A stretch of 64,000 nucleotides of DNA from Neisseria bacilliformis. GTDB lineage: Bacteria; Pseudomonadota; Gammaproteobacteria; Burkholderiales; Neisseriaceae. Location: positions 1,550,001 to 1,614,000 of the forward strand of contig NZ_CP059571.1 of NCBI RefSeq assembly GCF_014055025.1, read 5' to 3'. A program made the translations under genes and the position numbers. The notes beneath the pieces were generated by a model, which was not told the origin of the DNA, did not search any database, and worked only from the letters and a program-made list of their open reading frames with translations. Of the stretch, positions 1 to 64,000 are shown piece after piece. Numbering within the stretch: the first letter of the stretch is position 1; each line of letters starts with the position of its first letter.

Positions 1-1
1 G

Positions 2-529
2 CAGGCATGGAGGCCGTCTGAAAACACATACCGCGGATTTTCAGACGGCCAAAACCCCGCCTTCGCGCGCATCGCCGCCGCCCCCTCGCTCACCGCCGCC
101 CTGCGCGCCCTGCCGCACACCTTCGCCGTGCGCCTGCTGCACCTGGGCGAAGCCGAAGCCTCCCCGCTTTTGGGCGACACTTTTACCGCCGCGCCGCCCT
201 TCTGCCGCGACGTATACCTCTGCCTCGACGGCGTCCCCGCCATATGGGCGCGCAGCCAGTGCCCGCCCGATTCCGCCTTCTGGCGCGACATCCTAAACTG
301 CGGCAGCCGCCCGCTGGGCGAAACCCTCTTCGGCGGCCTCCCCGGCCTCAGCCGCAGCCCCCTGCAATACGCCCGCCCCCGCCCCGGCCTCATCCCCCAA
401 GCCCCCGCTGCCTTGCTCGCCCGCCGCTCCTTCTTCACCCACCAAGGCCAAACCCTCGGCCTGACCGAATGCTTCCTGCCCCCCCTCGCGCAGCTTGCAA
501 AAGCGGCGGCAAGCGCAGAGGCCGTCTGA
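2..529 (+). CDS. ubiC: Chorismate--pyruvate lyase (UbiC), 5' end outside window
   Basis: UbiC releases pyruvate from chorismate to give 4-hydroxybenzoate, the first committed step of ubiquinone synthesis, in the cytoplasm. The frame is open from the left edge and keeps family features: APSLTAALR near the N-terminus, then CRDVYLCLDGVPAIWARS, RSPLQYA and a C-terminal LTECFLPPL. A GTG at 128 would give only 133 residues and would drop the SLT region, so the gene must start before the window. A paired uptake sequence (11-50) lies in frame and would encode a short insert before APSLT. The stop TGA is supplied by the uptake sequence at 519-530, giving a C-terminal EAV. Confidence 0.85.
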   Translation, partial: QAWRPSENTYRGFSDGQNPAFARIAAAPSLTAALRALPHTFAVRLLHLGEAEASPLLGDTFTAAPPFCRDVYLCLDGVPAIWARSQCPPDSAFWRDILNCGSRPLGETLFGGLPGLSRSPLQYARPRPGLIPQAPAALLARRSFFTHQGQTLGLTECFLPPLAQLAKAAASAEAV

Positions 530-597
530 AAACAAAGTTAAAACCGCCCGCCGCCCGCAACCCGTTTTCAAACACGAAACCCGTTTTCAGACGGCCT
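519..597 (+). terminator. Inverted uptake-sequence pair after ubiC
   Basis: AGGCCGTCTGAA at 519-530 is matched by its reverse complement at 586-597, with about 55 bases between. The loop is long, so termination may be weak. The first copy overlaps the ubiC stop codon. Confidence 0.45.
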
Positions 598-645
598 CAA
601 ACACCCCAAACACCGCCCGCCCCCAATCCCCACCGGAACAAAAAC

Positions 646-1428
646 ATGGACAAACTCACCCTCGCCCTCATCACCAAAAACGAAGCCGCCAACCTCGCCG
701 CCTGCCTCGACAGCGCCAAACCCCTCGCCTGCCCCATCGTCATCATCGACTCCGGCAGCACCGACGACACCCCCGCCATCGCCGAACGCTACGGCGCGCA
801 ATTCCACGTCTTCCCCGACTGGCCCGGCTTCGGCCCGCAGCGCAACCGCGCCCACCCCCACATCCATACCGACTGGGTACTCTGGCTAGACGCCGACGAA
901 CGCCTCACCCCAGAACTGTGCCGCAGCATCCAAGCCGCCGTCGCCGCCACCCCCGCCGACGGCCGGACCGCCTTCGCCTTCAACCGCCTGAGCAACACCT
1001 TCGGCAAATTCATCCGCCACAGCGGCTGGTATCCCGACTGGGTCGTCCGCCTCTACCCCGCCGCCCACGCCCGATACAGCGACGACCTCATCCACGAAAA
1101 AGTCCTCCTGCCCGCAAACTGCCGCACCGGAAAACTCAGCGGCGACTGCCTGCACTACACCTACGCCACCCTCGACCAATTCCTGCAAAAACAAAACCTG
1201 TACAGCACCGCCTGGGCCGAACAACGCCGCCTGCACATGAAACGCACCGGCCTTGCCGCCGCCTTCCTGCACAGCACCGCCGCCTTCGTCAAAATGTACC
1301 TCCTCAAAGCCGGCTTCCTCGACGGCCGCCACGGCCTCCTCCTCGCCGCCCTCTCCGCCCAATCCGCCTTCAACAAATACGCCGCCCTCTGGCTCGCCGC
1401 CAACACCCCGCCCGAACAGGACAAATAA
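646..1428 (+). CDS. lgtF: Glycosyltransferase family 2, LgtF/WaaE-like
   Basis: 260 residues. The N-terminus LTLALITKNEAANLAACL, the IIDSGSTDDT loop and the LWLDADERLTPE segment (DxD-type metal site) are typical of GT-A fold family 2 enzymes. RHSGWYPDWVVRLYP and a basic C-terminal half are typical of the LgtF/WaaE (KdtX) group, which adds glucose to a heptose of the lipooligosaccharide inner core at the cytoplasmic membrane. The ATG at 646 follows GGAACAAAAAC and fits the family start; the longer upstream frame overlaps ubiC and reads through uptake sequences. Assignment as LgtF rather than another core transferase is inference. Confidence 0.7.
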   Translation: MDKLTLALITKNEAANLAACLDSAKPLACPIVIIDSGSTDDTPAIAERYGAQFHVFPDWPGFGPQRNRAHPHIHTDWVLWLDADERLTPELCRSIQAAVAATPADGRTAFAFNRLSNTFGKFIRHSGWYPDWVVRLYPAAHARYSDDLIHEKVLLPANCRTGKLSGDCLHYTYATLDQFLQKQNLYSTAWAEQRRLHMKRTGLAAAFLHSTAAFVKMYLLKAGFLDGRHGLLLAALSAQSAFNKYAALWLAANTPPEQDK

Positions 1429-1432
1429 ACCG

Positions 1433-1470
1433 AAGAGGCCGTCTGAAAAACGTTTTTCAGACGGCCTCTT
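1433..1470 (+). terminator. Palindromic uptake-sequence terminator after the glycosyltransferase
   Basis: A nearly perfect palindrome in which AGGCCGTCTGAA (1436-1447) faces its complement (1456-1467) across a very short loop, flanked by AAG/CTT, 5 bases after the stop codon. Confidence 0.75.
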
Positions 1471-1737
1471 CGTTAGGCAGGCGTATGGCGCAAACCACGC
1501 ACGCGGTTTCTGTGTTGCGGCGATTGCTTGGGCGACAGGAACACGAGAGACCGTCCCCGCCTGCGCTGTGAGGCCGTCTGAAAGCGCAGCTTCGGCACAG
1601 CCAAAATCCGGTTTCGGCACACAAAAGGCCGTCTGAAAAACGTTTTTCAGACGGCCTCTGGTTTATGCGGCGCAAACCGCGTGCGCCGCCTTGGGGGCAT
1701 ACACCACATCGGTTTCGGCACGGGCGGGATGGCAAAC
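1471..1737. repeat. Repeat-filled spacer with uptake sequences
   Basis: No gene seen. The spacer holds a GC-rich palindromic repeat of the type GGCGCAAACCACGCACGCGG (near 1486), a single uptake sequence at 1571, an inverted uptake pair at 1626-1657 and a second partial copy of the GC-rich repeat (near 1668). Confidence 0.6.
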
Positions 1738-1777
1738 AGGCCGTCTGAAAAGCAGATTGTACGTTTTCAGACGGCCT
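1738..1777 (-). terminator. Uptake-sequence hairpin after fadL
   Basis: AGGCCGTCTGAA at 1738-1749 pairs with its complement at 1766-1777. It lies just beyond the stop of the minus-strand fadL gene and is the obvious transcription end for it. Confidence 0.65.
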
Positions 1778-1804
1778 CTTGCCTGTGCGGCGTTTGCCCG
1801 CGCC

Positions 1805-3187
1805 TCAGCGGAATTTGTAGGTGTACTGCACGCCCAAAATATCAGCGTGGTTTTTGAACGAGGCGGCGGCGCGGCCTTTGCTGTCCACGTCGTAGCCGGT
1901 GGCGGGCGCGCCCTCGAAGCGGGCGTCGTTGATGTGGATGTGGCTGTATGCCAGGTCGAACACGTGGCGTTTGCCGCGCGTGTATTTCACGCCGGCGGAA
2001 TACCAGATGCGGTTGCCGTCGGGCAGGGTGTTGAGGCGGCTTTGCGCGCCGCGCACGGGGCTTTGGTCGAAGGCGATGCCGGCGCGCAGTTGCAGCGGGC
2101 CGCTGTATTGGTATGCGCCGCCGAGGGCGATTTTGTAGGTGTTGCGCCAGTTGGGGGTGATGACGGTGCGGTCGGAGCGGGCGGCCACGGCGGCTTTGCT
2201 GTTTTCAAACACGAGTTCGGCGCGGTTGAAGCGGCTGTGGCGCGTCCAGGTGAGGTCGGCGAACAGGCTGGTTTTCGCGCCGGCTTTGTACATGCCGTGC
2301 ACGGAGAGGGATTCGGGGGTGGTGATGCGCACATGGGCTTTTTCGTGTGGTTTGTAGCCGAAGCTGCCGCCGATGAGTGCCTGGTAGGCGGATTGGCCGC
2401 CCAGCTGCGGCAGGGGGGTGGCAACGGCCGCGCCGTCGGGCTGCCAGTCGGCGGTGCCGCGGATGTTGTGGCTGATTTTGGAGCGGTAGTTCGCGCCGAG
2501 GCGCACGCGCTCGTTTACGTCCCACAGCCAGCCGATTTGGTAGCCGAAGCCCCAGTCCTTGCCTTTGACTTCGGCGTGGCCGTCTGAAAGGCCGCTGTGC
2601 GCGCCGAGGCGGCCGGAGGCGTTCCAGTCGGCGTATTTGCGCAGCTCGGCGGTGGAATATTGGGCGATGAGGCCGGCGGCGGCGGCGTGGCGCGGGCTGA
2701 TTTTGTAGGCGGCGACGGGTTCGATGGCGATGGTGGTGAGGCCGAGTTTGTTGAGGTGGTGGCGCAGCACCGAGCTTTTGCCGTATTCGGTGGACGAGGC
2801 GAAGGGGACGTACACGCCCAAGCCGAGCGTCCAATTGCCGTTGAGTTTGTACGCGCCGTAGAGGTGGGGCGCGGGCACGATGTCTTTGGTGATTTTGCCC
2901 GAGGTTTCGCCCGCCACGCGGCCGCCGCGCAGGTATTGCGCCTCGGCGTCGGCGTAGGCGATGTGCGGGGCGACGATGTTGACGGCGGCGGTGATTTCGC
3001 TGCTGTCGAGTTTGGCCAGACCGGCGGGGTTGTAGAAAATGGTGGCCGAATCGGCGGCTTCGGCAGCAGCGGCGTTGGCCGTGCCCTGCGCGGTTACCGA
3101 CTGCGTGCCGAAATGGTAGCCCGAGGCTTGGGCTTGGGCGGCGAAGGCGGCGGCGGTAAGGCAGGCGAGTGTGCGGAGGCGGTTCAT
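1805..3187 (-). CDS. fadL: Outer membrane protein transport protein, OmpP1/FadL family
   Basis: 460 residues. A signal peptide (MNRLRTLACLTAAAFAAQAQA) is followed by the FadL N-terminus SGYHFGTQSVTAQGTANA and the signature ADSATIFYNPAGLAKL. FadL proteins are 14-strand outer membrane channels that take up hydrophobic substrates such as fatty acids by lateral diffusion. Strand-like alternating segments continue to the C-terminus, which ends VQYTYKFR. The gene stands alone, with an uptake-sequence terminator downstream. An uptake-type sequence lies inside the frame near 2580. Substrate is not predictable from sequence. Confidence 0.9.
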   Translation of the reverse strand: MNRLRTLACLTAAAFAAQAQASGYHFGTQSVTAQGTANAAAAEAADSATIFYNPAGLAKLDSSEITAAVNIVAPHIAYADAEAQYLRGGRVAGETSGKITKDIVPAPHLYGAYKLNGNWTLGLGVYVPFASSTEYGKSSVLRHHLNKLGLTTIAIEPVAAYKISPRHAAAAGLIAQYSTAELRKYADWNASGRLGAHSGLSDGHAEVKGKDWGFGYQIGWLWDVNERVRLGANYRSKISHNIRGTADWQPDGAAVATPLPQLGGQSAYQALIGGSFGYKPHEKAHVRITTPESLSVHGMYKAGAKTSLFADLTWTRHSRFNRAELVFENSKAAVAARSDRTVITPNWRNTYKIALGGAYQYSGPLQLRAGIAFDQSPVRGAQSRLNTLPDGNRIWYSAGVKYTRGKRHVFDLAYSHIHINDARFEGAPATGYDVDSKGRAAASFKNHADILGVQYTYKFR

Positions 3188-3369
3188 TGGTTTGGTTTCT
3201 GTTTAAAGCAAAAGCTCGGATTTTAACAAAACACCGCATCGGGCAAACATTTTTTTGCAAACCGTTTATAACCAAAGGCCATAACCCGCCCGCAAACGGT
3301 TCTTTCCCTTTTCAGACGGCCTGCCGTACAGTGCCCGCTTTTCCGCAATCCGCCAACAAAGGACACGCC

Positions 3370-4422
3370 ATGACCGCCAAACCCCTCGCCGCCCTCGCCT
3401 TCGCCGCCGCCCTCGCCGCCTGTGCCCCCGACAAGGGCGCGCAAAACGCCGCCTCCGACGGCAGCGCGCCCGCCGCCTCCGGCAGCATCAAACTGCTCAA
3501 CGTCTCCTACGACGTCGCCCGCGATTTATACAAAGAATACAACCCCCTGTTTGTTAAAGAATACCAAGCCGAACACCCCGGCACCGAAATCACCGTCCAG
3601 CAGTCGCACGGCGGATCGAGCAAACAGGCACTGGCCGTGGCCAACGGCTTACAGGCCGACGTGGTAACCATGAACCAGGGCTCCGACATCGACCTGCTGG
3701 TGAAAAAAGGGCTGGTCAAAGCCGACTGGCGCAAAGCCTTCCCCAACGACGCCTCCCCCTTCACCAGCGCGAGCGTCTTCCTCGTGCGCAAAGGCAACCC
3801 CAAACAAATCAAAGACTGGGGCGATTTGGCCAAAGACGGCGTGAAACTCGTCATCGCCAACCCCAAAACCTCCGGCAACGGCCGCTACACCTACCTCGGC
3901 GCATACGGCTACGCCCTCAAAAACAACGGCGGCAAGCACGACCAGGCCCGCGCCTACCTGAAAAAAATGCTCGCCAACGTCGAAGTGTTTGAGAGCGGCG
4001 GCCGCTCCGCCACCACCACCTTCATGCAGCGCAAACTCGGCGACGTGCTGGTAACCTTTGAAAACGAAGCCAATTTGTCGGCCAAACAGTTCGGCGACGG
4101 CCAATACGAAATTGTCTACCCCGCATACACCATCCGCATGGACAGCTCCGTCGCCGTCGTCGACAGCGTCGCCGCCAAACGCGGCACACGCGAAGCCGCC
4201 GCCGAATATCTCGCCCGCCTGTGGCAAAAACCCGCGCAGGAAATCGGCGCGAAACTCTACCTGCGCCCCGCCGACCCCGCCGTCCTCGCCGCCCACGCCG
4301 CCGAACTGCCCCCGCTGGAAACCTTCGACCCCAACGCCGTCTTCGGTCCCTGGGACAAAATCATGGCCGAACACTTCGCCGACGGCGGCCTGTTCGACCA
4401 ACTGGCCGAGCGCGACAAATAG
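3370..4422 (+). CDS. sbp: Sulfate ABC transporter substrate-binding lipoprotein
   Basis: 350 residues. A short signal peptide ends in the lipobox LAAC, so the mature protein is probably lipid-anchored, as expected in Neisseria. The body matches Sbp/CysP: LLNVSYDVARDLYKEYN, VQQSHGGSSKQALAV, VTMNQGSDIDLL, NPKTSGNGRYTYL and FESGGRSATTTF are all sulfate-binding family signatures. It would deliver sulfate or thiosulfate to a CysTWA permease, whose genes are not in this window. The ATG at 3370 follows AAAGGACACGCC; the upstream longer frame overlaps the fadL promoter region. Confidence 0.9.
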   Translation: MTAKPLAALAFAAALAACAPDKGAQNAASDGSAPAASGSIKLLNVSYDVARDLYKEYNPLFVKEYQAEHPGTEITVQQSHGGSSKQALAVANGLQADVVTMNQGSDIDLLVKKGLVKADWRKAFPNDASPFTSASVFLVRKGNPKQIKDWGDLAKDGVKLVIANPKTSGNGRYTYLGAYGYALKNNGGKHDQARAYLKKMLANVEVFESGGRSATTTFMQRKLGDVLVTFENEANLSAKQFGDGQYEIVYPAYTIRMDSSVAVVDSVAAKRGTREAAAEYLARLWQKPAQEIGAKLYLRPADPAVLAAHAAELPPLETFDPNAVFGPWDKIMAEHFADGGLFDQLAERDK

Positions 4423-4461
4423 CCCGCTCACACGTGCGCACCGGCGCGGCGTATAAAGAAC

Positions 4462-4502
4462 AGGCCGTCTGAAAAACTGTTTTACGGATTTTCAGACGGC
4501 CT
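4462..4502 (+). terminator. Uptake-sequence hairpin after sbp
   Basis: Inverted AGGCCGTCTGAA pair (4462-4473 and 4491-4502) 40 bases after the sbp stop codon. Confidence 0.7.
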
Positions 4503-4538
4503 CTTCCCATCCGCCCCGTACCGAACCCGGTGTAGCGG

Positions 4539-4602
4539 GCAGGTTGGATTGCAAACCGAACATTGGCCGGTTGCGTAGATGTTGGTCTCGACCCAACCTA
4601 CC
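4539..4602. repeat. REP-like palindrome, GTTGGGT family
   Basis: Two inverted arms, CAGGTTGGATTGCAAACCGA and TGTTGGTCTCGACCCAACCT, form a bipartite element of the same family that flanks the RAYT gene at 32357. A lone uptake sequence follows at 4610. Confidence 0.6.
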
Positions 4603-4688
4603 TTGGCTTTCAGACGGCCTCTTACGCTTCCGCCACACCCCAAAAACGTGTGCGTCGCTTCGGGCAACACACCCTACCCCAACGGCAG

Positions 4689-4720
4689 AGGCCGTCTGAA
4701 AATATATTTTCAGACGGCCT
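4689..4720 (-). terminator. Uptake-sequence hairpin after pyrG
   Basis: Inverted uptake pair with a short AT-rich loop, directly beyond the minus-strand pyrG stop codon at 4738-4740. Confidence 0.7.
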
Positions 4721-4737
4721 CTGTGTCGTTTCGGGCT

Positions 4738-6405
<1,668 letters not shown>

Positions 6406-6438
6406 TTAACGTTTCCCGCAGGCCGCCGCAACACAATG

Positions 6439-6493
6439 AGGCCGTCTGAAAAACGGGTTTCGGCTGCGCCGAAGCTGCGCTTTCAGACGGCCT
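6439..6493 (-). terminator. Uptake-sequence hairpin between hemA and pyrG
   Basis: AGGCCGTCTGAA (6439-6450) and its complement (6482-6493) flank a GC-rich insert. It lies 23 bases past the hemA stop codon. Confidence 0.6.
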
Positions 6494-6515
6494 CAATGCC
6501 TCGCTGCTGCTTCAA

Positions 6516-7778
6516 CTAAGGCTTTTGCAGCGGATGGCTGAGGTGGTAAATCTGCGCCACGGCTTCGACCAGGCCGCTGTCGCTGCCGCCGGCTTTGGAG
6601 AGGGTGTGGGTGGGCGAGTGCAGCAGCTTGTTGGTCAGCTGCACGGAGAGGCGTTCGAGCACTTCTTCGGGCGACGCGCCTTTGGCCAGCTGCTTCATCG
6701 CGTTTTCGAGCACATGGCGGCGGGCGCGTTCGCCTTCGTCGCGCAGGGCGCGGATGAGGGGGACGTTCTCACGGCTTTTCTGCCATTCTAGAAACTCGGC
6801 AACCTTTTGTTCCACCATCACTTCGGCTTCGGCGGCGGCCTTCTGCCGCGCTTCGCGCCCGCTCTGCACCACGCCGGCCATGTCGTCCACGGTGTAGAGG
6901 TACACGTCGTCCAACTCGGCGATTTCGGCTTCGATGTCGCGCGGCACGGCCAAATCGAGCATGAACACGGGCATCTGCCCGCGCTGTTTGAGGGCGCGTT
7001 CGGCCATGCCTTTGCCGATAACAGGCAGCGGGCTGGCGGTGGAGGAAATGACCACGTCGTATTGATGGAGGATTTCGGGGATGTCGGACAACAGGCAGGA
7101 CTCGGCGTTGATGCCGAGTTTGCCGCACAGTTCTTCGGCGCGCGCCAGGGTGCGGTTGGCCACGGTCATCAGGCGCGGATTCTCAGCGGCGAAATAGGTG
7201 GCGACCAGTTCGATCATCTCGCCCGCGCCCACGAAAAGGACGTTGAGTTTGCCGACGGACGGGAAGATTTGCGCGGCCATTTTCACGGCGGCGGCGGCCA
7301 TGGAAACGGAATGCTCGCCCACGGCCGTGCCGCTGCGGATTTCTTTGGCGACGGAAAAAGTTTTTTGAAACAGCGCGTTGAGCCATGTGCCGACGGTGTT
7401 TTGCTCTTGGGCGGCGTTTACCGCGTCTTTGATCTGGCCGAGAATCTGCGGCTCGCCCAGCACCATGCTGTCCAGCCCGCAGGCAACGCGGAAGGCGTGG
7501 CGCACGGTGTCGGTACAGCCGTAGGTGTAAAGATAGGGGCGGATTTCGGCGGCGGGCAGGGACTGGTAGGCGGCGAGCCATTCGGTAACGGCGGCGGGCT
7601 CGCCCACGCAGTAAAGCTCGGTGCGGTTGCAGGTGGAGAGGATGACGGCTTCGCCCGCCGCGCCGCTGTCGAGCAGGCTGTTGACCGCATCGGGCAGCTT
7701 TTCGGCGGCAAAAGCGAGCTTTTCGCGGATGCCGAGCGGCGCGGTTTGGTGGTTCAGTCCGATAACGGTGAGCTGCAT
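6516..7778 (-). CDS. hemA: Glutamyl-tRNA reductase
   Basis: 420 residues. It reduces glutamate on tRNA-Glu to glutamate-1-semialdehyde, the first step of C5-pathway tetrapyrrole synthesis. The start MQLTVIGLNHQTAPLGIREK and the catalytic cysteine in ILSTCNRTELYC (Cys50) are clear. The NADPH-binding VLFVGAGEMIELVATYF and the C-terminal dimerisation domain follow. I place the start at 7778 because family members begin at this MQLT; a longer frame to 7814 adds 12 unmatched residues. A tRNA-Glu gene, its substrate source, lies at 57952. Confidence 0.97.
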   Translation of the reverse strand: MQLTVIGLNHQTAPLGIREKLAFAAEKLPDAVNSLLDSGAAGEAVILSTCNRTELYCVGEPAAVTEWLAAYQSLPAAEIRPYLYTYGCTDTVRHAFRVACGLDSMVLGEPQILGQIKDAVNAAQEQNTVGTWLNALFQKTFSVAKEIRSGTAVGEHSVSMAAAAVKMAAQIFPSVGKLNVLFVGAGEMIELVATYFAAENPRLMTVANRTLARAEELCGKLGINAESCLLSDIPEILHQYDVVISSTASPLPVIGKGMAERALKQRGQMPVFMLDLAVPRDIEAEIAELDDVYLYTVDDMAGVVQSGREARQKAAAEAEVMVEQKVAEFLEWQKSRENVPLIRALRDEGERARRHVLENAMKQLAKGASPEEVLERLSVQLTNKLLHSPTHTLSKAGGSDSGLVEAVAQIYHLSHPLQKP

Positions 7779-7931
7779 GGGAAAACGGGGGCGTGGGCGG
7801 AAAAAACGGTGCATTATAGCAAATTCAAACGCCCCTGCCGCCCGAAAGTGCCGCCGCAGGGCGGGATTGAAATCATGAATGGCGGCAATAAACGGCTCTT
7901 GCGCGCGCAGCGGGAAAAGCGCAAACAGGCG

Positions 7932-7937
7932 TATAAT
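7932..7937 (+). promoter_or_regulatory. Probable -10 element for ccoG
   Basis: A TATAAT hexamer about 75 bases before the ccoG start, in the hemA-ccoG divergent spacer. I see no convincing -35. Confidence 0.4.
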
Positions 7938-8012
7938 TGCGTGTTATATCAAGCGATAAATGCAAACAAAAACATTCCGCGAACCAAACCCCGACACCAA
8001 AAGGAACACATC

Positions 8013-9545
8013 ATGGCCGAACCCAAAAAAGCCGAAGCGGCAAACGCCGCGCCGCAGGGGGAACAACCCGCCGCGCAGTCGGAAAAACCGGCTGGCAAAC
8101 CGGCCGCCAAAACCGCCCCCGCCGCCAAAGCCAAAGCGGCGGGCAAACCCAAAGAGCAGGTCATCAAACTCTACGAAGCGGGCAAGCGCATCCATCCGAA
8201 AAAAGCCGAAGGCCGCTTCGCCAAGCTGCGCATCGCCGCCATCCTCGCCACCCAGTTTGTCTTCTACTGCATCCCGTGGTTCAACTGGTCGGGGCGGCAG
8301 GCCGTGCTGTTCGACATCCCCAACCGCCATTTCTTCATCTTCGGCCTCTCCTTCGGCATGGCCGACCTGATCTATCTCGCCCTGCTGCTGATTATCAGCG
8401 CGTTCGGCCTCTTCTGGTGGACAACCGTGGCCGGACGCCTGTGGTGCGGCTATGCCTGCCCGCAGACGGTCTATACCGAAATCATGCTGTGGATCGACCA
8501 TTTCGTCGAAGGCGACCGCAACAAGCGCATGAAGCTCGACAAAGAGCCGTGGAATCTGCGCAAAATCCGCATCAAATTCACTAAATACCTGATTATCTTC
8601 GCCGTTTGCGCCTGGACCGGCATCACCTTCGCCGGCTGGTTTACCCCCATCCGCGAATTCGTCCCCGCCGTATTCACCATGCAGGCCGGCGGCACGGCAT
8701 TGTTTGCCGCCGCCTTCTACGGCTTCGTAACCTGGCTGTTTGCCCACCAAATGCGCGAGCAGGTGTGCAAACACATGTGCCCCTACGCCCGCTTCCAAAG
8801 CGCGATGTTCGACCCCGACACCCTCATCATCTCGTACGACACCGAACGCGGCGAACCGCGCGGCGCGCGCAAAAAAACCGTCGCGCGCGGCGAAACCGAC
8901 TTGGGCGACTGCATCAACTGCACCATGTGCGTGCAGGTCTGCCCCGTCGGCATCGACATCCGCGACGGCCTGCAATACGAATGCATCGGCTGCGCCGCCT
9001 GCATCGACGCCTGCGACGAAGTCATGGACAAAATGGGCTACCCGCGCGGCCTCATCCGCTACACCACCGAAAACGTGCTCGAACACAAATACACCGACGG
9101 CGACATCAAAAAACAAATGCTGCGCCCGCGCGTCATCGGCTATGGTGCCGTGCTGGCCGCTGCCGTCGTCGCCTTCCTCATCGGTGTGTCCACCCGCCAG
9201 ACCCTGCGCGTGGACATCATCAAAGACCGCGGCGTGATGGTGCGCGAAAACAGCAAAGGCTGGCTCGAAAACGCCTACAACCTGCGCATCATCAACAACA
9301 GCGAAAAACCGCAAACCGTAACCGCCTCCGTAACCGGCTTCGACGACATCAAACTCACCGGCCTGCCCGCAGGCGGCATCAAAATCGGCAGCAGGGAAAC
9401 CGTAACCGTCCCCGTCCAGGTCTCCACCATCCCCGAATACGCCGACAAAGGCAGCCACCCCATCGAGTTCGCCTTCACCTACCGCGAAGACGGCCGCGAC
9501 GGTAGCCGCACCATCACCGAAAAATCCAACTTCATCGGAGAATAA
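8013..9545 (+). CDS. ccoG: Cytochrome c oxidase accessory protein CcoG (FixG/RdxA)
   Basis: 510 residues. An unusual Ala/Lys/Pro-rich N-terminal 50 residues precede a membrane domain with TQFVFYCIPWFNW and the redox motif CGYACPQTVYTE. Two 4Fe-4S clusters follow (CINCTMCVQVCP and CIGCAACIDAC). The C-terminal part after one more membrane segment is an Ig-like periplasmic domain. CcoG supports copper delivery and assembly of cbb3 oxidase, the only terminal oxidase of typical Neisseria. The ATG at 8013 has AAGGA 9 bases upstream. fixH follows after 3 bases, so the two are one operon. Confidence 0.95.
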   Translation: MAEPKKAEAANAAPQGEQPAAQSEKPAGKPAAKTAPAAKAKAAGKPKEQVIKLYEAGKRIHPKKAEGRFAKLRIAAILATQFVFYCIPWFNWSGRQAVLFDIPNRHFFIFGLSFGMADLIYLALLLIISAFGLFWWTTVAGRLWCGYACPQTVYTEIMLWIDHFVEGDRNKRMKLDKEPWNLRKIRIKFTKYLIIFAVCAWTGITFAGWFTPIREFVPAVFTMQAGGTALFAAAFYGFVTWLFAHQMREQVCKHMCPYARFQSAMFDPDTLIISYDTERGEPRGARKKTVARGETDLGDCINCTMCVQVCPVGIDIRDGLQYECIGCAACIDACDEVMDKMGYPRGLIRYTTENVLEHKYTDGDIKKQMLRPRVIGYGAVLAAAVVAFLIGVSTRQTLRVDIIKDRGVMVRENSKGWLENAYNLRIINNSEKPQTVTASVTGFDDIKLTGLPAGGIKIGSRETVTVPVQVSTIPEYADKGSHPIEFAFTYREDGRDGSRTITEKSNFIGE

Positions 9546-9548
9546 ACC

Positions 9549-10118
9549 ATGACCGACCGGCAGCAATCGAAAGTCTGGTACAAAGAACCCTGGCCGTGGC
9601 TCTTAATGTCCGGCCCCCTCATCGTCGTTGTCGCCGCCTTCGCAACCCTCTGGCTCGCCGCCAACAACAACTCCGACCTCGTCAGCGACGACTACTACAA
9701 AGACGGCAAACACATCGACCTCGACATCAAGCGCGACAGTGCCGCCGTCGAGCGCGGCATCAACGCCCAACTGCTCATCAGCCCCGACGGCAGCGCGGCG
9801 CGCGTCTACGTCTCCGGCCGCTTCGACGACAAAGTCCCCCTGCGCCTCACCCTCATGCACCCGGCCAAAAAAGAATTCGACCAAAGCATCGAACTGCAAC
9901 GCTCCCCCGCCCCAAAATCCGGCGACAAAACCGAATACACCGGCCGCTTCGCCAAACTGCCCCCCTCGAAACACTGGTACGTCCGCCTCGAAGACACCGC
10001 CCGCGTCTGGCGCGTGGAAAACAAATGGATCGTCGGACAAGGCGGCGCGGTCAGCCTCAACCCCATGAAAAACCTCGCCGAAGCGGCGGGCAGACAAGCA
10101 GGCGGCGCGGCACACTGA
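9549..10118 (+). CDS. FixH family protein
   Basis: 189 residues. One N-terminal membrane helix (WPWLLMSGPLIVVVAAFATL) is followed by the family motif DDYYKDGKHIDLD and a periplasmic beta-rich domain with LRLTLMHPAKKEFDQSIEL and HWYVRLED. FixH is needed for cbb3 oxidase biogenesis next to CcoI/CcoS. It begins 3 bases after ccoG. The subunit genes ccoNOP are not in the window. Confidence 0.85.
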   Translation: MTDRQQSKVWYKEPWPWLLMSGPLIVVVAAFATLWLAANNNSDLVSDDYYKDGKHIDLDIKRDSAAVERGINAQLLISPDGSAARVYVSGRFDDKVPLRLTLMHPAKKEFDQSIELQRSPAPKSGDKTEYTGRFAKLPPSKHWYVRLEDTARVWRVENKWIVGQGGAVSLNPMKNLAEAAGRQAGGAAH

Positions 10119-10141
10119 ACACCCCGCCGCCACATACTTTG

Positions 10142-10204
10142 AGGCCGTCTGAAAAACATGTTTTACGGTTTCGGCTGCGCCGAAGCTGCGCTTTCAGACG
10201 GCCT
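10142..10204 (+). terminator. Uptake-sequence hairpin after fixH
   Basis: Inverted uptake pair around the same GC-rich insert (GGCTGCGCCGAAGCTGCGC) that is found at 6439-6493. Confidence 0.6.
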
Positions 10205-10212
10205 CAAAATCA

Positions 10213-11019
10213 GTAGGTCGGGCATTCATGCCCGACATGTTTAAATTTCCGACAATGGGCAGTCGGGCATAAATGCCCGACCTACGGATTTCGGTGGGAT
10301 GAGTGTAGGGTGTGTGGCGCAAGCCACGCACGCGGTTTCCTTCGCAGCGGTTGTCCGAAAGCAATTTAAAAAACGAAAGGCCGTCTGAAAAACCGTTCCA
10401 CAGTAGTAGTTGCAGGTCGGATTCTCGAATCCGACATTTTCCCGCAGCATCACCCCGCCGCGAGGGATGTCGGATACAAGTATCCGGCCTACGGCTGCCA
10501 ACAGGTAGTTGGCTGCGCCGAAGCTGCGCTTTCAGACGGCCTCAAAATCAGTAGGTCGGGCATTCATGCCCGACATGTTTAAATTTCCGACAATGGGCAG
10601 TCTGGCATAAATGCCCGACCTACGGATTTCGGCGGGATGAGTGCAGGACGTGTTGCCCCGAAGCAGCGCACATGGTTTCCGCGTGCGGCAGCCGTTCGGA
10701 CAATGCAATTCAAGAAGGCAAGAGGCCGTCTGAAAACGCGTTTTACGCTTTTCAGACGGCCTCTGCCATTCAACAGGCAGGTTGGATCAAGACACGACAC
10801 CCGCGCAACCCTGCCGATGTTGGGTTTGAACCCAAGCTACCCGCTGCCGCTAAGGTAGGGTGTGTCGCCCCGCGACGCACGCGTTCCCTGCCCTGCAACA
10901 CATGCCCGCATCCCGCAAGCCCAAAAACCGCGTGCGTGCCTGCGGCACACACCCTACGCAAAGGCTTGGAGGCTGTCTGAAAGCGCGGCTTCGGCGCAGC
11001 CAAAACCGTAAAACACGTT
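10213..11019. repeat. Mosaic of REP-like palindromes and uptake sequences
   Basis: No gene seen in this 800-base spacer. In order: a bipartite GTAGGTCGGGCAT/ATGCCCGACCTAC element (10213-10285); a GTAGGGTGTGTGGCGC repeat (10305); a GTCGGATTC/GAATCCGAC element (about 10412-10493); a second GTAGGTCGGGCAT element (10551-10623) almost identical to the first, followed like it by a copy of the GTGTGGCGC type; uptake pair 10723-10762; a GTTGGGT-family element (about 10780-10857); and two more GTAGGGTG-type repeats. The duplicated order of units suggests block duplication. Confidence 0.75.
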
Positions 11020-11020
11020 T

Positions 11021-11794
11021 TCAGACGGCCTCCAAGCCTTTGCGGCGGCCAAACCACAGCGCGGCGGCGAAAAACACCAACTGCGCCAGATTAAAGGTTG
11101 CGCCGCCAACCGCCGCCGCCACCGGCGAATGCGGGAACAGGCTGCACGACAACCCGACCGCCAGCCCGACAGGCAGCGGATTGAACCACGCGGCGGCGCA
11201 CGGCAGGCGGGTTTGCCCGCGCAGGGCCTGCACCAGCAGAATCAGAAATGCCGCCGCCGCGCAGCCCACAGAAGCCCACCAATGGACGGCGAGCATACGG
11301 TAGAAAGCGGCAAACTGCGCCAGCAGCAGCGCATGATCGGCAGGCGCGGCACTCGGCAGCGTCTGCGCCGACATACCCAGATAGTAAAAACCCGCATGCC
11401 CCAGCGGCGAGAGCGCGTAAGCCGCAAACAACAGCGCAAAACAGCACGCCGCCGCCCCGCTCCGCCGCATCAGCCGGTACACGCCGAAAGCGGCGGCCAG
11501 ATACAGTGCCGCAGAGAACGTGGCGGGCAATACGCCCCAAAACAGCCGTTCGGGCGAACCGTCCAGCATCAGCAAGGCCAAATCCGCTTTTCCATCCAAA
11601 TCCGCCGCCAGCGTTTGCGACAACAACGGATATTTTTCCGGCGCGGGCACAAAGCCCACCAGCAGCATATCCGCCGCCGCCCAGCAGACCGCCGCCAACG
11701 CGCCCGCCGCCAGCAGCGGCTGCGTGGCAATGACATGGCCGCCGCGTTTTTCAGACGGCCTTTCCGCTTCGGCCGCCGCATCTGTTTTGCCCAT
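11021..11794 (-). CDS. Hypothetical integral membrane protein
   Basis: 257 residues with about seven hydrophobic segments, for example AAGALAAVCWAAADMLLVGF, AALYLAAAFGVYRL, AACCFALLFAAYAL and LILLVQALRG. I do not recognise a function; the layout suggests a small conserved membrane family (possibly DUF6796-like), which I cannot confirm. The start at 11794 has a strong AAGGAGG five bases upstream. An uptake sequence (11750-11761) lies in frame near the N-terminus and encodes the RPSEK insert. The gene ends EAV because its stop is the TGA of the uptake sequence at 11020-11031. Confidence 0.7.
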   Translation of the reverse strand: MGKTDAAAEAERPSEKRGGHVIATQPLLAAGALAAVCWAAADMLLVGFVPAPEKYPLLSQTLAADLDGKADLALLMLDGSPERLFWGVLPATFSAALYLAAAFGVYRLMRRSGAAACCFALLFAAYALSPLGHAGFYYLGMSAQTLPSAAPADHALLLAQFAAFYRMLAVHWWASVGCAAAAFLILLVQALRGQTRLPCAAAWFNPLPVGLAVGLSCSLFPHSPVAAAVGGATFNLAQLVFFAAALWFGRRKGLEAV

Positions 11795-11825
11795 GGCATC
11801 CTCCTTTTCGTTTGCCGGCTGTTTG

Positions 11826-11856
11826 AGGCCGTCTGAAAAACGGTTTCAGACGGCCT
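11826..11856. terminator. Uptake-sequence hairpin upstream of the membrane protein gene
   Basis: Inverted uptake pair with a 7-base loop in the divergent spacer before the corC-like gene. It may act on either strand. A further single copy lies at 11944-11955, close to the next start codon. Confidence 0.5.
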
Positions 11857-11996
11857 CAAACGCCGTTCCGTTTCATATAAACCGCTGCGATTAAAGCACA
11901 TTCCCGCCCGCCGTCCAAACCGCCCGCGCCTGATGCGCGGTTTTTCAGACGGCCTTGATGGTAAAATGCCGCCGTTTTCCACTCTCCCACCGTTTG

Positions 11997-13292
11997 ATGA
12001 CCATCCTCCAAGCCCTTTTCGTCCTCGTGCTGCTGATTACCGTCAGCGCATTCGTTTCCAGTGCCGAACTCTCGCTGGCCTCGGCGCGCAAAATCAAGCT
12101 GCAAGTGATGGCCAAAGACGGCGGCGACACCCGCGCGCTCGACGTGCTCAATATGCAGCAGCAGCCGGGCAGCTTCATCACCATCGTCCAAATCGGCCTC
12201 AACGCCGTGGCGATTCTGGCCGGTATTGTCGGCGAAGCGGCGGTGCGCCCCTATTTCGCCGCTTGGTTTGCCCGTTTCGGCACTTGGGGTGAAACCACCG
12301 CGCCGCTGCTCACCTTCGTTCTGGTAACCGGCAGCTTCATCCTTGTGGCCGACCTGATGCCCAAACGGCTGGCCATAACCTATCCCGAAGCCGTGGCCGT
12401 GCGCATCGTGCGGCCGATGATGTTTCTGATTTTCCTGTTGAAACCCTTTGTCTGGATATTCGACGGCCTGGCCAACGCCGTGTTCAAGCTGCTGAAAATC
12501 CCCACCGTGCGCCAAGAGCAGCTCACCTCCGAAGACATCTACGCCGTGGTTGATGCCGGCGCGCAGGCGGGCGTGCTCAAACAGCAGGAACACTACCTGA
12601 TTGAAAACATCTTCGACATGCAGGCGCGCACCGTTACCTCCACCATGAGCACGCGCGAATACATTGCCTATTTCGACAAAAACGACGACAGCGCAACCGT
12701 GCTCGAAGCCATGTCGGAAAAGCCGCACAACAAATTCCTCGTTTGCGACGGCGACTTGGAGCGCGTCATCGGCTACATCGAATCGCACACCCTGTTAACC
12801 CTGTTTCTCAAAGAAAAAAGCGTGCGCCTCACCGACAAGCGCGTGCTGCGCAAAGCCCTGTTCATCCCCGACACGCTGTCGCTGTACGACGTGTTGGAAA
12901 CCTTCAAAACCTCGGGCGAGGATTTCGCCGTGGTCGTCAACGAATACGCGCTGGTGGTCGGCGTGGTAACGCTCAAAGACGTGATGAGCATCGTGATGGG
13001 CGAGCTGGTCAACACCGAAGAAGAGCCGCAAATCATCCGCCGCACCGAAGATACTTGGCTGGTGGACGGCGCGACCCCGCTCGCCGACGTCATGCGTGCG
13101 CTGGACATCGAAGCCTTCCCCAACTCGGAAAACTACGAAACCATCGCTGGCTTTATGATGTATTCCCTGCGCAAAATCCCGAAACGCACCGATTTTCTGG
13201 TGTACGGCCGCTACAAATTTGAAATCATCGACACCGAAAACCTCAAAATCGACCAGCTTTTGGTAACCCGGCAGGACGTTGCGGCAGATTGA
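11997..13292 (+). CDS. HlyC/CorC family protein (CNNM domain plus CBS pair)
   Basis: 431 residues. The first 190 residues form a CNNM (DUF21) membrane domain with the motif SSAELSLASARKIKL and later LVADLMPKRLAITYPE. A CBS pair follows (VTSTMSTREYIAYF, then VVVNEYALVVGVVTLKDVM), and the C-terminal CorC_HlyC domain contains EDTWLVDGATPLADVM. Such proteins are linked to magnesium or cobalt efflux or to hemolysin-like phenotypes. I use the ATG at 11997 because hydrophobic sequence begins at once; the longer frame to 11955 adds a basic, unmatched extension. Confidence 0.88.
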   Translation: MTILQALFVLVLLITVSAFVSSAELSLASARKIKLQVMAKDGGDTRALDVLNMQQQPGSFITIVQIGLNAVAILAGIVGEAAVRPYFAAWFARFGTWGETTAPLLTFVLVTGSFILVADLMPKRLAITYPEAVAVRIVRPMMFLIFLLKPFVWIFDGLANAVFKLLKIPTVRQEQLTSEDIYAVVDAGAQAGVLKQQEHYLIENIFDMQARTVTSTMSTREYIAYFDKNDDSATVLEAMSEKPHNKFLVCDGDLERVIGYIESHTLLTLFLKEKSVRLTDKRVLRKALFIPDTLSLYDVLETFKTSGEDFAVVVNEYALVVGVVTLKDVMSIVMGELVNTEEEPQIIRRTEDTWLVDGATPLADVMRALDIEAFPNSENYETIAGFMMYSLRKIPKRTDFLVYGRYKFEIIDTENLKIDQLLVTRQDVAAD

Positions 13293-13455
13293 TTGTAGTA
13301 GGGCAAAATAGGAAATACACATCGTAGGCCGGGCTTTAGCCCGGCTGACCCGTTATTTCCCAATATTCCCGGGCTGAAGCCCGGCCTGCATTCTGAGCCA
13401 AGGCAGGTTGGGTCGAAACCCAACATCTGCGCAACCTGACCTACCCGCCTGATTC

Positions 13456-13559
13456 CGTCATTCCCGTGCAGGCGGGAATCTTCTCCGGCATTCGGCCATG
13501 CTTGAAAGAACAAACAGTTGCGCAACCTCGCCAAGATTCCCGCCTGCGCGGGAATGACG
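13456..13559. repeat. dRS3-bounded 104-base unit, copy 1
   Basis: CGTCATTCCCGTGCAGGCGG... opens and an inverted dRS3 closes the unit. Core palindromes at 13460-13479 and 13536-13555. Same length and clearly similar centre to the unit at 20601-20704. Confidence 0.8.
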
Positions 13560-13748
13560 TCGGTAGAAGTTTCGTAGGGTGCGTCGCCCGAGGCGGCGCA
13601 CGCGTTCTCCATTTTTTAATGCGAAAGGCCGTCTGAAAAACCGCTTTTACGGTTTTCAGACGGCCTCCCGTTTCCCCACCGCACAAGCAACCGCCGCAAC
13701 ACACAAACCGCGTGCCTGGCTTACGCCATACACCCTACCGAGCGGCAG

Positions 13749-13802
13749 AGGCCGTCTGAAAACGAAGTTTCGGCGCAGCCAAAACCGGTTTTCAGACGGC
13801 CT
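13749..13802 (-). terminator. Uptake-sequence hairpin after the HlyD-like gene
   Basis: Inverted uptake pair 35 bases beyond the stop codon of the minus-strand hlyD-type gene. Confidence 0.55.
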
Positions 13803-13836
13803 TTCGGTTTGCACAGCCCAAAGCTGTGGCAAGACC

Positions 13837-14895
13837 CTACTGCGGCAGGCGCACTGCCAAATCCTGCGGCCAGGCGGTGTTGGCGTCGGTTTTGACGTAG
13901 CCGTTGCCGGTCATGCCGCCTTTGAGCAGGCCGCTGTATTTGGCGGCGGTGTCGGCAGGGATTTTCAGCTTCACTTTAAACATCAGCTTGGCGCGTTCGT
14001 TTTCGGTTTCCACCGATTTGGGCGTGAACTGCGCCTCGGTGGCGACAAACTTGATTTGCGCGGGGAACACGGCGTCCACGCTGTCGAGCCGGATGCGCGC
14101 CTCGCCGCCCACTTTCAGACGGCCTGCGTCGTGGTTGGGCAGAAAAATGTTCATCGACACGTCGGTCGGGTCGAGCAGGCTGACCACTTTCGAGCCGGAG
14201 GCCACCACGCTGCCGACTTCGGCGATTTTGTATTCCACCCGTCCGGCAATCGGCGCGCGGATATTCATGTCGTCGTTGGCCGACGCGGCCGATTTCACGG
14301 CGGCGGCGGCCTGCTGCGCGCCCGCCTGCGCCTCGGCTTCGGCGGCGCGGCTCTGGGCGACGGTGGACTGCGCTTCGGCGTGGGCGGCCTCGGCGGCCTT
14401 CACGGCGGCGGCGGCGCGTTCGTAGTCGGCGCGGCGGCGTTCGGCCTCGGCGGGGGAAACCAGGTTGTCGGACAACATCTTGCGGGCGTTGTCCCATTCC
14501 ATTTTCGCCACGCGCTGCTGCTGGCGGGCGGCCTCGATATTGGCCTCGGCGCGCGCCACGGTGCGCCGCATCTGTTCGCCGGCCGCCTGCGCCCGCTGTA
14601 TCGCCTCGCGCTGGCGCAGTTCGGCCGCCCGCGCTTCTTCCAGACGGCTGCTGCTGGTGTCGGACGAGAGTTCGGCCAGAATGTCGCCCGCCTTCACATC
14701 CGCGCCCTCCTCGGCCTGCATGGTTTTGACGCGGCCGGGGTAGAGGCTGGCCACGTCGATGCGGTTCAGTTCCAGCCGCCCGTTGGAGGAGGCGATGCCC
14801 GCAGGCAGGGCGGACGCGTGCTGTGCGCGGTAGTAGAAGAAACCGCCCGCCGCCGCCAGCGCGGCAGCGGGCAGCAGCCAAATCGCTTTGTTCAT
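13837..14895 (-). CDS. HlyD family periplasmic adaptor (membrane fusion) protein
   Basis: 352 residues. An N-terminal membrane anchor (IWLLPAAALAAAGGFFYY) is followed by a lipoyl-type half motif (GRVKTMQAEEGADVKAGDIL), a long Ala/Glu/Arg-rich coiled coil (about residues 85-225) and the second half motif (IRAPIAGRVEYKIAEVGSVV), then a beta-barrel. The family links an inner membrane ABC or MFS pump to an outer membrane channel; YhiI/EmrA-type proteins look like this. No pump gene is adjacent in the window, which is unusual. The start MNKAIWLL at 14895 is preferred over a frame to 14985 that lacks a signal-like N-terminus. Confidence 0.85.
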   Translation of the reverse strand: MNKAIWLLPAAALAAAGGFFYYRAQHASALPAGIASSNGRLELNRIDVASLYPGRVKTMQAEEGADVKAGDILAELSSDTSSSRLEEARAAELRQREAIQRAQAAGEQMRRTVARAEANIEAARQQQRVAKMEWDNARKMLSDNLVSPAEAERRRADYERAAAAVKAAEAAHAEAQSTVAQSRAAEAEAQAGAQQAAAAVKSAASANDDMNIRAPIAGRVEYKIAEVGSVVASGSKVVSLLDPTDVSMNIFLPNHDAGRLKVGGEARIRLDSVDAVFPAQIKFVATEAQFTPKSVETENERAKLMFKVKLKIPADTAAKYSGLLKGGMTGNGYVKTDANTAWPQDLAVRLPQ

Positions 14896-14985
14896 TGTTC
14901 TGCTTTCTGAAAGGGAGGGAAAACGGCGGTCATGATAAGGTTTCCCGCCCGCCGCAGGCAAGCGCGGCGGCCGCAAATGTGGCAA

Positions 14986-15026
14986 AGGCCGTCTGAAAAG
15001 GCGGTATGCCGTTTTTCAGACGGCCT
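14986..15026. terminator. Uptake-sequence hairpin between divergent hlyD-like gene and mlaC
   Basis: Inverted uptake pair in the divergent spacer, 60 bases before the mlaC start. Being upstream of both genes, it is more likely an uptake site than a working terminator. Confidence 0.4.
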
Positions 15027-15085
15027 TTGCCAGCGGCGGTGCAAGCTGATAAAGTGCCGCCGTTTTTGAAAAGAAAGGCGTTTTT

Positions 15086-15679
15086 ATGTACAGAACAAGC
15101 ATGCTTGCCGCCCTGATTGCCGCCGCGCCGGTGGTGCAGGCGGCGCAAAACCACCCCGCGCAGCAGCAGGTGCAGCAGAACATCGACGCGGTGATGGACA
15201 TCGTGAAAAACAAATCGCTCAACGAAGAGCAGCGCATCCGCCGCGTGGAGCAGTATGCCGACCGCTTCCTCGACTACGAACGGCTCTCGGCCACCGCCGT
15301 CGGCCTGCCCTGGCGGCAGTTTTCCGCCGCGCAGAAGCAGGAATTCATCCGCGCGTTCAAAGACATGATTATCGCCATGTATGCCCGCTCCGCCATGATG
15401 AACGCCGAACGCGCCGAGGTGAAAGTGCTGCCGAAAATGACGACCCACGGCAACAAAACCGATGTTTACTCGGAAATCGTAACCCCCTCGGGCAAGAAAT
15501 ACGAAGTGGGTTACCAGCTCTACCAAAACGGCAGCGTTTACAAGCTCTACAACATCCAGGTGGACGGCGTGAGCATCGTTACCGTGTACCGCAACCAGTT
15601 CGGCGAACTCATCGCGCAAAAAGGCATCGACGGCATGATCGGCGCGGTGAAAAACAAAAGCCTGAAAAAAGCCGAATAA
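15086..15679 (+). CDS. mlaC: MlaC/Ttg2D-like phospholipid-binding ABC transporter substrate protein
   Basis: 197 residues. A signal peptide (MYRTSMLAALIAAAPVVQA) is followed by the MlaC fold: RIRRVEQYADRFLDYERLSATAVG, RQFSAAQKQEFIRAFKDMI and the closing YRNQFGELIAQKGIDGMI. MlaC carries phospholipids through the periplasm between the MlaA-porin complex and MlaFEDB. The gene is not in an mla operon here: its neighbours are an HlyD-type adaptor and tpx. AAAGG precedes the ATG. Confidence 0.88.
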   Translation: MYRTSMLAALIAAAPVVQAAQNHPAQQQVQQNIDAVMDIVKNKSLNEEQRIRRVEQYADRFLDYERLSATAVGLPWRQFSAAQKQEFIRAFKDMIIAMYARSAMMNAERAEVKVLPKMTTHGNKTDVYSEIVTPSGKKYEVGYQLYQNGSVYKLYNIQVDGVSIVTVYRNQFGELIAQKGIDGMIGAVKNKSLKKAE

Positions 15680-15770
15680 ACTCCTTTTCAGACGGCCTTT
15701 GATCTGTTGCGAAACATGAAGAGGCCGTCTGAAAAACCGTTTTCCCCACCAACCCCGCAAAGGAAACCCC

Positions 15771-16265
15771 ATGAGCAAAGTAACCCTGCAAGGCAACCCC
15801 GTCGAAATCGGCGGCAGCTTCCCCGCCGCCGGAGCCGCCGCACCCGCCCTGTCGCTGGCCGCCGGCGATTTGTCCGACAAAACGCTGGCCGATTTCGCCG
15901 GCAAACGCAAAGTGCTGAACATCTTCCCCAGCGTGGACACCAACGTCTGCGCCCAGTCGGTGCGCACCTTCAACGAACGCGCCTCCTCGCTGGACAACGC
16001 CGTGGTGCTGTGCATCTCCGCCGACCTGCCCTTCGCCCAGGCGCGCTTCTGCGGCGCGGAAGGGCTGGACAACGTGGTGTCCCTCTCCACCTTCCGCAGC
16101 AGCTTCGCCCGCGACTGGGGCGTGGCCATTGAAAGCGGCCCGCTGCGCGGCCTCACCGCCCGCGCCGTGGTGGTTTTGGACGAAAACGACAAAGTGCTGC
16201 ACGCCGAACTCGTCCCCGAAATCGCCCGCGAACCGGACTACGACGCCGCGCTGACCGTGTTGTAA
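15771..16265 (+). CDS. tpx: Thiol peroxidase
   Basis: 164 residues. This is an atypical two-cysteine peroxiredoxin that reduces hydroperoxides with thioredoxin. The peroxidatic cysteine is Cys60 in [18 protein letters not shown], the resolving cysteine is Cys94 in ARFCGAEG, and the C-terminus [15 protein letters not shown] is typical. AAAGGAAACCCC lies just before the ATG. It sits downstream of mlaC, separated by two uptake sequences. Confidence 0.96.
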
Positions 16266-16286
16266 ACACATCGTTTTTGCAAGTTG

Positions 16287-16392
16287 AGGCCGTCTGAAAA
16301 ACCTGTTTTACCGTTTTCAGACGGCCTCAAAGCGTATCCGCCGGTTGGACAGAGGCCGTCTGAAAACCGCATTTCCGGTTTTCAGACGGCCT
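16287..16392 (+). terminator. Two tandem uptake-sequence hairpins after tpx
   Basis: Inverted uptake pairs at 16287-16327 and 16353-16392, in series after the tpx stop codon. Confidence 0.65.
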
Positions 16393-16483
16393 TTTCCGCT
16401 TCAATTGACATGGATTAAGCCGCCAAAACGGCGCGCCGCTAAAATCGCGTTTTTCAAAAACCATACCAATAAGGGAAAACGAC

Positions 16484-17026
16484 ATGGCCTATTTTGATTG
16501 GACACCGGACTTGGACAGCGGCATCGCGCTGGTGGACGAGCAGCACAAAATCCTCGTGCGCTGCATCAACGAACTGCACGAAGCCAACAGCCGCAAGGAT
16601 TTCGCGGCAGAAGGGAAAATCATCGAAGACTTAATCCGCTACACCGTCGAGCATTTCACCGACGAAGAACGGCTGATGGACGAGGCGGGCTACTCCCTGT
16701 CCAAACAACATAAAGCGATACACCAGCGTTTTGTTTCCAAAGTGGGCGAAATGCAGCAAAGCCACCAGGCGGGGCAGGACATCGGCCAGACACTTCTGGA
16801 CGTGCTGCATTCGTGGCTATTCACCCACATCAGCCACCACGACCGCGGCTTTATCGCCGTGGTGCAGAAACATCTGGCCGCGCGGCACGCCGAAAACGAA
16901 ACAATAGCGGCGGAAGAAGCGGTCAACGCCGCCTTCGTCCGTCCGCGCCGCAGCGGCGGCGGTTTTGCCACCGTGGCCGACATGGAAGCCGACAGCCCGC
17001 AACATGCGCCAAAAGCGCAAGCCTGA
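16484..17026 (+). CDS. Bacteriohemerythrin
   Basis: 180 residues. The first 135 residues form a hemerythrin four-helix bundle with the di-iron ligands in order: LVDEQHKIL, HFTDEERLM, QHKAIHQRF and WLFTHISHHDRGF. The family binds oxygen reversibly and is linked to oxygen supply or protection from oxygen and nitric oxide stress. About 45 C-terminal residues (Ala/Pro-rich, RPRRSGGGFATVADME) have no family match and look disordered. The gene is monocistronic with an uptake-sequence hairpin after it. Confidence 0.9.
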   Translation: MAYFDWTPDLDSGIALVDEQHKILVRCINELHEANSRKDFAAEGKIIEDLIRYTVEHFTDEERLMDEAGYSLSKQHKAIHQRFVSKVGEMQQSHQAGQDIGQTLLDVLHSWLFTHISHHDRGFIAVVQKHLAARHAENETIAAEEAVNAAFVRPRRSGGGFATVADMEADSPQHAPKAQA

Positions 17027-17055
17027 CCTTCCGGCAGACACAGCCGCTCCGCGAA

Positions 17056-17094
17056 AGGCCGTCTGAAAACCGCATCCGCGTTTTCAGACGGCCT
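17056..17094 (+). terminator. Uptake-sequence hairpin after the hemerythrin gene
   Basis: Inverted uptake pair (17056-17067 and 17083-17094), 30 bases past the stop. Confidence 0.65.
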
Positions 17095-17164
17095 CATATG
17101 TATATACTGCGCCCTGCATCTTTCCCATTTTGTTTCGCCCCGCCATCAACGGCGGCGGTTTTGT

Positions 17165-17194
17165 TTGCCCGAAACGCTTGTCCGCCAATATAAT
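17165..17194 (+). promoter_or_regulatory. Candidate promoter for potGHI
   Basis: TTGCCC (17165-17170) and TATAAT (17189-17194) are 18 bases apart, about 95 bases before the potG start. The -10 matches consensus perfectly. Confidence 0.5.
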
Positions 17195-17288
17195 ATGCGG
17201 CTTTTTTCCGCAGCCCCGCGCGGGGCTGTTCGATTCACCCTTTCGAGTTCCGTTTCAGCCGGTATCGAGTTTCTTTGGAGCATTGAAG

Positions 17289-18407
17289 ATGACCACAGAA
17301 TCCGCCGCCCAGCCCTATCTGCAAATCAGGGGGCTGGTGAAAAAATTCGGTGAAAACTTCGCCGTCAACCACATCAGCCTCAACATCGAACAGCACGAAA
17401 TCTTCGCCCTGCTCGGCAGCTCCGGCTCGGGCAAATCCACCCTGCTGCGCATGCTGGCCGGCATGGAAACGCCCTCGGAGGGCAGCATCATCCTCGACGG
17501 CCAGGACATCACTGCCCTCGCCCCCTACGACCGCCCCATCAATATGATGTTCCAAAGCTACGCCCTCTTCCCGCACATGACGGTGGAGCAGAACATCGCC
17601 TTCGGCCTGAAACAGGACAAAGTCCCCGCCGCCGAAATCCGCGAACGCGTCGACGAAATGCTGCGCCTGGTGCAGATGGCCAAATACGCCAAACGCAAGC
17701 CGCACCAACTCTCCGGCGGCCAGCAGCAGCGCGTCGCACTCGCCCGCTCGCTGGCCAAACGCCCCAAACTGCTGCTTTTGGACGAACCCCTCGGCGCGCT
17801 CGACAAAAAACTGCGCCAGCAAACCCAGCTCGAACTGGTGAACACGCTGGAAAAAGTGGGTGTAACCTGCATCATGGTAACGCACGACCAGGAAGAAGCC
17901 ATGACCATGGCCACCCGCGTGGCGATTATGTCCGACGGCGAATTGCAGCAGGTGGACACCCCCAGCAACATCTACGACTACCCCAACAGCCGCTTCACCG
18001 CCGAGTTCATCGGCGAAACCAACATCTTTGAAGGCACAGTCGCCCACAAAGACGACAGCCACGCCCTCATCGACTGCCCCGAACTGCCGAGCAAGGTGTA
18101 CACCGACCAGAAATTCGAGGCGGAAAACGGCCAAACCGTGTGGGTGAGCATCCGCCCCGAAGACATCGACCTGCACAAGGAAAAACCCGCCCACCGCGAC
18201 ACCCACAACTGGGCCAAAGGCACGGTCAAAGACATCGCCTATCTGGGCAGCTACGCCATTTACCACGTGCAGACCGACAGCGGCCGCATCGTCAAAAGCC
18301 AAGTGCCCGCGCCCTACTGGTACGTGCGCAACCTCACCCCGCCGACCTGGGGCGACGAAGTGTATCTCGACTGGCCGGAAAACCAGCCCACCCCGCTGAC
18401 CCGCTAG
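17289..18407 (+). CDS. potG: Polyamine ABC transporter ATP-binding protein
   Basis: 372 residues. Walker A GSSGSGKST, signature LSGGQQQRVALARSLA and Walker B LLLLDEPLGALD are intact, and a C-terminal TOBE-type domain (WVSIRPEDIDL) is present. Together with the two following permeases it forms a spermidine/putrescine importer. Length and sequence style fit PotG slightly better than PotA. The ATG at 17289 is chosen over an in-frame upstream start because the sequence MTTESAAQPYLQIRGLVKKF begins the ATPase domain. No substrate-binding protein gene (potF/potD) is in the window. Confidence 0.9.
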   Translation: MTTESAAQPYLQIRGLVKKFGENFAVNHISLNIEQHEIFALLGSSGSGKSTLLRMLAGMETPSEGSIILDGQDITALAPYDRPINMMFQSYALFPHMTVEQNIAFGLKQDKVPAAEIRERVDEMLRLVQMAKYAKRKPHQLSGGQQQRVALARSLAKRPKLLLLDEPLGALDKKLRQQTQLELVNTLEKVGVTCIMVTHDQEEAMTMATRVAIMSDGELQQVDTPSNIYDYPNSRFTAEFIGETNIFEGTVAHKDDSHALIDCPELPSKVYTDQKFEAENGQTVWVSIRPEDIDLHKEKPAHRDTHNWAKGTVKDIAYLGSYAIYHVQTDSGRIVKSQVPAPYWYVRNLTPPTWGDEVYLDWPENQPTPLTR

Positions 18408-18420
18408 GAGACCCTCTGAA

Positions 18421-19398
18421 ATGTCCGTCAACATCAAACGCCGCCTGCGCCCGGGGCGCAAATTCGTCATCGGCATCCCCTATGTCTGGCTGCTGCTGCT
18501 GTTTCTTGTGCCGTTTTTCATCGTGCTCAAAATCAGCTTCGCCGAACAGGACGTCAAAATCCCGCCCTACACCGACCTGTTTGTAACCGACCCCGCCACC
18601 GGCAAGCAAACCCTGCATCTGGTAACGCAGAACTACAAGGAAATCTTCCAAAACTTCGGCGGCACCCTCGCGCAGATGACCGGCCTCGCCCCCGCCGACG
18701 GCAACAGCAATATGTATTTGCGCACCTACTGGTCGTCGGTCAAAACCGCCTGCCTCACCACCCTCATCTGCCTCCTCATCGGCTACCCGATGGCCTACGC
18801 CATCTCCCGCGCCAAACCGGCCTACCGCAACGGCCTGCTGCTGGCCATCATGCTGCCGTTTTGGACCTCCTTCCTGCTGCGCGTCTACGCTTGGACGGGG
18901 CTGCTGAGCTTCAACGGCATCATCAACCATCTGCTGCAAAAATACGGCATCATCAGCGAGCCGCTGAACATGTTTTACAACGCCTTTTCCCTGCAACTGG
19001 TGATGGTGTACGCCTACCTCCCCTTCATGATCCTGCCGCTCTACACCCAGCTCACCAAGCTCGACCACCGCCTGCTCGAAGCCGCCTCCGACCTCGGCGC
19101 GGGACCGGTGAAATCATTCTTCACCATCACCCTGCCCCTGTCGAAAACCGGCATCATCGCCGGCTCCATGCTGGTGTTTGTGCCTGCCGTCGGCGAATTC
19201 GTCATCCCCGACCTCACCGCCGGCTCGGAAAACCTGATGATCGGCAAAGTGCTGTGGATGACCTTCTTCGACCAGAACAACTGGCCGCTGGCCTCCGCCC
19301 TGGCCGTCGTCATGGCCGTGCTGCTGGTCTTCCCCATCACCCTCTACCACCGCTACGAAAGCCGCCAACTCGAACAGGAAAGGGGAAAAAATGGCTAA
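18421..19398 (+). CDS. potH: Polyamine ABC transporter permease
   Basis: 325 residues with six or so membrane helices starting at YVWLLLLFLVPFFIVLKISF. It has the EAA loop EAASDLGAGPVKSFFTITLPLS that docks to the ATPase. It starts 13 bases after potG and its end overlaps potI by 8 bases, so translation is probably coupled. Confidence 0.9.
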   Translation: MSVNIKRRLRPGRKFVIGIPYVWLLLLFLVPFFIVLKISFAEQDVKIPPYTDLFVTDPATGKQTLHLVTQNYKEIFQNFGGTLAQMTGLAPADGNSNMYLRTYWSSVKTACLTTLICLLIGYPMAYAISRAKPAYRNGLLLAIMLPFWTSFLLRVYAWTGLLSFNGIINHLLQKYGIISEPLNMFYNAFSLQLVMVYAYLPFMILPLYTQLTKLDHRLLEAASDLGAGPVKSFFTITLPLSKTGIIAGSMLVFVPAVGEFVIPDLTAGSENLMIGKVLWMTFFDQNNWPLASALAVVMAVLLVFPITLYHRYESRQLEQERGKNG

Positions 19399-20284
19399 AC
19401 AACAAAATCTTTCATGGTTTCTCAAAGCCGCGCTCATCCTCGGGCTGGTCTTCCTCTACATCCCCCTCGTCGTGCTGGTCATCTACTCCTTCAACGACTC
19501 CAAACTCGTAACCGTCTGGGGCGGCTTCTCCACCAAATGGTACGCCAAGCTCCTGGACAACGACCAAATCCTCGACGCCGCCTGGCTCTCGCTGCGCATC
19601 GCCGTCAGCGCGTCGCTGGCCGCCGTCGTCCTCGGCACACTGGCCGGCTACGCCCTCGCCCGCATCAAACGCTTCCGGGGCAGCACCCTGTTTGCCGGCA
19701 TGGTATCCGCGCCGATGGTCATGCCCGACGTCATCACCGGCCTCTCCATGCTGCTGCTCATCATGCAGGTGCAAACCCTGCTCAAAGGCATCTTCGGCAA
19801 CGCCGACTGGCTGGGCAACGGCTTTTTCACCATCTTCCTCGGCCACACCACCCTGTGCATGGCCTACATCACCGTCCTCATCCGCGCCCGCCTGAGCGAA
19901 CTCGACCAGTCGCTCGAAGAAGCCGCGATGGACTTGGGCGCGCGGCCGCTGAAAATCTTCTTCGTCATCACCCTGCCGCTCATCGCCCCCGCCATCGCCT
20001 CCGGCTTCCTGCTGGGCATCACCCTCTCGCTCGACGACTTGGTCATCACCTCCTTCCTCTCTGGCCCCGGCTCCTCCACCCTGCCGCAGGTCATCTTCTC
20101 CCGCGTCAAACTCGGCCTCGACCCGCAGATGAACGTACTGGCCACCATCATCATCGGCATCGTCGGTACACTCGTCATCCTGCTCAACTGGTACGTCATG
20201 CGCCAAACCACCCGCCGCGAACGCGAAGCCGCCGAAGCCGAACGGCAGGAAAAACTGGCGATGGAACAGGCACTGCACCACTGA
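19391..20284 (+). CDS. potI: Polyamine ABC transporter permease
   Basis: 297 residues, six membrane helices, EAA loop EEAAMDLGARPLKIFFVITL and the partner motif LSLDDLVITSFLSGPGSSTL typical of PotI/PotC. The ATG overlaps the end of potH. It is the last gene of the operon. Confidence 0.9.
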   Translation: MAKQQNLSWFLKAALILGLVFLYIPLVVLVIYSFNDSKLVTVWGGFSTKWYAKLLDNDQILDAAWLSLRIAVSASLAAVVLGTLAGYALARIKRFRGSTLFAGMVSAPMVMPDVITGLSMLLLIMQVQTLLKGIFGNADWLGNGFFTIFLGHTTLCMAYITVLIRARLSELDQSLEEAAMDLGARPLKIFFVITLPLIAPAIASGFLLGITLSLDDLVITSFLSGPGSSTLPQVIFSRVKLGLDPQMNVLATIIIGIVGTLVILLNWYVMRQTTRREREAAEAERQEKLAMEQALHH

Positions 20285-20319
20285 CCATAATCCTGCCGAG
20301 GCCGTCTGAAAAACCGCTT

Positions 20320-20356
20320 TTCAGAAACGTCATCCCCGCGTAGACGGGGACGGCCT
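20320..20356. repeat. Split-uptake palindrome, intergenic copy
   Basis: TTCAGA and CGGCCT, the two halves of a reverse uptake sequence, flank a 25-base insert with stem ATCCCCG/CGGGGA. Confidence 0.7.
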
Positions 20357-20456
20357 GTTTCCCATCCGACCCATGCCAAACCCGACGCAGGGTGTGTGGC
20401 GCAGTAGTTGTAGCATTGGATGTCTCCGACCTACGGCACTAACCATAATCCTACTG

Positions 20457-20488
20457 AGGCCGTCTGAAAACCGTTTTTCAGACGGCCT
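20457..20488 (+). terminator. Uptake-sequence hairpin downstream of potI
   Basis: Tight inverted uptake pair; the first good hairpin after the pot operon. Confidence 0.55.
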
Positions 20489-20600
20489 TTCCAATTCATG
20501 CCAAGCCAAACGTAGGGTGTCTGGCGCAGCCACGCACGCGGTCTTGCCATGCAAAAGGCCGTCTGAAAACGCAGTTTCGGCACAGCCAAAACCTTTATCC

Positions 20601-20704
20601 CGTCATTCCCGCGCAGGCGGGAATCTTTTCTGCTGTTCAGCAATTCTTGAAGAAACAAACTGTTGCAAAACTCAGCCAAGATTCCCGCCTGCGCGGGAAT
20701 GACG
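20601..20704. repeat. dRS3-bounded 104-base unit, copy 2
   Basis: dRS3 palindromes ATTCCC-8-GGGAAT at 20605-20624 and 20681-20700. dRS3 is a known Neisseria repeat and phage integration target. Confidence 0.8.
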
Positions 20705-21149
20705 GCAGGAGGGAGGCTTCGTAGAGTGTGTCGCCCCAAGGCGACGCACGCGTTCCCTGCTGCCCAACGAATCCGTGCGTTTCCCCAAAAAAACAAAACC
20801 GCGTGCGTGGCTTGCGCCATACACCCACCAAACGGCAAAGGCCGTCTGAAAGTACGCACAGTCCGTAGGTCGGGCATTCATGCCCGACATTTCTAAATTT
20901 TCCGACGTTCGTCAGTCGGGCATAAATGCCCGACCTACGGATTTTTCGGCCTGCGCGGAAATAACGGCAGAGCGGGTCATACGTAGGGTGTGTGACGCAA
21001 CCATGCACGCGGTTTATGCCGCTAACGTAGGGCGTGCCGCCCCAAAACGACGCACGCGTTCCATATCGCTCAAAGGCCGTCTGAAACCCCGCAACACGGT
21101 TTTCAGACGGCCTTATTCCTTTTGCCATCATCCATATTGATTTTAATTA

Positions 21150-21178
21150 TTGAAACAAAGCGTATGGATATGTAAAAT
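21150..21178 (+). promoter_or_regulatory. Promoter of the TonB-dependent receptor gene
   Basis: TTGAAA (21150-21155) and TAAAAT (21173-21178) are separated by exactly 17 bases, with TG directly before the -10. An AT-rich stretch over the -35 (21134-21153, ATTGATTTTAATTATTG) is loosely palindromic and could be a Fur-type site; that part is inference. Confidence 0.6.
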
Positions 21179-21185
21179 GCGCGAA

Positions 21186-21207
21186 CCGTTTTATAAACGG
21201 CTTTTTT
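21186..21207 (+). terminator. Hairpin plus T-run in the receptor leader
   Basis: CCGTTT and AAACGG close a small loop and are followed by C and six T. It lies between the promoter and the start codon, only 8 bases after the -10, so it is either an attenuator or a remnant terminator. Confidence 0.5.
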
Positions 21208-21916
21208 GTCAACCCCTCATGAGTATAACCATGACCCAAAAGCCCCTCCCCCTGTTTGTTGCCGCCGCCCTGTTTGCCGCTTATGCACAGGCCGAAGAAG
21301 CGAAGCCGCCCGAGCAGAATACCGCAGTTGAAGCTGTTGAAGCGGAAGGAAAAGTTGCCGCCGTGGTGGTGCGCGGCAGCCGCAACACCCCGCGCCAGAG
21401 CGGCGACAATTACACCGTCAAAGGCAGCACCTCCGCTGCCAAGCTCGATTTGAAACTCAAAGAAACGCCGCAGAGCATCAGCGTGTTCACCCAGCAGCAG
21501 ATGCAGGATCAGAACCTGCAAAACCTCAACGATATTCTCGAAGAAACCCCGGGCATTACGGTAATTAACGATTCCATACCCGGCGTGAGCGATGCGGAAT
21601 ACTATTCGCGCGGCTTTCCTGTGGATAACTACCAGCTCGACGGCGTGATGGTCAGCTGTTCTATGCTTGGCGGGCGCACCGCGCAAGACAGCTTTTTATA
21701 CGACCGCGTGGAAGTGGTGCGCGGCTCGACGGGGCTGACAACGGGCGCGGGTGATCCGGCCGCCAGCATCAATTTTGTGCGCAAATGTCCCACTACCGCC
21801 AAAGCGGGGGCGTTAAATCTGAAATACGGCTCGTGGAACGACAAGCGCATCGAATTCGACTACGGCGGCGCGTTAAACGAATCGAAAACCGGCGTAAGTA
21901 ACAAAATGGAGGCTGA

Positions 21917-22885
21917 AAATCCCTGCAAGCCTTATCCTATAAGGCTTTAAAGAGGTTCAAAGGTTTTGAACACAAAAAATGCCTTTTCTGCGGCTCAAAA
22001 CAGGTCAAAAAGAACGGTGTCCGCAACGGCCTCCAATGCTACAAATGCCTCGCATGTGGCAGACAGTTTGACAGCGGCAGGCGGCCCAATCCGCAGACAC
22101 TGTGGCAAGCCTGCACATCAGGCAAACAAACCGCCGCACAGCTTGCACAAATCCACGGATGCAGCCGCCAAACCATCCTGCGCCATCTCAAAAAGGCCGC
22201 GCCAAAAGCACAGTTCGCCGCTCCGTCAACAGCCAACGTCATCATGGACGCCACCTACTTCGGCCGCACATTCGGCGTCATGGTTTTGTTCGACAGCATC
22301 AGCAGGCAGGCATTGTCTGTTGCCGAAGTCAAAAACGAAACCAACATGCTTTACGCCCAAGCAATAGGCCGTCTGAAAGCCAAAGGCATTGAAATCCAAA
22401 GCATCGTTTGCGACGGAAGGCGCGGACTGGCGCAGATGTTTCCCGATATTCCCGTACAGCTTTGCCACTTCCATCAGATACAAACCGTCCGACGCTACCT
22501 GACGCGCAACCCGCAAACCGAAGCGGGAAAGGCACTTTGGCGTTTGGCCCTAACGCTCAAAAACAGCACAAGAGCCGACTTTGAAAGCGGTTTGAAAGCA
22601 TGGTTTGACGAGCACAAAGACTTTTTAAACGAACGCACGAAGCAGCCTGAAACCGGCAAATCCCGCTACACCCATCCGAGGCTCGGAAGCGCGTATTTCA
22701 GCCTGAAACGGAACTTGGATAAGCTGTTTGTGTTCGAGCAATACCCCGGTTTGAGCATCCCAAACACCACCAATCTGCTTGACGGCATATTCTCCGACAT
22801 GAAACGGCTTTTGGCCTGCCATCAAGGGATGAAACAAGAAAACAATGTTAAGTTTATTAAGGACTATTTCTCTGTTGAATCGTAA
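21917..22885 (+). CDS. Transposase with N-terminal zinc ribbon, no canonical start
   Basis: The frame is open from 21917. It shows a zinc ribbon (CLFCGSKQVKKNG then CYKCLACGRQF), a helix-turn-helix (GKQTAAQLAQIHGCSRQTI), a first catalytic Asp in VIMDATYFGR, a second in IVCDGRRGL, the CHFHQ motif, and the end region IPNTTNLLDGIFSDMK. This order matches IS256-family transposases of the variant Zn-binding (IS1249) kind. The first ATG is 22244, which would remove the ribbon and helix-turn-helix. An ATG at 21906 opens a 14-codon frame that ends at 21950 in another register, so a frameshift or a CTG start (21923) is possible. In the last motif Asp stands where I expect the catalytic Glu. Confidence 0.75.
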   Translation, partial: KSLQALSYKALKRFKGFEHKKCLFCGSKQVKKNGVRNGLQCYKCLACGRQFDSGRRPNPQTLWQACTSGKQTAAQLAQIHGCSRQTILRHLKKAAPKAQFAAPSTANVIMDATYFGRTFGVMVLFDSISRQALSVAEVKNETNMLYAQAIGRLKAKGIEIQSIVCDGRRGLAQMFPDIPVQLCHFHQIQTVRRYLTRNPQTEAGKALWRLALTLKNSTRADFESGLKAWFDEHKDFLNERTKQPETGKSRYTHPRLGSAYFSLKRNLDKLFVFEQYPGLSIPNTTNLLDGIFSDMKRLLACHQGMKQENNVKFIKDYFSVES

Positions 22886-22888
22886 TGG

Positions 22889-22953
22889 CAGCCTCCATTT
22901 TGTTACTTAGACACAAAGCCCTCTGAAACAGCCTCCATTTTGTTACTTACGCC
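22889..22953. repeat. Tandem duplication of the right terminal repeat of the IS
   Basis: CAGCCTCCATTTTGTTACTT occurs at 22889-22908 and again at 22929-22948, spaced 40 bases apart. The outer copy borders the target duplication and is therefore the end used. Confidence 0.85.
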
Positions 22954-23405
22954 CGAAAACCCTCAAAGGCCGCTTTGTCGCCACGCTCGGGCACAGCAAC
23001 AGCTTTCTAGACAGAGTAAGGCAGCGTTCGCACGCGCTCTACAGCGTAGTCGAATGGTCGCCCGACAATAAAAACTTTCTCACCTTCGGCCACCGCCACC
23101 AGCACCGTGTTGTACGCGGCGCACCACGCAGAGGGGTTTCCCGCTACTCCCGCGTCAATTTGGGGCTAGACCCCAATACATATGAAGAGAAACTGGAATG
23201 GATAGATGCCCGCGACACCCCGCCGAATTTCAATAACGGCGCAGACTGGGCGTTTGACAAGCAAATAAATGACAATTTTTTTTATTGAATACAAGCACTT
23301 TTTTAATTCTAATCTTTCTCTTCAAACTACTTATAATCAAATCCGTAACAAACAGCATTTTCTTTATGGCGATATCGGCACAACAGGTTATGCACCAAAA
23401 TTAAA

Positions 23406-24197
23406 GGGGCTGTACTAGATAAGCCCTAAATTCCACACCACCGACGCAGCACTTTGAGCTGCTCGGAAGGTGTGCCAAAGTTAAAGGGGCTGTACTAGAT
23501 AAGCAGTCATGTTAGACTGCAAAAACGAAGATAACCCGTTGTAAGCTAAAAAGAGTATTCAAAAGAAACTGCTCCAATTTTTTGTACTCGAAGTTACCGC
23601 CCGTTCAGCTGCCAATTTATTGGGCATCCACCCCAATTCGGCAGTGCTGTTTTACCGCAAGGTTCGCGTAGTCATCAGCCATCATCTCTCGTTGGAAGCC
23701 GATATGGTTTTTAACGGCTCGGTCGAGTTGGACGAGAGTTATTTCGGCGGACACCGCAAAGGCAAACGCGGGCGCGGTGCGGCAGGCAAGGCGGCGGTTT
23801 TCGGTATTCTCAAACGCGGCGGCAAGGTCTATACCGTAGTGGTTGAAAACGCCAAAAGAGAAACCTTACTGACTGTTATCACAAAGAAAATCATGCCGGA
23901 CAGCATTGTCTATACGGATTGCCTGGGCAGCTATGACGTATTGGATGTGAGTGGCTTTACCCACCAACGCATCAACCACAGCAAGCTGTTTGCCGACAGG
24001 CAGAACCACATCAACGGCATTGAAAATTTCTGGAATCAGGCAAAGCGCGTACTGCGCAAATACAACGGAATCGACCGAAAATCTTTCCCGCTGTTCTTGA
24101 AAGAATGCGAGTTCCGTTTTAACTTTGGCACACCTTCCGAGCAGCTCAAAGTGCTGCGTCGGTGGTGTGGAATTTAGGGCTTATCTAGTACAGCCCC
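23406..24197 (+). mobile_element. IS1016-type (IS1595 family) insertion element
   Basis: Bounded by GGGGCTGTACTAGATAAGC at the left and its complement at the right. The left 80 bases (23406-23485) are an inverted copy of the right 80 bases (24118-24197), including the end of the transposase gene; a normal left end with the same terminal motif starts at 23486. The flanks share only AAATT (left AAATTAAA, right AAATTCAT), so an 8-base target duplication is imperfect. It interrupts the receptor between APK and FIPYGG. Confidence 0.85.
23545..24177 (+). CDS. IS1016-type transposase, 5' end degenerate
   Basis: The frame reads KKSIQKKLLQFFVLEVTARSA, then VELDESYFGGHRKGKRGRGA, IVYTDCLGSYDVLDVS, INHSKLFADRQNHINGIENF and FNQAKR-like NQAKRVLRKYNGI, all of which belong to the IS1016 group. 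The second Asp and the NGIEN region are present. The frame has a TAA at 23542-23544, while an ATG at 23509 lies upstream in the same register, so the protein cannot start there; a one-base shift near 23548 would restore a better N-terminus. TTG at 23620 is the first listed start but removes conserved residues. Probably inactive. Confidence 0.7.
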   Translation, partial: AKKSIQKKLLQFFVLEVTARSAANLLGIHPNSAVLFYRKVRVVISHHLSLEADMVFNGSVELDESYFGGHRKGKRGRGAAGKAAVFGILKRGGKVYTVVVENAKRETLLTVITKKIMPDSIVYTDCLGSYDVLDVSGFTHQRINHSKLFADRQNHINGIENFWNQAKRVLRKYNGIDRKSFPLFLKECEFRFNFGTPSEQLKVLRRWCGI

Positions 24198-25037
24198 AAA
24201 TTCATTCCGTATGGCGGTTTGATTGTCGAACTAACCCCATCTATTAATGCTTATGCCAGCTATGCGGGTATTGCCAAAGACAACGATACATTCGGTGTAA
24301 CCCAGTTTGACCGCCAGCCCAAAGGCGGCGGCAAATTTCCGCCGATTACAGGCAACTCGAAAGAATTCGGCATCAAAGGCGGCCTGTTTGACGACAAACT
24401 CAATTTTTCCCTCGCCTATTTCACCATGACGCAGAACGGCTACCCCTCCTTCAAGCCGACAGGCGTAGGCGAATGTAAAAGCTGGGACAGTTCGGGTCAG
24501 TGTATCAACCGCCCGCTGGAATACGATATTGTCAACGGCTACAAAAGCAGCGGTTACGACATCAATATCGCAGGGAAAATCACGCCGAAATGGCTGGTTC
24601 AGGCAGGCTTTACCAAGCTGAAAATCGGCAAACCCTACGCCTCTCCCAATTCCGACAGCGAATTGGGCGACGAGCTGAATATGGATTACGGCGAAACCTA
24701 TACCGCTCCCGCCAAAACTTTCAAATTCTTTACCCGCTATGATTTCACAGCGAAATTTGCCGCAGGTATCGGCATGAGATGGAACAGTGGCGTGAAGCCG
24801 AAACCTTGGGGACACGGAATGTCCAACGGCCAATATTATGTTTCAGACAAACCGAAGGAACTGTGGCAGTCTTCTTACGCTGTATGGAATGCGATGGCTT
24901 CTTACAAAATCAACAAACATGCTGCCGTTGCAGTCAATGTCGGCAATCTGTTCAACAAACGCTACTACACCAATGCACGGGGTAATTTTTACGGCAAACC
25001 CAGAAGTGTGAACGCAGCGATAAAAATAAGGTGGTAA

Positions 25038-25371
25038 TATAAAAATTTATTCATATAAAACAACAGTATTAAAATAAATATGGTTATTTGATCTGTTTTT
25101 GCTTGCGCCCTGTTAATTTTAGGATTAATATTCGTCCCATTAAATCCAAACGCCGCCGTAAGCCGCCGTAATTTCCGGCAGGCAACAAAAAAGCGGCATC
25201 AGCCGCCATTTCAGAACCCAAGCCATAAAACAGAATTCCCGCAGCAATGCGGAAAAAAACTTGACCCGCTGCTGTCTCTTAAAATTTCAGTTTCGGGAAG
25301 CAGCGAGTCAAGAAACGGGAATGCGCTACACGCATTTCAATTTTCTTATCCGTTAAAGGAGTTATTGTATC
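25038..25371 (+). other. Structured leader region before the hemophilin-like gene
   Basis: No gene seen. An inverted repeat with 14-base arms and one mismatch (CTTGACCCGCTGCT at 25260-25273, AGCAGCGAGTCAAG at 25299-25312) spans a 25-base loop. Just before it, CGCAGCAATGCGGAAAAAA forms a small hairpin. At about 25184-25206 AAAAAAGCGGCATCAGCCGC would read as a terminator on the minus strand. AAAGGA (25355-25360) is the probable ribosome site. Confidence 0.5.
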
Positions 25372-26375
25372 ATGGCATCAAACACCGTAAAAAGTCTTGC
25401 CCTCATTGCAGCCCTCTTCGCCGCCCAATCGGCTTCCGCCGTAGATTGGAACGGCTAGCGCGTTAACCTGAACGAGCATTCGCCCTACGACAAATCTGTT
25501 GACGGCGTATATGCCGGATCATTTACTTACGGCCGCCAGACCTATGGCCCGTCCATTGCCGTTGCCGGACAGAACGGCCGCAAGGTAACGCAGACCACCA
25601 TCGCGCTGAACACTTTCGCACCCGACAAACTGCACAACGCTCAGGTGAAAGACCCGGCCTACAGCGACAAAACCAAGCTCGGCAACAACGGCTCGGCAGG
25701 CACGGATTCGAATATGGTCTACAGAATCTACCGGCAGAAATATTCCGGTGTTCTGGCCAACGTTACCAAGCTGAAATCGGACGGTACCAAATACAAAAAC
25801 CGTAATTTTGTCAAGCACATTGTCGGCGACAACACCAAACTCGCCAATCTGCCGAAATCGGGTACTTTCCGCTATCACGGTATGGCCTTTACCAACTTCC
25901 CGCAGGGCGATTTCAACTATCAAATCGATCTGGCCAGCAAACGCGGCAAGGGTGATTTTACGCTGAACAAACTGCTGGTGCCTGCCGCATGGATTGACAA
26001 CTCTACTGACTCCCGTTTGGCTGTGGAAAAAGCCGGTAAAGAGAAAGGTCTTAACCGCTTCATCAATGTGGCTGGCACGTTGAAAGAAGCTCCGATTGTT
26101 GCCAATGCCAACGGCACACTGGGCGTAACCGACGGCAAAGCAGAAGTGCGCGGTGCTGCTGCTACTGAAAAAGGCAAGCAGTATATTTTACCAACGCTGC
26201 CGCTGCCCAAGCTGCGTATGATTTGGTTACAAAAAATCATAAAGCAAAAATCTACGGCGACGTTGACCCGCGCTACACTCTGAACGTGTACGGCCCGAAC
26301 GGCGAAGAAGTTGCCAGCTTCGTCAACGGCCTGCCCGACCGCGTCGGCGGCGTAGCCATCATCGGCAAACGCTGA
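25372..26375 (+). pseudogene. Hemophilin-like secreted protein (probable Slam substrate), inactivated
   Basis: The ATG at 25372 begins a signal peptide (NTVKSLALIAALFAAQSASA) without a lipobox, as for soluble secreted hemophilins. A TAG at 25456 cuts the frame after 28 codons. It then stays open to about 26190, where a one-base shift moves it to another register that completes FTNAAAAQAAYDLVTKNHK and a C-terminus of YTLNVYGPNGEEVASF and VGGVAIIGKR, ending at 26375. That C-terminal pattern is what I expect of the beta-barrel domain of Slam-dependent proteins (TbpB, HpuA, hemophilin). Neighbours support the call: a TonB receptor upstream and a Slam gene downstream. Heme as ligand is inference. 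Confidence 0.6.
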
Positions 26376-26436
26376 TATGCCCTTGCAAAAGCGGGTTGCG
26401 GCACAATCCGCTTTTTTTGCCGCCCCGAGAAACGTT

Positions 26437-26524
26437 TTCAGACGGCCTCTGCCCCCTTAGGTAGGGTATGTCGCCCTAAGGCAGCGCACACGTTCCGGCC
26501 GTCCGCAAGCCGAGGCCGTCTGAA
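26437..26524. repeat. Uptake sequences and a GTAGGGT-type repeat
   Basis: A reverse uptake sequence at 26437-26448 and a forward one at 26513-26524 flank a GTAGGGTATGTCGCCCTAAG repeat in the short spacer before the Slam gene. Confidence 0.6.
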
Positions 26525-26551
26525 AAAACAAACCCGCCCCGCTCTATACCC

Positions 26552-28075
26552 ATGTTCCCGAAAAAAACCGTCCCGCTGCTCCCCTTGCTGTTTTTCACCC
26601 TCTCCTCCGCGCCCGCCCTTGCCGACGACCCCTCCGCCAAAATCCAAACCACCCCCGAATCCGGCCTGCTGCGCGGCCTTGCCGACGATTTGGAAAGCCG
26701 CCGCGAACAGATCGAAACCAACAGCGGCCTGCGCAAAAAAAAAAACGCCGCCGCGCAGGAGGAAAGCGAAGACATCCCCGATTTGGACGACGAAGATTTG
26801 AAAAAACATCCCGAGCTGGCCAACCGCGTGTTAAACGCCGCCATGCTCTCCGAAGACTGGGACACACTGGAACACGTTTCCGGCTTCTACCACGACATCC
26901 CCGGCCACGACCCCGTGCTGGACGCCTATGTGCGCGGCGCGCTTTTGCGCGCGCAGGGCAGGCCGGGCAAGGCCGCGAAGGTGTACCGCGACATCTTGCG
27001 TCAACATCCCGATTTGAGCTATGTCCGCCTCGATTTGGCGGGCATGCTGTTTGAAAACCGCGCCTACAAAGACGCGACCAAAGAGTTTGAACAGGCCAAA
27101 CGCGAAGACATCGAACCCGAAGCGGCGGCGCAGGCCGACGCCTATCTGGCGGCGGTGAAACAGGCCGACCCATGGCAGATCAGGCTGCGCGGCGGCTGGC
27201 AATACGGCAACAACACCAACAACGCCACCTCCAACGACTACTTCCTCTGGCCGTTTGCCGTAGTCGGCAGCATAACCTACTACTACAAACTGCCGCGCGA
27301 CCCCGAAAGCCTGCCACAGCGGCAGCGGCATCAGCTACGGCGCGCAAATCGGCAAAGACACCAACCTCGCAGGCAACCACAACATCGGTTTCAACCTCGA
27401 AGCCGAAGGCGTGCGCTACCCGCACTAGCGCGACGACGACGAATTTTCCCTCTCCCTAGACGCAGGCTACAAATACCGCACGCTCAACAACACCTTCGCC
27501 CTCACACCCCGCTCGTTTCCGCCTCATGGCTCGGCGGCCGCCAATACAGCCGCAACACCGGCGCAAACGCCTCGTTTTCCCGCTGGGCAACCCCCCGCCT
27601 GCAACTCTCCGGCGCGTACACCTTCATCCGCAAAAAATACCGCGACGAACGCTACGCCGGCTACAACGCCGCGCTCAACGGCCTCTCCGCCTCCGCCGTC
27701 TACGCGCCCTCACCCCAAACTGGTTCGCCTTCGGCGGCCTCGGCGTGCAGCGCGAAAAAACCGACGATAAAGAAGAAACCTCCACCCGCCGCTTCGCCAA
27801 CCTCGGCACACTCTACCGTTTCGCCAACGGCACCAACATCCGCATCGGCGGCCGCTACGTCTCCCGCAAATTCGCCCGCCCCGCCGCCCTCTACGGCGGC
27901 ATCACCCGCAGCGACTGCGAAACCTACGCCGACGCTTCGGTGTGGAAAGAAAAATGGCTGCCCGGCGGCATCACCCCCTAAGCTGGAATTCTCCTACCTC
28001 AAAGTCAGAAGCAACATCTACGCCTTCCCGCGCAACAAAAAACAGATCTCCTTCACGCTGGAAAAAGAGTTTTGA
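26552..28075 (+). pseudogene. Slam (surface lipoprotein assembly modulator) with two scrambled segments
   Basis: One frame stays open for 507 codons. It begins with a signal peptide (VPLLPLLFFTLSSAPALA), a Slam N-terminal TPR-type domain (GALLRAQGRPGKAAKVYRDIL, YVRLDLAGMLFENRAYKDA) and barrel strands up to ITYYYKLPRDPES. Between about 27312 and 27505 the family-like sequence (GISYGAQIGKDTNLAGNHN) lies in another register and contains a TAG at 27426; from 27505 to 27712 the main frame is right again (SASWLGGRQYSRNTGANASF). A second out-of-register stretch runs to about 27970 (WFAFGGLGVQREK lies in the other frame), and the end KQISFTLEKEF is right again. About 150 barrel residues would be wrong, so function is unlikely. 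Confidence 0.75.
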
Positions 28076-28095
28076 AATGTGGGAACAAAGCAAAC

Positions 28096-28127
28096 AGGCC
28101 GTCTGAAAACCGCTTTTCAGACGGCCT
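28096..28127 (+). terminator. Uptake-sequence hairpin after the Slam gene
   Basis: Tight inverted uptake pair 20 bases past the stop codon. Confidence 0.65.
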
Positions 28128-28139
28128 GTTCCCCATCCG

Positions 28140-28340
28140 ACCCATTCCGAACACAAGGTAGGGTGTGTGGCGCAGCCACGCACGCGGTTTATGTCGCTAA
28201 CGTAGGGTACGCCGCCCCAAAACGACACACGCGTTCTATGCCACATAACCAATCCGCGCGTTTCCCCAAGAACCAAACCGCGTGCGTGGCTGCGCCACAC
28301 ACCCTACCGAACGGCCGCCTTTTCCCTTTTCAGACGGCCT
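28140..28340. repeat. GTAGGGTG-type repeats and an uptake sequence
   Basis: Three copies of the GTAGGGTG repeat (about 28158, 28202, and inverted near 28277-28310), then a reverse uptake sequence at 28329-28340. No gene seen. Confidence 0.65.
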
Positions 28341-28377
28341 GATGACGATGACTAATTTTGCCTATCATTTAATAAAT

Positions 28378-28394
28378 CCTTATTTCTCATAAGG
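28378..28394 (+). promoter_or_regulatory. Inverted repeat upstream of the lut promoter
   Basis: CCTTAT-5-ATAAGG, centred about 35 bases upstream of the -35 hexamer. It could be an operator for a lactate-responsive regulator; the protein is not identified. Confidence 0.35.
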
Positions 28395-28422
28395 TTAAAC
28401 AACAAACCGGCGCATTTTTTCC

Positions 28423-28451
28423 TTGACCGGCCAAAAAGGATTACTTAAAGT
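28423..28451 (+). promoter_or_regulatory. Promoter of the lut operon
   Basis: TTGACC (28423-28428) and TAAAGT (28446-28451) with a 17-base spacer, 72 bases before lutA. Confidence 0.6.
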
Positions 28452-28523
28452 GCCGCCCGTAACAAGCAGCATAAAAAACACAAAAACCGGTTCGACCCGA
28501 CACAAACCAGAAAGCCAAAAAAC

Positions 28524-29294
28524 ATGAACGCAACCTCCGGAAAAAACACCGGCGGCAAACCCGCCGATGTGTACTTTTTCGGCACCTGCCTGCTCGACAT
28601 ATTCATGCCCGAAGCCGGTTTGGATGCCGTTACCCTCATCGAACAGCAAGGCATACGCGTGCACTTCCCGATGGCGCAAAGCTGCTGCGGCCAGCCCGCC
28701 TATACCTCCGGCCACCCGCAGGAAGCCTTCGACGTCGCCGCCGCCCAGCTCGACCTCTTCCCCGAAAACTGGCCCATCGTCATCCCCTCCGGCTCGTGCG
28801 GCGGCATGATGAAACACCACTGGCCGCAGCTTTTCAAAGGCAGCGTCCACGAAGCCAAAGCCCAAGACATCGCATCGCGCGTCATCGAATTCACCCATTT
28901 CCTGCTCGACATCGGCTACACCCCCGAAGACAAAGGCGGCAGCATCAAAGTGGCCGTGCACACCTCCTGCGGCGCGCGCCGCGAAATGGGCGTGCATCTC
29001 ACCGGCTGGAAACTCATCGACAGCCTGAAAAACGTCGAACGCGTGGTACACGACCACGAAAGCGAATGCTGCGGCTTCGGCGGCACCTTCTCCGTCAAAC
29101 AGCCCGACATCTCCGGCGCGATGGTGGCCGACAAAGTCGCCGCCCTCAAAGCCACCGAAGCCGTGGAAATCGTCAGCGCGGACGCCGGCTGCATGATGAA
29201 CATCGGCGGCAAAATCGCCAAAGACGAACCGCAGATGCCCCGCCCCAAACACATCGCCACCTTCCTTCTCGAACGCACCGGAGGCAAAGCATGA
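28524..29294 (+). CDS. lutA: L-lactate utilisation protein LutA (Fe-S oxidoreductase)
   Basis: 256 residues. It contains the two CCG-type cysteine motifs of the family: PMAQSCCGQPAYTSGH with PSGSCGGMMKHH, and HESECCGFGGTFSVKQPD with DAGCMMNIGG. LutABC is an iron-sulfur L-lactate dehydrogenase complex at the membrane that feeds electrons to the quinone pool; lactate is an important carbon source for Neisseria on mucosa. Its stop overlaps the next start (ATGA at 29291). Confidence 0.93.
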   Translation: MNATSGKNTGGKPADVYFFGTCLLDIFMPEAGLDAVTLIEQQGIRVHFPMAQSCCGQPAYTSGHPQEAFDVAAAQLDLFPENWPIVIPSGSCGGMMKHHWPQLFKGSVHEAKAQDIASRVIEFTHFLLDIGYTPEDKGGSIKVAVHTSCGARREMGVHLTGWKLIDSLKNVERVVHDHESECCGFGGTFSVKQPDISGAMVADKVAALKATEAVEIVSADAGCMMNIGGKIAKDEPQMPRPKHIATFLLERTGGKA

Positions 29295-29992
29295 GCGCGC
29301 GCGACAACATACTGGCCAAACTCAAAAAAGCCGACGCCTACCCGATGAAAGAGCCGCAGGTTGCCGAGTATTACCAGGAAATCCACCCCGAATGGGAAAG
29401 CGAAACCGCCCGCCTCAAACACTGGGCCGACACCATGCGCGCGGTGAAAACCGAAATCTGTTGGGTAACGCGGCAAAACTGGCCGCAGGCCATGCTCGCC
29501 GCCGCGCAGAAAAAAGGCTTGAAAAACATCCTGCTGCCGCTAGACACCGAACATGGCCAAGCCGCCGCCGCCGCTTTTCAGACGGCCTCAGACATCGAAA
29601 TCAAAACCTTCGACCGCCCGATTGAAGACTGGAAAGACGAATACTTCGCCCGCATCGACGCCGGCTTCACCGCCGCCCGCTGCGGCATCGCCCACACCGG
29701 CACCCTGCTGCTCTGCCCCGACGCGCAAGAGCCGCGCAGCCAAAGCCTCGTACCCCCCGTACACTTCTGCCTGTTCGACACCGCCAAAATGTACGACACC
29801 TTCCACCACGCCCTCGCCGGCGAAAACCTGGCGCAAAACATGCCCACCAACGTCGTACTCGTCTCCGGCCCCTCCAAAACCGCCGACATCCAACTGACCC
29901 TGGCCTACGGCGCACACGGCCCGCGCGACCTCGTCGTCCTCGCCGTCCTGCCCGACCACATCGCCCCGTCATACATGGAGACCGCCGCATGA
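29291..29992 (+). CDS. lutC: L-lactate utilisation protein LutC (LUD domain)
   Basis: 233 residues. The LUD-domain signatures AARCGIAHTGTLLLCPDAQEP and VVLVSGPSKTADIQLTLAYG, GPRDLVVL are intact. The ATG at 29291 overlaps the lutA stop; a longer frame from 28796 lies antiphase over lutA and is not real. An uptake sequence lies in frame at about 29577. The gene order here is lutA-lutC-lutB. Confidence 0.92.
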   Translation: MSARDNILAKLKKADAYPMKEPQVAEYYQEIHPEWESETARLKHWADTMRAVKTEICWVTRQNWPQAMLAAAQKKGLKNILLPLDTEHGQAAAAAFQTASDIEIKTFDRPIEDWKDEYFARIDAGFTAARCGIAHTGTLLLCPDAQEPRSQSLVPPVHFCLFDTAKMYDTFHHALAGENLAQNMPTNVVLVSGPSKTADIQLTLAYGAHGPRDLVVLAVLPDHIAPSYMETAA

Positions 29993-31434
29993 GCACCCAA
30001 ACCGTACACTTCCACCCCAAACCCGAAACCTTCAAACAAAACGCCCGCGACGCCCTCGCCGACCAGCCCCTGCGCAAAAGCCTGCGCACCGCCATGGACA
30101 TGCTGATGGGCAAACGCAAAGCCGTCCTCTCCGACGAAGAAGAGCTGCAACTCTTGCGCACCCTGTGCGAACACATCCGCCAACGCTCCCTCTCCCGCCT
30201 GCCCGAGCTGCTCGAACAGCTCGAAGCCAACCTCACCCGCCTCGGCGTAAAAGTCCACTGGGCAGAAACCCCCGACGAAGCCTGCCGCATCATCCACGGC
30301 ATCATCAGCGCGCACAACGGCAAACTCATGGTCAAAGGCAAATCCATGGTCAGCGAAGAAATCGAACTGAACCACTACCTTGCCGACCGGGGCGTCAAAG
30401 CCGTCGAAAGCGACCTGGGCGAATTCATCGTCCAAATGGCCGGCGAAAAGCCCACCCACATCGTCATGCCCGCCATCCACAAAACCAAAGAACAGGTCAG
30501 CGAACTATTCCACCAAAACCTCGGCACCCCCCTCACCGACGACGTCGACCAACTCACCGGCTTCGCCCGCCAGGCCCTGCGCGACATCTACCGCACCGCC
30601 GACGTCGGCCTCTCCGGCGTCAACTTCGCCGTGGCCGAAACCGGCACACTCTGCCTTGTGGAAAACGAAGGCAACGGCCGCCTCTCCACCACCGTGCCGC
30701 CCGTGCACATCGCCATCACCGGCATCGAAAAAGTCGTCGCCAAACTCACCGACATCCCCCCCTTGTACAGCCTGCTGCCCCGCTCCGCCATCGGCCAGAA
30801 CATCACCACCTACTTCAACATGATCACCGGCCCGCGCCGCAGCGGCGAACTCGACGGGCCGCAGGAAATGCACCTCGTCCTCCTCGACAACGGCCGCAGC
30901 CAGGCCTATGCCGAACAACAAATGCGCCGCACCCTCCAATGCATCCGCTGCGGCGCGTGCATGAACCACTGCCCCGTCTACACCCGCATCGGCGGAGCGG
31001 CCTACGGCACCACCTACCCCGGCCCCATCGGCGAAATCGTCTCCCCCCACCTCTTGGGACTGGACGCCACCCGCGACCTCCCCACCGCCTGCACCATGTG
31101 CGGCGCGTGCGACGAAGTCTGCCCCGTGCGCATCCCCATCACTGCCCAAATGCGCCGCCTGCGCGAAGAAGCCCAACGCGCCCCCGACGAAAAAGTCCCC
31201 CACCCCATACGCGGCCAGGGCGCGTCGCACACCATCGCCGAACAATGGGCATGGCGCACCTTCGACGGCATATTCAGCGGCAAAAAAGCCTATCGCGCCT
31301 TCGGCTGGGCGGCCACCACCTTCCGCGCCCTCACCCCCTCCTCGCAACTGGGCTGGACCAACCACCGCAAACCCATGAAACCCGCCAAAAAAACCCTGCA
31401 CGAAATGATGAAAGAGCGGCAAAAGCAGGAATAA
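29989..31434 (+). CDS. lutB: L-lactate utilisation protein LutB (Fe-S protein)
   Basis: 481 residues. An N-terminal LUD-type domain (VGLSGVNFAVAETGTLCLVE) is followed by two 4Fe-4S motifs, CIRCGACMNHCPVY and CTMCGACDEVCPVRI, and a C-terminal helical segment. The start overlaps the lutC stop by 4 bases, so the three genes are translationally coupled. Confidence 0.94.
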   Translation: MSTQTVHFHPKPETFKQNARDALADQPLRKSLRTAMDMLMGKRKAVLSDEEELQLLRTLCEHIRQRSLSRLPELLEQLEANLTRLGVKVHWAETPDEACRIIHGIISAHNGKLMVKGKSMVSEEIELNHYLADRGVKAVESDLGEFIVQMAGEKPTHIVMPAIHKTKEQVSELFHQNLGTPLTDDVDQLTGFARQALRDIYRTADVGLSGVNFAVAETGTLCLVENEGNGRLSTTVPPVHIAITGIEKVVAKLTDIPPLYSLLPRSAIGQNITTYFNMITGPRRSGELDGPQEMHLVLLDNGRSQAYAEQQMRRTLQCIRCGACMNHCPVYTRIGGAAYGTTYPGPIGEIVSPHLLGLDATRDLPTACTMCGACDEVCPVRIPITAQMRRLREEAQRAPDEKVPHPIRGQGASHTIAEQWAWRTFDGIFSGKKAYRAFGWAATTFRALTPSSQLGWTNHRKPMKPAKKTLHEMMKERQKQE

Positions 31435-31700
31435 ACCGTTTTTCAGACGGCCCGGCATACCACAGAGGCAGTCTGAAAACCCGGCTTCGGCGCAGCCAAA
31501 ACCGCCCGCCGCACACCGCACAAAAAGCCGTCTGAAAACCGCATTCCCACGTTTTCAGACGGCCTTTTATCCGTTAAGCAGGGTGTGGCGCAAACCACGC
31601 ACGCGCTTTCAGAAACGTCATCCCCGCGTTTATGCCCCGAAAGGGTATCGGCGGGGACGGCCTCACGCTTTCCCGCAGCACGCCGAATGTAAACAAATCC
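31435..31700. repeat. Spacer with uptake variants and a split-uptake palindrome
   Basis: No gene seen. It holds single uptake sequences, a variant AGGCAGTCTGAA (about 31464), an inverted pair ending near 31564, a GTGTGGCGC repeat, and a split-uptake palindrome (31608-31663). Confidence 0.6.
31608..31663. repeat. Split-uptake palindrome with a long loop
   Basis: Same halves TTCAGA and CGGCCT around a 44-base insert that begins AACGTCATCCCCGC and ends GCGGGGA. Confidence 0.7.
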
Positions 31701-31713
31701 AAACAAATTGGAG

Positions 31714-31719
31714 TATAAT
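31714..31719 (+). promoter_or_regulatory. Probable -10 element for the SemiSWEET gene
   Basis: TATAAT 50 bases before the start codon; no clear -35. Confidence 0.35.
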
Positions 31720-31768
31720 CCCCGCCGTTTGACCGCCCTGACACCACAAATCAAAAAAGAAAGCCGAT

Positions 31769-32036
31769 ATGACCGAAAAACAAATGAAAGTCCTGTCCGT
31801 CGTCGCCACCCTCACCGCCGTCGGCATGTACGTCTCCTACATCCCCCAGATCCAAAACAACCTCAACGGCCAGCCTGGCTCATGGCTGCAACCCCTCGTC
31901 GTCGCCGTCAACTGCACCCTCTGGGTCGCCTACGCCCTGCTGAAAAAACAACGCGACTGGCCCGTCGCCCTCGCCAACGCCCCCCGGCATCTTTTTAGGT
32001 CTCATCACCTTTATTACCAGCATCATCAAATTCTAA
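31769..32036 (+). pseudogene. SemiSWEET-type sugar transporter, frameshifted near the C-terminus
   Basis: Reads MTEKQMKVLSVVATLTAVGM, YVSYIPQIQNNLNGQPGSWL and VAVNCTLWVAYALLKKQRDW, a three-helix PQ-loop half-transporter that works as a dimer. A run of six C (31980-31985) throws the frame, giving a short basic tail that ends at 32053. With five C the frame continues as the third helix, NAPGIFLGLITFITSIIKF, and stops at 32036. Either a slippage site, an inactivating mutation or a sequence error. An uptake-sequence terminator follows. Confidence 0.75.
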
Positions 32037-32042
32037 ATAAAG

Positions 32043-32074
32043 AGGCCGTCTGAAAAGCCTTTTTCAGACGGCCT
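32043..32074 (+). terminator. Uptake-sequence hairpin after the SemiSWEET gene
   Basis: Tight inverted uptake pair flanked by GAG/CTC. Confidence 0.65.
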
Positions 32075-32186
32075 CGATACGATAGCCAAATCTCACAAGG
32101 CAGCCTGGCTTGCAAATCCGACACAAAAACAGATAGCTTACCGGTTCGAGACCTAAGCCACGCCTGCCGAAAACGGATTAAGCACA

Positions 32187-32330
32187 GTAGGTTGGGTTGA
32201 AAACCCAACACAAAACAGACAATTTAACAGTTTTGTTGGGTCAAGACCCAACCTACGGGTTTCAGACGATCCCAGCCGATGTCGGATACCGCACGGTAGC
32301 TTGGGTTGCAAACCCAACACCAACCAACAA
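32187..32330. repeat. REP palindromes upstream of the RAYT gene
   Basis: A bipartite element 32187-32256 with arms GTAGGTTGGGTTGAAAACCC and TTGGGTCAAGACCCAACCTA, then a single arm at 32296 (GTAGCTTGGGTTGCAAACCC). These belong to the same family as the elements at 4539, about 10780, 13404, 32901 and 38131. Confidence 0.8.
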
Positions 32331-32356
32331 TAAATAAAAACCAAAAGGAGCAAGCC

Positions 32357-32887
32357 ATGCAATACCGCCGCGCGTTTACCCCGGGCGGCAGCTATTTCTT
32401 CACGCTTGCCCTGCAAGACAGAAAACAAGATTTGCTGGTGCGCTATATTGATGCCCTGCGGCAGGCGTTTGCCGAAGTAAAAACGCGGCATCCGTTTGAA
32501 ATTACCGCCGTATGCGTATTGCCCGATCATCTGCACCTGCTGGTAAAACTGCCCGAGCACGACCAAAACTACCCGATGCGCCTGCGCATGATTAAAGCCA
32601 AGTTTTCTCAGGCATTGCCGAAAATCGAAAACGTTTCCCCTTCGCGCAGGCAGAAAAACGAGCGCGGCATTTGGCAGCGGCGTTATTGGGAACACAAAAT
32701 CCGCAACCAAGAGGATTTGAACGCCCATATCGATTACATCCATATCAACCCTGTCAAACACGGTTATGTTGCCCGCGTGGCGGATTGGCCGTATCCCTCG
32801 TTTCACCGTTATGTGTGGCAGGGCATATTGCCCGCAGCTTGGGCGGGCGGAGATATGGACGGAGACAGCGGTTTCGGAGAACCATAG
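32357..32887 (+). CDS. REP-associated tyrosine transposase (RAYT, Y1 family)
   Basis: 176 residues. It starts MQYRRAFTPGGSYFFTLAL and has the HUH-type metal motif in CVLPDHLHLLVKLPE, then RRYWEHKIRNQEDLNAHIDY with the catalytic-Tyr region and IHINPVKHGYV. RAYTs are domesticated IS200/IS605-like enzymes thought to mobilise REP palindromes as single strands. The gene sits between REP elements on both sides, which supports a working pair. AAGGAG precedes the ATG at 32357; an upstream ATG at 32306 lies within a REP and is not used. Confidence 0.9.
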   Translation: MQYRRAFTPGGSYFFTLALQDRKQDLLVRYIDALRQAFAEVKTRHPFEITAVCVLPDHLHLLVKLPEHDQNYPMRLRMIKAKFSQALPKIENVSPSRRQKNERGIWQRRYWEHKIRNQEDLNAHIDYIHINPVKHGYVARVADWPYPSFHRYVWQGILPAAWAGGDMDGDSGFGEP

Positions 32888-32900
32888 GTAGCGGGTTACG

Positions 32901-32972
32901 GTAGGTTGGGTTGCAAACCCAACACGGGGCGGATGATTTAACGGATTTTGTTGGGTTGAGACCCAGCCTACG
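32901..32972. repeat. REP palindrome downstream of the RAYT gene
   Basis: Bipartite element with arms GTAGGTTGGGTTGCAAACCC and TTGGGTTGAGACCCAGCCTA, 13 bases after the RAYT stop codon. Confidence 0.8.
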
Positions 32973-33501
32973 CTTGCTTGGATTTACAGCCGTTAATTTC
33001 AGGTTGTCTGAAAAGTAAAAAACAGCCTGCACAACCTGATTAGTTTACAGAACCCTTAGCCCCAACAGCCACCCGTCCTCTCTCCCGCGGGAGAGAGTTA
33101 GAGAGAGGGTAACAAGCCGCAAGGCTTGTATTTGGGCGGTTAGGGTGTTGGGAAAGATTGCCGCAACTCGGAGAATGCCCTCTCCCCAACCCTCCCCCAC
33201 GGGGGAGGGAGCGGGTTACAGCAGATTCAGGCGTTGCAGGTCGTCTGAAAAAGAATGCCTGAAATATCAACGGCAGGAATTTTTCAGGTAGCCTTTATCG
33301 CAAGGCAGATGGAGCAGACGCCGCGAGCGTTTTTCAGACGGCCTTTGAACCCATCGGTAGCGTGTGTGGTGCAAGGCACGCGTGCGGTGGGTTGGGGTTT
33401 CAGGGAAAATGAAGAACGCGTGCGTACTGCACACACCCTACATGCAGGCTACGGCTTGCTATGTTAAATAATTTACATATAGTAATTTGAAGGAACATAA
33501 C
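32973..33501. repeat. Repeat spacer before the nuclease-like gene
   Basis: No gene seen. It holds two uptake variants, AGGTTGTCTGAA (33001) and AGGTCGTCTGAA (33238, the dialect described for the N. mucosa group), palindromic CTCTCCCGCGGGAGAG and CCTCCCCCACGGGGGAGG repeats, a standard uptake sequence (33333-33344) and GTGTGGTGC-type repeats. Base composition turns AT-rich from about 33465, marking the start of the foreign gene. Confidence 0.65.
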
Positions 33502-34596
33502 ATGATAAGCGAGACACAATATGAACAAGAACTACGACTCTTTTTATCACAAACTCTATCAATTAAAGTAAATGCACAAACTCCGATAAAGATAAAAGAT
33601 CATTGTTGGTATGCTGATCTTGATTTTTTTTATGAAAATATACATTATTTAGTAGAAATAAAATACTACCGATCTCCACTGATCCAATTAGATGTATTAT
33701 ATCGAGGTGCTGAACAGGCAACAAAATATGCTCAGTATTCTCAAAAAAATTCAGTACCAATTCTAATTGTTAATTGCCATGTAGAACTTAGCCAAAGGGA
33801 AGAATTAGAAAAATATTTCCCATCTTTAATTCTTATAGATAGAAATAATATACTTAAAACTGGGTACTTCAATACTGCTTACTTTCCTGAACTTAAAGAT
33901 TATGCATATATAAGTAACGAGGATAAAAGTATTATAGACTTGCTTGCAGCAAAAAAAGAAATTAAAAGTATAATTGGAAAAGATAACTCTCTGTTAGAAA
34001 AAATTATTAACGAGAGTGGGAAACTAGCTCAAGAACTAAGAAATCTTGAAACAGGCAGAAAAAATAATGCCTGGAAATCTTATGAAGAGCTATGCGTCCG
34101 AATTATTCATCATTTATTCCGTGATCATTTGCGCAAATGGAATAAGGATAGTATCCAAGAAAATCTACACAAATTTTACCAACGTTCTATTATTAATGAA
34201 GAAACTGAAGAAACATTCCAATATAGAGATTTAGTTGTCCCCATTAATGATTATGACAAACTTCCAGTTTTTTGGAAATTTATTCGAGAAACATTAAATT
34301 GTTATTATATAACTTTTGAATTTAAAAATTACACAAATAAAATTAAACAAGAGCAAATTCATCTAACAGAAAAATATCTTTTGAAAACAGCTTTTCGTTC
34401 TGTTGCAATTATTTTTACTCGTAAGGGAGTTGATGATAATGGTAAATTTGCTATTAATGGAGCAATTAGAGAAAGTGGTAAAGTAATTATTGTGTTAAGT
34501 GATAATGATGTATACGAAATGCTTAACAATTCTTCGGATGCTACAGATTTATTATTTGGAAAAATTGACAACTTATTTTTGGATCTATCTAAATAA
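33502..34596 (+). CDS. Orphan protein with two PD-(D/E)xK-like nuclease motifs
   Basis: 364 residues, strongly AT-rich and rich in Lys, Asn and Ile, unlike every neighbour, so probably acquired. The N-terminal part has Asp39/Asp41 and Glu52-Ile-Lys54 in DLDFFYENIHYLVEIKYYRS. The C-terminal part has a helix YEELCVRIIHHLF, Asp243 in YRDLVVPI and Glu273-Phe-Lys275 in ITFEFKNYTNK, then VIIVLSDNDVYEML, an arrangement seen in Mrr-like restriction endonucleases. A role in DNA restriction or phage defence is inference; no methyltransferase or partner is next to it. The ATG at 33502 has AAGGA 7 bases upstream. It ends 19 bases before carB. Confidence 0.7.
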   Translation: MISETQYEQELRLFLSQTLSIKVNAQTPIKIKDHCWYADLDFFYENIHYLVEIKYYRSPLIQLDVLYRGAEQATKYAQYSQKNSVPILIVNCHVELSQREELEKYFPSLILIDRNNILKTGYFNTAYFPELKDYAYISNEDKSIIDLLAAKKEIKSIIGKDNSLLEKIINESGKLAQELRNLETGRKNNAWKSYEELCVRIIHHLFRDHLRKWNKDSIQENLHKFYQRSIINEETEETFQYRDLVVPINDYDKLPVFWKFIRETLNCYYITFEFKNYTNKIKQEQIHLTEKYLLKTAFRSVAIIFTRKGVDDNGKFAINGAIRESGKVIIVLSDNDVYEMLNNSSDATDLLFGKIDNLFLDLSK

Positions 34597-34615
34597 AATA
34601 TAAGGACTATCCTCC

Positions 34616-37600
34616 ATGCCCAAACGTACCGACCTAAAATCCATCCTTATCATCGGCGCCGGCCCTATCGTTATCGGTCAGGCCTGTGAATTTGACTATT
34701 CCGGCGCGCAGGCCTGCAAGGCTTTGCGTGAAGAAGGCTATAAAGTCATTCTGGTGAATTCCAACCCTGCCACCATCATGACCGACCCTGAAATGGCGGA
34801 TGTTACCTACATCGAGCCGATTATGTGGCAGACGGTGGAGAAGATTATCGCCAAGGAGCGGCCCGATGCGATTCTGCCCACAATGGGCGGGCAGACCGCG
34901 CTGAACTGTGCGCTGGATTTGGCGCGCAACGGCGTGCTGGCGAAATACAATGTCGAGCTGATCGGCGCGACGGAAGACGCGATCGACAAGGCGGAAGACC
35001 GCGGCCGATTTAAGGAGGCGATGGAAAAAATCGGCCTCTCCTGCCCGAAATCCTTTGTCTGCCACACCATGAACGAAGCCTTGGCGGCGCAGGAACAGGT
35101 CGGCTTTCCGACGCTGATTCGTCCGTCTTTCACGATGGGCGGTTCGGGCGGCGGCATTGCCTACAATAAAGACGAGTTTTTGGCGATTTGCGAACGCGGT
35201 TTCGATGCGTCGCCCACGCATGAGCTGCTGATTGAGCAGTCCGTGCTCGGCTGGAAAGAGTACGAGATGGAAGTGGTGCGCGATAAGAACGACAACTGCA
35301 TCATTATCTGCTCGATTGAAAACTTCGACCCGATGGGCGTGCATACGGGCGACTCGATTACGGTTGCGCCGGCGCAAACGCTCACGGACAAAGAATACCA
35401 AATCATGCGCAACGCAAGCTTAGCGGTATTGCGCGAAATCGGCGTGGACACGGGCGGCTCGAATGTGCAGTTTGCGGTGAACCCTGAAAACGGCGAGATG
35501 ATTGTGATTGAGATGAACCCGCGCGTGAGCCGTTCGTCCGCGCTGGCTTCCAAGGCGACGGGCTTCCCGATTGCGAAAGTGGCGGCGAAGCTGGCGGTCG
35601 GCTTTACGCTGGACGAGTTGCGCAACGACATCACCGGCGGCCGCACGCCCGCGTCGTTCGAGCCTTCCATCGACTATGTCGTGACCAAAATCCCGCGTTT
35701 TGCGTTTGAAAAATTCCCCGCCGCAGACGACCGCCTGACCACGCAGATGAAATCGGTGGGCGAAGTGATGGCGATGGGCCGCACGATTCAGGAAAGCTTC
35801 CAAAAAGCCCTGCGCGGCTTGGAAACCGGCTTGTGCGGCTTCAATCCGAGAAGCTCCGACAAAGCGGAAATCCGCCGCGAACTGGCGAACCCCGGCCCTG
35901 AGCGTATGCTTTTTGTAGCCGATGCGTTCCGCGCAGGCTTCACGCTGGAAGAAATCCACGAAATCTGCGCCATCGACCCTTGGTTCTTGGCGCAAATCGA
36001 AGACTTGGTGAAAGAAGAGCAGCAGGTAAGTGCAGGCTGCCTGCAAGATTTGGATTTCGCCGCCTTACGTCGTCTGAAACGCAAAGGCTTCTCCGACAAA
36101 CGCATCGCGCAGCTTTTGGGCGTAAAAGAAAAAGAAGTGCGCGAACACCGCTACGCGCTGAACCTGCATCCTGTGTATAAACGCGTCGATACCTGCGCTG
36201 CCGAGTTTGCCACCGAAACCGCCTATCTCTACTCTACTTACGAAGAAGAATGCGAAGCGCGTCCTTCCGACCGTAAAAAAGTGATGATTCTCGGCGGCGG
36301 CCCGAACCGCATCGGTCAAGGCATCGAGTTTGACTACTGCTGCGTTCACGCCGCGCTCGCCCTGCGCGAATCGGGCTTTGAAACGATTATGGTGAACTGC
36401 AACCCCGAAACCGTATCCACCGACTTCGACACCAGCGACCGCCTGTATTTCGAGCCGCTGACGCTGGAAGACGTGTTGGAAATCGTCCGCACCGAAAACC
36501 CGTGGGGCGTGATTGTGCATTACGGCGGCCAAACCCCGCTCAAACTCGCCAACGCATTGGTTGAAAACGGCGTGAACATCATCGGCACGTCCGCCGACAG
36601 CATCGATGCCGCCGAAGACCGCGAACGTTTCCAAAAAGTGTTGAACGACTTAGGCCTGCGCCAACCGCCCAACCGCATCGCCCACAACGAAGAAGAAGCG
36701 CTCGTCAAAGCCGAAGAAATCGGCTATCCGCTGGTCGTGCGCCCCTCTTACGTCCTCGGCGGCCGCGCCATGCAGGTCGTCCACTCCGCCGAAGAGCTGC
36801 AAAAATACATGCGCGAAGCCGTGCAGGTATCCGAAGACAGCCCCGTGTTGCTCGACTTCTTCCTGAACAACGCGATTGAAGTCGATGTGGACTGCGTTTC
36901 AGACGGCCAAGATGTTGTGATCGGCGGCATCATGCAACACGTCGAACAGGCAGGCATCCACTCCGGCGACTCCGGCTGCTCGCTGCCGCCCTACTCGCTC
37001 AGCGAAGAAATCCAAGACGAAATCCGCCGCCAAACCAAAGCCATGGCCTACGCGCTGGGCGTGGTAGGCTTGATGAACGTACAGTTTGCCGTACAAGACG
37101 GCGTGGTGTTCGTGTTGGAAGTGAACCCGCGCGCCAGCCGTACCGTGCCCTTCGTCTCCAAAGCCACCGGCGTGCCGCTCGCCAAAGTCGGCGCACGCTG
37201 CATGGCAGGCATTTCCCTGCAAGAGCAAGGCGTGGAAAAAGAAGTCGTCCCCGATTTCTATGCCGTTAAAGAAGCCGTGTTCCCCTTTATCAAATTCCCC
37301 GGCGTGGACACCATTCTCGGCCCCGAAATGCGCTCCACCGGCGAAGTGATGGGCGTGGGCGAAACCTTCGGCGAAGCCTACCTCAAAGCCCAGCTCGGCG
37401 CAGGCGAACGCATGCCCGCCACCGGCAAAATCTTCCTTTCCGTGCGCGAAGAAGACAAGCCGCTTATCGTGAAAACCGCGCAAAACTTCCAAGCACTCGG
37501 CTACGGCGTTTGCGCCACACGCGGCACGGCAGGCTACCTGAAAGAGCACGGCGTGGTGGTGCAGGCGGTCAACAAAGTGCCCGAAGGCCGCCCGCACATT

Positions 37601-37825
37601 GTGGACGCGATTAAAAACGGCGAAATCGCGCTGGTGGTGAACACCGTGGCCAGCAGCCCGCAGTCCGTGGCCGACAGCCACAGCATCCGCCGCAGCGCCC
37701 TCACCCAGCGCGTGCCGCAATACACCACCGTGGCCGGCGGCGAAGCCATGAGCGAAGGTGTGAAGAACCTGAATTCAACCAATGTGTACAGTGTGCAGGA
37801 GTTGCACGAGCGTTTGGGCAAATAA
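34616..37825 (+). CDS. carB: Carbamoyl-phosphate synthase large subunit
   Basis: 1069 residues, full length. It makes carbamoyl phosphate for pyrimidines and arginine together with CarA. Two ATP-grasp halves are visible: [20 protein letters not shown] with TMGGQTALN, and [20 protein letters not shown] with YGGQTPLK. The C-terminal allosteric MGS domain starts near [18 protein letters not shown]. carA is not adjacent; in other Neisseria carA and carB are known to be separated by a variable stretch, and here the gene directly upstream is the AT-rich nuclease-like gene. Uptake-sequence terminator at 37843. Confidence 0.98.
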
Positions 37826-37842
37826 GGCAGCTTGAAAAGCAA

Positions 37843-37883
37843 AAGGCCGTCTGAAAACCGGAAAACAGGTTTTTCAGACGGCC
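37843..37883 (+). terminator. Uptake-sequence hairpin after carB
   Basis: Inverted uptake pair 17 bases after the stop codon. Confidence 0.7.
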
Positions 37884-38455
37884 TCTGTTATGTAGGCGGG
37901 GTGTGTCGCCCCGAGACGGCGCACGCGGTCTTGTCCGCATCACACAACCGCCGCCCCATACACCCCCGCCGAAACCGCGTGCGTGGCTGCACTGCACATC
38001 CTACCCGAACATAAAAGGCCGTCTGAAAAAGCGAAATCCGCTTTTTCAGACGGCCTTTTATGTTCCCGCATGGGAAAGACAGGTAGGCCGGGCATTCATG
38101 CCCGACCGACTCACCCCCTCCCCTGTGAGAAGGTAGGTTGGGTCTTGATCCAACAGCGCACGTGAACCCGCCGATGTTGGGTTTGCAACCCAACCTACCC
38201 AACTGCCGCACCGCAAAGGTTGCCCAAACCGCAGCAATCCCCAGCGAGCGGGAAAGGGAACGGGGTTTCAGACTGCCCGAAATTGTAGGTCGGATTCCCG
38301 AATCCGACGTTTTCCCGTAGGGGAACTTCCATTGCGGAGGGGAATGTCGGATACAGATATCCGACCTGCGCCCTGCCCTGCCGTGCCATAGAAAAGGCCG
38401 TCTGAAATCTGTTTTTGGCTGCGCCGGAACTTCGTTTTCAGACGGCCTCTGCTGT
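37884..38455. repeat. Repeat spacer between carB and panB
   Basis: No gene seen. Units: GTGTGTCGCCCCGAGACGGC repeat (about 37898) and its inverted partner (about 37975); uptake hairpin 38016-38056; a GTAGGCCGGGCATTCATGCC element (about 38083); a bipartite GTTGGGT element (38131-38201); a bipartite GTCGGATTC element (38284-38367); and an uptake pair 38395-38448. Confidence 0.75.
38395..38448 (-). terminator. Uptake-sequence hairpin after panB
   Basis: Inverted uptake pair 8 bases beyond the panB stop codon on the minus strand. Confidence 0.6.
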
Positions 38456-39241
38456 TTAGAAGCAGTGTTCGGCGGCGGGGAAGGTTTGGTTTTTGATGGC
38501 TTGGGCGTAGGCCCGGACGGCGGCTTGGATGCTGTTTTGTCCCTGCATGAAGTTTTTGACGAAGCGGGCGGTGCGGCCGGGGAAGATGCCGAGCATGTCG
38601 TGCATGACGAGGACTTGGCCGTCGCAGTCCGCGCCTGCACCGATGCCGATGGTGGGGGCGGACACGGCTTGGGTTACGGCTTTGCCGAGGGCGGCGGGGA
38701 CGCATTCCATGAGGATCAGGGCCGCGCCGGCGGCGTCGTGGGCTTGGGCGTCGGCCATGAGTGCCGCGCCGCCGTCGGCTTTGCCCTGCACTTTGTAGCC
38801 GCCGAAGGCGTGGACGGACTGGGGGGTGAGGCCGATGTGGGCGCAGACGGGGATGCCGCGCAGTTGCAAAAATTCGGTGGTGTCGGCCATCCAGGTGCCG
38901 CCTTCGAGTTTGACCATGTGCGCGCCGGCGGCCATCAGTTCGGCGGCGGCGGCGAAGGCTTGTTCGCGGCTTTGCTGGTAGGCGCCGAAGGGGAGGTCGG
39001 CGACGATCAGGGCGTTTTTCGCGCCGCGTGCGACGGCGGCGGTGTGGTAGCGCATGTCGGCGAGGGTTACGGGCAGGGTGGAGCTGTGTCCCTGCACGGT
39101 CATGCCGAGGGAGTCGCCGACAAGGAGGGCGTCGATGCCGGCTTCGTCCATGAGGGCGGCGAAGGAGGCTTCGTAGGCGGTGAGCATGGCGATTTTTTCG
39201 CCGTCGGCTTTCATTTTTCTGAGGGTGTTGACGGTAATCAT
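38456..39241 (-). CDS. panB: 3-methyl-2-oxobutanoate hydroxymethyltransferase
   Basis: 261 residues. It makes ketopantoate for pantothenate and coenzyme A. Signatures: [49 protein letters not shown] and [21 protein letters not shown] place the start at MITVNT (39241), where family members begin; a longer frame to 39325 runs through an uptake sequence. The deoxynucleoside kinase gene lies upstream on the same strand, separated by about 210 bases of uptake sequences and a GC-rich repeat. Confidence 0.95.
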
Positions 39242-39449
39242 GGGAAGTTCTCGGTGTGGGTGGTTTTCAACTTTGTTTGAAGACAGGTGTTCAGACGGCC
39301 TTTTCGGTATGGTGCGACCGTGCACGCGGTTTTCAGACGGCTTGAACGGTTAAAGAACGCGTGCGCCGCCTTGGGGCGGCACATCCTGCCTCATCATCTG
39401 TTTGCGCTGTTTCACTATATCGGCTGCATCAGGCCGTCTGAAAACGGGT

Positions 39450-40097
39450 TTATATGTCTTTCAGGTTCAGGTAGTGGCGGTTGCCCTGCATGTGGCTGAT
39501 GGTGCGCAGGAGCAGTTCGAAGTGGTCGTCGTTGCCAGTGAAGTCCATTTCGTCGTTGTTGGCGATGAGCAGGGGGGCGTTGTCGTAGAGGTGGAAGAAG
39601 CGGCGGTATTCTTCGTTGATGCGGCCGAGGTAGCCTTCGGGGAAGAGGTTGGGCATGCCTTCGCCGCGCGCGCGCAGGCGTTTTTCGGCCGCCGCGCCGC
39701 CGGTTTGCAGGTAGATGACGAGGTCGGGCACGGGCATTTCGGGCATGATTTTGTGTTTGGCTTCCCAAAACAGGGTTTGTTCGTTGGCATTTTCGTTGTC
39801 GTCGAGGACGACGGGGACGAAGATTTTGTCTTTTTCCAGCAGGAAGTCGGCGACGACGCGGCCGTTTTTGGCTTCTTCGGCGTTGATGATGTCGATGGCT
39901 TTGGCGCGGCGCAGCAGGAAGTGCAGTTCGGTGGCAAGGCCGTGGTTGGCGGCGTTTTGGTAGAAGAGTTCGAGGAAGGGGTTGGTTTCGGGGCTTTCGG
40001 TGAGGTAGAGGGCGTCGAAGTAGCCGGCCAGCCGCCGCGCCAGCTCGGATTTGCCGCTGCCGATTGCGCCTTCGACCACGATGTATCGGTAGTCCAT
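39450..40097 (-). CDS. Deoxynucleoside kinase family protein
   Basis: 215 residues. P-loop VVEGAIGSGKSELARRLA at the N-terminus, the ESPETNPFLELFY segment and a lid-like region KRLRARGEGMPNLFPEGYL. The family phosphorylates deoxyadenosine or deoxyguanosine for nucleotide salvage. The start MDYRYIVVEG at 40097 fits the family; the 28-residue extension to 40181 has no match. Substrate preference cannot be told from sequence. Confidence 0.85.
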   Translation of the reverse strand: MDYRYIVVEGAIGSGKSELARRLAGYFDALYLTESPETNPFLELFYQNAANHGLATELHFLLRRAKAIDIINAEEAKNGRVVADFLLEKDKIFVPVVLDDNENANEQTLFWEAKHKIMPEMPVPDLVIYLQTGGAAAEKRLRARGEGMPNLFPEGYLGRINEEYRRFFHLYDNAPLLIANNDEMDFTGNDDHFELLLRTISHMQGNRHYLNLKDI

Positions 40098-40181
40098 TTT
40101 GTGTTGCTCGGTTCGCAATGTGTTTTTTGGAGGGCGGATTATACGGAATCGGGCGGGGGCTTTCCAATCGGGGGAAGGCAC

Positions 40182-40236
40182 AGGCCGTCTGAAAGCGTGG
40201 TTTCAAGGAAGTTGAAACATGGTTTTCAGACGGCCT
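40182..40236. terminator. Uptake-sequence pair between the J-domain gene and the kinase gene
   Basis: Inverted uptake pair enclosing a second small inverted repeat (GGTTTCAA/TTGAAACA). A GTGTGGCGC-type repeat follows to about 40293, where the J-domain gene ends. Confidence 0.5.
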
Positions 40237-40312
40237 TTCGGGATTGCGCCAACTGTTGCAACCGCGTGCGTGGCTGCGCCACACACCCTACTTTATATCC
40301 GTGTGCGCCGCC

Positions 40313-43300
40313 CTACCCTTCGCCTCGGCTGCTGTTTTCCAGCAGGTGCAGGATGGCGGCGGCGGCGAGGCGGCGCAGCCATACGGCCAGGAGCAGTGCG
40401 GGGTAGAGGAGGAGCAGGCTGTGCGGATAGAGGCTTTCGGGCAGGGGGATGAGGAGCACCAGCGCGGCGGCGGCGGTTTCAAAAATCAGGCCGTATTGCC
40501 CCTGCATGGCGGCGCGGGCGGTGTGGGCGGGCAGCAGCAGCAGCCACAATGCGGCGGCGGGCAGGGCGGCGAAGGGGAGCAGCGGCAGGCCGAGGGCCGT
40601 CTGAAAACGGCTGTTGCGGCGGATGAAGGCGATGGCGCGTTCGTACAGTCCGGTGTGGGCGAACAGGATGTAGAGCGCGGCGTTGAGCCAGAGGATGCAG
40701 GAGGTGAGGGCGGGGATTTGCCAGGGGTCGCCGGTGGTTTTGGCAATCCACAGGGCGAGACCGGCGAGCGGCAGGTTGGCCAGTGCCCAGTTGATGTTGT
40801 TTTTGCCGTCGTATTCCGCGCCGAGATAGGGGAAGTAATACGTCCAGCCGACGATGCCGGCGCAGAAGAGGAGGAACTCGGCGGGCGTGCCTTCGCCGTA
40901 GCGTTGGGCGGGCTGCACGAGAAGGGCGAAAAGCACGGGCAGGAGGAACAGGTAAACGGGGGCGGCTTTCGCGCTGTATTTCACCGCCATCCATTTTTCG
41001 CCGAGGAAGCGGCCGAGCAGCGGGATGTAGAGCAGCGCGCCGAAGCCGACGGCGTAGAGGGTGGAGGCCAGAAGGGCGGCGGCGGCGGCACCGGCGGCGG
41101 CAAGGGGCAGTTGGAAGGCGGCGGTTTGGCTGCCTTCGCCGGGGGATTGCCACACGCCGAGGGTGATGCAGGCGGCGAGGATGACGATGAGCCACGCGCC
41201 GCGCCATTCGCCGCCCCATTCGAGCAGGCGGGAGAGCGCGGGGCGGTAGGCGGCCAGCGCGGCGCGTTCTTCTTCGCCGGTTTCGCCCGAGAGTTCCGGC
41301 CACACCACCATGGCGGCGCAGGCGGCGCGGAATCTGCGCCAGAAGCCGGGGCAGCTGCCGAGGAAGCGGTCGAAGGCGCGGGTGTAGCGGGTGCCGCCAT
41401 CTTCTTGGAGGCCGTCCCCGCCGAAATCATGCGGGGATGACGTTTCTGAAAAGCCGTTCGCGGCATTCTGCGGGGCTTCGGCGGTGAGGGCGGCGATGCG
41501 GCGGTGGTGGGCGAGCTGCTGCGATTCGGCGGGGGTGAGGATGTGGTTGTACACGTCTTCGCCCCAGCGGAAATAGTCGGCCCACTGCGTCCAAATCAGC
41601 GGGTGGGCGATGTGGCGGCGGCGCAGGAAGGCGGCAAACTGCGGCGAAAGTTCTTCGGCCGCGCCCAGCGGCAGGCTGTCGAGCAGCTCGCGCAGCTGCG
41701 GCCAGCTTTGCGCCAGAGCGGGGCTGCCGCCGGCGGCGTGGCAGCGGGCGATGAAGGTGAGCAGGTCGGTGTGTTCGTCGAAATTGTTGTCCGAGCCGAT
41801 GTCGAAGCCGTTGTCAAACCCGTCGTCCGAGCCGCACTTGGGCGCGGGCTGCGTTTCGGGCGGCGGCGCGGTGTCGGCGGCGTTTTCTGCACGGCGGCGG
41901 AAGTATTCGCGCCAGTGGCCGGCCAGCGGGCTGTCGGCGAGGTAGTGGCGCAGCAGGAAGCGGAAGGTTTCCTGTTCGAGCTGTTCGAGGCTTGCGTCGG
42001 GGAAGGCATCGAACAGGGCGAAGGTTTGGGCGCGGCGGTGGACGAGGGTGGCGAGGCCGCCGGCCTGATACCAGGCTTCGAGCTGCTGAAAGAGGTTTTG
42101 ATATTGCAGGCCGAGAGCTGCGCCGCCGTCGCTGAGGCCGTCTGAAAAGGTGTTTTCGCGGTTTTCGGAAACGTCATCCCCGCGTGGTTTGGGCGGGGAC
42201 GGCCTTTGTGTTTCGCCGCCGTTTTCGTACCAGGCGGACGACAACACGCCGTAGTTTTCATACCAGATGTCCACCAGTTCGGCGGACAGGCGGTGCGGAT
42301 ACGGCCAGGCGGCGAGGACGGCGGTGATGTCGTCGTAGTCTTCATAGCCGAAGCGGCCGATTTGGCCGGCAAACTGCGGCCACTGCGCCGCCAAGCCCGT
42401 GCTGCCGTAGTCCCAATAGGTTTTGCGGATGGCGGCGGCGAGCAGGCGCACGTTGTCGGAGGGCGGAGGGCTCTGGCCGTCTGAAAAATCTGAAAAACCG
42501 TTTTGCGCCATGTGCCGCCAGTATTCGAGTTCGCGCGCTTCGTCTTGGCCGAGGATGTGGCGGTAAAACGGGGCGAACCAGTTGAAATAGTCGGCGAAAA
42601 ACAGGCGCAGCTGCGGGCTGTCGATGCGGGCGGTGCGCAGGAAGGCGGCGCAGGCGTCGGAAGCGTCGTCGTTTTGTTCGGGCGGCACGGCGTCGAGCAG
42701 CGCGCGCAGCTGCGGCAGGCGGTGCAGCAGTTCCGCGCTGCCGCCGCGTGCGGCGTAGTCGGCCAGCGCGGCGGAAACGGCGACAACGGGCGTGTCCGCA
42801 CCCTGCGGCGGCGTTGCGCCCGCTGCGTTTGCGCGGCTTTCGGACACGTCATCCCTGCACGGTTCGGGCGGGGACGGCCTGCCGCCCTGCCCCGCCGGGC
42901 CGCATGCTTTGCGCCACAGGGTTTGCAGCTTTTTGGGCAGGCCGCGCGGCTGTTCGAGCCACTGCGCCAGATGGGCGGCGGCATCGGCGCGTTCGGTTTC
43001 GGGCAGGGACTGCATGTATGCGGCCAGCTGCGGCCAGGTTTTGAGCAGGCCGCGCCCGCCGGCGAGGTGGTGGATGCGGTGCAGGCGGGCGATGAAGGCT
43101 TCGGCGGTGTAATTGAGGCCGTCTGAAAACCCGTTATCGCCGTGCGGCGGGTATCCGGCCAAGTCTTCCGTACCGTTTTCGCTGTTTTCAGACGGCCTCC
43201 CGTTTTGTTTCGCGCCGTCTGCGCTGTCGTCAAACGCCCAATCATCGTCTTCATCTTCGTCCGCGCCGATATAGGGCGCGGCGGCGAGGGCGTCGTCGAA

Positions 43301-43432
43301 GGCTTGGCGCAGGCGTTGGTAGGCGGCCGCGTCGTCGTCGGGACGGGTGGTTTTCAGCAGTTTGGCGTAGGCGCGTTTGATGGCGCGTTCGTCGTTGGTG
43401 GGGGCGATGTTGAGGATGTGCCAGCAGGACAT
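40313..43432 (-). CDS. Large J-domain-like membrane protein with in-frame repeat insertions
   Basis: 1039 residues. Residues 1-50 resemble a DnaJ J-domain (WHILNIAPTNDERAIKRAYAKLLK, YQRLRQAFDDAL), but the HPD tripeptide is replaced by RPD. Then come about five helical repeats of roughly 100 residues sharing a pattern such as LLKTWPQLAAYMQSLPE and ALAQSWPQLRELLDSLPLG with FFADYFNWF/WADYFRWGEDVY. The last 280 residues are a membrane domain with about eight helices. Three 30-base palindromic inserts (within 41409-41450, 42164-42205 and 42839-42880) and several uptake sequences lie in frame, encoding stretches such as RPSPPKPRGDDVSEN. Function unknown; a co-chaperone at the membrane is a guess. 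The start at 43432 is chosen because the J-like domain begins there. Confidence 0.75.
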   Translation of the reverse strand: MSCWHILNIAPTNDERAIKRAYAKLLKTTRPDDDAAAYQRLRQAFDDALAAAPYIGADEDEDDDWAFDDSADGAKQNGRPSENSENGTEDLAGYPPHGDNGFSDGLNYTAEAFIARLHRIHHLAGGRGLLKTWPQLAAYMQSLPETERADAAAHLAQWLEQPRGLPKKLQTLWRKACGPAGQGGRPSPPEPCRDDVSESRANAAGATPPQGADTPVVAVSAALADYAARGGSAELLHRLPQLRALLDAVPPEQNDDASDACAAFLRTARIDSPQLRLFFADYFNWFAPFYRHILGQDEARELEYWRHMAQNGFSDFSDGQSPPPSDNVRLLAAAIRKTYWDYGSTGLAAQWPQFAGQIGRFGYEDYDDITAVLAAWPYPHRLSAELVDIWYENYGVLSSAWYENGGETQRPSPPKPRGDDVSENRENTFSDGLSDGGAALGLQYQNLFQQLEAWYQAGGLATLVHRRAQTFALFDAFPDASLEQLEQETFRFLLRHYLADSPLAGHWREYFRRRAENAADTAPPPETQPAPKCGSDDGFDNGFDIGSDNNFDEHTDLLTFIARCHAAGGSPALAQSWPQLRELLDSLPLGAAEELSPQFAAFLRRRHIAHPLIWTQWADYFRWGEDVYNHILTPAESQQLAHHRRIAALTAEAPQNAANGFSETSSPHDFGGDGLQEDGGTRYTRAFDRFLGSCPGFWRRFRAACAAMVVWPELSGETGEEERAALAAYRPALSRLLEWGGEWRGAWLIVILAACITLGVWQSPGEGSQTAAFQLPLAAAGAAAAALLASTLYAVGFGALLYIPLLGRFLGEKWMAVKYSAKAAPVYLFLLPVLFALLVQPAQRYGEGTPAEFLLFCAGIVGWTYYFPYLGAEYDGKNNINWALANLPLAGLALWIAKTTGDPWQIPALTSCILWLNAALYILFAHTGLYERAIAFIRRNSRFQTALGLPLLPFAALPAAALWLLLLPAHTARAAMQGQYGLIFETAAAALVLLIPLPESLYPHSLLLLYPALLLAVWLRRLAAAAILHLLENSSRGEG

Positions 43433-43475
43433 GGTTTCTTTCGGCGGCTTGGTTTTGTGGTGGTATGGGAGGGTT

Positions 43476-43517
43476 TTCAGAAACGTCATCCCCGCATGGT
43501 TTGGATGGGGACGGCCT
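43476..43517. repeat. Split-uptake palindrome between the J-domain gene and qseB
   Basis: TTCAGA, then a 30-base insert with the stem ATCCCC/GGGGA, then CGGCCT: an uptake sequence divided in the middle. See the finding on six such copies. Confidence 0.7.
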
Positions 43518-43532
43518 CGGGGTCAATAAATC

Positions 43533-44195
43533 CTAAGGCTCGTCGCCAAGCTGGTAGCCCAGCCCGCGTTTGGTTTTGATGACGGACGCGCCGATTTTTT
43601 TGCGCAGGTGGTGGATGTGCACTTCCACGGCGTTGCTGTCCACTTCCTGATCCCAGCCGTAGAGCTTGTCTTCGATTTGGGCGCGGCTGACGATGTGTTT
43701 CGGGTTGGACACCAGCATTTCCAACAGCCGCCATTCGCGGGCGGTCAAGTCCAGCGGTTCGCCGCCAAGCGAGGCGGTTTGCGCGGCGGTGTCGAGGGTG
43801 AGGCGGCCGAATTTCAGCCCGCTGTCCGCCCTGCCCCGATGGCGGCGCACCAGCACATTCAGCCGCGCCGCCAGTTCTTCCAGCGCAAAGGGTTTGCACA
43901 GATAATCGTCCGCGCCGCCGTTCAGCCCCGCCAGGCGGTCGGGCAGCGCGTCGCGGGCGGTGAGGATTAACACGGGCAGGTTCACGCCGCTTTCGCGCCA
44001 GCGTTGCAGGATGTCCATGCCGTCGATATTGGGCAAACCCAAATCCAGCACAGCCGCGTCGTAGGGCGCGGCGGTGGCGGCGGCAAGCCCTTCGAGGCCG
44101 TCTGAAAACCAGTCGGCCGCCATGCCCAGCTTTTTCAAACCGGCGGCAATGCCGTCGCCGATGTGCGGGTCGTCTTCGATCAGCAGGATGCGCAC
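43533..44195 (-). CDS. qseB: QseB/PmrA-like response regulator (OmpR family)
   Basis: 220 residues. Receiver domain MRILLIEDDPHIGDGIAAGL with the phosphorylated Asp51 in VLDLGLPNIDG and Lys in DDYLCKPFALEEL; the winged-helix DNA-binding domain has SNAVEVHIHHLRKKIG and IKTKRGLGYQLG. This is closest in style to QseB. The cognate sensor kinase normally follows the regulator, but here the J-domain gene does. The divergent PepSY genes carry a PmrA/QseB-type box. An uptake sequence is in frame (FSDGLEG). Confidence 0.88.
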   Translation of the reverse strand: MRILLIEDDPHIGDGIAAGLKKLGMAADWFSDGLEGLAAATAAPYDAAVLDLGLPNIDGMDILQRWRESGVNLPVLILTARDALPDRLAGLNGGADDYLCKPFALEELAARLNVLVRRHRGRADSGLKFGRLTLDTAAQTASLGGEPLDLTAREWRLLEMLVSNPKHIVSRAQIEDKLYGWDQEVDSNAVEVHIHHLRKKIGASVIKTKRGLGYQLGDEP

Positions 44196-44263
44196 GTTTG
44201 CTCCCTCAATTTAATTAAGTTGAAAAACAATGTGTTATAAAATATCCGGCCAAAAACGGTTTT

Positions 44264-44280
44264 CTTAAGGTTCGCTTAAT
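44264..44280 (+). promoter_or_regulatory. PmrA/QseB-type binding box
   Basis: CTTAAG-N5-CTTAAT, a direct repeat with the 5-base spacing of PmrA/QseB sites, about 90 bases before the first PepSY gene and oriented towards it. TTTAAT 10 bases further on may be the -10. Confidence 0.6.
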
Positions 44281-44370
44281 CTTGCTTTGTTTTAATACGC
44301 CCCATCGAACAGGCGACGCGCCCGAAACCGAAAAACCATGTTTTTTAAACCGCCTTGAAAGGAAACCATC

Positions 44371-44655
44371 ATGAAAAAATTTGTTTTCACCGCCCTGATT
44401 GCCGCCGCCGCCGCTTCTTCGTTTGCCGACGACCGCATCGAACGGCAGGTTTACAACGACGCCAATTTCGCGCAAAACCGCGCCAAAGCGGTGCAGATGC
44501 TGGAACAGCGCGGCTATCAGGTGCGCAACATCGAAGCCGACGACCACTGGGGTAAACCCGTTTTGGAAGCCGACGCCTACAAAAACGGCCAAGAATACGA
44601 CATTGTGTTGTCCTACCCCGATTTGAAAATCATCAAAGAGAAAGTTGACCGATGA
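44371..44655 (+). CDS. Small periplasmic PepSY-domain protein
   Basis: 94 residues. A signal peptide (KKFVFTALIAAAAASSFA) is followed by one PepSY-like unit: RAKAVQMLEQRGYQVRNIEADD, GKPVLEADAYKNGQEYDIVL. PepSY domains are thought to modulate periplasmic enzymes or sensors. AAAGGAAACC precedes the ATG. The stop overlaps the start of the next gene. Confidence 0.8.
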   Translation: MKKFVFTALIAAAAASSFADDRIERQVYNDANFAQNRAKAVQMLEQRGYQVRNIEADDHWGKPVLEADAYKNGQEYDIVLSYPDLKIIKEKVDR

Positions 44656-45272
44656 ACCAGCCGACCCCGAACAACCCGAATCCCGCCCCCGAAACCGAAA
44701 CTCCGACACAAGGAAAAATGATGAAAGCCGCAAACATGTTGAAACGCAATAAAAAATCCGTCATCGCCACCATTGCCGCCACCGCCCTCCTCGCCACGTC
44801 CGGCGCGGGCGCGTATGCCGCAGGCGTCGTCCCCGGCACCAAGCAGGCCGCCTTCGCCCAGGCGAAAGTCAGCGCGGCGCAGGCGGTGGATTATGCCGCC
44901 GCCAAGGCCAAAGGGCAGCCGGTGGAAGTGGACTTCCGCCACAAAAACGGCCGCAGCTACTATAAGGTGGAAATCGCCGACGGCACGGCGCAGCAGGAAG
45001 TGTACGTCAGCGCGGACAACGGCAGCATCATCGACAGCCGCCCCGACTACGACAGCAAGCCGCGCCGCCCCGTGCCGAATGTGGCCGTGTCGTTGAAACA
45101 GGCCATCGCCGCAGCCGAGGCGAAAACCGGCGGCAAGGCCAAGGACGCGGAGCTGAAATACAAGCGCGACCTGCCGGTGTACGAAGTGGAAACCGTCAAC
45201 GGCGTGCAGAAACACGAAGTGCGTGTCGATGCCGCCAGCGGACAGGTGCTTTCCTCGCAGCTCGATTTGTAA
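44652..45272 (+). CDS. Membrane-anchored protein with two PepSY domains
   Basis: 206 residues. A Pro-rich N-terminus is followed by a membrane segment (KSVIATIAATALLATSGAGA) and two PepSY units (EVDFRHKNGRSYYKVEIADG, then LKQAIAAAEAKTGGKAKDAE and PVYEVETVNGVQKHEVRVDA). The start at 44652 overlaps the upstream stop (ATGA). A start at 44718 or 44721 also has AAGGA in front and would make the hydrophobic part a signal peptide, so the N-terminus is uncertain. Probably co-regulated by the QseB-like protein. Confidence 0.8.
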   Translation: MNQPTPNNPNPAPETETPTQGKMMKAANMLKRNKKSVIATIAATALLATSGAGAYAAGVVPGTKQAAFAQAKVSAAQAVDYAAAKAKGQPVEVDFRHKNGRSYYKVEIADGTAQQEVYVSADNGSIIDSRPDYDSKPRRPVPNVAVSLKQAIAAAEAKTGGKAKDAELKYKRDLPVYEVETVNGVQKHEVRVDAASGQVLSSQLDL

Positions 45273-45296
45273 ACACGCAGTATAAACAAGCCTTTG

Positions 45297-45336
45297 AGGC
45301 CGTCTGAAAAGCGGGAAACCGTTTTTCAGACGGCCT
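45297..45336. terminator. Uptake-sequence hairpin between convergent PepSY and LysR genes
   Basis: Inverted uptake pair that can end transcription from both sides; the right copy (45325-45336) also supplies the LysR stop codon. Confidence 0.65.
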
Positions 45337-46246
45337 CTTGCCCATCCGCGCCCTCCGCCGCCGCTTCGGCCAGCTGCGCGCGCAGCCATTTCTGCACCGG
45401 GTCGGCATGGCTGCGCTCGTGCCACAGCAGCAGCTCGCTGTATTCGCGCACGGCAAAGGGCAGCTCGCGTACCGCCAAGCCGCCCTGTCCCCGCACCAGA
45501 TGCGAGGGCACCACCGCCAGCAGATCGCTTTGGCGCAGGATTTCGGGAATCTGCGCGAAACTCTGCACCGACACCGCCACTTCGCGGCGCAGCCCCGTCT
45601 GCGCCAGCGTTTCGTCCGCCGCGCCGGCGAAACTGCCGCCGTAAAACGAGCCCAACACAAAGCTCTGGCGGCAGAAAGCGTCCGTATCCCACGTTTCGTT
45701 TAAAACGGGATGGCCGCAGCGCATGGCGCAGACGAAGCGTTCGCGGTACAGCACTTTGTGGCGCAGACGATCGGGCGCAGCCACGTGGGCGGCCACCGCC
45801 GCATCCAGTTTGCCCCGCGCCAGTTTTTCCTCCATCTGCTCGCGGCCAGGGTGAAAAATGCCGTTTTCACCTTCAGCGCAAGCGTCTACAATCCGGCGAA
45901 TAAAGGGGATGGCGACGGCGGAAAAAGCGTCGTCGGCAATGCCCGCCTTGAACACCGTGTCCAACTCGGACGGCTCGAAGGCCGCGGGCTGCAACAGCGC
46001 GTCGATGTCTCCGAAAATCCGCGCCAGCGGTTCGGCCAGGGCGGCGGCACGTTCGGTGGGCACCATGCCCTGCGGCGTGCGCACTAGGATTTCGTCGCCG
46101 AAATACTGCCGCAGCCGCGCCAGCATTCCGCTCACCGCCGGCTGCGACAGAGCCAGCCGGCCGGCGGTGCGGGTTACGCTGTGCTCCTGCAAAAGCACAT
46201 GCAGGGTTTTGAGCAGGTTCAAATCGAGATTGGCGGGCAGTTTCAC
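45326..46246 (-). CDS. LysR family transcriptional regulator
   Basis: 306 residues. Winged helix-turn-helix DLNLLKTLHVLLQEHSVTRTAGRLALSQPAVS is cut here only by description; the recognition part reads RTAGRLALSQPAVSGMLARL. A periplasmic-binding-protein-like effector domain follows. I favour the GTG start at 46246, which has GGAG 6 bases upstream and gives the usual LysR N-terminus; a longer frame to 46324 runs through an uptake sequence. The C-terminal EAV and stop come from the uptake sequence. Target genes unknown; ridA lies upstream on the same strand. Confidence 0.85.
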   Translation of the reverse strand: MKLPANLDLNLLKTLHVLLQEHSVTRTAGRLALSQPAVSGMLARLRQYFGDEILVRTPQGMVPTERAAALAEPLARIFGDIDALLQPAAFEPSELDTVFKAGIADDAFSAVAIPFIRRIVDACAEGENGIFHPGREQMEEKLARGKLDAAVAAHVAAPDRLRHKVLYRERFVCAMRCGHPVLNETWDTDAFCRQSFVLGSFYGGSFAGAADETLAQTGLRREVAVSVQSFAQIPEILRQSDLLAVVPSHLVRGQGGLAVRELPFAVREYSELLLWHERSHADPVQKWLRAQLAEAAAEGADGQEAV

Positions 46247-46282
46247 AAAACGCTCCGGTTGGGTCAGGACGCAAGAACGGAC

Positions 46283-46337
46283 AGGCCGTCTGAAAAACGC
46301 AAACCGCACGGGCGGCAAACGCATTTTCAGACGGCCT
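46283..46337 (-). terminator. Uptake-sequence hairpin after ridA
   Basis: Inverted uptake pair 6 bases past the ridA stop codon, enclosing a GC-rich palindromic core. Confidence 0.65.
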
Positions 46338-46342
46338 CTGCC

Positions 46343-46729
46343 TTACGCCAGCACCATCACCGCCTCGGCCTCCACCTGCACGCCTTTGGGCAGGGCGGCC
46401 ACGCCGACGGCGGCGCGGGCGGGATAGGGTTGGACGAAATATTCGGCCATCACTTCGTTAAACGCCGCGAAGTTGGACAAATCGGTGAGGTAGGTGTTCA
46501 GCTTCACCACATCGCCGAGCGAGCCGCCCGCCGCCTCGGCCACCGCGCGCAGGTTTTGGAACACCCGGTGCGCCTCGGCGCGGAAATCGCCGCCGCCGAC
46601 CACCGTCATCGTGGCCGGATCAAGCGGAATCTGGCCGCTCAGGTAAACCGTGCCGCCCGCCTTCACGGCCTGGCTGTACGCGCCGATGGCGGCGGGGGCG
46701 GCGTCGGTGTGGATAATCTGTTTGCTCAT
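46343..46729 (-). CDS. ridA: RidA family enamine/imine deaminase
   Basis: 128 residues. Signatures [32 protein letters not shown] and the closing [20 protein letters not shown] with the conserved Arg. RidA hydrolyses reactive 2-aminoacrylate from PLP enzymes. The start at 46729 is preferred over 46735 because AAAGGG is then 8 bases away. Confidence 0.93.
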
Positions 46730-46880
46730 GGTCATAACCCTTTCGTTAAGAAATCGGCATATAATAACATTTTTTAACCGCAGGCCGTTTGGGAAGCTGT
46801 TCAAAATCTCTGCGCAAGGTGTCCGCCGACGCAGAAATTCCGAACAGATTCCGAAACGCCGTCGGCAAAAAAGGAAAACC

Positions 46881-47699
46881 ATGCAGCCCCAGCCCGCCCC
46901 GAAAATCTTTCTTTTCGTCCCCGGCAACCGCCTCGACCTGATTCCCAACGCCTTCGGCATCGGCGCGGACGAAGTCGCCGTCGATTGGGAAGACGCGCTG
47001 GCCGAAGCCGAAAAAGACCAGGCCATGCTCGATCTGGCGGCCTACTGCGGCAGCGGCGACGCGCGCGAAATCTGGCTGCGCGTCAATTCCGCCGACAGCA
47101 GCCGCTTCGCGCGCGACTGCCGCGCCCTCACCGAACTGCCCGCCGTCAAAGGCGTCATCCTGCCCAAAGCCGAACGCCCCGCCGACATCACCGAGCTGCA
47201 CCTGGGCTGCGGCAAAAGCGTCATCGCCCTGATCGAAACCGCCAAAGGCATCCTCAACCTGCCCCAAATCGCCTTCGCCCAAGGGCTGCACGCCCTCTCC
47301 TACGGCTGCCTCGATTTGTCGAACGAACTCGGCCTCAATTTCGGCACGCCCGCCGCCGACACCTTCTTCAACCGCCTGCGCACCGACCTTCTGCTGCACA
47401 GCCGCCTCAACGGCCTCTTCCCGCCCATCGAAACCGTCTTCCCAAACTTCTCCGACGACGAGGGCCTGCGCCGCCACACGGTATTCTGGCGCGACATGGG
47501 CTTCGGCGGCATGCTCTGCATCCACCCCAAACAGGTCGCCCTCGCCAAAATCCTGCTCCAACCCGCGCCCGAAGACGCCGCCTTCGCCGAAAAAGTGCTC
47601 GCCCAAGCCGAACACGGCCGGGGCGTGTTCCAAGTGGACGGCAAAATGGTGGACGCGCCCGTTATCGCGCGGGCGAAAAAACTGCTCGGACGCGGCTGA
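46881..47699 (+). CDS. CitE-like HpcH/HpaI aldolase/lyase family protein
   Basis: 272 residues. It has the CitE-type motifs [31 protein letters not shown] (in place of the usual DLED), [18 protein letters not shown] and [12 protein letters not shown]. Such proteins cleave or form C-C bonds in acyl-CoA or acyl-malate type substrates. No citrate lyase alpha or gamma gene is nearby, so it is a stand-alone CitE-like enzyme. AAGGAAAACC precedes the ATG. Divergent from ridA. Confidence 0.85.
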
Positions 47700-47705
47700 G
47701 GCCGT

Positions 47706-47737
47706 TTGAAAAAAGCAAAACGGCCTTTCTGTATAAT
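47706..47737 (+). promoter_or_regulatory. Candidate promoter for fpr
   Basis: TATAAT at 47732-47737 directly after TG, with TTGAAA at 47706-47711. The 20-base spacing is longer than ideal. The TTGAAA lies inside a degenerate uptake-sequence hairpin (AGGCCGTTTGAA to about 47728) that follows the citE-like gene. Confidence 0.4.
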
Positions 47738-47772
47738 CCGCCTTTTCCGACACACCAAACAGGAGCAGAAAA

Positions 47773-48549
47773 ATGGCCGCCGCCCCCGAAGCCAAATACA
47801 CCGAAGAAACCGTGCTGTGGGTCAAACGCCACACGCCCAAACTCATCACCTTCGCCATCTCCCGCCCCGAAGCCTACCGCTTTGCCGCCGGGCAGTTCTC
47901 CCGCCTCGGCTTTCCCGACGGCGAAGGTTTTGTCTGGCGCGCCTATTCCGTCGTGTCCGCCGAATACGCCGACACCCTCGAATATTTCGCCGTGCTCATC
48001 CCCGGCGGCGCAATGTCGGAAAAGTTCGCCGCCATGAAAGCGGGCGACACCATCCTGCTCGACAAAGCCGCCACCGGCTTCCTGCTGCCCGAACGCTTCC
48101 CCGACGGCAGCGAGCTGGTCATGCTCTGCACCGGCTCGGGCATCGCCCCCTTCCTCTCCATCCTCGAACAGCCCGAAGTCTGGCAGCGTTTCGAGCGGCT
48201 TGTCCTCGCCCATTCCGTCTCCCACGCAAACGAACTCATCTTCAACGGGCGCATCACCGCGCTGCAACAGCACCCGCTGGTGGCAGAACACGCCGCCCGC
48301 CTCACCTTTATCCCCGTGCTCACCCGCGAAACAAGCGGCGCAACCCTCTACAAACGCCTGCCCGAGCTGCTGAAAAGCGGCGAACTTTCCACAGCCGCCG
48401 GCTTCCCCTTCACCCGCGAACACACCCGCTTCATGCTCTGCGGCAACCCCGCCATGGTCAAAGACACCTTCCAAACCCTGCTCGACGCGGGCTTTGCCAT
48501 GCACCGCAACCGCATCCCCGGCCAGATACTGATGGAAAACGGCTTCTGA
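47773..48549 (+). CDS. fpr: Ferredoxin/flavodoxin--NADP reductase
   Basis: 258 residues. FAD-binding WRAYSVVSAEYADTLEYF, NADP-binding LVMLCTGSGIAPFLSIL and RFMLCGNPAMVKDT with a closing aromatic residue (ENGF). It moves electrons between NADPH and ferredoxin or flavodoxin and can feed iron-sulfur and heme metabolism. Single gene with an uptake-sequence terminator. Confidence 0.92.
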   Translation: MAAAPEAKYTEETVLWVKRHTPKLITFAISRPEAYRFAAGQFSRLGFPDGEGFVWRAYSVVSAEYADTLEYFAVLIPGGAMSEKFAAMKAGDTILLDKAATGFLLPERFPDGSELVMLCTGSGIAPFLSILEQPEVWQRFERLVLAHSVSHANELIFNGRITALQQHPLVAEHAARLTFIPVLTRETSGATLYKRLPELLKSGELSTAAGFPFTREHTRFMLCGNPAMVKDTFQTLLDAGFAMHRNRIPGQILMENGF

Positions 48550-48578
48550 ACGCGCGGGCGCGCCAACCCGATACACCG

Positions 48579-48630
48579 AGGCCGTCTGAAAAACGTATTC
48601 CGCCGCAGCGCAAGCGTTTTTCAGACGGCC
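48579..48630 (+). terminator. Uptake-sequence hairpin after fpr
   Basis: Inverted uptake pair around a GC-rich loop, 30 bases after the stop. Confidence 0.65.
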
Positions 48631-48799
48631 GCTCCGCCCTGCTGACAAAAAGCGGCACACCGTGCCAAGAAAACGGAAACTGTGCTAGAATCGCGCCCTT
48701 ATTTTGCCCGCGCAAACCACAAACCGGCGCAGGCGCAGACACCTTGCGGGCAGGCCGCCCTGCCCCTCCGACCAACCGAACCAAATTTAAGGGTTTACC

Positions 48800-50110
48800 A
48801 TGACCGTAACATTAGAAACACTGGACAATCTCGAACGCAAAGCCGTCCTCTCCCTGCCCTGGGCGGCCATCAACGCCGAATGCGACAAACGCCTGAAACA
48901 AACCGCCCGCCGCGCCCGCATCGACGGCTTCCGCCCCGGCAAAGCCCCGCTGGGCATGATTCAGTCCATGTACGGCGCAGGCATCCAAAACGACGTCATG
49001 AACGAGCTGGCGCAGAAAGCGTTTTTCGACGCCGCCCTTGCCGAAGGCTGGAAAATCGCCGGTATGCCCCGCCTCGAAGGCATCGAAGGCCAGGACGACC
49101 CGGAAAACTTCCGTTTTTCCGGCGTGTTTGAAGTGTTCCCCGAAGTAAAAATCGGCGACCTCTCCACACAGGAAATCGAAGAGGTTGACGCCGCCGTCGG
49201 CGATGCCGAAGTGGAAAAAACCATCGAAATCCTGCGCCAGCAGCGCACCCGCTTCAACCGCGTCGAACGTGCCGCGCAAAACGGCGACCGCGTCATCATC
49301 GATTTCGCCGGCACCATCGGCGGCGAAGCCTTTGAAGGCGGCTCGGCGCAAAACTACGCCTTCCTCCTCGGCCAGGGCCAGATGCTGCCCGAATTCGAAG
49401 CCGGCGTGAACGGCCTCAAAGAAGGCGAAAGCAAAGACGTGGAAGTCAACTTCCCCGAGGACTACCACGGCAAAGACGTGGCCGGCAAAACCGCCGTGTT
49501 CGCCATCACCGTGCGCAACGTCGCCGAACCCGTGCTGCCCGAAGTGGACGAACAGTTCGCCAAAGCCCTCGGCATCGCCGACGGCAGCGTCGAAACCATG
49601 CGCGCCGAAGTGAAGAAAAACGTCGAACGCGAAGTGAAACGCCGCGTTGCCGCGCAAAATAAAGAAGCCGCCATGGACGCCCTCCTGGCCGTGAGCGAGT
49701 TCCCCGTGCCCAAAGCCCTGGTGGCCGACGAAGCCGAACGCCTCGCCGCCGAAATGAAACAAAACTTTATCAACCAAGGCATGGCCGACGCGAAAAAACT
49801 CGACCTGCCCGCCGACATGTTCCAAGAACAGGCCGAACGCCGCGTCCGCCTCGGCCTGATTCTCGCCGAAATCGTCCGCGCCAACGGCCTCGAACCCAAA
49901 CCCGAACAAATCGACTCCGTCATCGCCGATTTTGCCGAAAGCTACGAACACCCGCAGGAAGTCGTCGACTGGTACCACGCCGAAAAAAGCCGCCTCGACG
50001 GCCCGACCTCCCTCGCCGTCGAAGCCAACGTTACCGACTTCGTGCTGGGCAAAGCCAAAGTGAACGCCAAAACCCTCACCTTTGACGAAGTGATGGGCAA
50101 CAAAGCCTAA
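48800..50110 (+). CDS. tig: Trigger factor
   Basis: 436 residues. Ribosome-bound peptidyl-prolyl isomerase and chaperone. The ribosome-binding signature [22 protein letters not shown], the FKBP-type domain ([21 protein letters not shown]) and the helical C-terminal chaperone arms are all present. TAGAAT near 48685 may be its -10. clpP follows after a 113-base gap with one uptake sequence, the usual tig-clpP order. Confidence 0.98.
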
Positions 50111-50223
50111 GAGGCCGTCTGAAAAGCAATTTTCAAACACACAAAGCACCGAAGCAGCCGACGCGCTTTGGTGCTTTTTCCAAACAATCTGCACAGCAAA
50201 CAATCTGCACAAAGGAGCGGAAC

Positions 50224-50859
50224 ATGTTCCCCGAAATCAGCAACAACACCCTCATCCCCACCGTTATCGAACAAAGTGGGCGCGGCGAACGCGCCTTCGA
50301 CATCTACTCGCGCCTGCTCAAAGAACGCATCATCTTCCTGATCGGCCCGGTAAACGACCACACCGCCAACCTCGTCGTCGCCCAAATGCTGTTTCTCGAA
50401 AGCGAAAACCCCGACAAAGACATCTTCTTCTACATCAACTCCCCCGGCGGCTCGGTAACCGCCGGCATGTCCGTTTTCGACACCATGAACTTCATCAAGC
50501 CCGACGTGTCCACCCTCTGCCTCGGCCAAGCCGCCAGCATGGGCGCATTCCTGCTCTCCGCCGGCGCAAAAGGCAAACGCTTCGCCCTGCCCCACAGCCG
50601 CGTCATGATCCACCAGCCCCTGATCAGCGGCGGCCTCGGCGGCCAGGCTTCCGACATCGAAATCCACGCCCGCGAACTGATCAAACTGAAACAAACCCTG
50701 AACGAACTCTTGGCCAAACACACCGGCCAGCCGATCGAAAAAATCGAACGCGACACCGACCGCGACAACTTCATGTCCGCCCAAGCCGCCAAAGAATACG
50801 GCCTGATCGACCAAGTCATCGCCACCCGCGCCGACGCCGCAAAACCCGCAGGTGCTTGA
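50224..50859 (+). CDS. clpP: ATP-dependent Clp protease proteolytic subunit
   Basis: 211 residues. Serine peptidase with Ser105 in [14 protein letters not shown], His130 in HSRVMIHQP and a downstream Asp in the [19 protein letters not shown] to [11 protein letters not shown] region. [16 protein letters not shown] is the usual N-terminal signature. AAAGGAGCGG precedes the ATG. clpX is not in the window. Confidence 0.97.
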
Positions 50860-51289
50860 CGGCACAGCCGCGCCGCGAAGCAAAAGGCCGTCTGAAAAAC
50901 GGAAATCCGGTTTTCAGACGGCCTTTGACATTCAGGCAGGGTGAGTGGCGCAGCCACGCACGCGGTTTCGGCGGGGGGTGCGGGATGGCGGTTGTGTGAT
51001 GAGGACAAGACCGCGTGCACGGCTTGGGCGGCACACCCTACGCGGGAGGTGGAGGCCGTCTGAAATCCGCATTGCGTTTTCAGACGGCCTTTTTCTATGG
51101 TACGGCGGGGGTCAACAGTCGTAGGTCGGATACTTGTATCCGACATTGCCGTTGTTGCGGCGGGATTTTCCCCTTGCGGGAAAACGTCGGATTCGGAAAT
51201 CCGTCCTGCGGTTAAACAACAGAAACAGAGGCCGTCTGAAAATCCGTAAACCGGTTTTCAGACGGCCTGTTTGTTATGCGGCGCAAACA
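50860..51289. repeat. Repeat spacer between clpP and accD
   Basis: No gene seen. Uptake hairpins at 50885-50923, 51053-51090 and 51229-51268 alternate with a GTGAGTGGCGCAGCCACGC repeat, an inverted partner, and a bipartite GTAGGTCGGATAC/GTCGGATTC element (about 51121-51209). Confidence 0.7.
51229..51268 (-). terminator. Uptake-sequence hairpin after accD
   Basis: Inverted uptake pair 21 bases beyond the accD stop codon. Confidence 0.65.
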
Positions 51290-52153
51290 CTATGCGGCGG
51301 CGGGTTCGCGGCGCAGCAGGGTGATGAGTTCGGCGATGCGCGCTTTCATTTCGCGGCGGTCGGTGATTTGGTCGATCGCGCCTTTTTCCAGTAGGAATTC
51401 GGCGCGCTGGAAGCCTTCGGGCAGGGTTTCGCGCACAGTTTGTTCGATGACGCGCGGGCCGGCGAAACCGATCAGGGCGTTGGGTTCGGCGAGGACGATG
51501 TCGCCGAGGAAGGCGAAGCTGGCCGACACGCCGCCCATGGTCGGGTCGGTGAGTACGGAGATGAAGGGCAGCCCTTTTTCGCTCAAAAGGTGCAGCGACG
51601 CGCTGGTTTTGGTCATCTGCATCAGCGAGTTGAGCCCTTCCTGCATCCTCGCGCCGCCGGAAGCGGCCACGCAGACGAAGGAGCAGCCGTCGGCGGCGGC
51701 GCGGCGCACGCCCTGTACGAAGCGTTCGCCGACCACGGATCCCATCGAGCCGCCGATAAAGCGGAATTCAAAGGCGGCCACGACGACGGGCTGGCCGTTG
51801 AGGCGACCTTTCACCACCACCAGCGCGTCGTCTTCGCCGGTGGCTTTTTTCGCGGCACTGAGGCGGTCGGGGTATTTTTTGCTGTCTTTGAATTTTAGGA
51901 TGTCGGTGGGTTTGACGGCCACGCCGATTTCTTCGCGGCCTTCGTCGTCCAGCAGCAGGTTGATGCGCTCGCGCGCGCCCAGCGGGTTGTGGTAGCCGCA
52001 TTTGGGGCAGACTTTGTCGTTCTGCACGAGATCGGTGGTGTACACGGTGGCGGCGCAGGAGGGGCATTTGTGCCACAGCCCTTCGGGCACGGCGGATTCG
52101 CCTTTGCCTTCGCGTTTGATTTTGGGCGGGAGGATTTTGTCGAGCCAGCTCAT
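51290..52153 (-). CDS. accD: Acetyl-CoA carboxylase carboxyltransferase subunit beta
   Basis: 287 residues. The zinc ribbon [20 protein letters not shown] is closed by [10 protein letters not shown]. The carboxyltransferase fold follows with [33 protein letters not shown] and [18 protein letters not shown]. With AccA it transfers the carboxyl group to acetyl-CoA for fatty acid synthesis. trpA lies upstream on the same strand, beyond two uptake hairpins. Confidence 0.97.
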
Positions 52154-52239
52154 GGGTTCTCCGTTTCAGACGGCCTGTTGCGCCGTCGGGTGCTTGCTTG
52201 GGAAGGGGCGGATGGTAGCCAAAGAAGAGGGTTTAGGCA

Positions 52240-52270
52240 AGGCCGTCTGAAAAGCCGTTTTCAGACGGCC
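52240..52270. terminator. Uptake-sequence hairpin between trpA and accD
   Basis: Tight inverted uptake pair about 85 bases upstream of accD. Confidence 0.5.
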
Positions 52271-52340
52271 TTATGCCGTAAAAACCGAAAACCGCGTGCA
52301 CACACCCTGTAACGGATTTGACACGGGTCAGGCGGAGCAG

Positions 52341-52402
52341 AGGCCGTCTGAAAAACCGTTTTGCGCTTTTGCCGCGTTGGCACGGCGTTTTTCAGACGGC
52401 CT
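52341..52402 (-). terminator. Uptake-sequence hairpin at the end of trpA
   Basis: Inverted uptake pair. The right copy (52391-52402) overlaps the trpA 3' end and supplies its stop codon (C-terminal IEAV). Confidence 0.6.
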
Positions 52403-53183
52403 CTATTGCCGTTTTCAGTTCCCTGACCAACGCGCCGACGGCTTGGGCTTCGCGGCCGGGGTTGGCTTCGATTTCTTTGACGATGCGGCTGCCGACGATA
52501 ACGGCATCGGCGGCGGCGGCGATTTTTTTCGCGCTGGCCGCGTCGGAAATGCCGAAGCCCACGCCGATGGGCAGGCTGATGTGGCGGCGCAGGAGGGCGA
52601 GTTTGGCGGCCACTTCGTCGGTGTCGAGCGCGGCGGAGCCGGTTACGCCTTTGAGGGAGACGTAATAAACGAAGCCACCGGCGAGTTCGGCGATTCGGGC
52701 GATGCGTTCTTCGCCGGTGGTGGGGGCGACGAGGAAGATGGTGTCGAGGCCGTGGCGGCGCAGCGCGTCGTGCAGCGGGGCGACGGTTTCGATGGGGCTG
52801 TCTACGGTGAGCACGCCGTCCACGCCTGCGGCGGCGGCGGCCTCTGCGAAGGCGGCGTAGCCTGTTTTGTGGACGGGGTTGAGGTAACCCATAAGGACGA
52901 CGGGGGTGTCGGCGTTGCTTGCGCGGAAGCGGCGCACGATGTCGAGCACGGTGTGCAGCGACACGCCCTGCGCGAGGGCGCGTTCGGCGGCGCGCTGGAT
53001 GACGGGGCCGTCAGCCATCGGGTCGGAAAAGGGCACGCCCAGTTCGATGATGTCCGCGCCGGCATCGGCAAGGGCGTGCATCAGGCGCAGGGTAGTGTCG
53101 GGGTCGGGGTCGCCGGCGGTGATGTAGGGAATGAGGGCTTTTGCGCCGTTAAGGCGGGCGAAGGTTTGGCTGATTCTGCTCAT
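52392..53183 (-). CDS. trpA: Tryptophan synthase alpha chain
   Basis: 263 residues. It cleaves indole-3-glycerol phosphate to indole. Catalytic Glu and Asp lie in [36 protein letters not shown] and the phosphate-binding [16 protein letters not shown] and VIVGSRIV are present. trpB is not in the window; trpG lies at 57295. Confidence 0.97.
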
Positions 53184-53303
53184 GGTGGGTTTTCCGGTTG
53201 GTACTCGGGCGGCGTTTGCCCGCGCAAAAAAGGCGGCCTTTTTACTATATTTCAGGCCGTCTGAAAAGGCGGTTTGGCCGCGCCGGCGCGGGTTTGGGCG
53301 CAG

Positions 53304-54056
53304 TTATTTCAGGCGTAGGGTGGCGGAGAGGGGGAGGTGGTCGGAGAGGTAGAGCCAGGGTTCGCCGCTGTGCAGGCGGGCGTCGAGGATTTCGAGGTGG
53401 CGGGTGTAGATGCGGTCGAGGCTGAGCACGGGCAGGCGGGCGGGGAAGGTTTTGGGCAGCGTGCCGCGCCGGTCGAGGAACACTTCAGTGAGGCCGAGCG
53501 TGCGGCCGATGTTGAGCGGGGATTTGTGCCGCCAGTCGTTGAAGTCGCCGGCGAGTATCAGCGGCGCGTCGGGCGGGATGTAGGCGGTAACGTATTCAAA
53601 AATAGCGACATATTGTTTGACGCGGTCGCGTTCGAGCAGGTTGAGGTGGGCGCACAGGCAGACGATGGGGGTTTCCCAGCCTTCGGGGCGGATTTCGCAG
53701 TGCAGCACGCCGCGTTTTTCCAGGCGGTTGACCGTGATGTTGAGGTTGCGTTCGCTGAGGATGGGCAGGCGGCTGATGATGGCGTTGCCGTGGTGTTTGT
53801 GCGGAAAGACGGCGTTTTTGCCGTAGCTGGGGTGGTAGTCGAGATAGTCGGCGATGATGTCGTGCTGCGGCTTGGCGGGAAAACCGGACAGCTTCGCTTC
53901 GCGCGGCAGGTTCTGCCCCTGCACTTCCTGCAAAAACAGGATGTCGGATTTGAGGCTGTCGAGCGCGGCGGCCATGTCGCCGATCTGCACTTTGCGGTTG
54001 AGCGGCGACATGCCTTTGTGGATGTTGTAGGTGGAAACGGTAATCGGGTTATTCAT
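53304..54056 (-). CDS. Endonuclease/exonuclease/phosphatase family protein
   Basis: 250 residues. Signatures of the exonuclease III-like fold: TVSTYNIHKGMSPLNRK, ILFLQEVQGQ, APLILAGDFNDWR and the closing SDHLPLSATL. The family cleaves phosphodiesters in DNA or in signalling lipids; the substrate is open. Stands alone; a single uptake sequence lies at 53254-53265 downstream. Confidence 0.88.
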   Translation of the reverse strand: MNNPITVSTYNIHKGMSPLNRKVQIGDMAAALDSLKSDILFLQEVQGQNLPREAKLSGFPAKPQHDIIADYLDYHPSYGKNAVFPHKHHGNAIISRLPILSERNLNITVNRLEKRGVLHCEIRPEGWETPIVCLCAHLNLLERDRVKQYVAIFEYVTAYIPPDAPLILAGDFNDWRHKSPLNIGRTLGLTEVFLDRRGTLPKTFPARLPVLSLDRIYTRHLEILDARLHSGEPWLYLSDHLPLSATLRLK

Positions 54057-54298
54057 GGCGCAATGTGTCGGGGTTTTGTTTTGTTTTCAGTTACGGTGAA
54101 GCGGCGTTTTGTATGGTTTAGTTGTCTGAAACAGTATCTAAAACAGCATTGGAAAATTTCAGACGGCCTCCAAACGGCAAAAAACGCGTGCGCCTGCTTT
54201 TGCAAAACCGCGCTTTCAGACGGCCTTTACAGTATAACCCGCCCCACGCCCGCTTTGCGCTAAAATGCGCGCTTTTTTCTCCCAGCGGACAAACCGAA

Positions 54299-55366
54299 AT
54301 GTTGGTACTCGGCATCGAATCTTCCTGCGACGAAACCGGCGTCGCCCTCTATTCCCGCACGCACGGCCTGCTTGCCCACCGCCTGCACACGCAGATGGCC
54401 ATGCACGCCGAATACGGCGGCGTCGTGCCCGAGCTGGCCAGCCGCGACCACATCCGCCGCCTCGTCCCGCTCACCCGCGCCTGCCTTGCCGACGCCGGCA
54501 AAAGCCATGCCGACATCGACGCCGTCGCCTACACCCAAGGCCCCGGCCTCGGCGGCGCGCTGCTGGCGGGCGCGTCTTACGCCAACGCGCTGGCCTTCGC
54601 CCTGGGCAAACCCGTCATCCCCGTCCACCACCTCGAAGGCCACCTGCTCTCGCCGCTCCTCTCCGCCGACCCGCCGCCCTTCCCCTTCGTCGCCCTGCTC
54701 GTCTCCGGCGGCCACACCCAATTCATGGCCGTGCGCGGCATCGGCGACTACACGCTCCTGGGCGAAAGCGTGGACGACGCGGCGGGCGAAGCCTTCGACA
54801 AAACCGCCAAACTGCTCGGCCTGCCCTACCCCGGCGGCGCGAAACTGGCCGAACTGGCCGAATCCGGCCGACCCGGCGCGTTCGACTTCCCCCGCCCCAT
54901 GCTCCACTCGCACGATTTGCAAATGAGCTTCTCCGGCCTGAAAACCGCCGTGCTCACCGCCGTGGAAAAAGTCCGCGCCGAATACGGCGGCAGCGTGCCC
55001 GAACAAACCCGCAACGACATCTGCCGCGCCTTTGAAGACGCCGTTACCGACGTGCTCGCCGCCAAAGCGCGAAAAGCCCTCGCCGACACCGGCTGGCGCA
55101 CCCTCGTCGTTGCCGGCGGCGTGGGCGCGAACCGCAAACTGCGCCGCCGCCTGTCCGAAATCACCGTCCGCGCCGCCGCAAAAGGCCGTCTGAAAACACC
55201 GCCCGAAGCCGTGCGCACCTACTTCCCGCCCCTCGAATACTGCACCGACAACGGCGCAATGATCGCACTGGCCGGCGCAATGCACCCCGAACGGGCGCAG
55301 CCGGCGCAGGGATTCGACGTCAAACCCCGCTGGCCGCTGGCGGAGATTGTCTCCCAGGCCGTCTGA
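54299..55366 (+). CDS. tsaD: tRNA N6-adenosine threonylcarbamoyltransferase
   Basis: 355 residues. ASKHA fold with [18 protein letters not shown], the metal-binding [27 protein letters not shown] and [16 protein letters not shown]. It transfers threonylcarbamoyl to A37 of ANN-reading tRNAs. The ATG at 54299 is the family start; a longer frame from 54122 runs through two uptake sequences. Near the C-terminus an uptake sequence lies in frame (KGRLKTP), and the stop itself is the TGA of another (C-terminal QAV). Confidence 0.97.
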
Positions 55367-55377
55367 AAAACGGGTTT

Positions 55378-55512
55378 GTTTTTTCAGACGGCCACATCCG
55401 CGCCCCATTCGCCGACCAAAGCTACTACCTCAACCTCCCCATCCGCCGCGACCACGCCGAAGCCGCCGTCGAAGCCCTGTTTGACTGCCTGCTGCGCCAG
55501 TTTAAACATTAA
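55378..55512 (+). pseudogene. 3' remnant of an unidentified gene
   Basis: After the tsaD terminator a frame reads IRAPFADQSYYLNLPIRRDH then AEAAVEALFDCLLRQFKH and stops at 55512. The sequence looks like a genuine protein C-terminus, but there is no start and a stop (TGA at 55365) lies just upstream. I do not recognise the family. Confidence 0.4.
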
Positions 55513-55565
55513 AGCTGCGCGCACCGTTTACCATGCAGCCTGAAACCCGCGCCAAAGGAACCCCC

Positions 55566-56021
55566 ATGACCACCCCAGACCCCGAAAACGACGCAGACCT
55601 AGAAATCAGCGAAAAAATAGAAGAAAGCCGCTGCATAGAACAGCTAGGCTACGAAAACTTCATCCGCCTGTGCATCCAATTCACCCGCGAAGCCATGCTG
55701 CACCACAACACCCAAACCCCAGCCACCGCCGACCTGCAACACGCGCTGGACTTCCTAGACGACAAAACCACCGCCGCACTAGAAACCCGCCTAGACACCG
55801 CATGGCAAGATTACCGAAAATGCCTCCGTCAAAGCGACCCCGCCGCCGACATCCGACGGCTCACCCTTATCTTTCTCTCCCCCAACCTGCTGCACAACAT
55901 CGAAGAAGACGACCAGCCCGACAGCTACGACTTCCTATTCCTCAACCTGCTGTGGGACATCAATCCCAGCCTGTGCCACCAATTTTGGAACTACCTCACC
56001 GCCCACATAGAGGCAGCCTGA
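55566..56021 (+). CDS. Hypothetical acidic protein, probably acquired
   Basis: 151 residues, acidic and mostly helical (LEISEKIEESRCIEQLGYEN, LDFLDDKTTAALETRLDTAW, LFLNLLWDINPSLCHQFW). I do not recognise it. AAAGGAACCCCC precedes the ATG. It uses the Leu codon CTA repeatedly, which its neighbours avoid. Its stop codon lies inside AGGCAGCCTGAA (56011-56022), the uptake dialect described for Kingella, and a one-mismatch copy lies at 55531-55542 just upstream, so transfer from a Kingella-like donor is likely. Confidence 0.65.
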   Translation: MTTPDPENDADLEISEKIEESRCIEQLGYENFIRLCIQFTREAMLHHNTQTPATADLQHALDFLDDKTTAALETRLDTAWQDYRKCLRQSDPAADIRRLTLIFLSPNLLHNIEEDDQPDSYDFLFLNLLWDINPSLCHQFWNYLTAHIEAA

Positions 56022-56392
56022 AAACGCCCCCGCAGGGTTGCACGCCGTTCAAAAGCAGCCTGTGCCGTGCACCGCATCCGCACGTTTCCCAAAAATTCCG
56101 AAACCGCGTGCGTGGCTTACGCTACATACCCTACCCAATGGCAGAGGCCGTCTGAAAAAACCACTTTTCAGACGGCCTGTTTCCCATATGGCCATGCCGA
56201 ACCTGTTGTAGGGTGTGTCGCCCCGAGGCGACGCACGCGTTCTCTGCCGCACAACGCATCCGTGCTTTTCTCCAAAAACCAAACTGCGTGCGTGGCTTGT
56301 GCACACGCCCTACCTGAAACGACAGAGGCCGTCTGAAAAACCCGCAACAGGTTTTCAGACGGCCTCTAATGTTTTCCGGCCGCTGTGGCCGT
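56022..56392. repeat. Repeat spacer after the hypothetical gene
   Basis: No gene seen. GCGTGCGTGGC-type repeats (about 56104, 56208, 56283) and uptake hairpins at 56145-56178 and 56326-56364. Confidence 0.65.
56326..56364 (-). terminator. Uptake-sequence hairpin after the DUF1853 gene
   Basis: Inverted uptake pair 30 bases beyond the minus-strand stop codon. Confidence 0.6.
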
Positions 56393-57244
56393 TCAGCCGC
56401 GTTTCATGATTCTGGCGGTTTCGTGCCAAAAGCCGTCGGGGCGGGGTTCGAGGGCGGCGAAGAGGCCGTGCGGCTGTGTGCGGATGTGCGCCCAATCCTG
56501 CGTTTGCGCTTCAAGCAGGCGGGCGGGGGCGAGGTAGGACAGGCGGGGGATGGGGGCGTAGCGCAGGCCGTCTGAAAACGGGTTTTCAGACGGCCATTCG
56601 TCGAAATACAGGCCGTGCCAGCCGAGGGGGTTTAGGGGCGGCTGCCAAGCGGTATCCGCCGCCGCAAAGGTCACGCCGCGCAAGATGCTGACGCTGCGCA
56701 GGTTTTCGGGCACACCGGCGGCGGCCAGTGCCGCGCGTCCTGCTGCGCTGTGCGGCAGGGCAAGCTGGCTGTGTAGTTTCGCCGCCTTATCCTGAAAACA
56801 ATCGCGCGGATTCAGGCCGGCCAGCGCGTCGGGTGCGCCGTCTGCCGCGCCGTAGTATTTGCAGGCCAGTTCGATGTGGTAGGGCGTGCCGTCGATTTCG
56901 GCGGCGAAGTCGATTTCGCCGCCGGTGTTGGAGCCGTCTGAAACGCGGACGTTGCGGGCGAGCAGGCGGCTGTGCGGGGCGCGGGCGAGCCAGAAGGCCA
57001 GCAGGCTTTCGGCGTAGCGGCCGAGACGGCCTGCGTGCGGGGCTTCGGCGGCCAGATGGGCGGCCAGCGGGGCGGGGTCGTCGTTCAGGGCAAGGAGGAA
57101 ACGGAAGCCGTGCGCGCCCAGCAGGGTGCGCACGGGCATTTCGCAGCCGCTGTGCCACGGGGCGGGGGCGGTGAGCAGGGCGGCAAGGGCGCGGACGTGC
57201 GGGTCGGCGAGCCGCCACCAGAGGGCGTCGAGGGCGTAGTTCAT
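56393..57244 (-). CDS. DUF1853 family protein
   Basis: 283 residues. It matches the pattern of DUF1853: RLGRYAESLLAFWLARAPHS, GSNTGGEIDFAAEIDG and YHIELACKYYG. The GEIDF...IELACK arrangement is like a PD-(D/E)xK nuclease core, which I infer from pattern only. A late in-frame uptake sequence encodes SENPFSDGL. trpG lies upstream on the same strand with an uptake pair between. Confidence 0.75.
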   Translation of the reverse strand: MNYALDALWWRLADPHVRALAALLTAPAPWHSGCEMPVRTLLGAHGFRFLLALNDDPAPLAAHLAAEAPHAGRLGRYAESLLAFWLARAPHSRLLARNVRVSDGSNTGGEIDFAAEIDGTPYHIELACKYYGAADGAPDALAGLNPRDCFQDKAAKLHSQLALPHSAAGRAALAAAGVPENLRSVSILRGVTFAAADTAWQPPLNPLGWHGLYFDEWPSENPFSDGLRYAPIPRLSYLAPARLLEAQTQDWAHIRTQPHGLFAALEPRPDGFWHETARIMKRG

Positions 57245-57294
57245 ATGGTTTGAACGTTTTCAGACGGCCTCTGAGGCCGTCTGAAAAAAGGTGT

Positions 57295-57882
57295 TTACCG
57301 CTGCGGCTTAAAATCCGCGAATTCGCGCAGGAAGTTGGCGAGCATGTCGTGGCCGTGTTCGGTGAGCAGGGCTTCGGGATGGAACTGCACGCCTTCGACG
57401 GCGTATTGTTTGTGGCGCAGCCCCATGATTTCGCCGTCGTCCGTCCAGGCGGTAACGGCGAGGCATTCGGGCAGGCTCGCGCGTTCGACGGCGAGGCTGT
57501 GGTAGCGCGTGCAGTTTACGGGGTTGGGCAGGCCGGCGAATACGCCGCCGCCGTTATGGTGCACGGGCGATACTTTGCCGTGCATCTGCACTTTGGCGCG
57601 CACGACACGGCCGCCGAAGGCTTCGCCGATAGCCTGATGGCCGAGGCACACGCCCAAGACCGGTATCCGTCCGGCAAAGCGGCGGATCGCCTCCACCGAC
57701 ACGCCCGCCTCTTTGGGCGAGCAGGGGCCGGGGCCGATGACGAGATACTGCGGCGCAAGCGCGGCGATTTCGTCCGCCGTGATGCCGTCGTTACGGCGCA
57801 CCAGCACTTCCCGGCCGAGTTCGCCGAAATATTGGACGATGTTGTAGGTGAAGCTGTCGTAGTTGTCGATGAAAAGCAGCAT
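57295..57882 (-). CDS. trpG: Anthranilate synthase component II (glutamine amidotransferase)
   Basis: 195 residues. [19 protein letters not shown] start, oxyanion loop [13 protein letters not shown], nucleophile Cys in [18 protein letters not shown] and the His-Glu in [16 protein letters not shown]. It provides ammonia for anthranilate (TrpE) and in many bacteria also serves p-aminobenzoate synthesis. The family start is at 57882; the frame to 57963 overlaps the tRNA-Glu region. No trpE in the window. Confidence 0.94.
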
Positions 57883-57906
57883 GTTATTGACCTGCCGGTG
57901 ATGAAG

Positions 57907-57939
57907 CAAAAGGGTTTCCAAAGCAAGTCTGGAAACCCT
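57907..57939 (-). terminator. Terminator of the tRNA-Glu gene
   Basis: On the minus strand AGGGTTTCCA pairs with TGGAAACCCT across a 9-base loop and is followed by TTTTGC. It lies between tRNA-Glu and trpG. Confidence 0.65.
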
Positions 57940-57951
57940 TATTCGGAAAAC

Positions 57952-58027
57952 TGGCACGCCCACGGGGATTCGAACCCCGGTTGCCGCCGTGAAAGGGCAG
58001 TGTCCTAGGCCTCTAGACGATGGGCGC
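57952..58027 (-). tRNA. tRNA-Glu (anticodon TTC)
   Basis: 76 bases with encoded CCA. Acceptor arm GCGCCCA/TGGGCGT, D-arm CGTCTAGAGG, anticodon loop CCTTTCAC and T-arm GGGGTTCGAATCCCC are all in place. Confidence 0.95.
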
Positions 58028-58163
58028 GCTGCGGGAAAGCGCGCACTATACGGAAGGGGCGGTTTTGCGTCAAGCGCGGCGGGGCGCGTGCTTTTCAGAC
58101 GGCCTGCGGCACGGGCTGCCCTGCGGCGGCAATGCCGGATACAAACAGCCTGCGGGCTTGCTG

Positions 58164-58169
58164 TATAAT
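58164..58169 (+). promoter_or_regulatory. Probable -10 element for rdgC
   Basis: TATAAT directly after TG, 31 bases before the rdgC start codon. Confidence 0.4.
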
Positions 58170-58199
58170 GCGGCGGTTTGACGATAAGGAATACAGGCC

Positions 58200-59099
58200 A
58201 TGTGGTTTAAGCAAATCAGTTTTTATCCGCTGAACAAAGACAAGCTGCCCGATTTGGAAACGCTCTCGGAGAAACTCGGCGATGCGGCGTTTGCCCATTG
58301 CCAGGGGCTGGACTGGTTCAGCGAAGGCTTCGCCGCAGCGGTGCCGTTTTCGCCCGAGCCGGTTTTCCCCGCCGATTACACTTGGCGTGTAGCCTTGAAA
58401 AAAGAGGAAAAAGTGCTGCCTGCGGGCGTGATCCGCGACATTTTGGACGAGAAAGTGGCCGAAATCCAAAACAACGAAGCGCGCAGCGTCGGCCGCAAGG
58501 AAAAGCAGGAATTGAAAGAACAAATCACCGACGACCTGCTGCCGCGCGCCTTTACCCGCAGCAGCCGCACGCAGGCGGTTTTCGATACGCGGCGCGGCTT
58601 TCTGCTGGTCAACAACGCCGCTGCGGCCAAAGCCGAAAACGTGCTGACCCGCCTGCGCGAGGCTTTGGGCGGGCTGGAAGCCGCGCTGCCGCACACCAAG
58701 CAGTCGCCTTCGAGCCTGATGACGCAATGGCTGCTTGACGGGCATTGCGACGGCGGCTTCGAGCTGGACAGCGACTGCGAACTCAAAGGCGCGGGCGACG
58801 TGGTGCCGGTGGTGAAAGTGTCCAAGCAGGACTTGACCGCCGACGAAGTGGTGCAGCATGTGAAAAACGGCAAAACCGTTACCCAGCTCGGGCTGGTGTG
58901 GCGCGAGCAACTTGCCTTTGTTTTAACGCAGGATTTCACCTTCAAACGCATCCAGTATCTCGACGTGTTGCAGGAAGAGGCCGAAAACCACGGCGACGAT
59001 GCCGCCAGCCTGGCCTTCGCCTCGCAAATCCTGATGACCGAAGCCCTCGGCAGCATGATTGAAGAGCTGGTTGCCTGCCTGGGCGGCTGGCAAAACTGA
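58200..59099 (+). CDS. rdgC: Recombination-associated protein RdgC
   Basis: 299 residues. [14 protein letters not shown] start, [17 protein letters not shown], the [19 protein letters not shown] region and [20 protein letters not shown] are RdgC signatures. It forms a DNA-encircling ring, limits RecA and in pathogenic Neisseria affects pilin antigenic variation. Monocistronic, with uptake sequences following. Confidence 0.95.
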
Positions 59100-59188
59100 T
59101 TTTTCAGACGGCCTCAAACCGCTTTGAGGCCGTCTGAAAAGCGCAGCACCGCCGCAAGATAAGCACATTCAAACGAAAAGGAAAAAAC

Positions 59189-59614
59189 ATGTTCCAACGC
59201 CTCCTCCCCCTGCTGGCCGCCCTCGCCGCCTTGCCCTGCGCCGCCGCCTCGCTGCCATCCTACGGCGGACAAGGCTGCGCCTACGAAGGCGCGCTGGGCA
59301 AAGACAAGCTGCCCGACGGGCAGGGCGTGTGGACGTGCGCCAACGGCAACCGCTACGAAGGCGCGTTCAAAAACGGCAAATTCGACGGCAAAGGCCGCTT
59401 CACCGTAACCCGGCGCGGCGACCTCTTCCTCGAACCCTTCGGCGTGTACAGCGCGTATTTCAAAGGCATGACCCTCGAAGGCGGTTTCCAAAACAACCGC
59501 GCCACCGGTCGCCACAAAGTGTTTGAAAACAACCAGCAGGTTTTCAACGCCCGCTTTGAAAAAGGTATCATGAAAGACCTGCAACTCTCCGCCAAACCGA
59601 AAACGAAAAAATGA
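59189..59614 (+). CDS. Small exported MORN-repeat protein
   Basis: 141 residues. A signal peptide (FQRLLPLLAALAALPCAAA) is followed by about two MORN-like repeats (YEGALGKDKLPDGQGVWTCA, NRYEGAFKNGKFDGKGRFTV) and a basic tail. The repeats suggest a membrane or envelope binding role; no more can be said. AAAAGGAAAAAAC precedes the ATG. Reverse-oriented uptake pairs lie on both sides (59103-59138 and 59618-59663). Confidence 0.75.
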   Translation: MFQRLLPLLAALAALPCAAASLPSYGGQGCAYEGALGKDKLPDGQGVWTCANGNRYEGAFKNGKFDGKGRFTVTRRGDLFLEPFGVYSAYFKGMTLEGGFQNNRATGRHKVFENNQQVFNARFEKGIMKDLQLSAKPKTKK

Positions 59615-59685
59615 TTTTTCAGACGGCCTCAAATACGTTTGAGAGCGTTTGAGGCCGTCTGAAAACCGCCAAACAGGACACCCCC

Positions 59686-60252
59686 ATGAGCATCAAATCC
59701 GACAAATGGATACGCCGCATGAGCGAGCAGCACGGCATGATCGAACCCTTCGAGCCCCGGCAAATCAAAGAGCTTGACGGCAGAAAAATCATCTCCTACG
59801 GCACATCCAGCTACGGCTACGACATCCGCTGCGCTAACGAGTTCAAAATCTTCACCAACATCAACAGCACCATCGTCGATCCCAAAAACTTCGATCCGAA
59901 AAACTTCGTAACCGTCGAAGACGACTGCTGCATCATCCCGCCCAACTCCTTCGCCCTCGCCCGCACCGTGGAATACTTCCGCATCCCGCGCAACGTGCTC
60001 ACCGTGTGCCTCGGAAAATCCACCTACGCCCGCTGCGGCATCATCGTCAACGTAACCCCCTTCGAGCCCGAATGGGAAGGCTACGTAACCCTCGAATTTT
60101 CCAACACCACCCCGCTGCCCGCCAAAATCTACGCCGGCGAAGGCGTGGCGCAGGTGTTGTTTTTTGAAAGCGACGAAGTCTGCGAAACCTCATATAAAGA
60201 CCGCAGCGGCAAATACATGGGGCAGACCGGCGTAACCCTGCCCAAAACCTGA
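59686..60252 (+). CDS. dcd: dCTP deaminase
   Basis: 188 residues. It deaminates dCTP to dUTP for thymidylate synthesis. [40 protein letters not shown] and the catalytic-Glu motif [20 protein letters not shown] are intact, as is the C-terminal [13 protein letters not shown]. Confidence 0.97.
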
Positions 60253-60333
60253 ACCGCCGCTTTTTTTTCAGACGGCCTCACATACACAGGCCGTCTGAAA
60301 CCCGCCTCCCGCCAACCCAAACCCGCCACCGCC

Positions 60334-61110
60334 ATGCTCCTCCTCGTCTCCCCCGCCAAAAACCTCAACGAAACAGACCCCGCCCCCGCCGTCGGACACA
60401 GCCAGCCCGCCCTGCTTGATGAAGCCGCGCAGCTGATGGACGAAGTCAAACCCCTCGCCCCGCAGCAAATCGCCGCCCTCATGCACGTTTCCGACAAAAT
60501 CGCCCTCTTAAACGCCGAACGCAACGCCGCCTGGCACACCCCCTTCACCCTCGAAAACGCCAAACAGGCCGTCTTCCTCTTCAACGGCGACGTTTACGAA
60601 GGACTGGCCGCCGCCACCCTCGCCCCCGACAGCCTCGACTACCTGCAACAGCACCTGCGCATCCTCTCCGGCCTCTACGGCCTCCTGCGCCCGCTCGACC
60701 TCATCCAGGCCTACCGCCTCGAAATGGGCACCCCTCTCGCCAACCGGCGCGGCAAAAACCTCTACGAATACTGGGGCGGCCGCATCACAGCCCTGCTCGC
60801 CGACACCCTGCGCGCGCAACACGCCGACACCGTCGTCAACCTCACCTCGCAGGAATACTTCAAAGCCGTGCAGCCCGACAAACTGCCCGCCCGCATCATC
60901 ACCCCCGTGTTCAAAGACGAAAAAAACGGCACATACAAAATCATCAGCTTCCACGCCAAACGCGCGCGCGGCCTGATGGCGCGTTACGCCGCCGAACACC
61001 GCGCCGCCGACCCCGAGCAGCTCAAACAGTTCGACAGCGAAGGCTACGCCTACAACGAAGCGGCCTCCTCGGAAAACCAATGGGTCTTCCTGCGCGCAGC
61101 CCGGAAATAA
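60334..61110 (+). CDS. yaaA: Peroxide stress protein YaaA
   Basis: 258 residues. [13 protein letters not shown] start, [34 protein letters not shown] and the conserved [11 protein letters not shown] near the end. The family lowers free iron during hydrogen peroxide stress and binds DNA. Closely follows dcd with an uptake pair between. Confidence 0.93.
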
Positions 61111-61161
61111 GGCACTTGCCAAACAAAAGCCGCTCGGCTATTATGCGCGGCTTCAAGAAAC

Positions 61162-61252
<91 letters not shown>

Positions 61253-61275
61253 ACTTGCAATTTGTACCGCACACA

Positions 61276-61365
61276 GGAAACGTGGCAGAGAGGCTGAATG
61301 CAGCGGACTCGAAATCCGCTAAGGGCGCAAGTCCTTCGTGGGTTCGAATCCCACCGTTTCCGCCA
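61276..61365 (+). tRNA. tRNA-Ser (anticodon CGA)
   Basis: 90 bases with encoded CCA. Acceptor GGAAACG/CGTTTCC, anticodon stem GCGGA/TCCGC with loop CTCGAAA, long variable arm and T-loop TTCGAAT. It lies 23 bases after the first tRNA-Ser, so both are probably one transcript. Confidence 0.94.
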
Positions 61366-61403
61366 CCAAACGGTGAAAGTCTCGCGGCACTCGAAAATCA
61401 GGC

Positions 61404-61444
61404 AAAACAGGGTAAGGGCTTCACCACTTACCCTGTTTTCTTTT
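61404..61444 (+). terminator. Terminator of the tRNA-Ser pair
   Basis: AAAACAGGGTAAG and CTTACCCTGTTTT form a strong 13-base-pair stem followed by CTTTT. Unlike most in the window, it does not use uptake sequences for its stem. Confidence 0.85.
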
Positions 61445-61520
61445 AGGCCGTCTGAAAACACAGCTTCGACAAAGCTACAACAATATTGATTACCCCGTTT
61501 ATCCCGCCCAAACCATAGCC

Positions 61521-63422
61521 ATGAGCCGTTTCAACAGCCTCACCTTCCGCCTCAAATTCTTCACCCTGCTATGGATAGCCGTGTCCGTCGCCTCCATCGT
61601 GTTCACGCTGTATCTTTCGCTGTGGCTGGAAGGCAACGCGGCGGCAATCAACGACTTGGGCAGCCTGCGCTTCCAGAGTTACCGGCTCGCGCTCTTGGCC
61701 GAGGAAAAAACGCCGCAGGCGCAGATAGACGAACGCATCCGCCGTTTCGACGAAGTGCTCGCCGCCATCCGGCGCGGCGACCCGCAGCGGCCGCTGTCGC
61801 TGCCGGACAACCCGCAGGTGCTGGCGCGGATGGCGGCTTTGGAGAACCAGTGGCAGAACGAAATCAAACCGGTTTTTCAGGCTGCCTCCTCGGGGCGCAA
61901 AATCGGCTCGGCGCAGCTGGACGGCTTTCTGCATACGGTGGACGGCACCGTGGCGGCGGTGGAGCGCACCAGCGCGGCCTACATCACCTGGCTGCGCGTG
62001 TTCCAGAGCGCGCTGCTGGCACTGGTGCTGGTGAGTTCGGCGGTAATGATCTGGCTGACGCGCATCTGGATTATCGCCCCGCTGCAAGAGCTGCTACGCG
62101 GCGTACAGGCGGTGCGTGACGGCGATTTCGGCGTGCAGATGCAGGCGGCCGGCTCGTCCGAGTTTGCCGAAGTAAACAGCGGCTTCAACCAGATGAGCAC
62201 GCGGCTGGGGCAGCTTTACAGCGGCCTGGAACAGCAGGTGGCGGAAAAAACGCAGGATTTGGAGCGCAAAAACTTCATTCTGAGCACGCTGTACTCGTTT
62301 TCCTCGGTGCTGGGCAAACCACAGACTGCGTCCGAGGCGGCGGAAGTGTTTTTGCAGCAGCTGATGAAAATCGCCGACGCCGACGCCGGCAGCGTGCGCC
62401 TCACCGACATGGAACGGCAGCGCATGGACCTGGCCGCGCAAATCAGCCTGCCCAAATCCTTGCAGCACTCCGAAGCCTGCTCCAAAATCGGCGACTGCTT
62501 CTGCGGCGCGGCGGTGCGGAACAACGAAGCGCACACCATCCGCTTCTACGCCAGCCGCCCCGAAATGCCGGACATCGACCCGCAGTACGACTATGAATGC
62601 CGCCGCCACGGCTTTGCCGACCTGCGCGTGCTGCCCATCCGCTACAAAGACCAGGACATCGGCATCGCCACCCTCTACTACCACCACACCCGCGAACTCG
62701 GCGGCACCGTGGGCGAACTTTTGGAACTCTTGTGCAGCCAATTCGGCGTCGTCGTAACCAACACCCGTCTGGGCGAAGAAAGCCGCCAGCTCGCCGTCTT
62801 GCAGGAGCGCAACCTGATCGCCCAGGGCCTGCACGACAGCATCGCCCAAACCCTCGCCTTTTTAAACTTGCAGGTGCAGATGCTCGAAAGCGCGCTCGCC
62901 TCCGGCAGCAGCGAGCTGGCCGGCGAAAACCTGCAATCCATCAAAAGCGGCGTGCAGGAATGCTATGACGACGTGCGCGAGTTGCTGTTAAACTTCCGCA
63001 CCAAAATCGGCCGCCGCGACTTTGCCGAAGCCGCCGACGAAGTCGTCGCCCGTTTCCGCCGCCAAACCGGCACCGAAGCGCACATCGTCTGGACACAGGA
63101 CCAGGGGCTGCCCCTTTCCAGCGACCAGCAGCTGCAATGCATCTTCATCTTGCAGGAGAGCCTGTCCAACATCCGCAAACACGCCCGCGCCAGCCGCGTA
63201 GACGTCGAAATCGCCAACGGCAGCGACTTCGTGATGAGCATCACCGACAACGGCGTCGGCTTCGATGCCGAGCAGCTCGAAAACCTCTCCGGCAACCACG
63301 TCGGCCTCAACATCATGCGCGAACGCGCCGGCCGCATCCGCGCCCAACTCACCCTCCAATCCCAACCCGGGCAGACCCGCATCACCCTCACCCTGCCCGC
63401 CCGAGAAAGACACCCCGCATGA
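61521..63422 (+). CDS. narX: NarX/NarQ-type sensor histidine kinase
   Basis: 633 residues. Two membrane helices (about 12-34 and 158-182) flank a periplasmic domain with the nitrate P-box region NDLGSLRFQSYRLALL. A HAMP linker, a GAF-like cysteine-containing domain (ACSKIGDCFCGAAVRN) and a HisKA_3 kinase follow with His438 in RNLIAQGLHDSIAQTL and ATP-binding ILQESLSNIRKHA, DNGVGFD. It should sense nitrate or nitrite and phosphorylate the following regulator; in Neisseria this pair is called NarQ/NarP. An exact Kingella-type uptake sequence (reverse, 61876-61887) lies in frame. The stop overlaps narP by 4 bases. Confidence 0.9.
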   Translation: MSRFNSLTFRLKFFTLLWIAVSVASIVFTLYLSLWLEGNAAAINDLGSLRFQSYRLALLAEEKTPQAQIDERIRRFDEVLAAIRRGDPQRPLSLPDNPQVLARMAALENQWQNEIKPVFQAASSGRKIGSAQLDGFLHTVDGTVAAVERTSAAYITWLRVFQSALLALVLVSSAVMIWLTRIWIIAPLQELLRGVQAVRDGDFGVQMQAAGSSEFAEVNSGFNQMSTRLGQLYSGLEQQVAEKTQDLERKNFILSTLYSFSSVLGKPQTASEAAEVFLQQLMKIADADAGSVRLTDMERQRMDLAAQISLPKSLQHSEACSKIGDCFCGAAVRNNEAHTIRFYASRPEMPDIDPQYDYECRRHGFADLRVLPIRYKDQDIGIATLYYHHTRELGGTVGELLELLCSQFGVVVTNTRLGEESRQLAVLQERNLIAQGLHDSIAQTLAFLNLQVQMLESALASGSSELAGENLQSIKSGVQECYDDVRELLLNFRTKIGRRDFAEAADEVVARFRRQTGTEAHIVWTQDQGLPLSSDQQLQCIFILQESLSNIRKHARASRVDVEIANGSDFVMSITDNGVGFDAEQLENLSGNHVGLNIMRERAGRIRAQLTLQSQPGQTRITLTLPARERHPA

Positions 63423-64000
63423 CCGACACCGCAGACCAAAACATCCGCATCGTCCTCATCGACGACCACACCCTTTTCCGCAGCGGCATCAAAGCCCTGC
63501 TCGCCCGCCAGAGCGGCTTTGAAGTCGTCGGCGAAGCTTCAGACGGCCTCACCGGCATCAAAACCGTGCGCCAGACCGACCCCGACGTCGTCCTGCTCGA
63601 TTTGGACATGCCCGTTATGAACGGCCGCGAAACCCTCGCCCAAATCCTCAGCGTCCGCCCGCAGCAGTGCGTCGTCATGCTCACCGTATCCGAAGACGGC
63701 GACGACCTACTCGAATGCATGCGCCTCGGAGCCCACGGCTTCCTGCTCAAAAACATCAACGCCGACTTCCTCACCGAATCCATCCGCAACGCCGCCGAAG
63801 GCAACAACGTCTTCTCACCCGAAATGATGGCCAACATGGTGCAGTCGCTGATCAAACCCGCCAAACCGGTAGAAGAAAACCGCCTCGACGAACTCACCGC
63901 CCGCGAACTCGAAGTGCTCGGCTACCTCGCCGCCGGCCACAGCAACAAAATCATCGCCCGCAGCCTCGATTTGGCCGAGTCCACCGTCAAAGTTTACGTG
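63419..64000 (+). CDS. narP: NarL/NarP-type response regulator, 3' end outside window
   Basis: 194 codons are visible to the window edge. Receiver domain IRIVLIDDHTLFRSGIKALL with the phosphorylated Asp in VVLLDLDMPVMNGRE, then a LuxR/GerE helix-turn-helix (LTARELEVLGYLAAGHSNKI, IARSLDLAESTVKVYV). About 20 residues should be missing at the end. It controls genes for nitrite and nitric oxide respiration in Neisseria. The ATG at 63419 overlaps the narX stop. An in-frame uptake sequence encodes EASDGLTG. Confidence 0.93.
   Translation, partial: MTDTADQNIRIVLIDDHTLFRSGIKALLARQSGFEVVGEASDGLTGIKTVRQTDPDVVLLDLDMPVMNGRETLAQILSVRPQQCVVMLTVSEDGDDLLECMRLGAHGFLLKNINADFLTESIRNAAEGNNVFSPEMMANMVQSLIKPAKPVEENRLDELTARELEVLGYLAAGHSNKIIARSLDLAESTVKVYV

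Follow-up and report, generated by a model that had tools for sequence, protein, structure and literature searches.

Receptor-containing Slam systems have been described for transferrin, lactoferrin, hemoglobin, and heme; fHbp is a meningococcal vaccine antigen, and its family is known for immune evasion. FecIRA/FpvA-type surface signaling consists of an ECF sigma factor, FecR, and an STN-bearing siderophore receptor. The HphA/HsmA/HphR system of Acinetobacter baumannii and the HrpABC system of Xenorhabdus each bring together, in one locus, a soluble cargo with an SPase I signal, a dedicated Slam, and a TonB receptor (PMC8560813, PMC8406197), and among 185 lipoprotein-containing Slam clusters, 120 also carry a receptor gene (PMC5449769). 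The fHbp-like cargo group of the type 11 secretion systems (T11SS) comprises 54 lipoproteins and 285 soluble proteins (PMC12282271).

The window, which is the whole 64,000-nt stretch of Neisseria bacilliformis DNA analyzed here, contains at 21219 to 28075 a locus of the same layout as HphA/HsmA/HphR and HrpABC: a TonB receptor is followed on the same strand by a protein that has a signal peptide and the barrel of a Slam substrate, and then by a Slam; all three genes are broken. The sequence identifies it as a conserved operon (TonB-dependent receptor, soluble Slam cargo, and Slam) that has become inactive. The first-pass annotation had read the region as three such genes in succession, each carrying lesions, and both points hold: two insertion sequences interrupt the receptor gene, and stops or frame changes the cargo and Slam genes.

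Intact relatives, for which the annotation had suggested looking, do exist. Intact orthologous operons were found in the Alcaligenaceae Corticimicrobacter populi and Paracandidimonas soli and in five further relatives; a three-row cargo profile that included L142 and L143 matched 7 of 399 genomes (relatives of Corticimicrobacter), and both of these are among the seven. In all seven loci the cargo ortholog occurs together with a siderophore-class receptor and a Slam, the co-occurrence on which the annotation had staked its reading, and the gene order is kept on one strand. The cargos have a Sec signal peptide, judged by eye, and no lipobox (a lipobox-like motif in 0/7, with start codons chosen by eye). 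ECF and FecR matches by home-made profiles adjoin all seven operons, and Pfam confirmed FecR in 4/4 and ECF in 4/4 of the proteins submitted. An STN match is present in five of the seven receptors, over the Pfam cutoff in L172 and L173 and under it in L142, L143, and L174; L175 and L176 lack an STN match, and their FecR matches are short. In L142 and L143, the TPR and SlipAM domains of the Slams are near full length and the cargos match FHBP_C over the cutoff, with no match to NCBIfam factorH_bind at 1e-5.

Phylogenetic trees place all three window proteins as orthologs of the intact operon proteins. The window Slam groups with the seven intact Slams at a support of 0.993 (43 taxa; open reading frames of >430 amino acids, sequences with >30% gaps left out), and the window cargo groups with the seven intact cargos at 0.994 (57 taxa; open reading frames of 230 to 360 amino acids, E < 1e-20, sequences with >40% gaps left out). 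In the receptor tree (44 taxa, several receptors entered twice under two locus names; sequences with >40% gaps left out), the plug (0.994) and barrel (0.999) pieces of the window receptor group with the intact-operon receptors. By BLAST, the barrel pieces of the window Slam (S2 to S4) are nearest to the seven intact-operon Slams; its TPR piece matches the neisserial Slams L092 (44%, 140 bits) and L093 (36%, 136 bits) best, ahead of the seven (121 to 127 bits).

These orthologs were reached through a receptor search and not through a single-protein cargo search, which in the Neisseriaceae returned the gene itself and otherwise only partial fHbp-type matches (26 to 43% identity). That search had suggested that the window cargo was merely another fHbp paralog, an idea that was abandoned when the receptor route gave the orthologs. 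The annotation had looked to other Neisseria for intact loci; however, none of the 82 other Neisseriaceae genomes had an intact cargo at ortholog level (next best match, 2.1e-8), and the intact operons were found in the Burkholderiales. The single cargo piece matched 4 of 399 genomes in the order-level sample at 1e-7 (its own and three fHbp-type matches), the cargo family profile matched only its own genome in the class-level sample (1/350), and a plasmid search gave no match. A metagenome-assembled genome (L141) with a receptor, two FHBP_C lipoproteins, and a Slam was considered as an intact ortholog and rejected; its cargos and Slam are not nearest to those of the window.

Unlike the HphA and HrpABC hemophore systems (Slam/T11SS-1B), the intact operons have a cargo that matches FHBP_C and not HphA, and a receptor of the siderophore class; furthermore, ECF and FecR genes lie beside them, whereas the words "sigma factor" and "FecR" are absent from PMC8560813. 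The cargo shares the FHBP_C barrel with fHbp and the neisserial fHbp-type lipoproteins (profile against profile, 98.7% probability over 134 columns); unlike fHbp, it lacks a lipobox and has its own receptor gene, and no receptor was found by profile at 20 fHbp-type loci (L022 to L041). The pairing of a Slam cargo with a TonB receptor is also that of TbpB/TbpA, LbpB/LbpA, HpuA/HpuB, and other receptor-bearing Slam clusters, but the cargos there are lipidated and, where characterized, bind host proteins; the cargo profile did not match a two-sequence HpuA alignment (0.4%). The fHbp-like T11SS group, which is mostly soluble and carries a Lipoprotein C (FHBP_C) domain, may include the seven intact cargos (PMC12282271); the words "siderophore" and "sigma" are absent from the main text of that study. 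With their ECF sigma factor, FecR, and STN-bearing siderophore receptor, the intact operons resemble FecIRA/FpvA-type signaling, to which they add a putatively secreted cargo together with its Slam; in the window copy, ECF, FecR, and STN were not matched by Pfam or home-made profiles.

We lean toward the reading that the intact operon encodes a secreted siderophore-binding protein that feeds its own receptor. In the intact Burkholderiales form, Sec would export the cargo, with removal of its SPase I-type signal peptide, and the cargo would then cross the outer membrane via its own Slam by type 11 secretion, capture a ferric siderophore extracellularly, and hand it to the FpvA/FauA/FhuE-class receptor. 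The receptor would usually also signal via STN to FecR and the ECF sigma factor, so that the presence of the ligand would induce the operon. The siderophore-type receptor named in the annotation is borne out: FauA and FhuE lead the NCBIfam matches, and a PDB search with the L142 receptor gave the ferripyoverdine (FpvA), ferric alcaligin (FauA), and FhuE receptors as the top relatives (9.8e-70 to 7.9e-60), with no heme receptor by name among the 25 matches listed. Against the NCBIfam TonB-siderophor cutoff of 223.5 bits, L143 scored 225.5, L142 222.9, L088 218.8, and L087 175.1. fHbp itself is reported to bind ferric enterobactin/xenosiderophores in vitro (Veggi 2012, as cited in PMC5472700 and PMC4189776), a binding whose role one review calls questionable (PMC5472700). 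No siderophore synthesis gene was noticed by eye beside the intact operons. The cargo fold is read from sequence alone, since an AlphaFold model of an intact cargo from a three-sequence alignment had a mean pLDDT of 31.3.

The main competing explanation, which we regard as unlikely, is that the cargo is a hemophore, similar to HphA or hemophilin, that takes heme from hemoproteins for the receptor. The hphA locus and the hrp locus share its architecture of soluble cargo, own Slam, and TonB receptor (PMC8560813, PMC8406197), and it is this architecture that stands from the neisserial hemophilin-type system proposed in the annotation; the hemophilin-like label does not, as the cargo is of the FHBP_C and not the HphA type. 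At E ≤ 1, FHBP_C was found in 8/8 members of the cargo family and HphA Pfam domains in 0/8, and no hemophilin was named among the 27 PDB hits (E ≤ 10) of the window piece or the 8 (E ≤ 1) of A4. Replacing two histidines of A. baumannii HphA (H43A/H106A) abolishes heme binding (PMC8560813). One histidine is invariant in the intact cargos and a second occurs in six of the seven, as a hemophore might have it; however, the window cargo has Asn and Tyr, respectively, at these positions. Similarly, a FRAP/YRAP string occurs in 7/7 Burkholderiales receptors, but it is absent from three neisserial receptors, and an NP[ND]L string is absent from 10/10 receptors. TonB-hemin scores lie far below those of the siderophore models, siderophore receptors head the PDB list of the one receptor described above, and the two named species take their names from soil and poplar, all of which speaks against a hemophore.

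Less probable again is a cargo that binds something else, such as a metal or a host or fungal protein, at the cell surface or after secretion, with a receptor that merely shares its regulation. T11SS cargos are diverse and include adhesins, hemophores, and metal-binding proteins (PMC12282271), and neisserial members of the same receptor clade occur singly (G018), beside a lipidated FHBP_C pair (L141), or with HpuAB and an opposite-strand Slam (L139 and L140); because this clade occurs alone or with other Slam cargo, there is no fixed pairing of receptor and cargo in Neisseria. Against this explanation, the receptor gene is directly upstream of the cargo gene in 7/7 intact loci, and the Slam, cargo, and receptor trees agree.

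Returning to the siderophore-binding reading, the seven intact operons tie an fHbp-type Slam cargo to a siderophore-class receptor and adjoining ECF and FecR genes. The reported, unexplained siderophore binding of fHbp thereby acquires a concrete partner, and the question becomes testable in environmental bacteria; no published siderophore link for a Slam cargo was found in the literature searched, which comprised main texts outside most subscription journals. More tentatively, the intact operons might define a Gram-negative class of Slam-exported siderophore-binding proteins (a "siderophore-phore") that feed their own signaling receptor and share ancestry with the fHbp family. If so, shared ancestry with iron-piracy proteins would explain the siderophore binding of fHbp in vitro. 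The neisserial copy shows such a system being lost, with its receptor clade persisting in relatives.

The window receptor spans 21219 to 25037. Its N-terminal piece (21219 to 21890, + strand), with signal peptide and a plug of the FauA/FhuE class, matches Pfam Plug above the cutoff (4.6e-18) and shows no Pfam match to STN at E ≤ 1; the NCBIfam FauA (3.7e-43) and FhuE (2.2e-41) matches are both under their curated cutoffs. Two intact neisserial receptors share 63% and 68% identity with this piece. Insertion sequence A (about 21891 to 22953, + strand), with a Mutator-type transposase (PF00872, 7.6e-5, 22.2 bits against a cutoff of 21) and perfect terminal inverted repeats of 25 nt, separates it from the middle piece (22954 to 23394, + strand), which has one frame change and was recognized by similarity to the intact L088 receptor (50% identity for residues 212 to 320, 52% for residues 316 to 359). 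Insertion sequence B, of the IS1595 family (about 23395 to 24197, + strand; PF12762, 4.1e-31), has an extra partial end, a perfect 80-nt inverted repeat (23406 to 23485 and 24118 to 24197), and a 30-nt direct repeat; it sits where the receptor lacks the stretch matching residues 360 to 558 of L088, about 200 codons. The C-terminal barrel piece (24201 to 25037, + strand; PF00593, 8.4e-22) is 62, 67, and 66% identical to three intact neisserial receptors.

The broken cargo gene (25372 to 26375, + strand), for a soluble Slam/T11SS cargo with an fHbp-like barrel, has a stop codon (TAG, 25456 to 25458) and a frame change shortly 5' of 26223; its signal peptide, judged by eye, is of SPase I type and lacks a lipobox. 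The piece at 25459 to 26226 matches FHBP_C (3.2e-9, 38 bits against a cutoff of 28.1) and gives 32.6 bits with factorH_bind, under the 200-bit cutoff. Identity to the intact Corticimicrobacter cargo is 38% over 236 positions (E value, 1e-32) and, for the C-terminal piece, 47% over 36. The Slam gene (26552 to 28075, + strand) matches TPR_Slam (PF24575, 1.9e-27) within its first 254 codons. Its SlipAM/DUF560 barrel (PF04575) is broken by frame changes and a stop and lies in three frames, with matches of 7.1e-4 (under the cutoff), 6.8e-7, and 6.2e-10 (both over it) and a TAG at 27426 to 27428 in the frame of one piece; identity to the intact Corticimicrobacter Slam is 37% over 179. The profile check proposed in the annotation has thus found both Slam domains, and the middle protein has the substrate barrel on which that reading depended.

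Could the lesions in the middle gene and the Slam gene be sequencing errors in functional genes? Assembly errors can produce frame changes, but we consider this very improbable: the receptor holds two insertion sequences and has lost about 200 codons, and another receptor copy in the same genome is likewise broken. The flanking genes are open (pot-like transporter genes before the locus and lldEFG-like genes after it, the names read from translations), and the genome is a single contig, 99.99% complete, which makes it unlikely that the assembly is poor overall. That the three genes are unrelated neighbors, joined by chance or by insertion sequences in a region that the two elements show to be open to rearrangement, is already refuted by the conserved gene order, the same three orthologs being adjacent in seven other genomes. 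The decay of the operon appears to be recent, because the window pieces are still 38 to 68% identical to intact relatives.

The AG-type DNA uptake sequence AGGCCGTCTGAA occurs 114 times in the window, versus 0 for ATGCCGTCTGAA. Two copies, at 28096 (+) and 28116 (−), form an inverted pair (28096 to 28127) 3' of the Slam gene, which is possibly a terminator.

Three adjacent broken genes, encoding a TonB receptor, a signal-peptide protein (the cargo) and a Slam, had been noted in the first-pass annotation, and this observation is correct: the domains, together with insertion sequences, a stop codon and frame changes, were found at that place across all three genes, which lie on the plus strand between genes that we take to be pot-like on one side and lldEFG-like on the other. 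The receptor gene (21219-25037), with Plug and barrel domains, is interrupted by two insertion sequences and lacks residues 360-558 of the intact neisserial reference receptor from locus L088. The cargo gene (25372-26375) starts with a signal peptide without a lipobox, closely followed by a stop codon, and changes frame near its end; in the Slam gene (26552-28075), the TPR part is open and the barrel is spread over three frames. This copy of the locus is a cluster of pseudogenes. No clear donor emerges from base composition: GC is 48-57% in the receptor pieces, 53% in the cargo and 61% in the Slam, against 60% for the window. Separately, at window positions 32001-36000, GC falls to 46-49% from the 60% of the window.

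The host genome is complete (2.49 Mb) and carries a second receptor copy at about 7610-9670 on the minus strand of locus L091 (C1:2190000-2206000), with 89% DNA identity to the window receptor over 559 bases. This copy is broken into several frames and ends early, and no cargo or Slam piece was found beside it. The genome retains another Slam pair, since at C1:2116938-2118813 (L112) a further Slam adjoins an FHBP_C protein, and the search tables show no stop in either.

When the window genes were searched piece by piece, the receptor fell into the FauA/FhuE class (NCBIfam, 3.7e-43 and 2.2e-41, both under the curated cut-offs). The HMM searches bore out both the Slam, which matched TPR_Slam and SlipAM, and the cargo barrel, which matched FHBP_C above the cut-off (3.2e-9) and NCBIfam factorH_bind and slam_lipo below it. 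Among the PDB matches listed for the cargo, those better than 0.001 were factor H binding protein (fHbp) entries (2.2e-6 to 5.9e-4), some named just lipoprotein, and the others were at 0.46 or weaker. The receptor-cargo-Slam architecture proposed earlier is supported; the hemophilin label attached to it is not.

The intact orthologous operons that were anticipated exist in the Burkholderiales, but among 83 Neisseriaceae genomes the family profile found an ortholog-level member only in the window's genome, with four others matching at 2.1e-8 or weaker. A scan of genome contigs with a receptor alignment, restricted to two peptide patterns, yielded 26 loci, 5 with a Slam within the fetched flanks and 3 with an fHbp-type cargo. 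In two of these loci, from Corticimicrobacter populi and Paracandidimonas soli (Alcaligenaceae; L142 and L143), receptor, soluble cargo and Slam are ordered as in the window. Aligned with the intact Corticimicrobacter cargo, the window cargo is 38% identical across 236 positions (E 1e-32), rising to 47% in the C-terminal 36, and the two are clearly the same protein; structure prediction of the intact cargo gave a mean pLDDT of 31.3. A three-row cargo profile, including these two species, detected the cargo in 7 of 399 Corticimicrobacter relatives (1.8e-110 or better). In all seven operons the three genes follow in the same order on one strand, with gaps of 160-257 bases between receptor and cargo and 9-168 between cargo and Slam, and, with the same author-chosen starts, every cargo is devoid of a lipobox-like motif and of cysteine. 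ECF and FecR matches adjoin all seven, using profiles each built from four proteins of these same loci; Pfam agrees for the four FecR and four ECF proteins submitted. Both matches are downstream and on the opposite strand in L143, and in L175 and L176, two further operons whose receptors gave no STN match, FecR is matched by short ORFs of about 105 aa.

In trees made from separate window pieces, the Slam (support 0.993; 43 taxa) and the cargo (0.994; 57 taxa) group with the seven operons, separately from those neisserial Slams and fHbp-type proteins, respectively, that were sampled. For the receptor, the plug and barrel pieces both join the neisserial receptors, which in turn cluster with the seven (0.994 and 0.999; 44 taxa, duplicates among them). 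By plain BLAST, the Slam TPR piece scored best with two neisserial loci (L092, 44%, 140 bits; L093, 36%, 136 bits) and lower with the Slams of the seven operons (121-127 bits), and each of the three barrel pieces scored best with one of the seven. Because family-profile matches were few in the Neisseriaceae and in a class-wide sample (1 of 350, the window's own genome), the system is rare and patchy within what was searched, a pattern that could reflect either ancient transfer or repeated loss.

The cargo piece matches 24 of 46 genus and 26 of 83 family genomes (E<=0.001, own genome counted), at 26-43% identity over parts of the piece outside the own genome. The 87 loci that we examined are a subset of the FHBP_C and Slam matches listed for the family, which number at least that many. 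A lipobox-like motif is present in 69 of the 80 ORFs matched by our fHbp profile; the other 11 mostly look truncated or have doubtful starts, and one has a plain signal peptide. In that locus (L133 5730-9183, genome G018, another Neisseria), a soluble-looking protein with a weak fHbp-profile match (3e-6) precedes a Slam, and our profile found no receptor there. An fHbp-type ORF and a Slam occur together in 24 loci by our profiles, with a receptor in one of them, from a Neisseria MAG (G031). There, downstream of a receptor of the same clade come tandem FHBP_C lipoproteins, which share 68% identity, and then a Slam (L087/L141 9983-12052); the receptor type is shared with the window, whereas the cargo is different and lipidated. 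Apart from the window's own genome, 4 of the 83 have receptor relatives with 61-67% identity along the entire barrel piece: besides G031, the relative adjoins an opposite-strand Slam with HpuA and HpuB in G023 and G026 and stands alone in G018. The neisserial receptor clade pairs with differing cargo or none, which counts against a fixed partnership of receptor and cargo there. In two Neisseria (L089, L090), the receptor and what is presumably a bamD-like gene flank the Slam-HpuA-HpuB cluster; the cluster is absent from the same place in G018 (L088), suggesting that a complete module was gained or lost.

The receptor of L142 matched the FpvA/FauA/FhuE class in the PDB, as did L142, L143 and two neisserial receptors in NCBIfam. 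In FpvA/FecIRA-type layouts, a siderophore receptor with ECF/FecR signifies ligand-induced siderophore uptake, and the operons have that layout. Cargo and Slam are additions to it and match the logic of hemophore systems (PMC8560813, PMC8406197). For fHbp, the best-known relative of the cargo, xenosiderophore binding has been reported in vitro, a physiological role not being shown for it in these accounts (PMC5472700, PMC4189776). Taken together, these features favor a cargo that is a secreted siderophore-binding protein. The main rival is that the cargo binds heme: FRAP/YRAP strings, usable for such a reading, occur in all seven Burkholderiales receptors, albeit without NPNL, and the seven intact cargos share one invariant His. 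A candidate docking site for the cargo could be the long, variable segment ahead of the C-terminal barrel part in the ten receptors aligned, which contains cysteines in the seven and none in the three neisserial receptors.

Receptor genes often adjoin Slam clusters (120 of 185; PMC5449769), and soluble Slam cargo is likewise described as common (PMC8406197). The intact operons are a new variation on known receptor-cargo-Slam systems, and the 285 soluble fHbp-like proteins of PMC12282271 may already include their cargo group without naming it. Two other lipoproteins were observed near Slams. One, of 935 residues, lies two genes from a Slam (L096 2473-5277, G033), has no match to our fHbp profile and is possibly an unusual cargo. 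The other adjoins a Slam (L055 6056-7498, G006) and has a long EEARKA repeat ahead of its barrel, resembling the Pls-like cargo group as described in PMC12282271.
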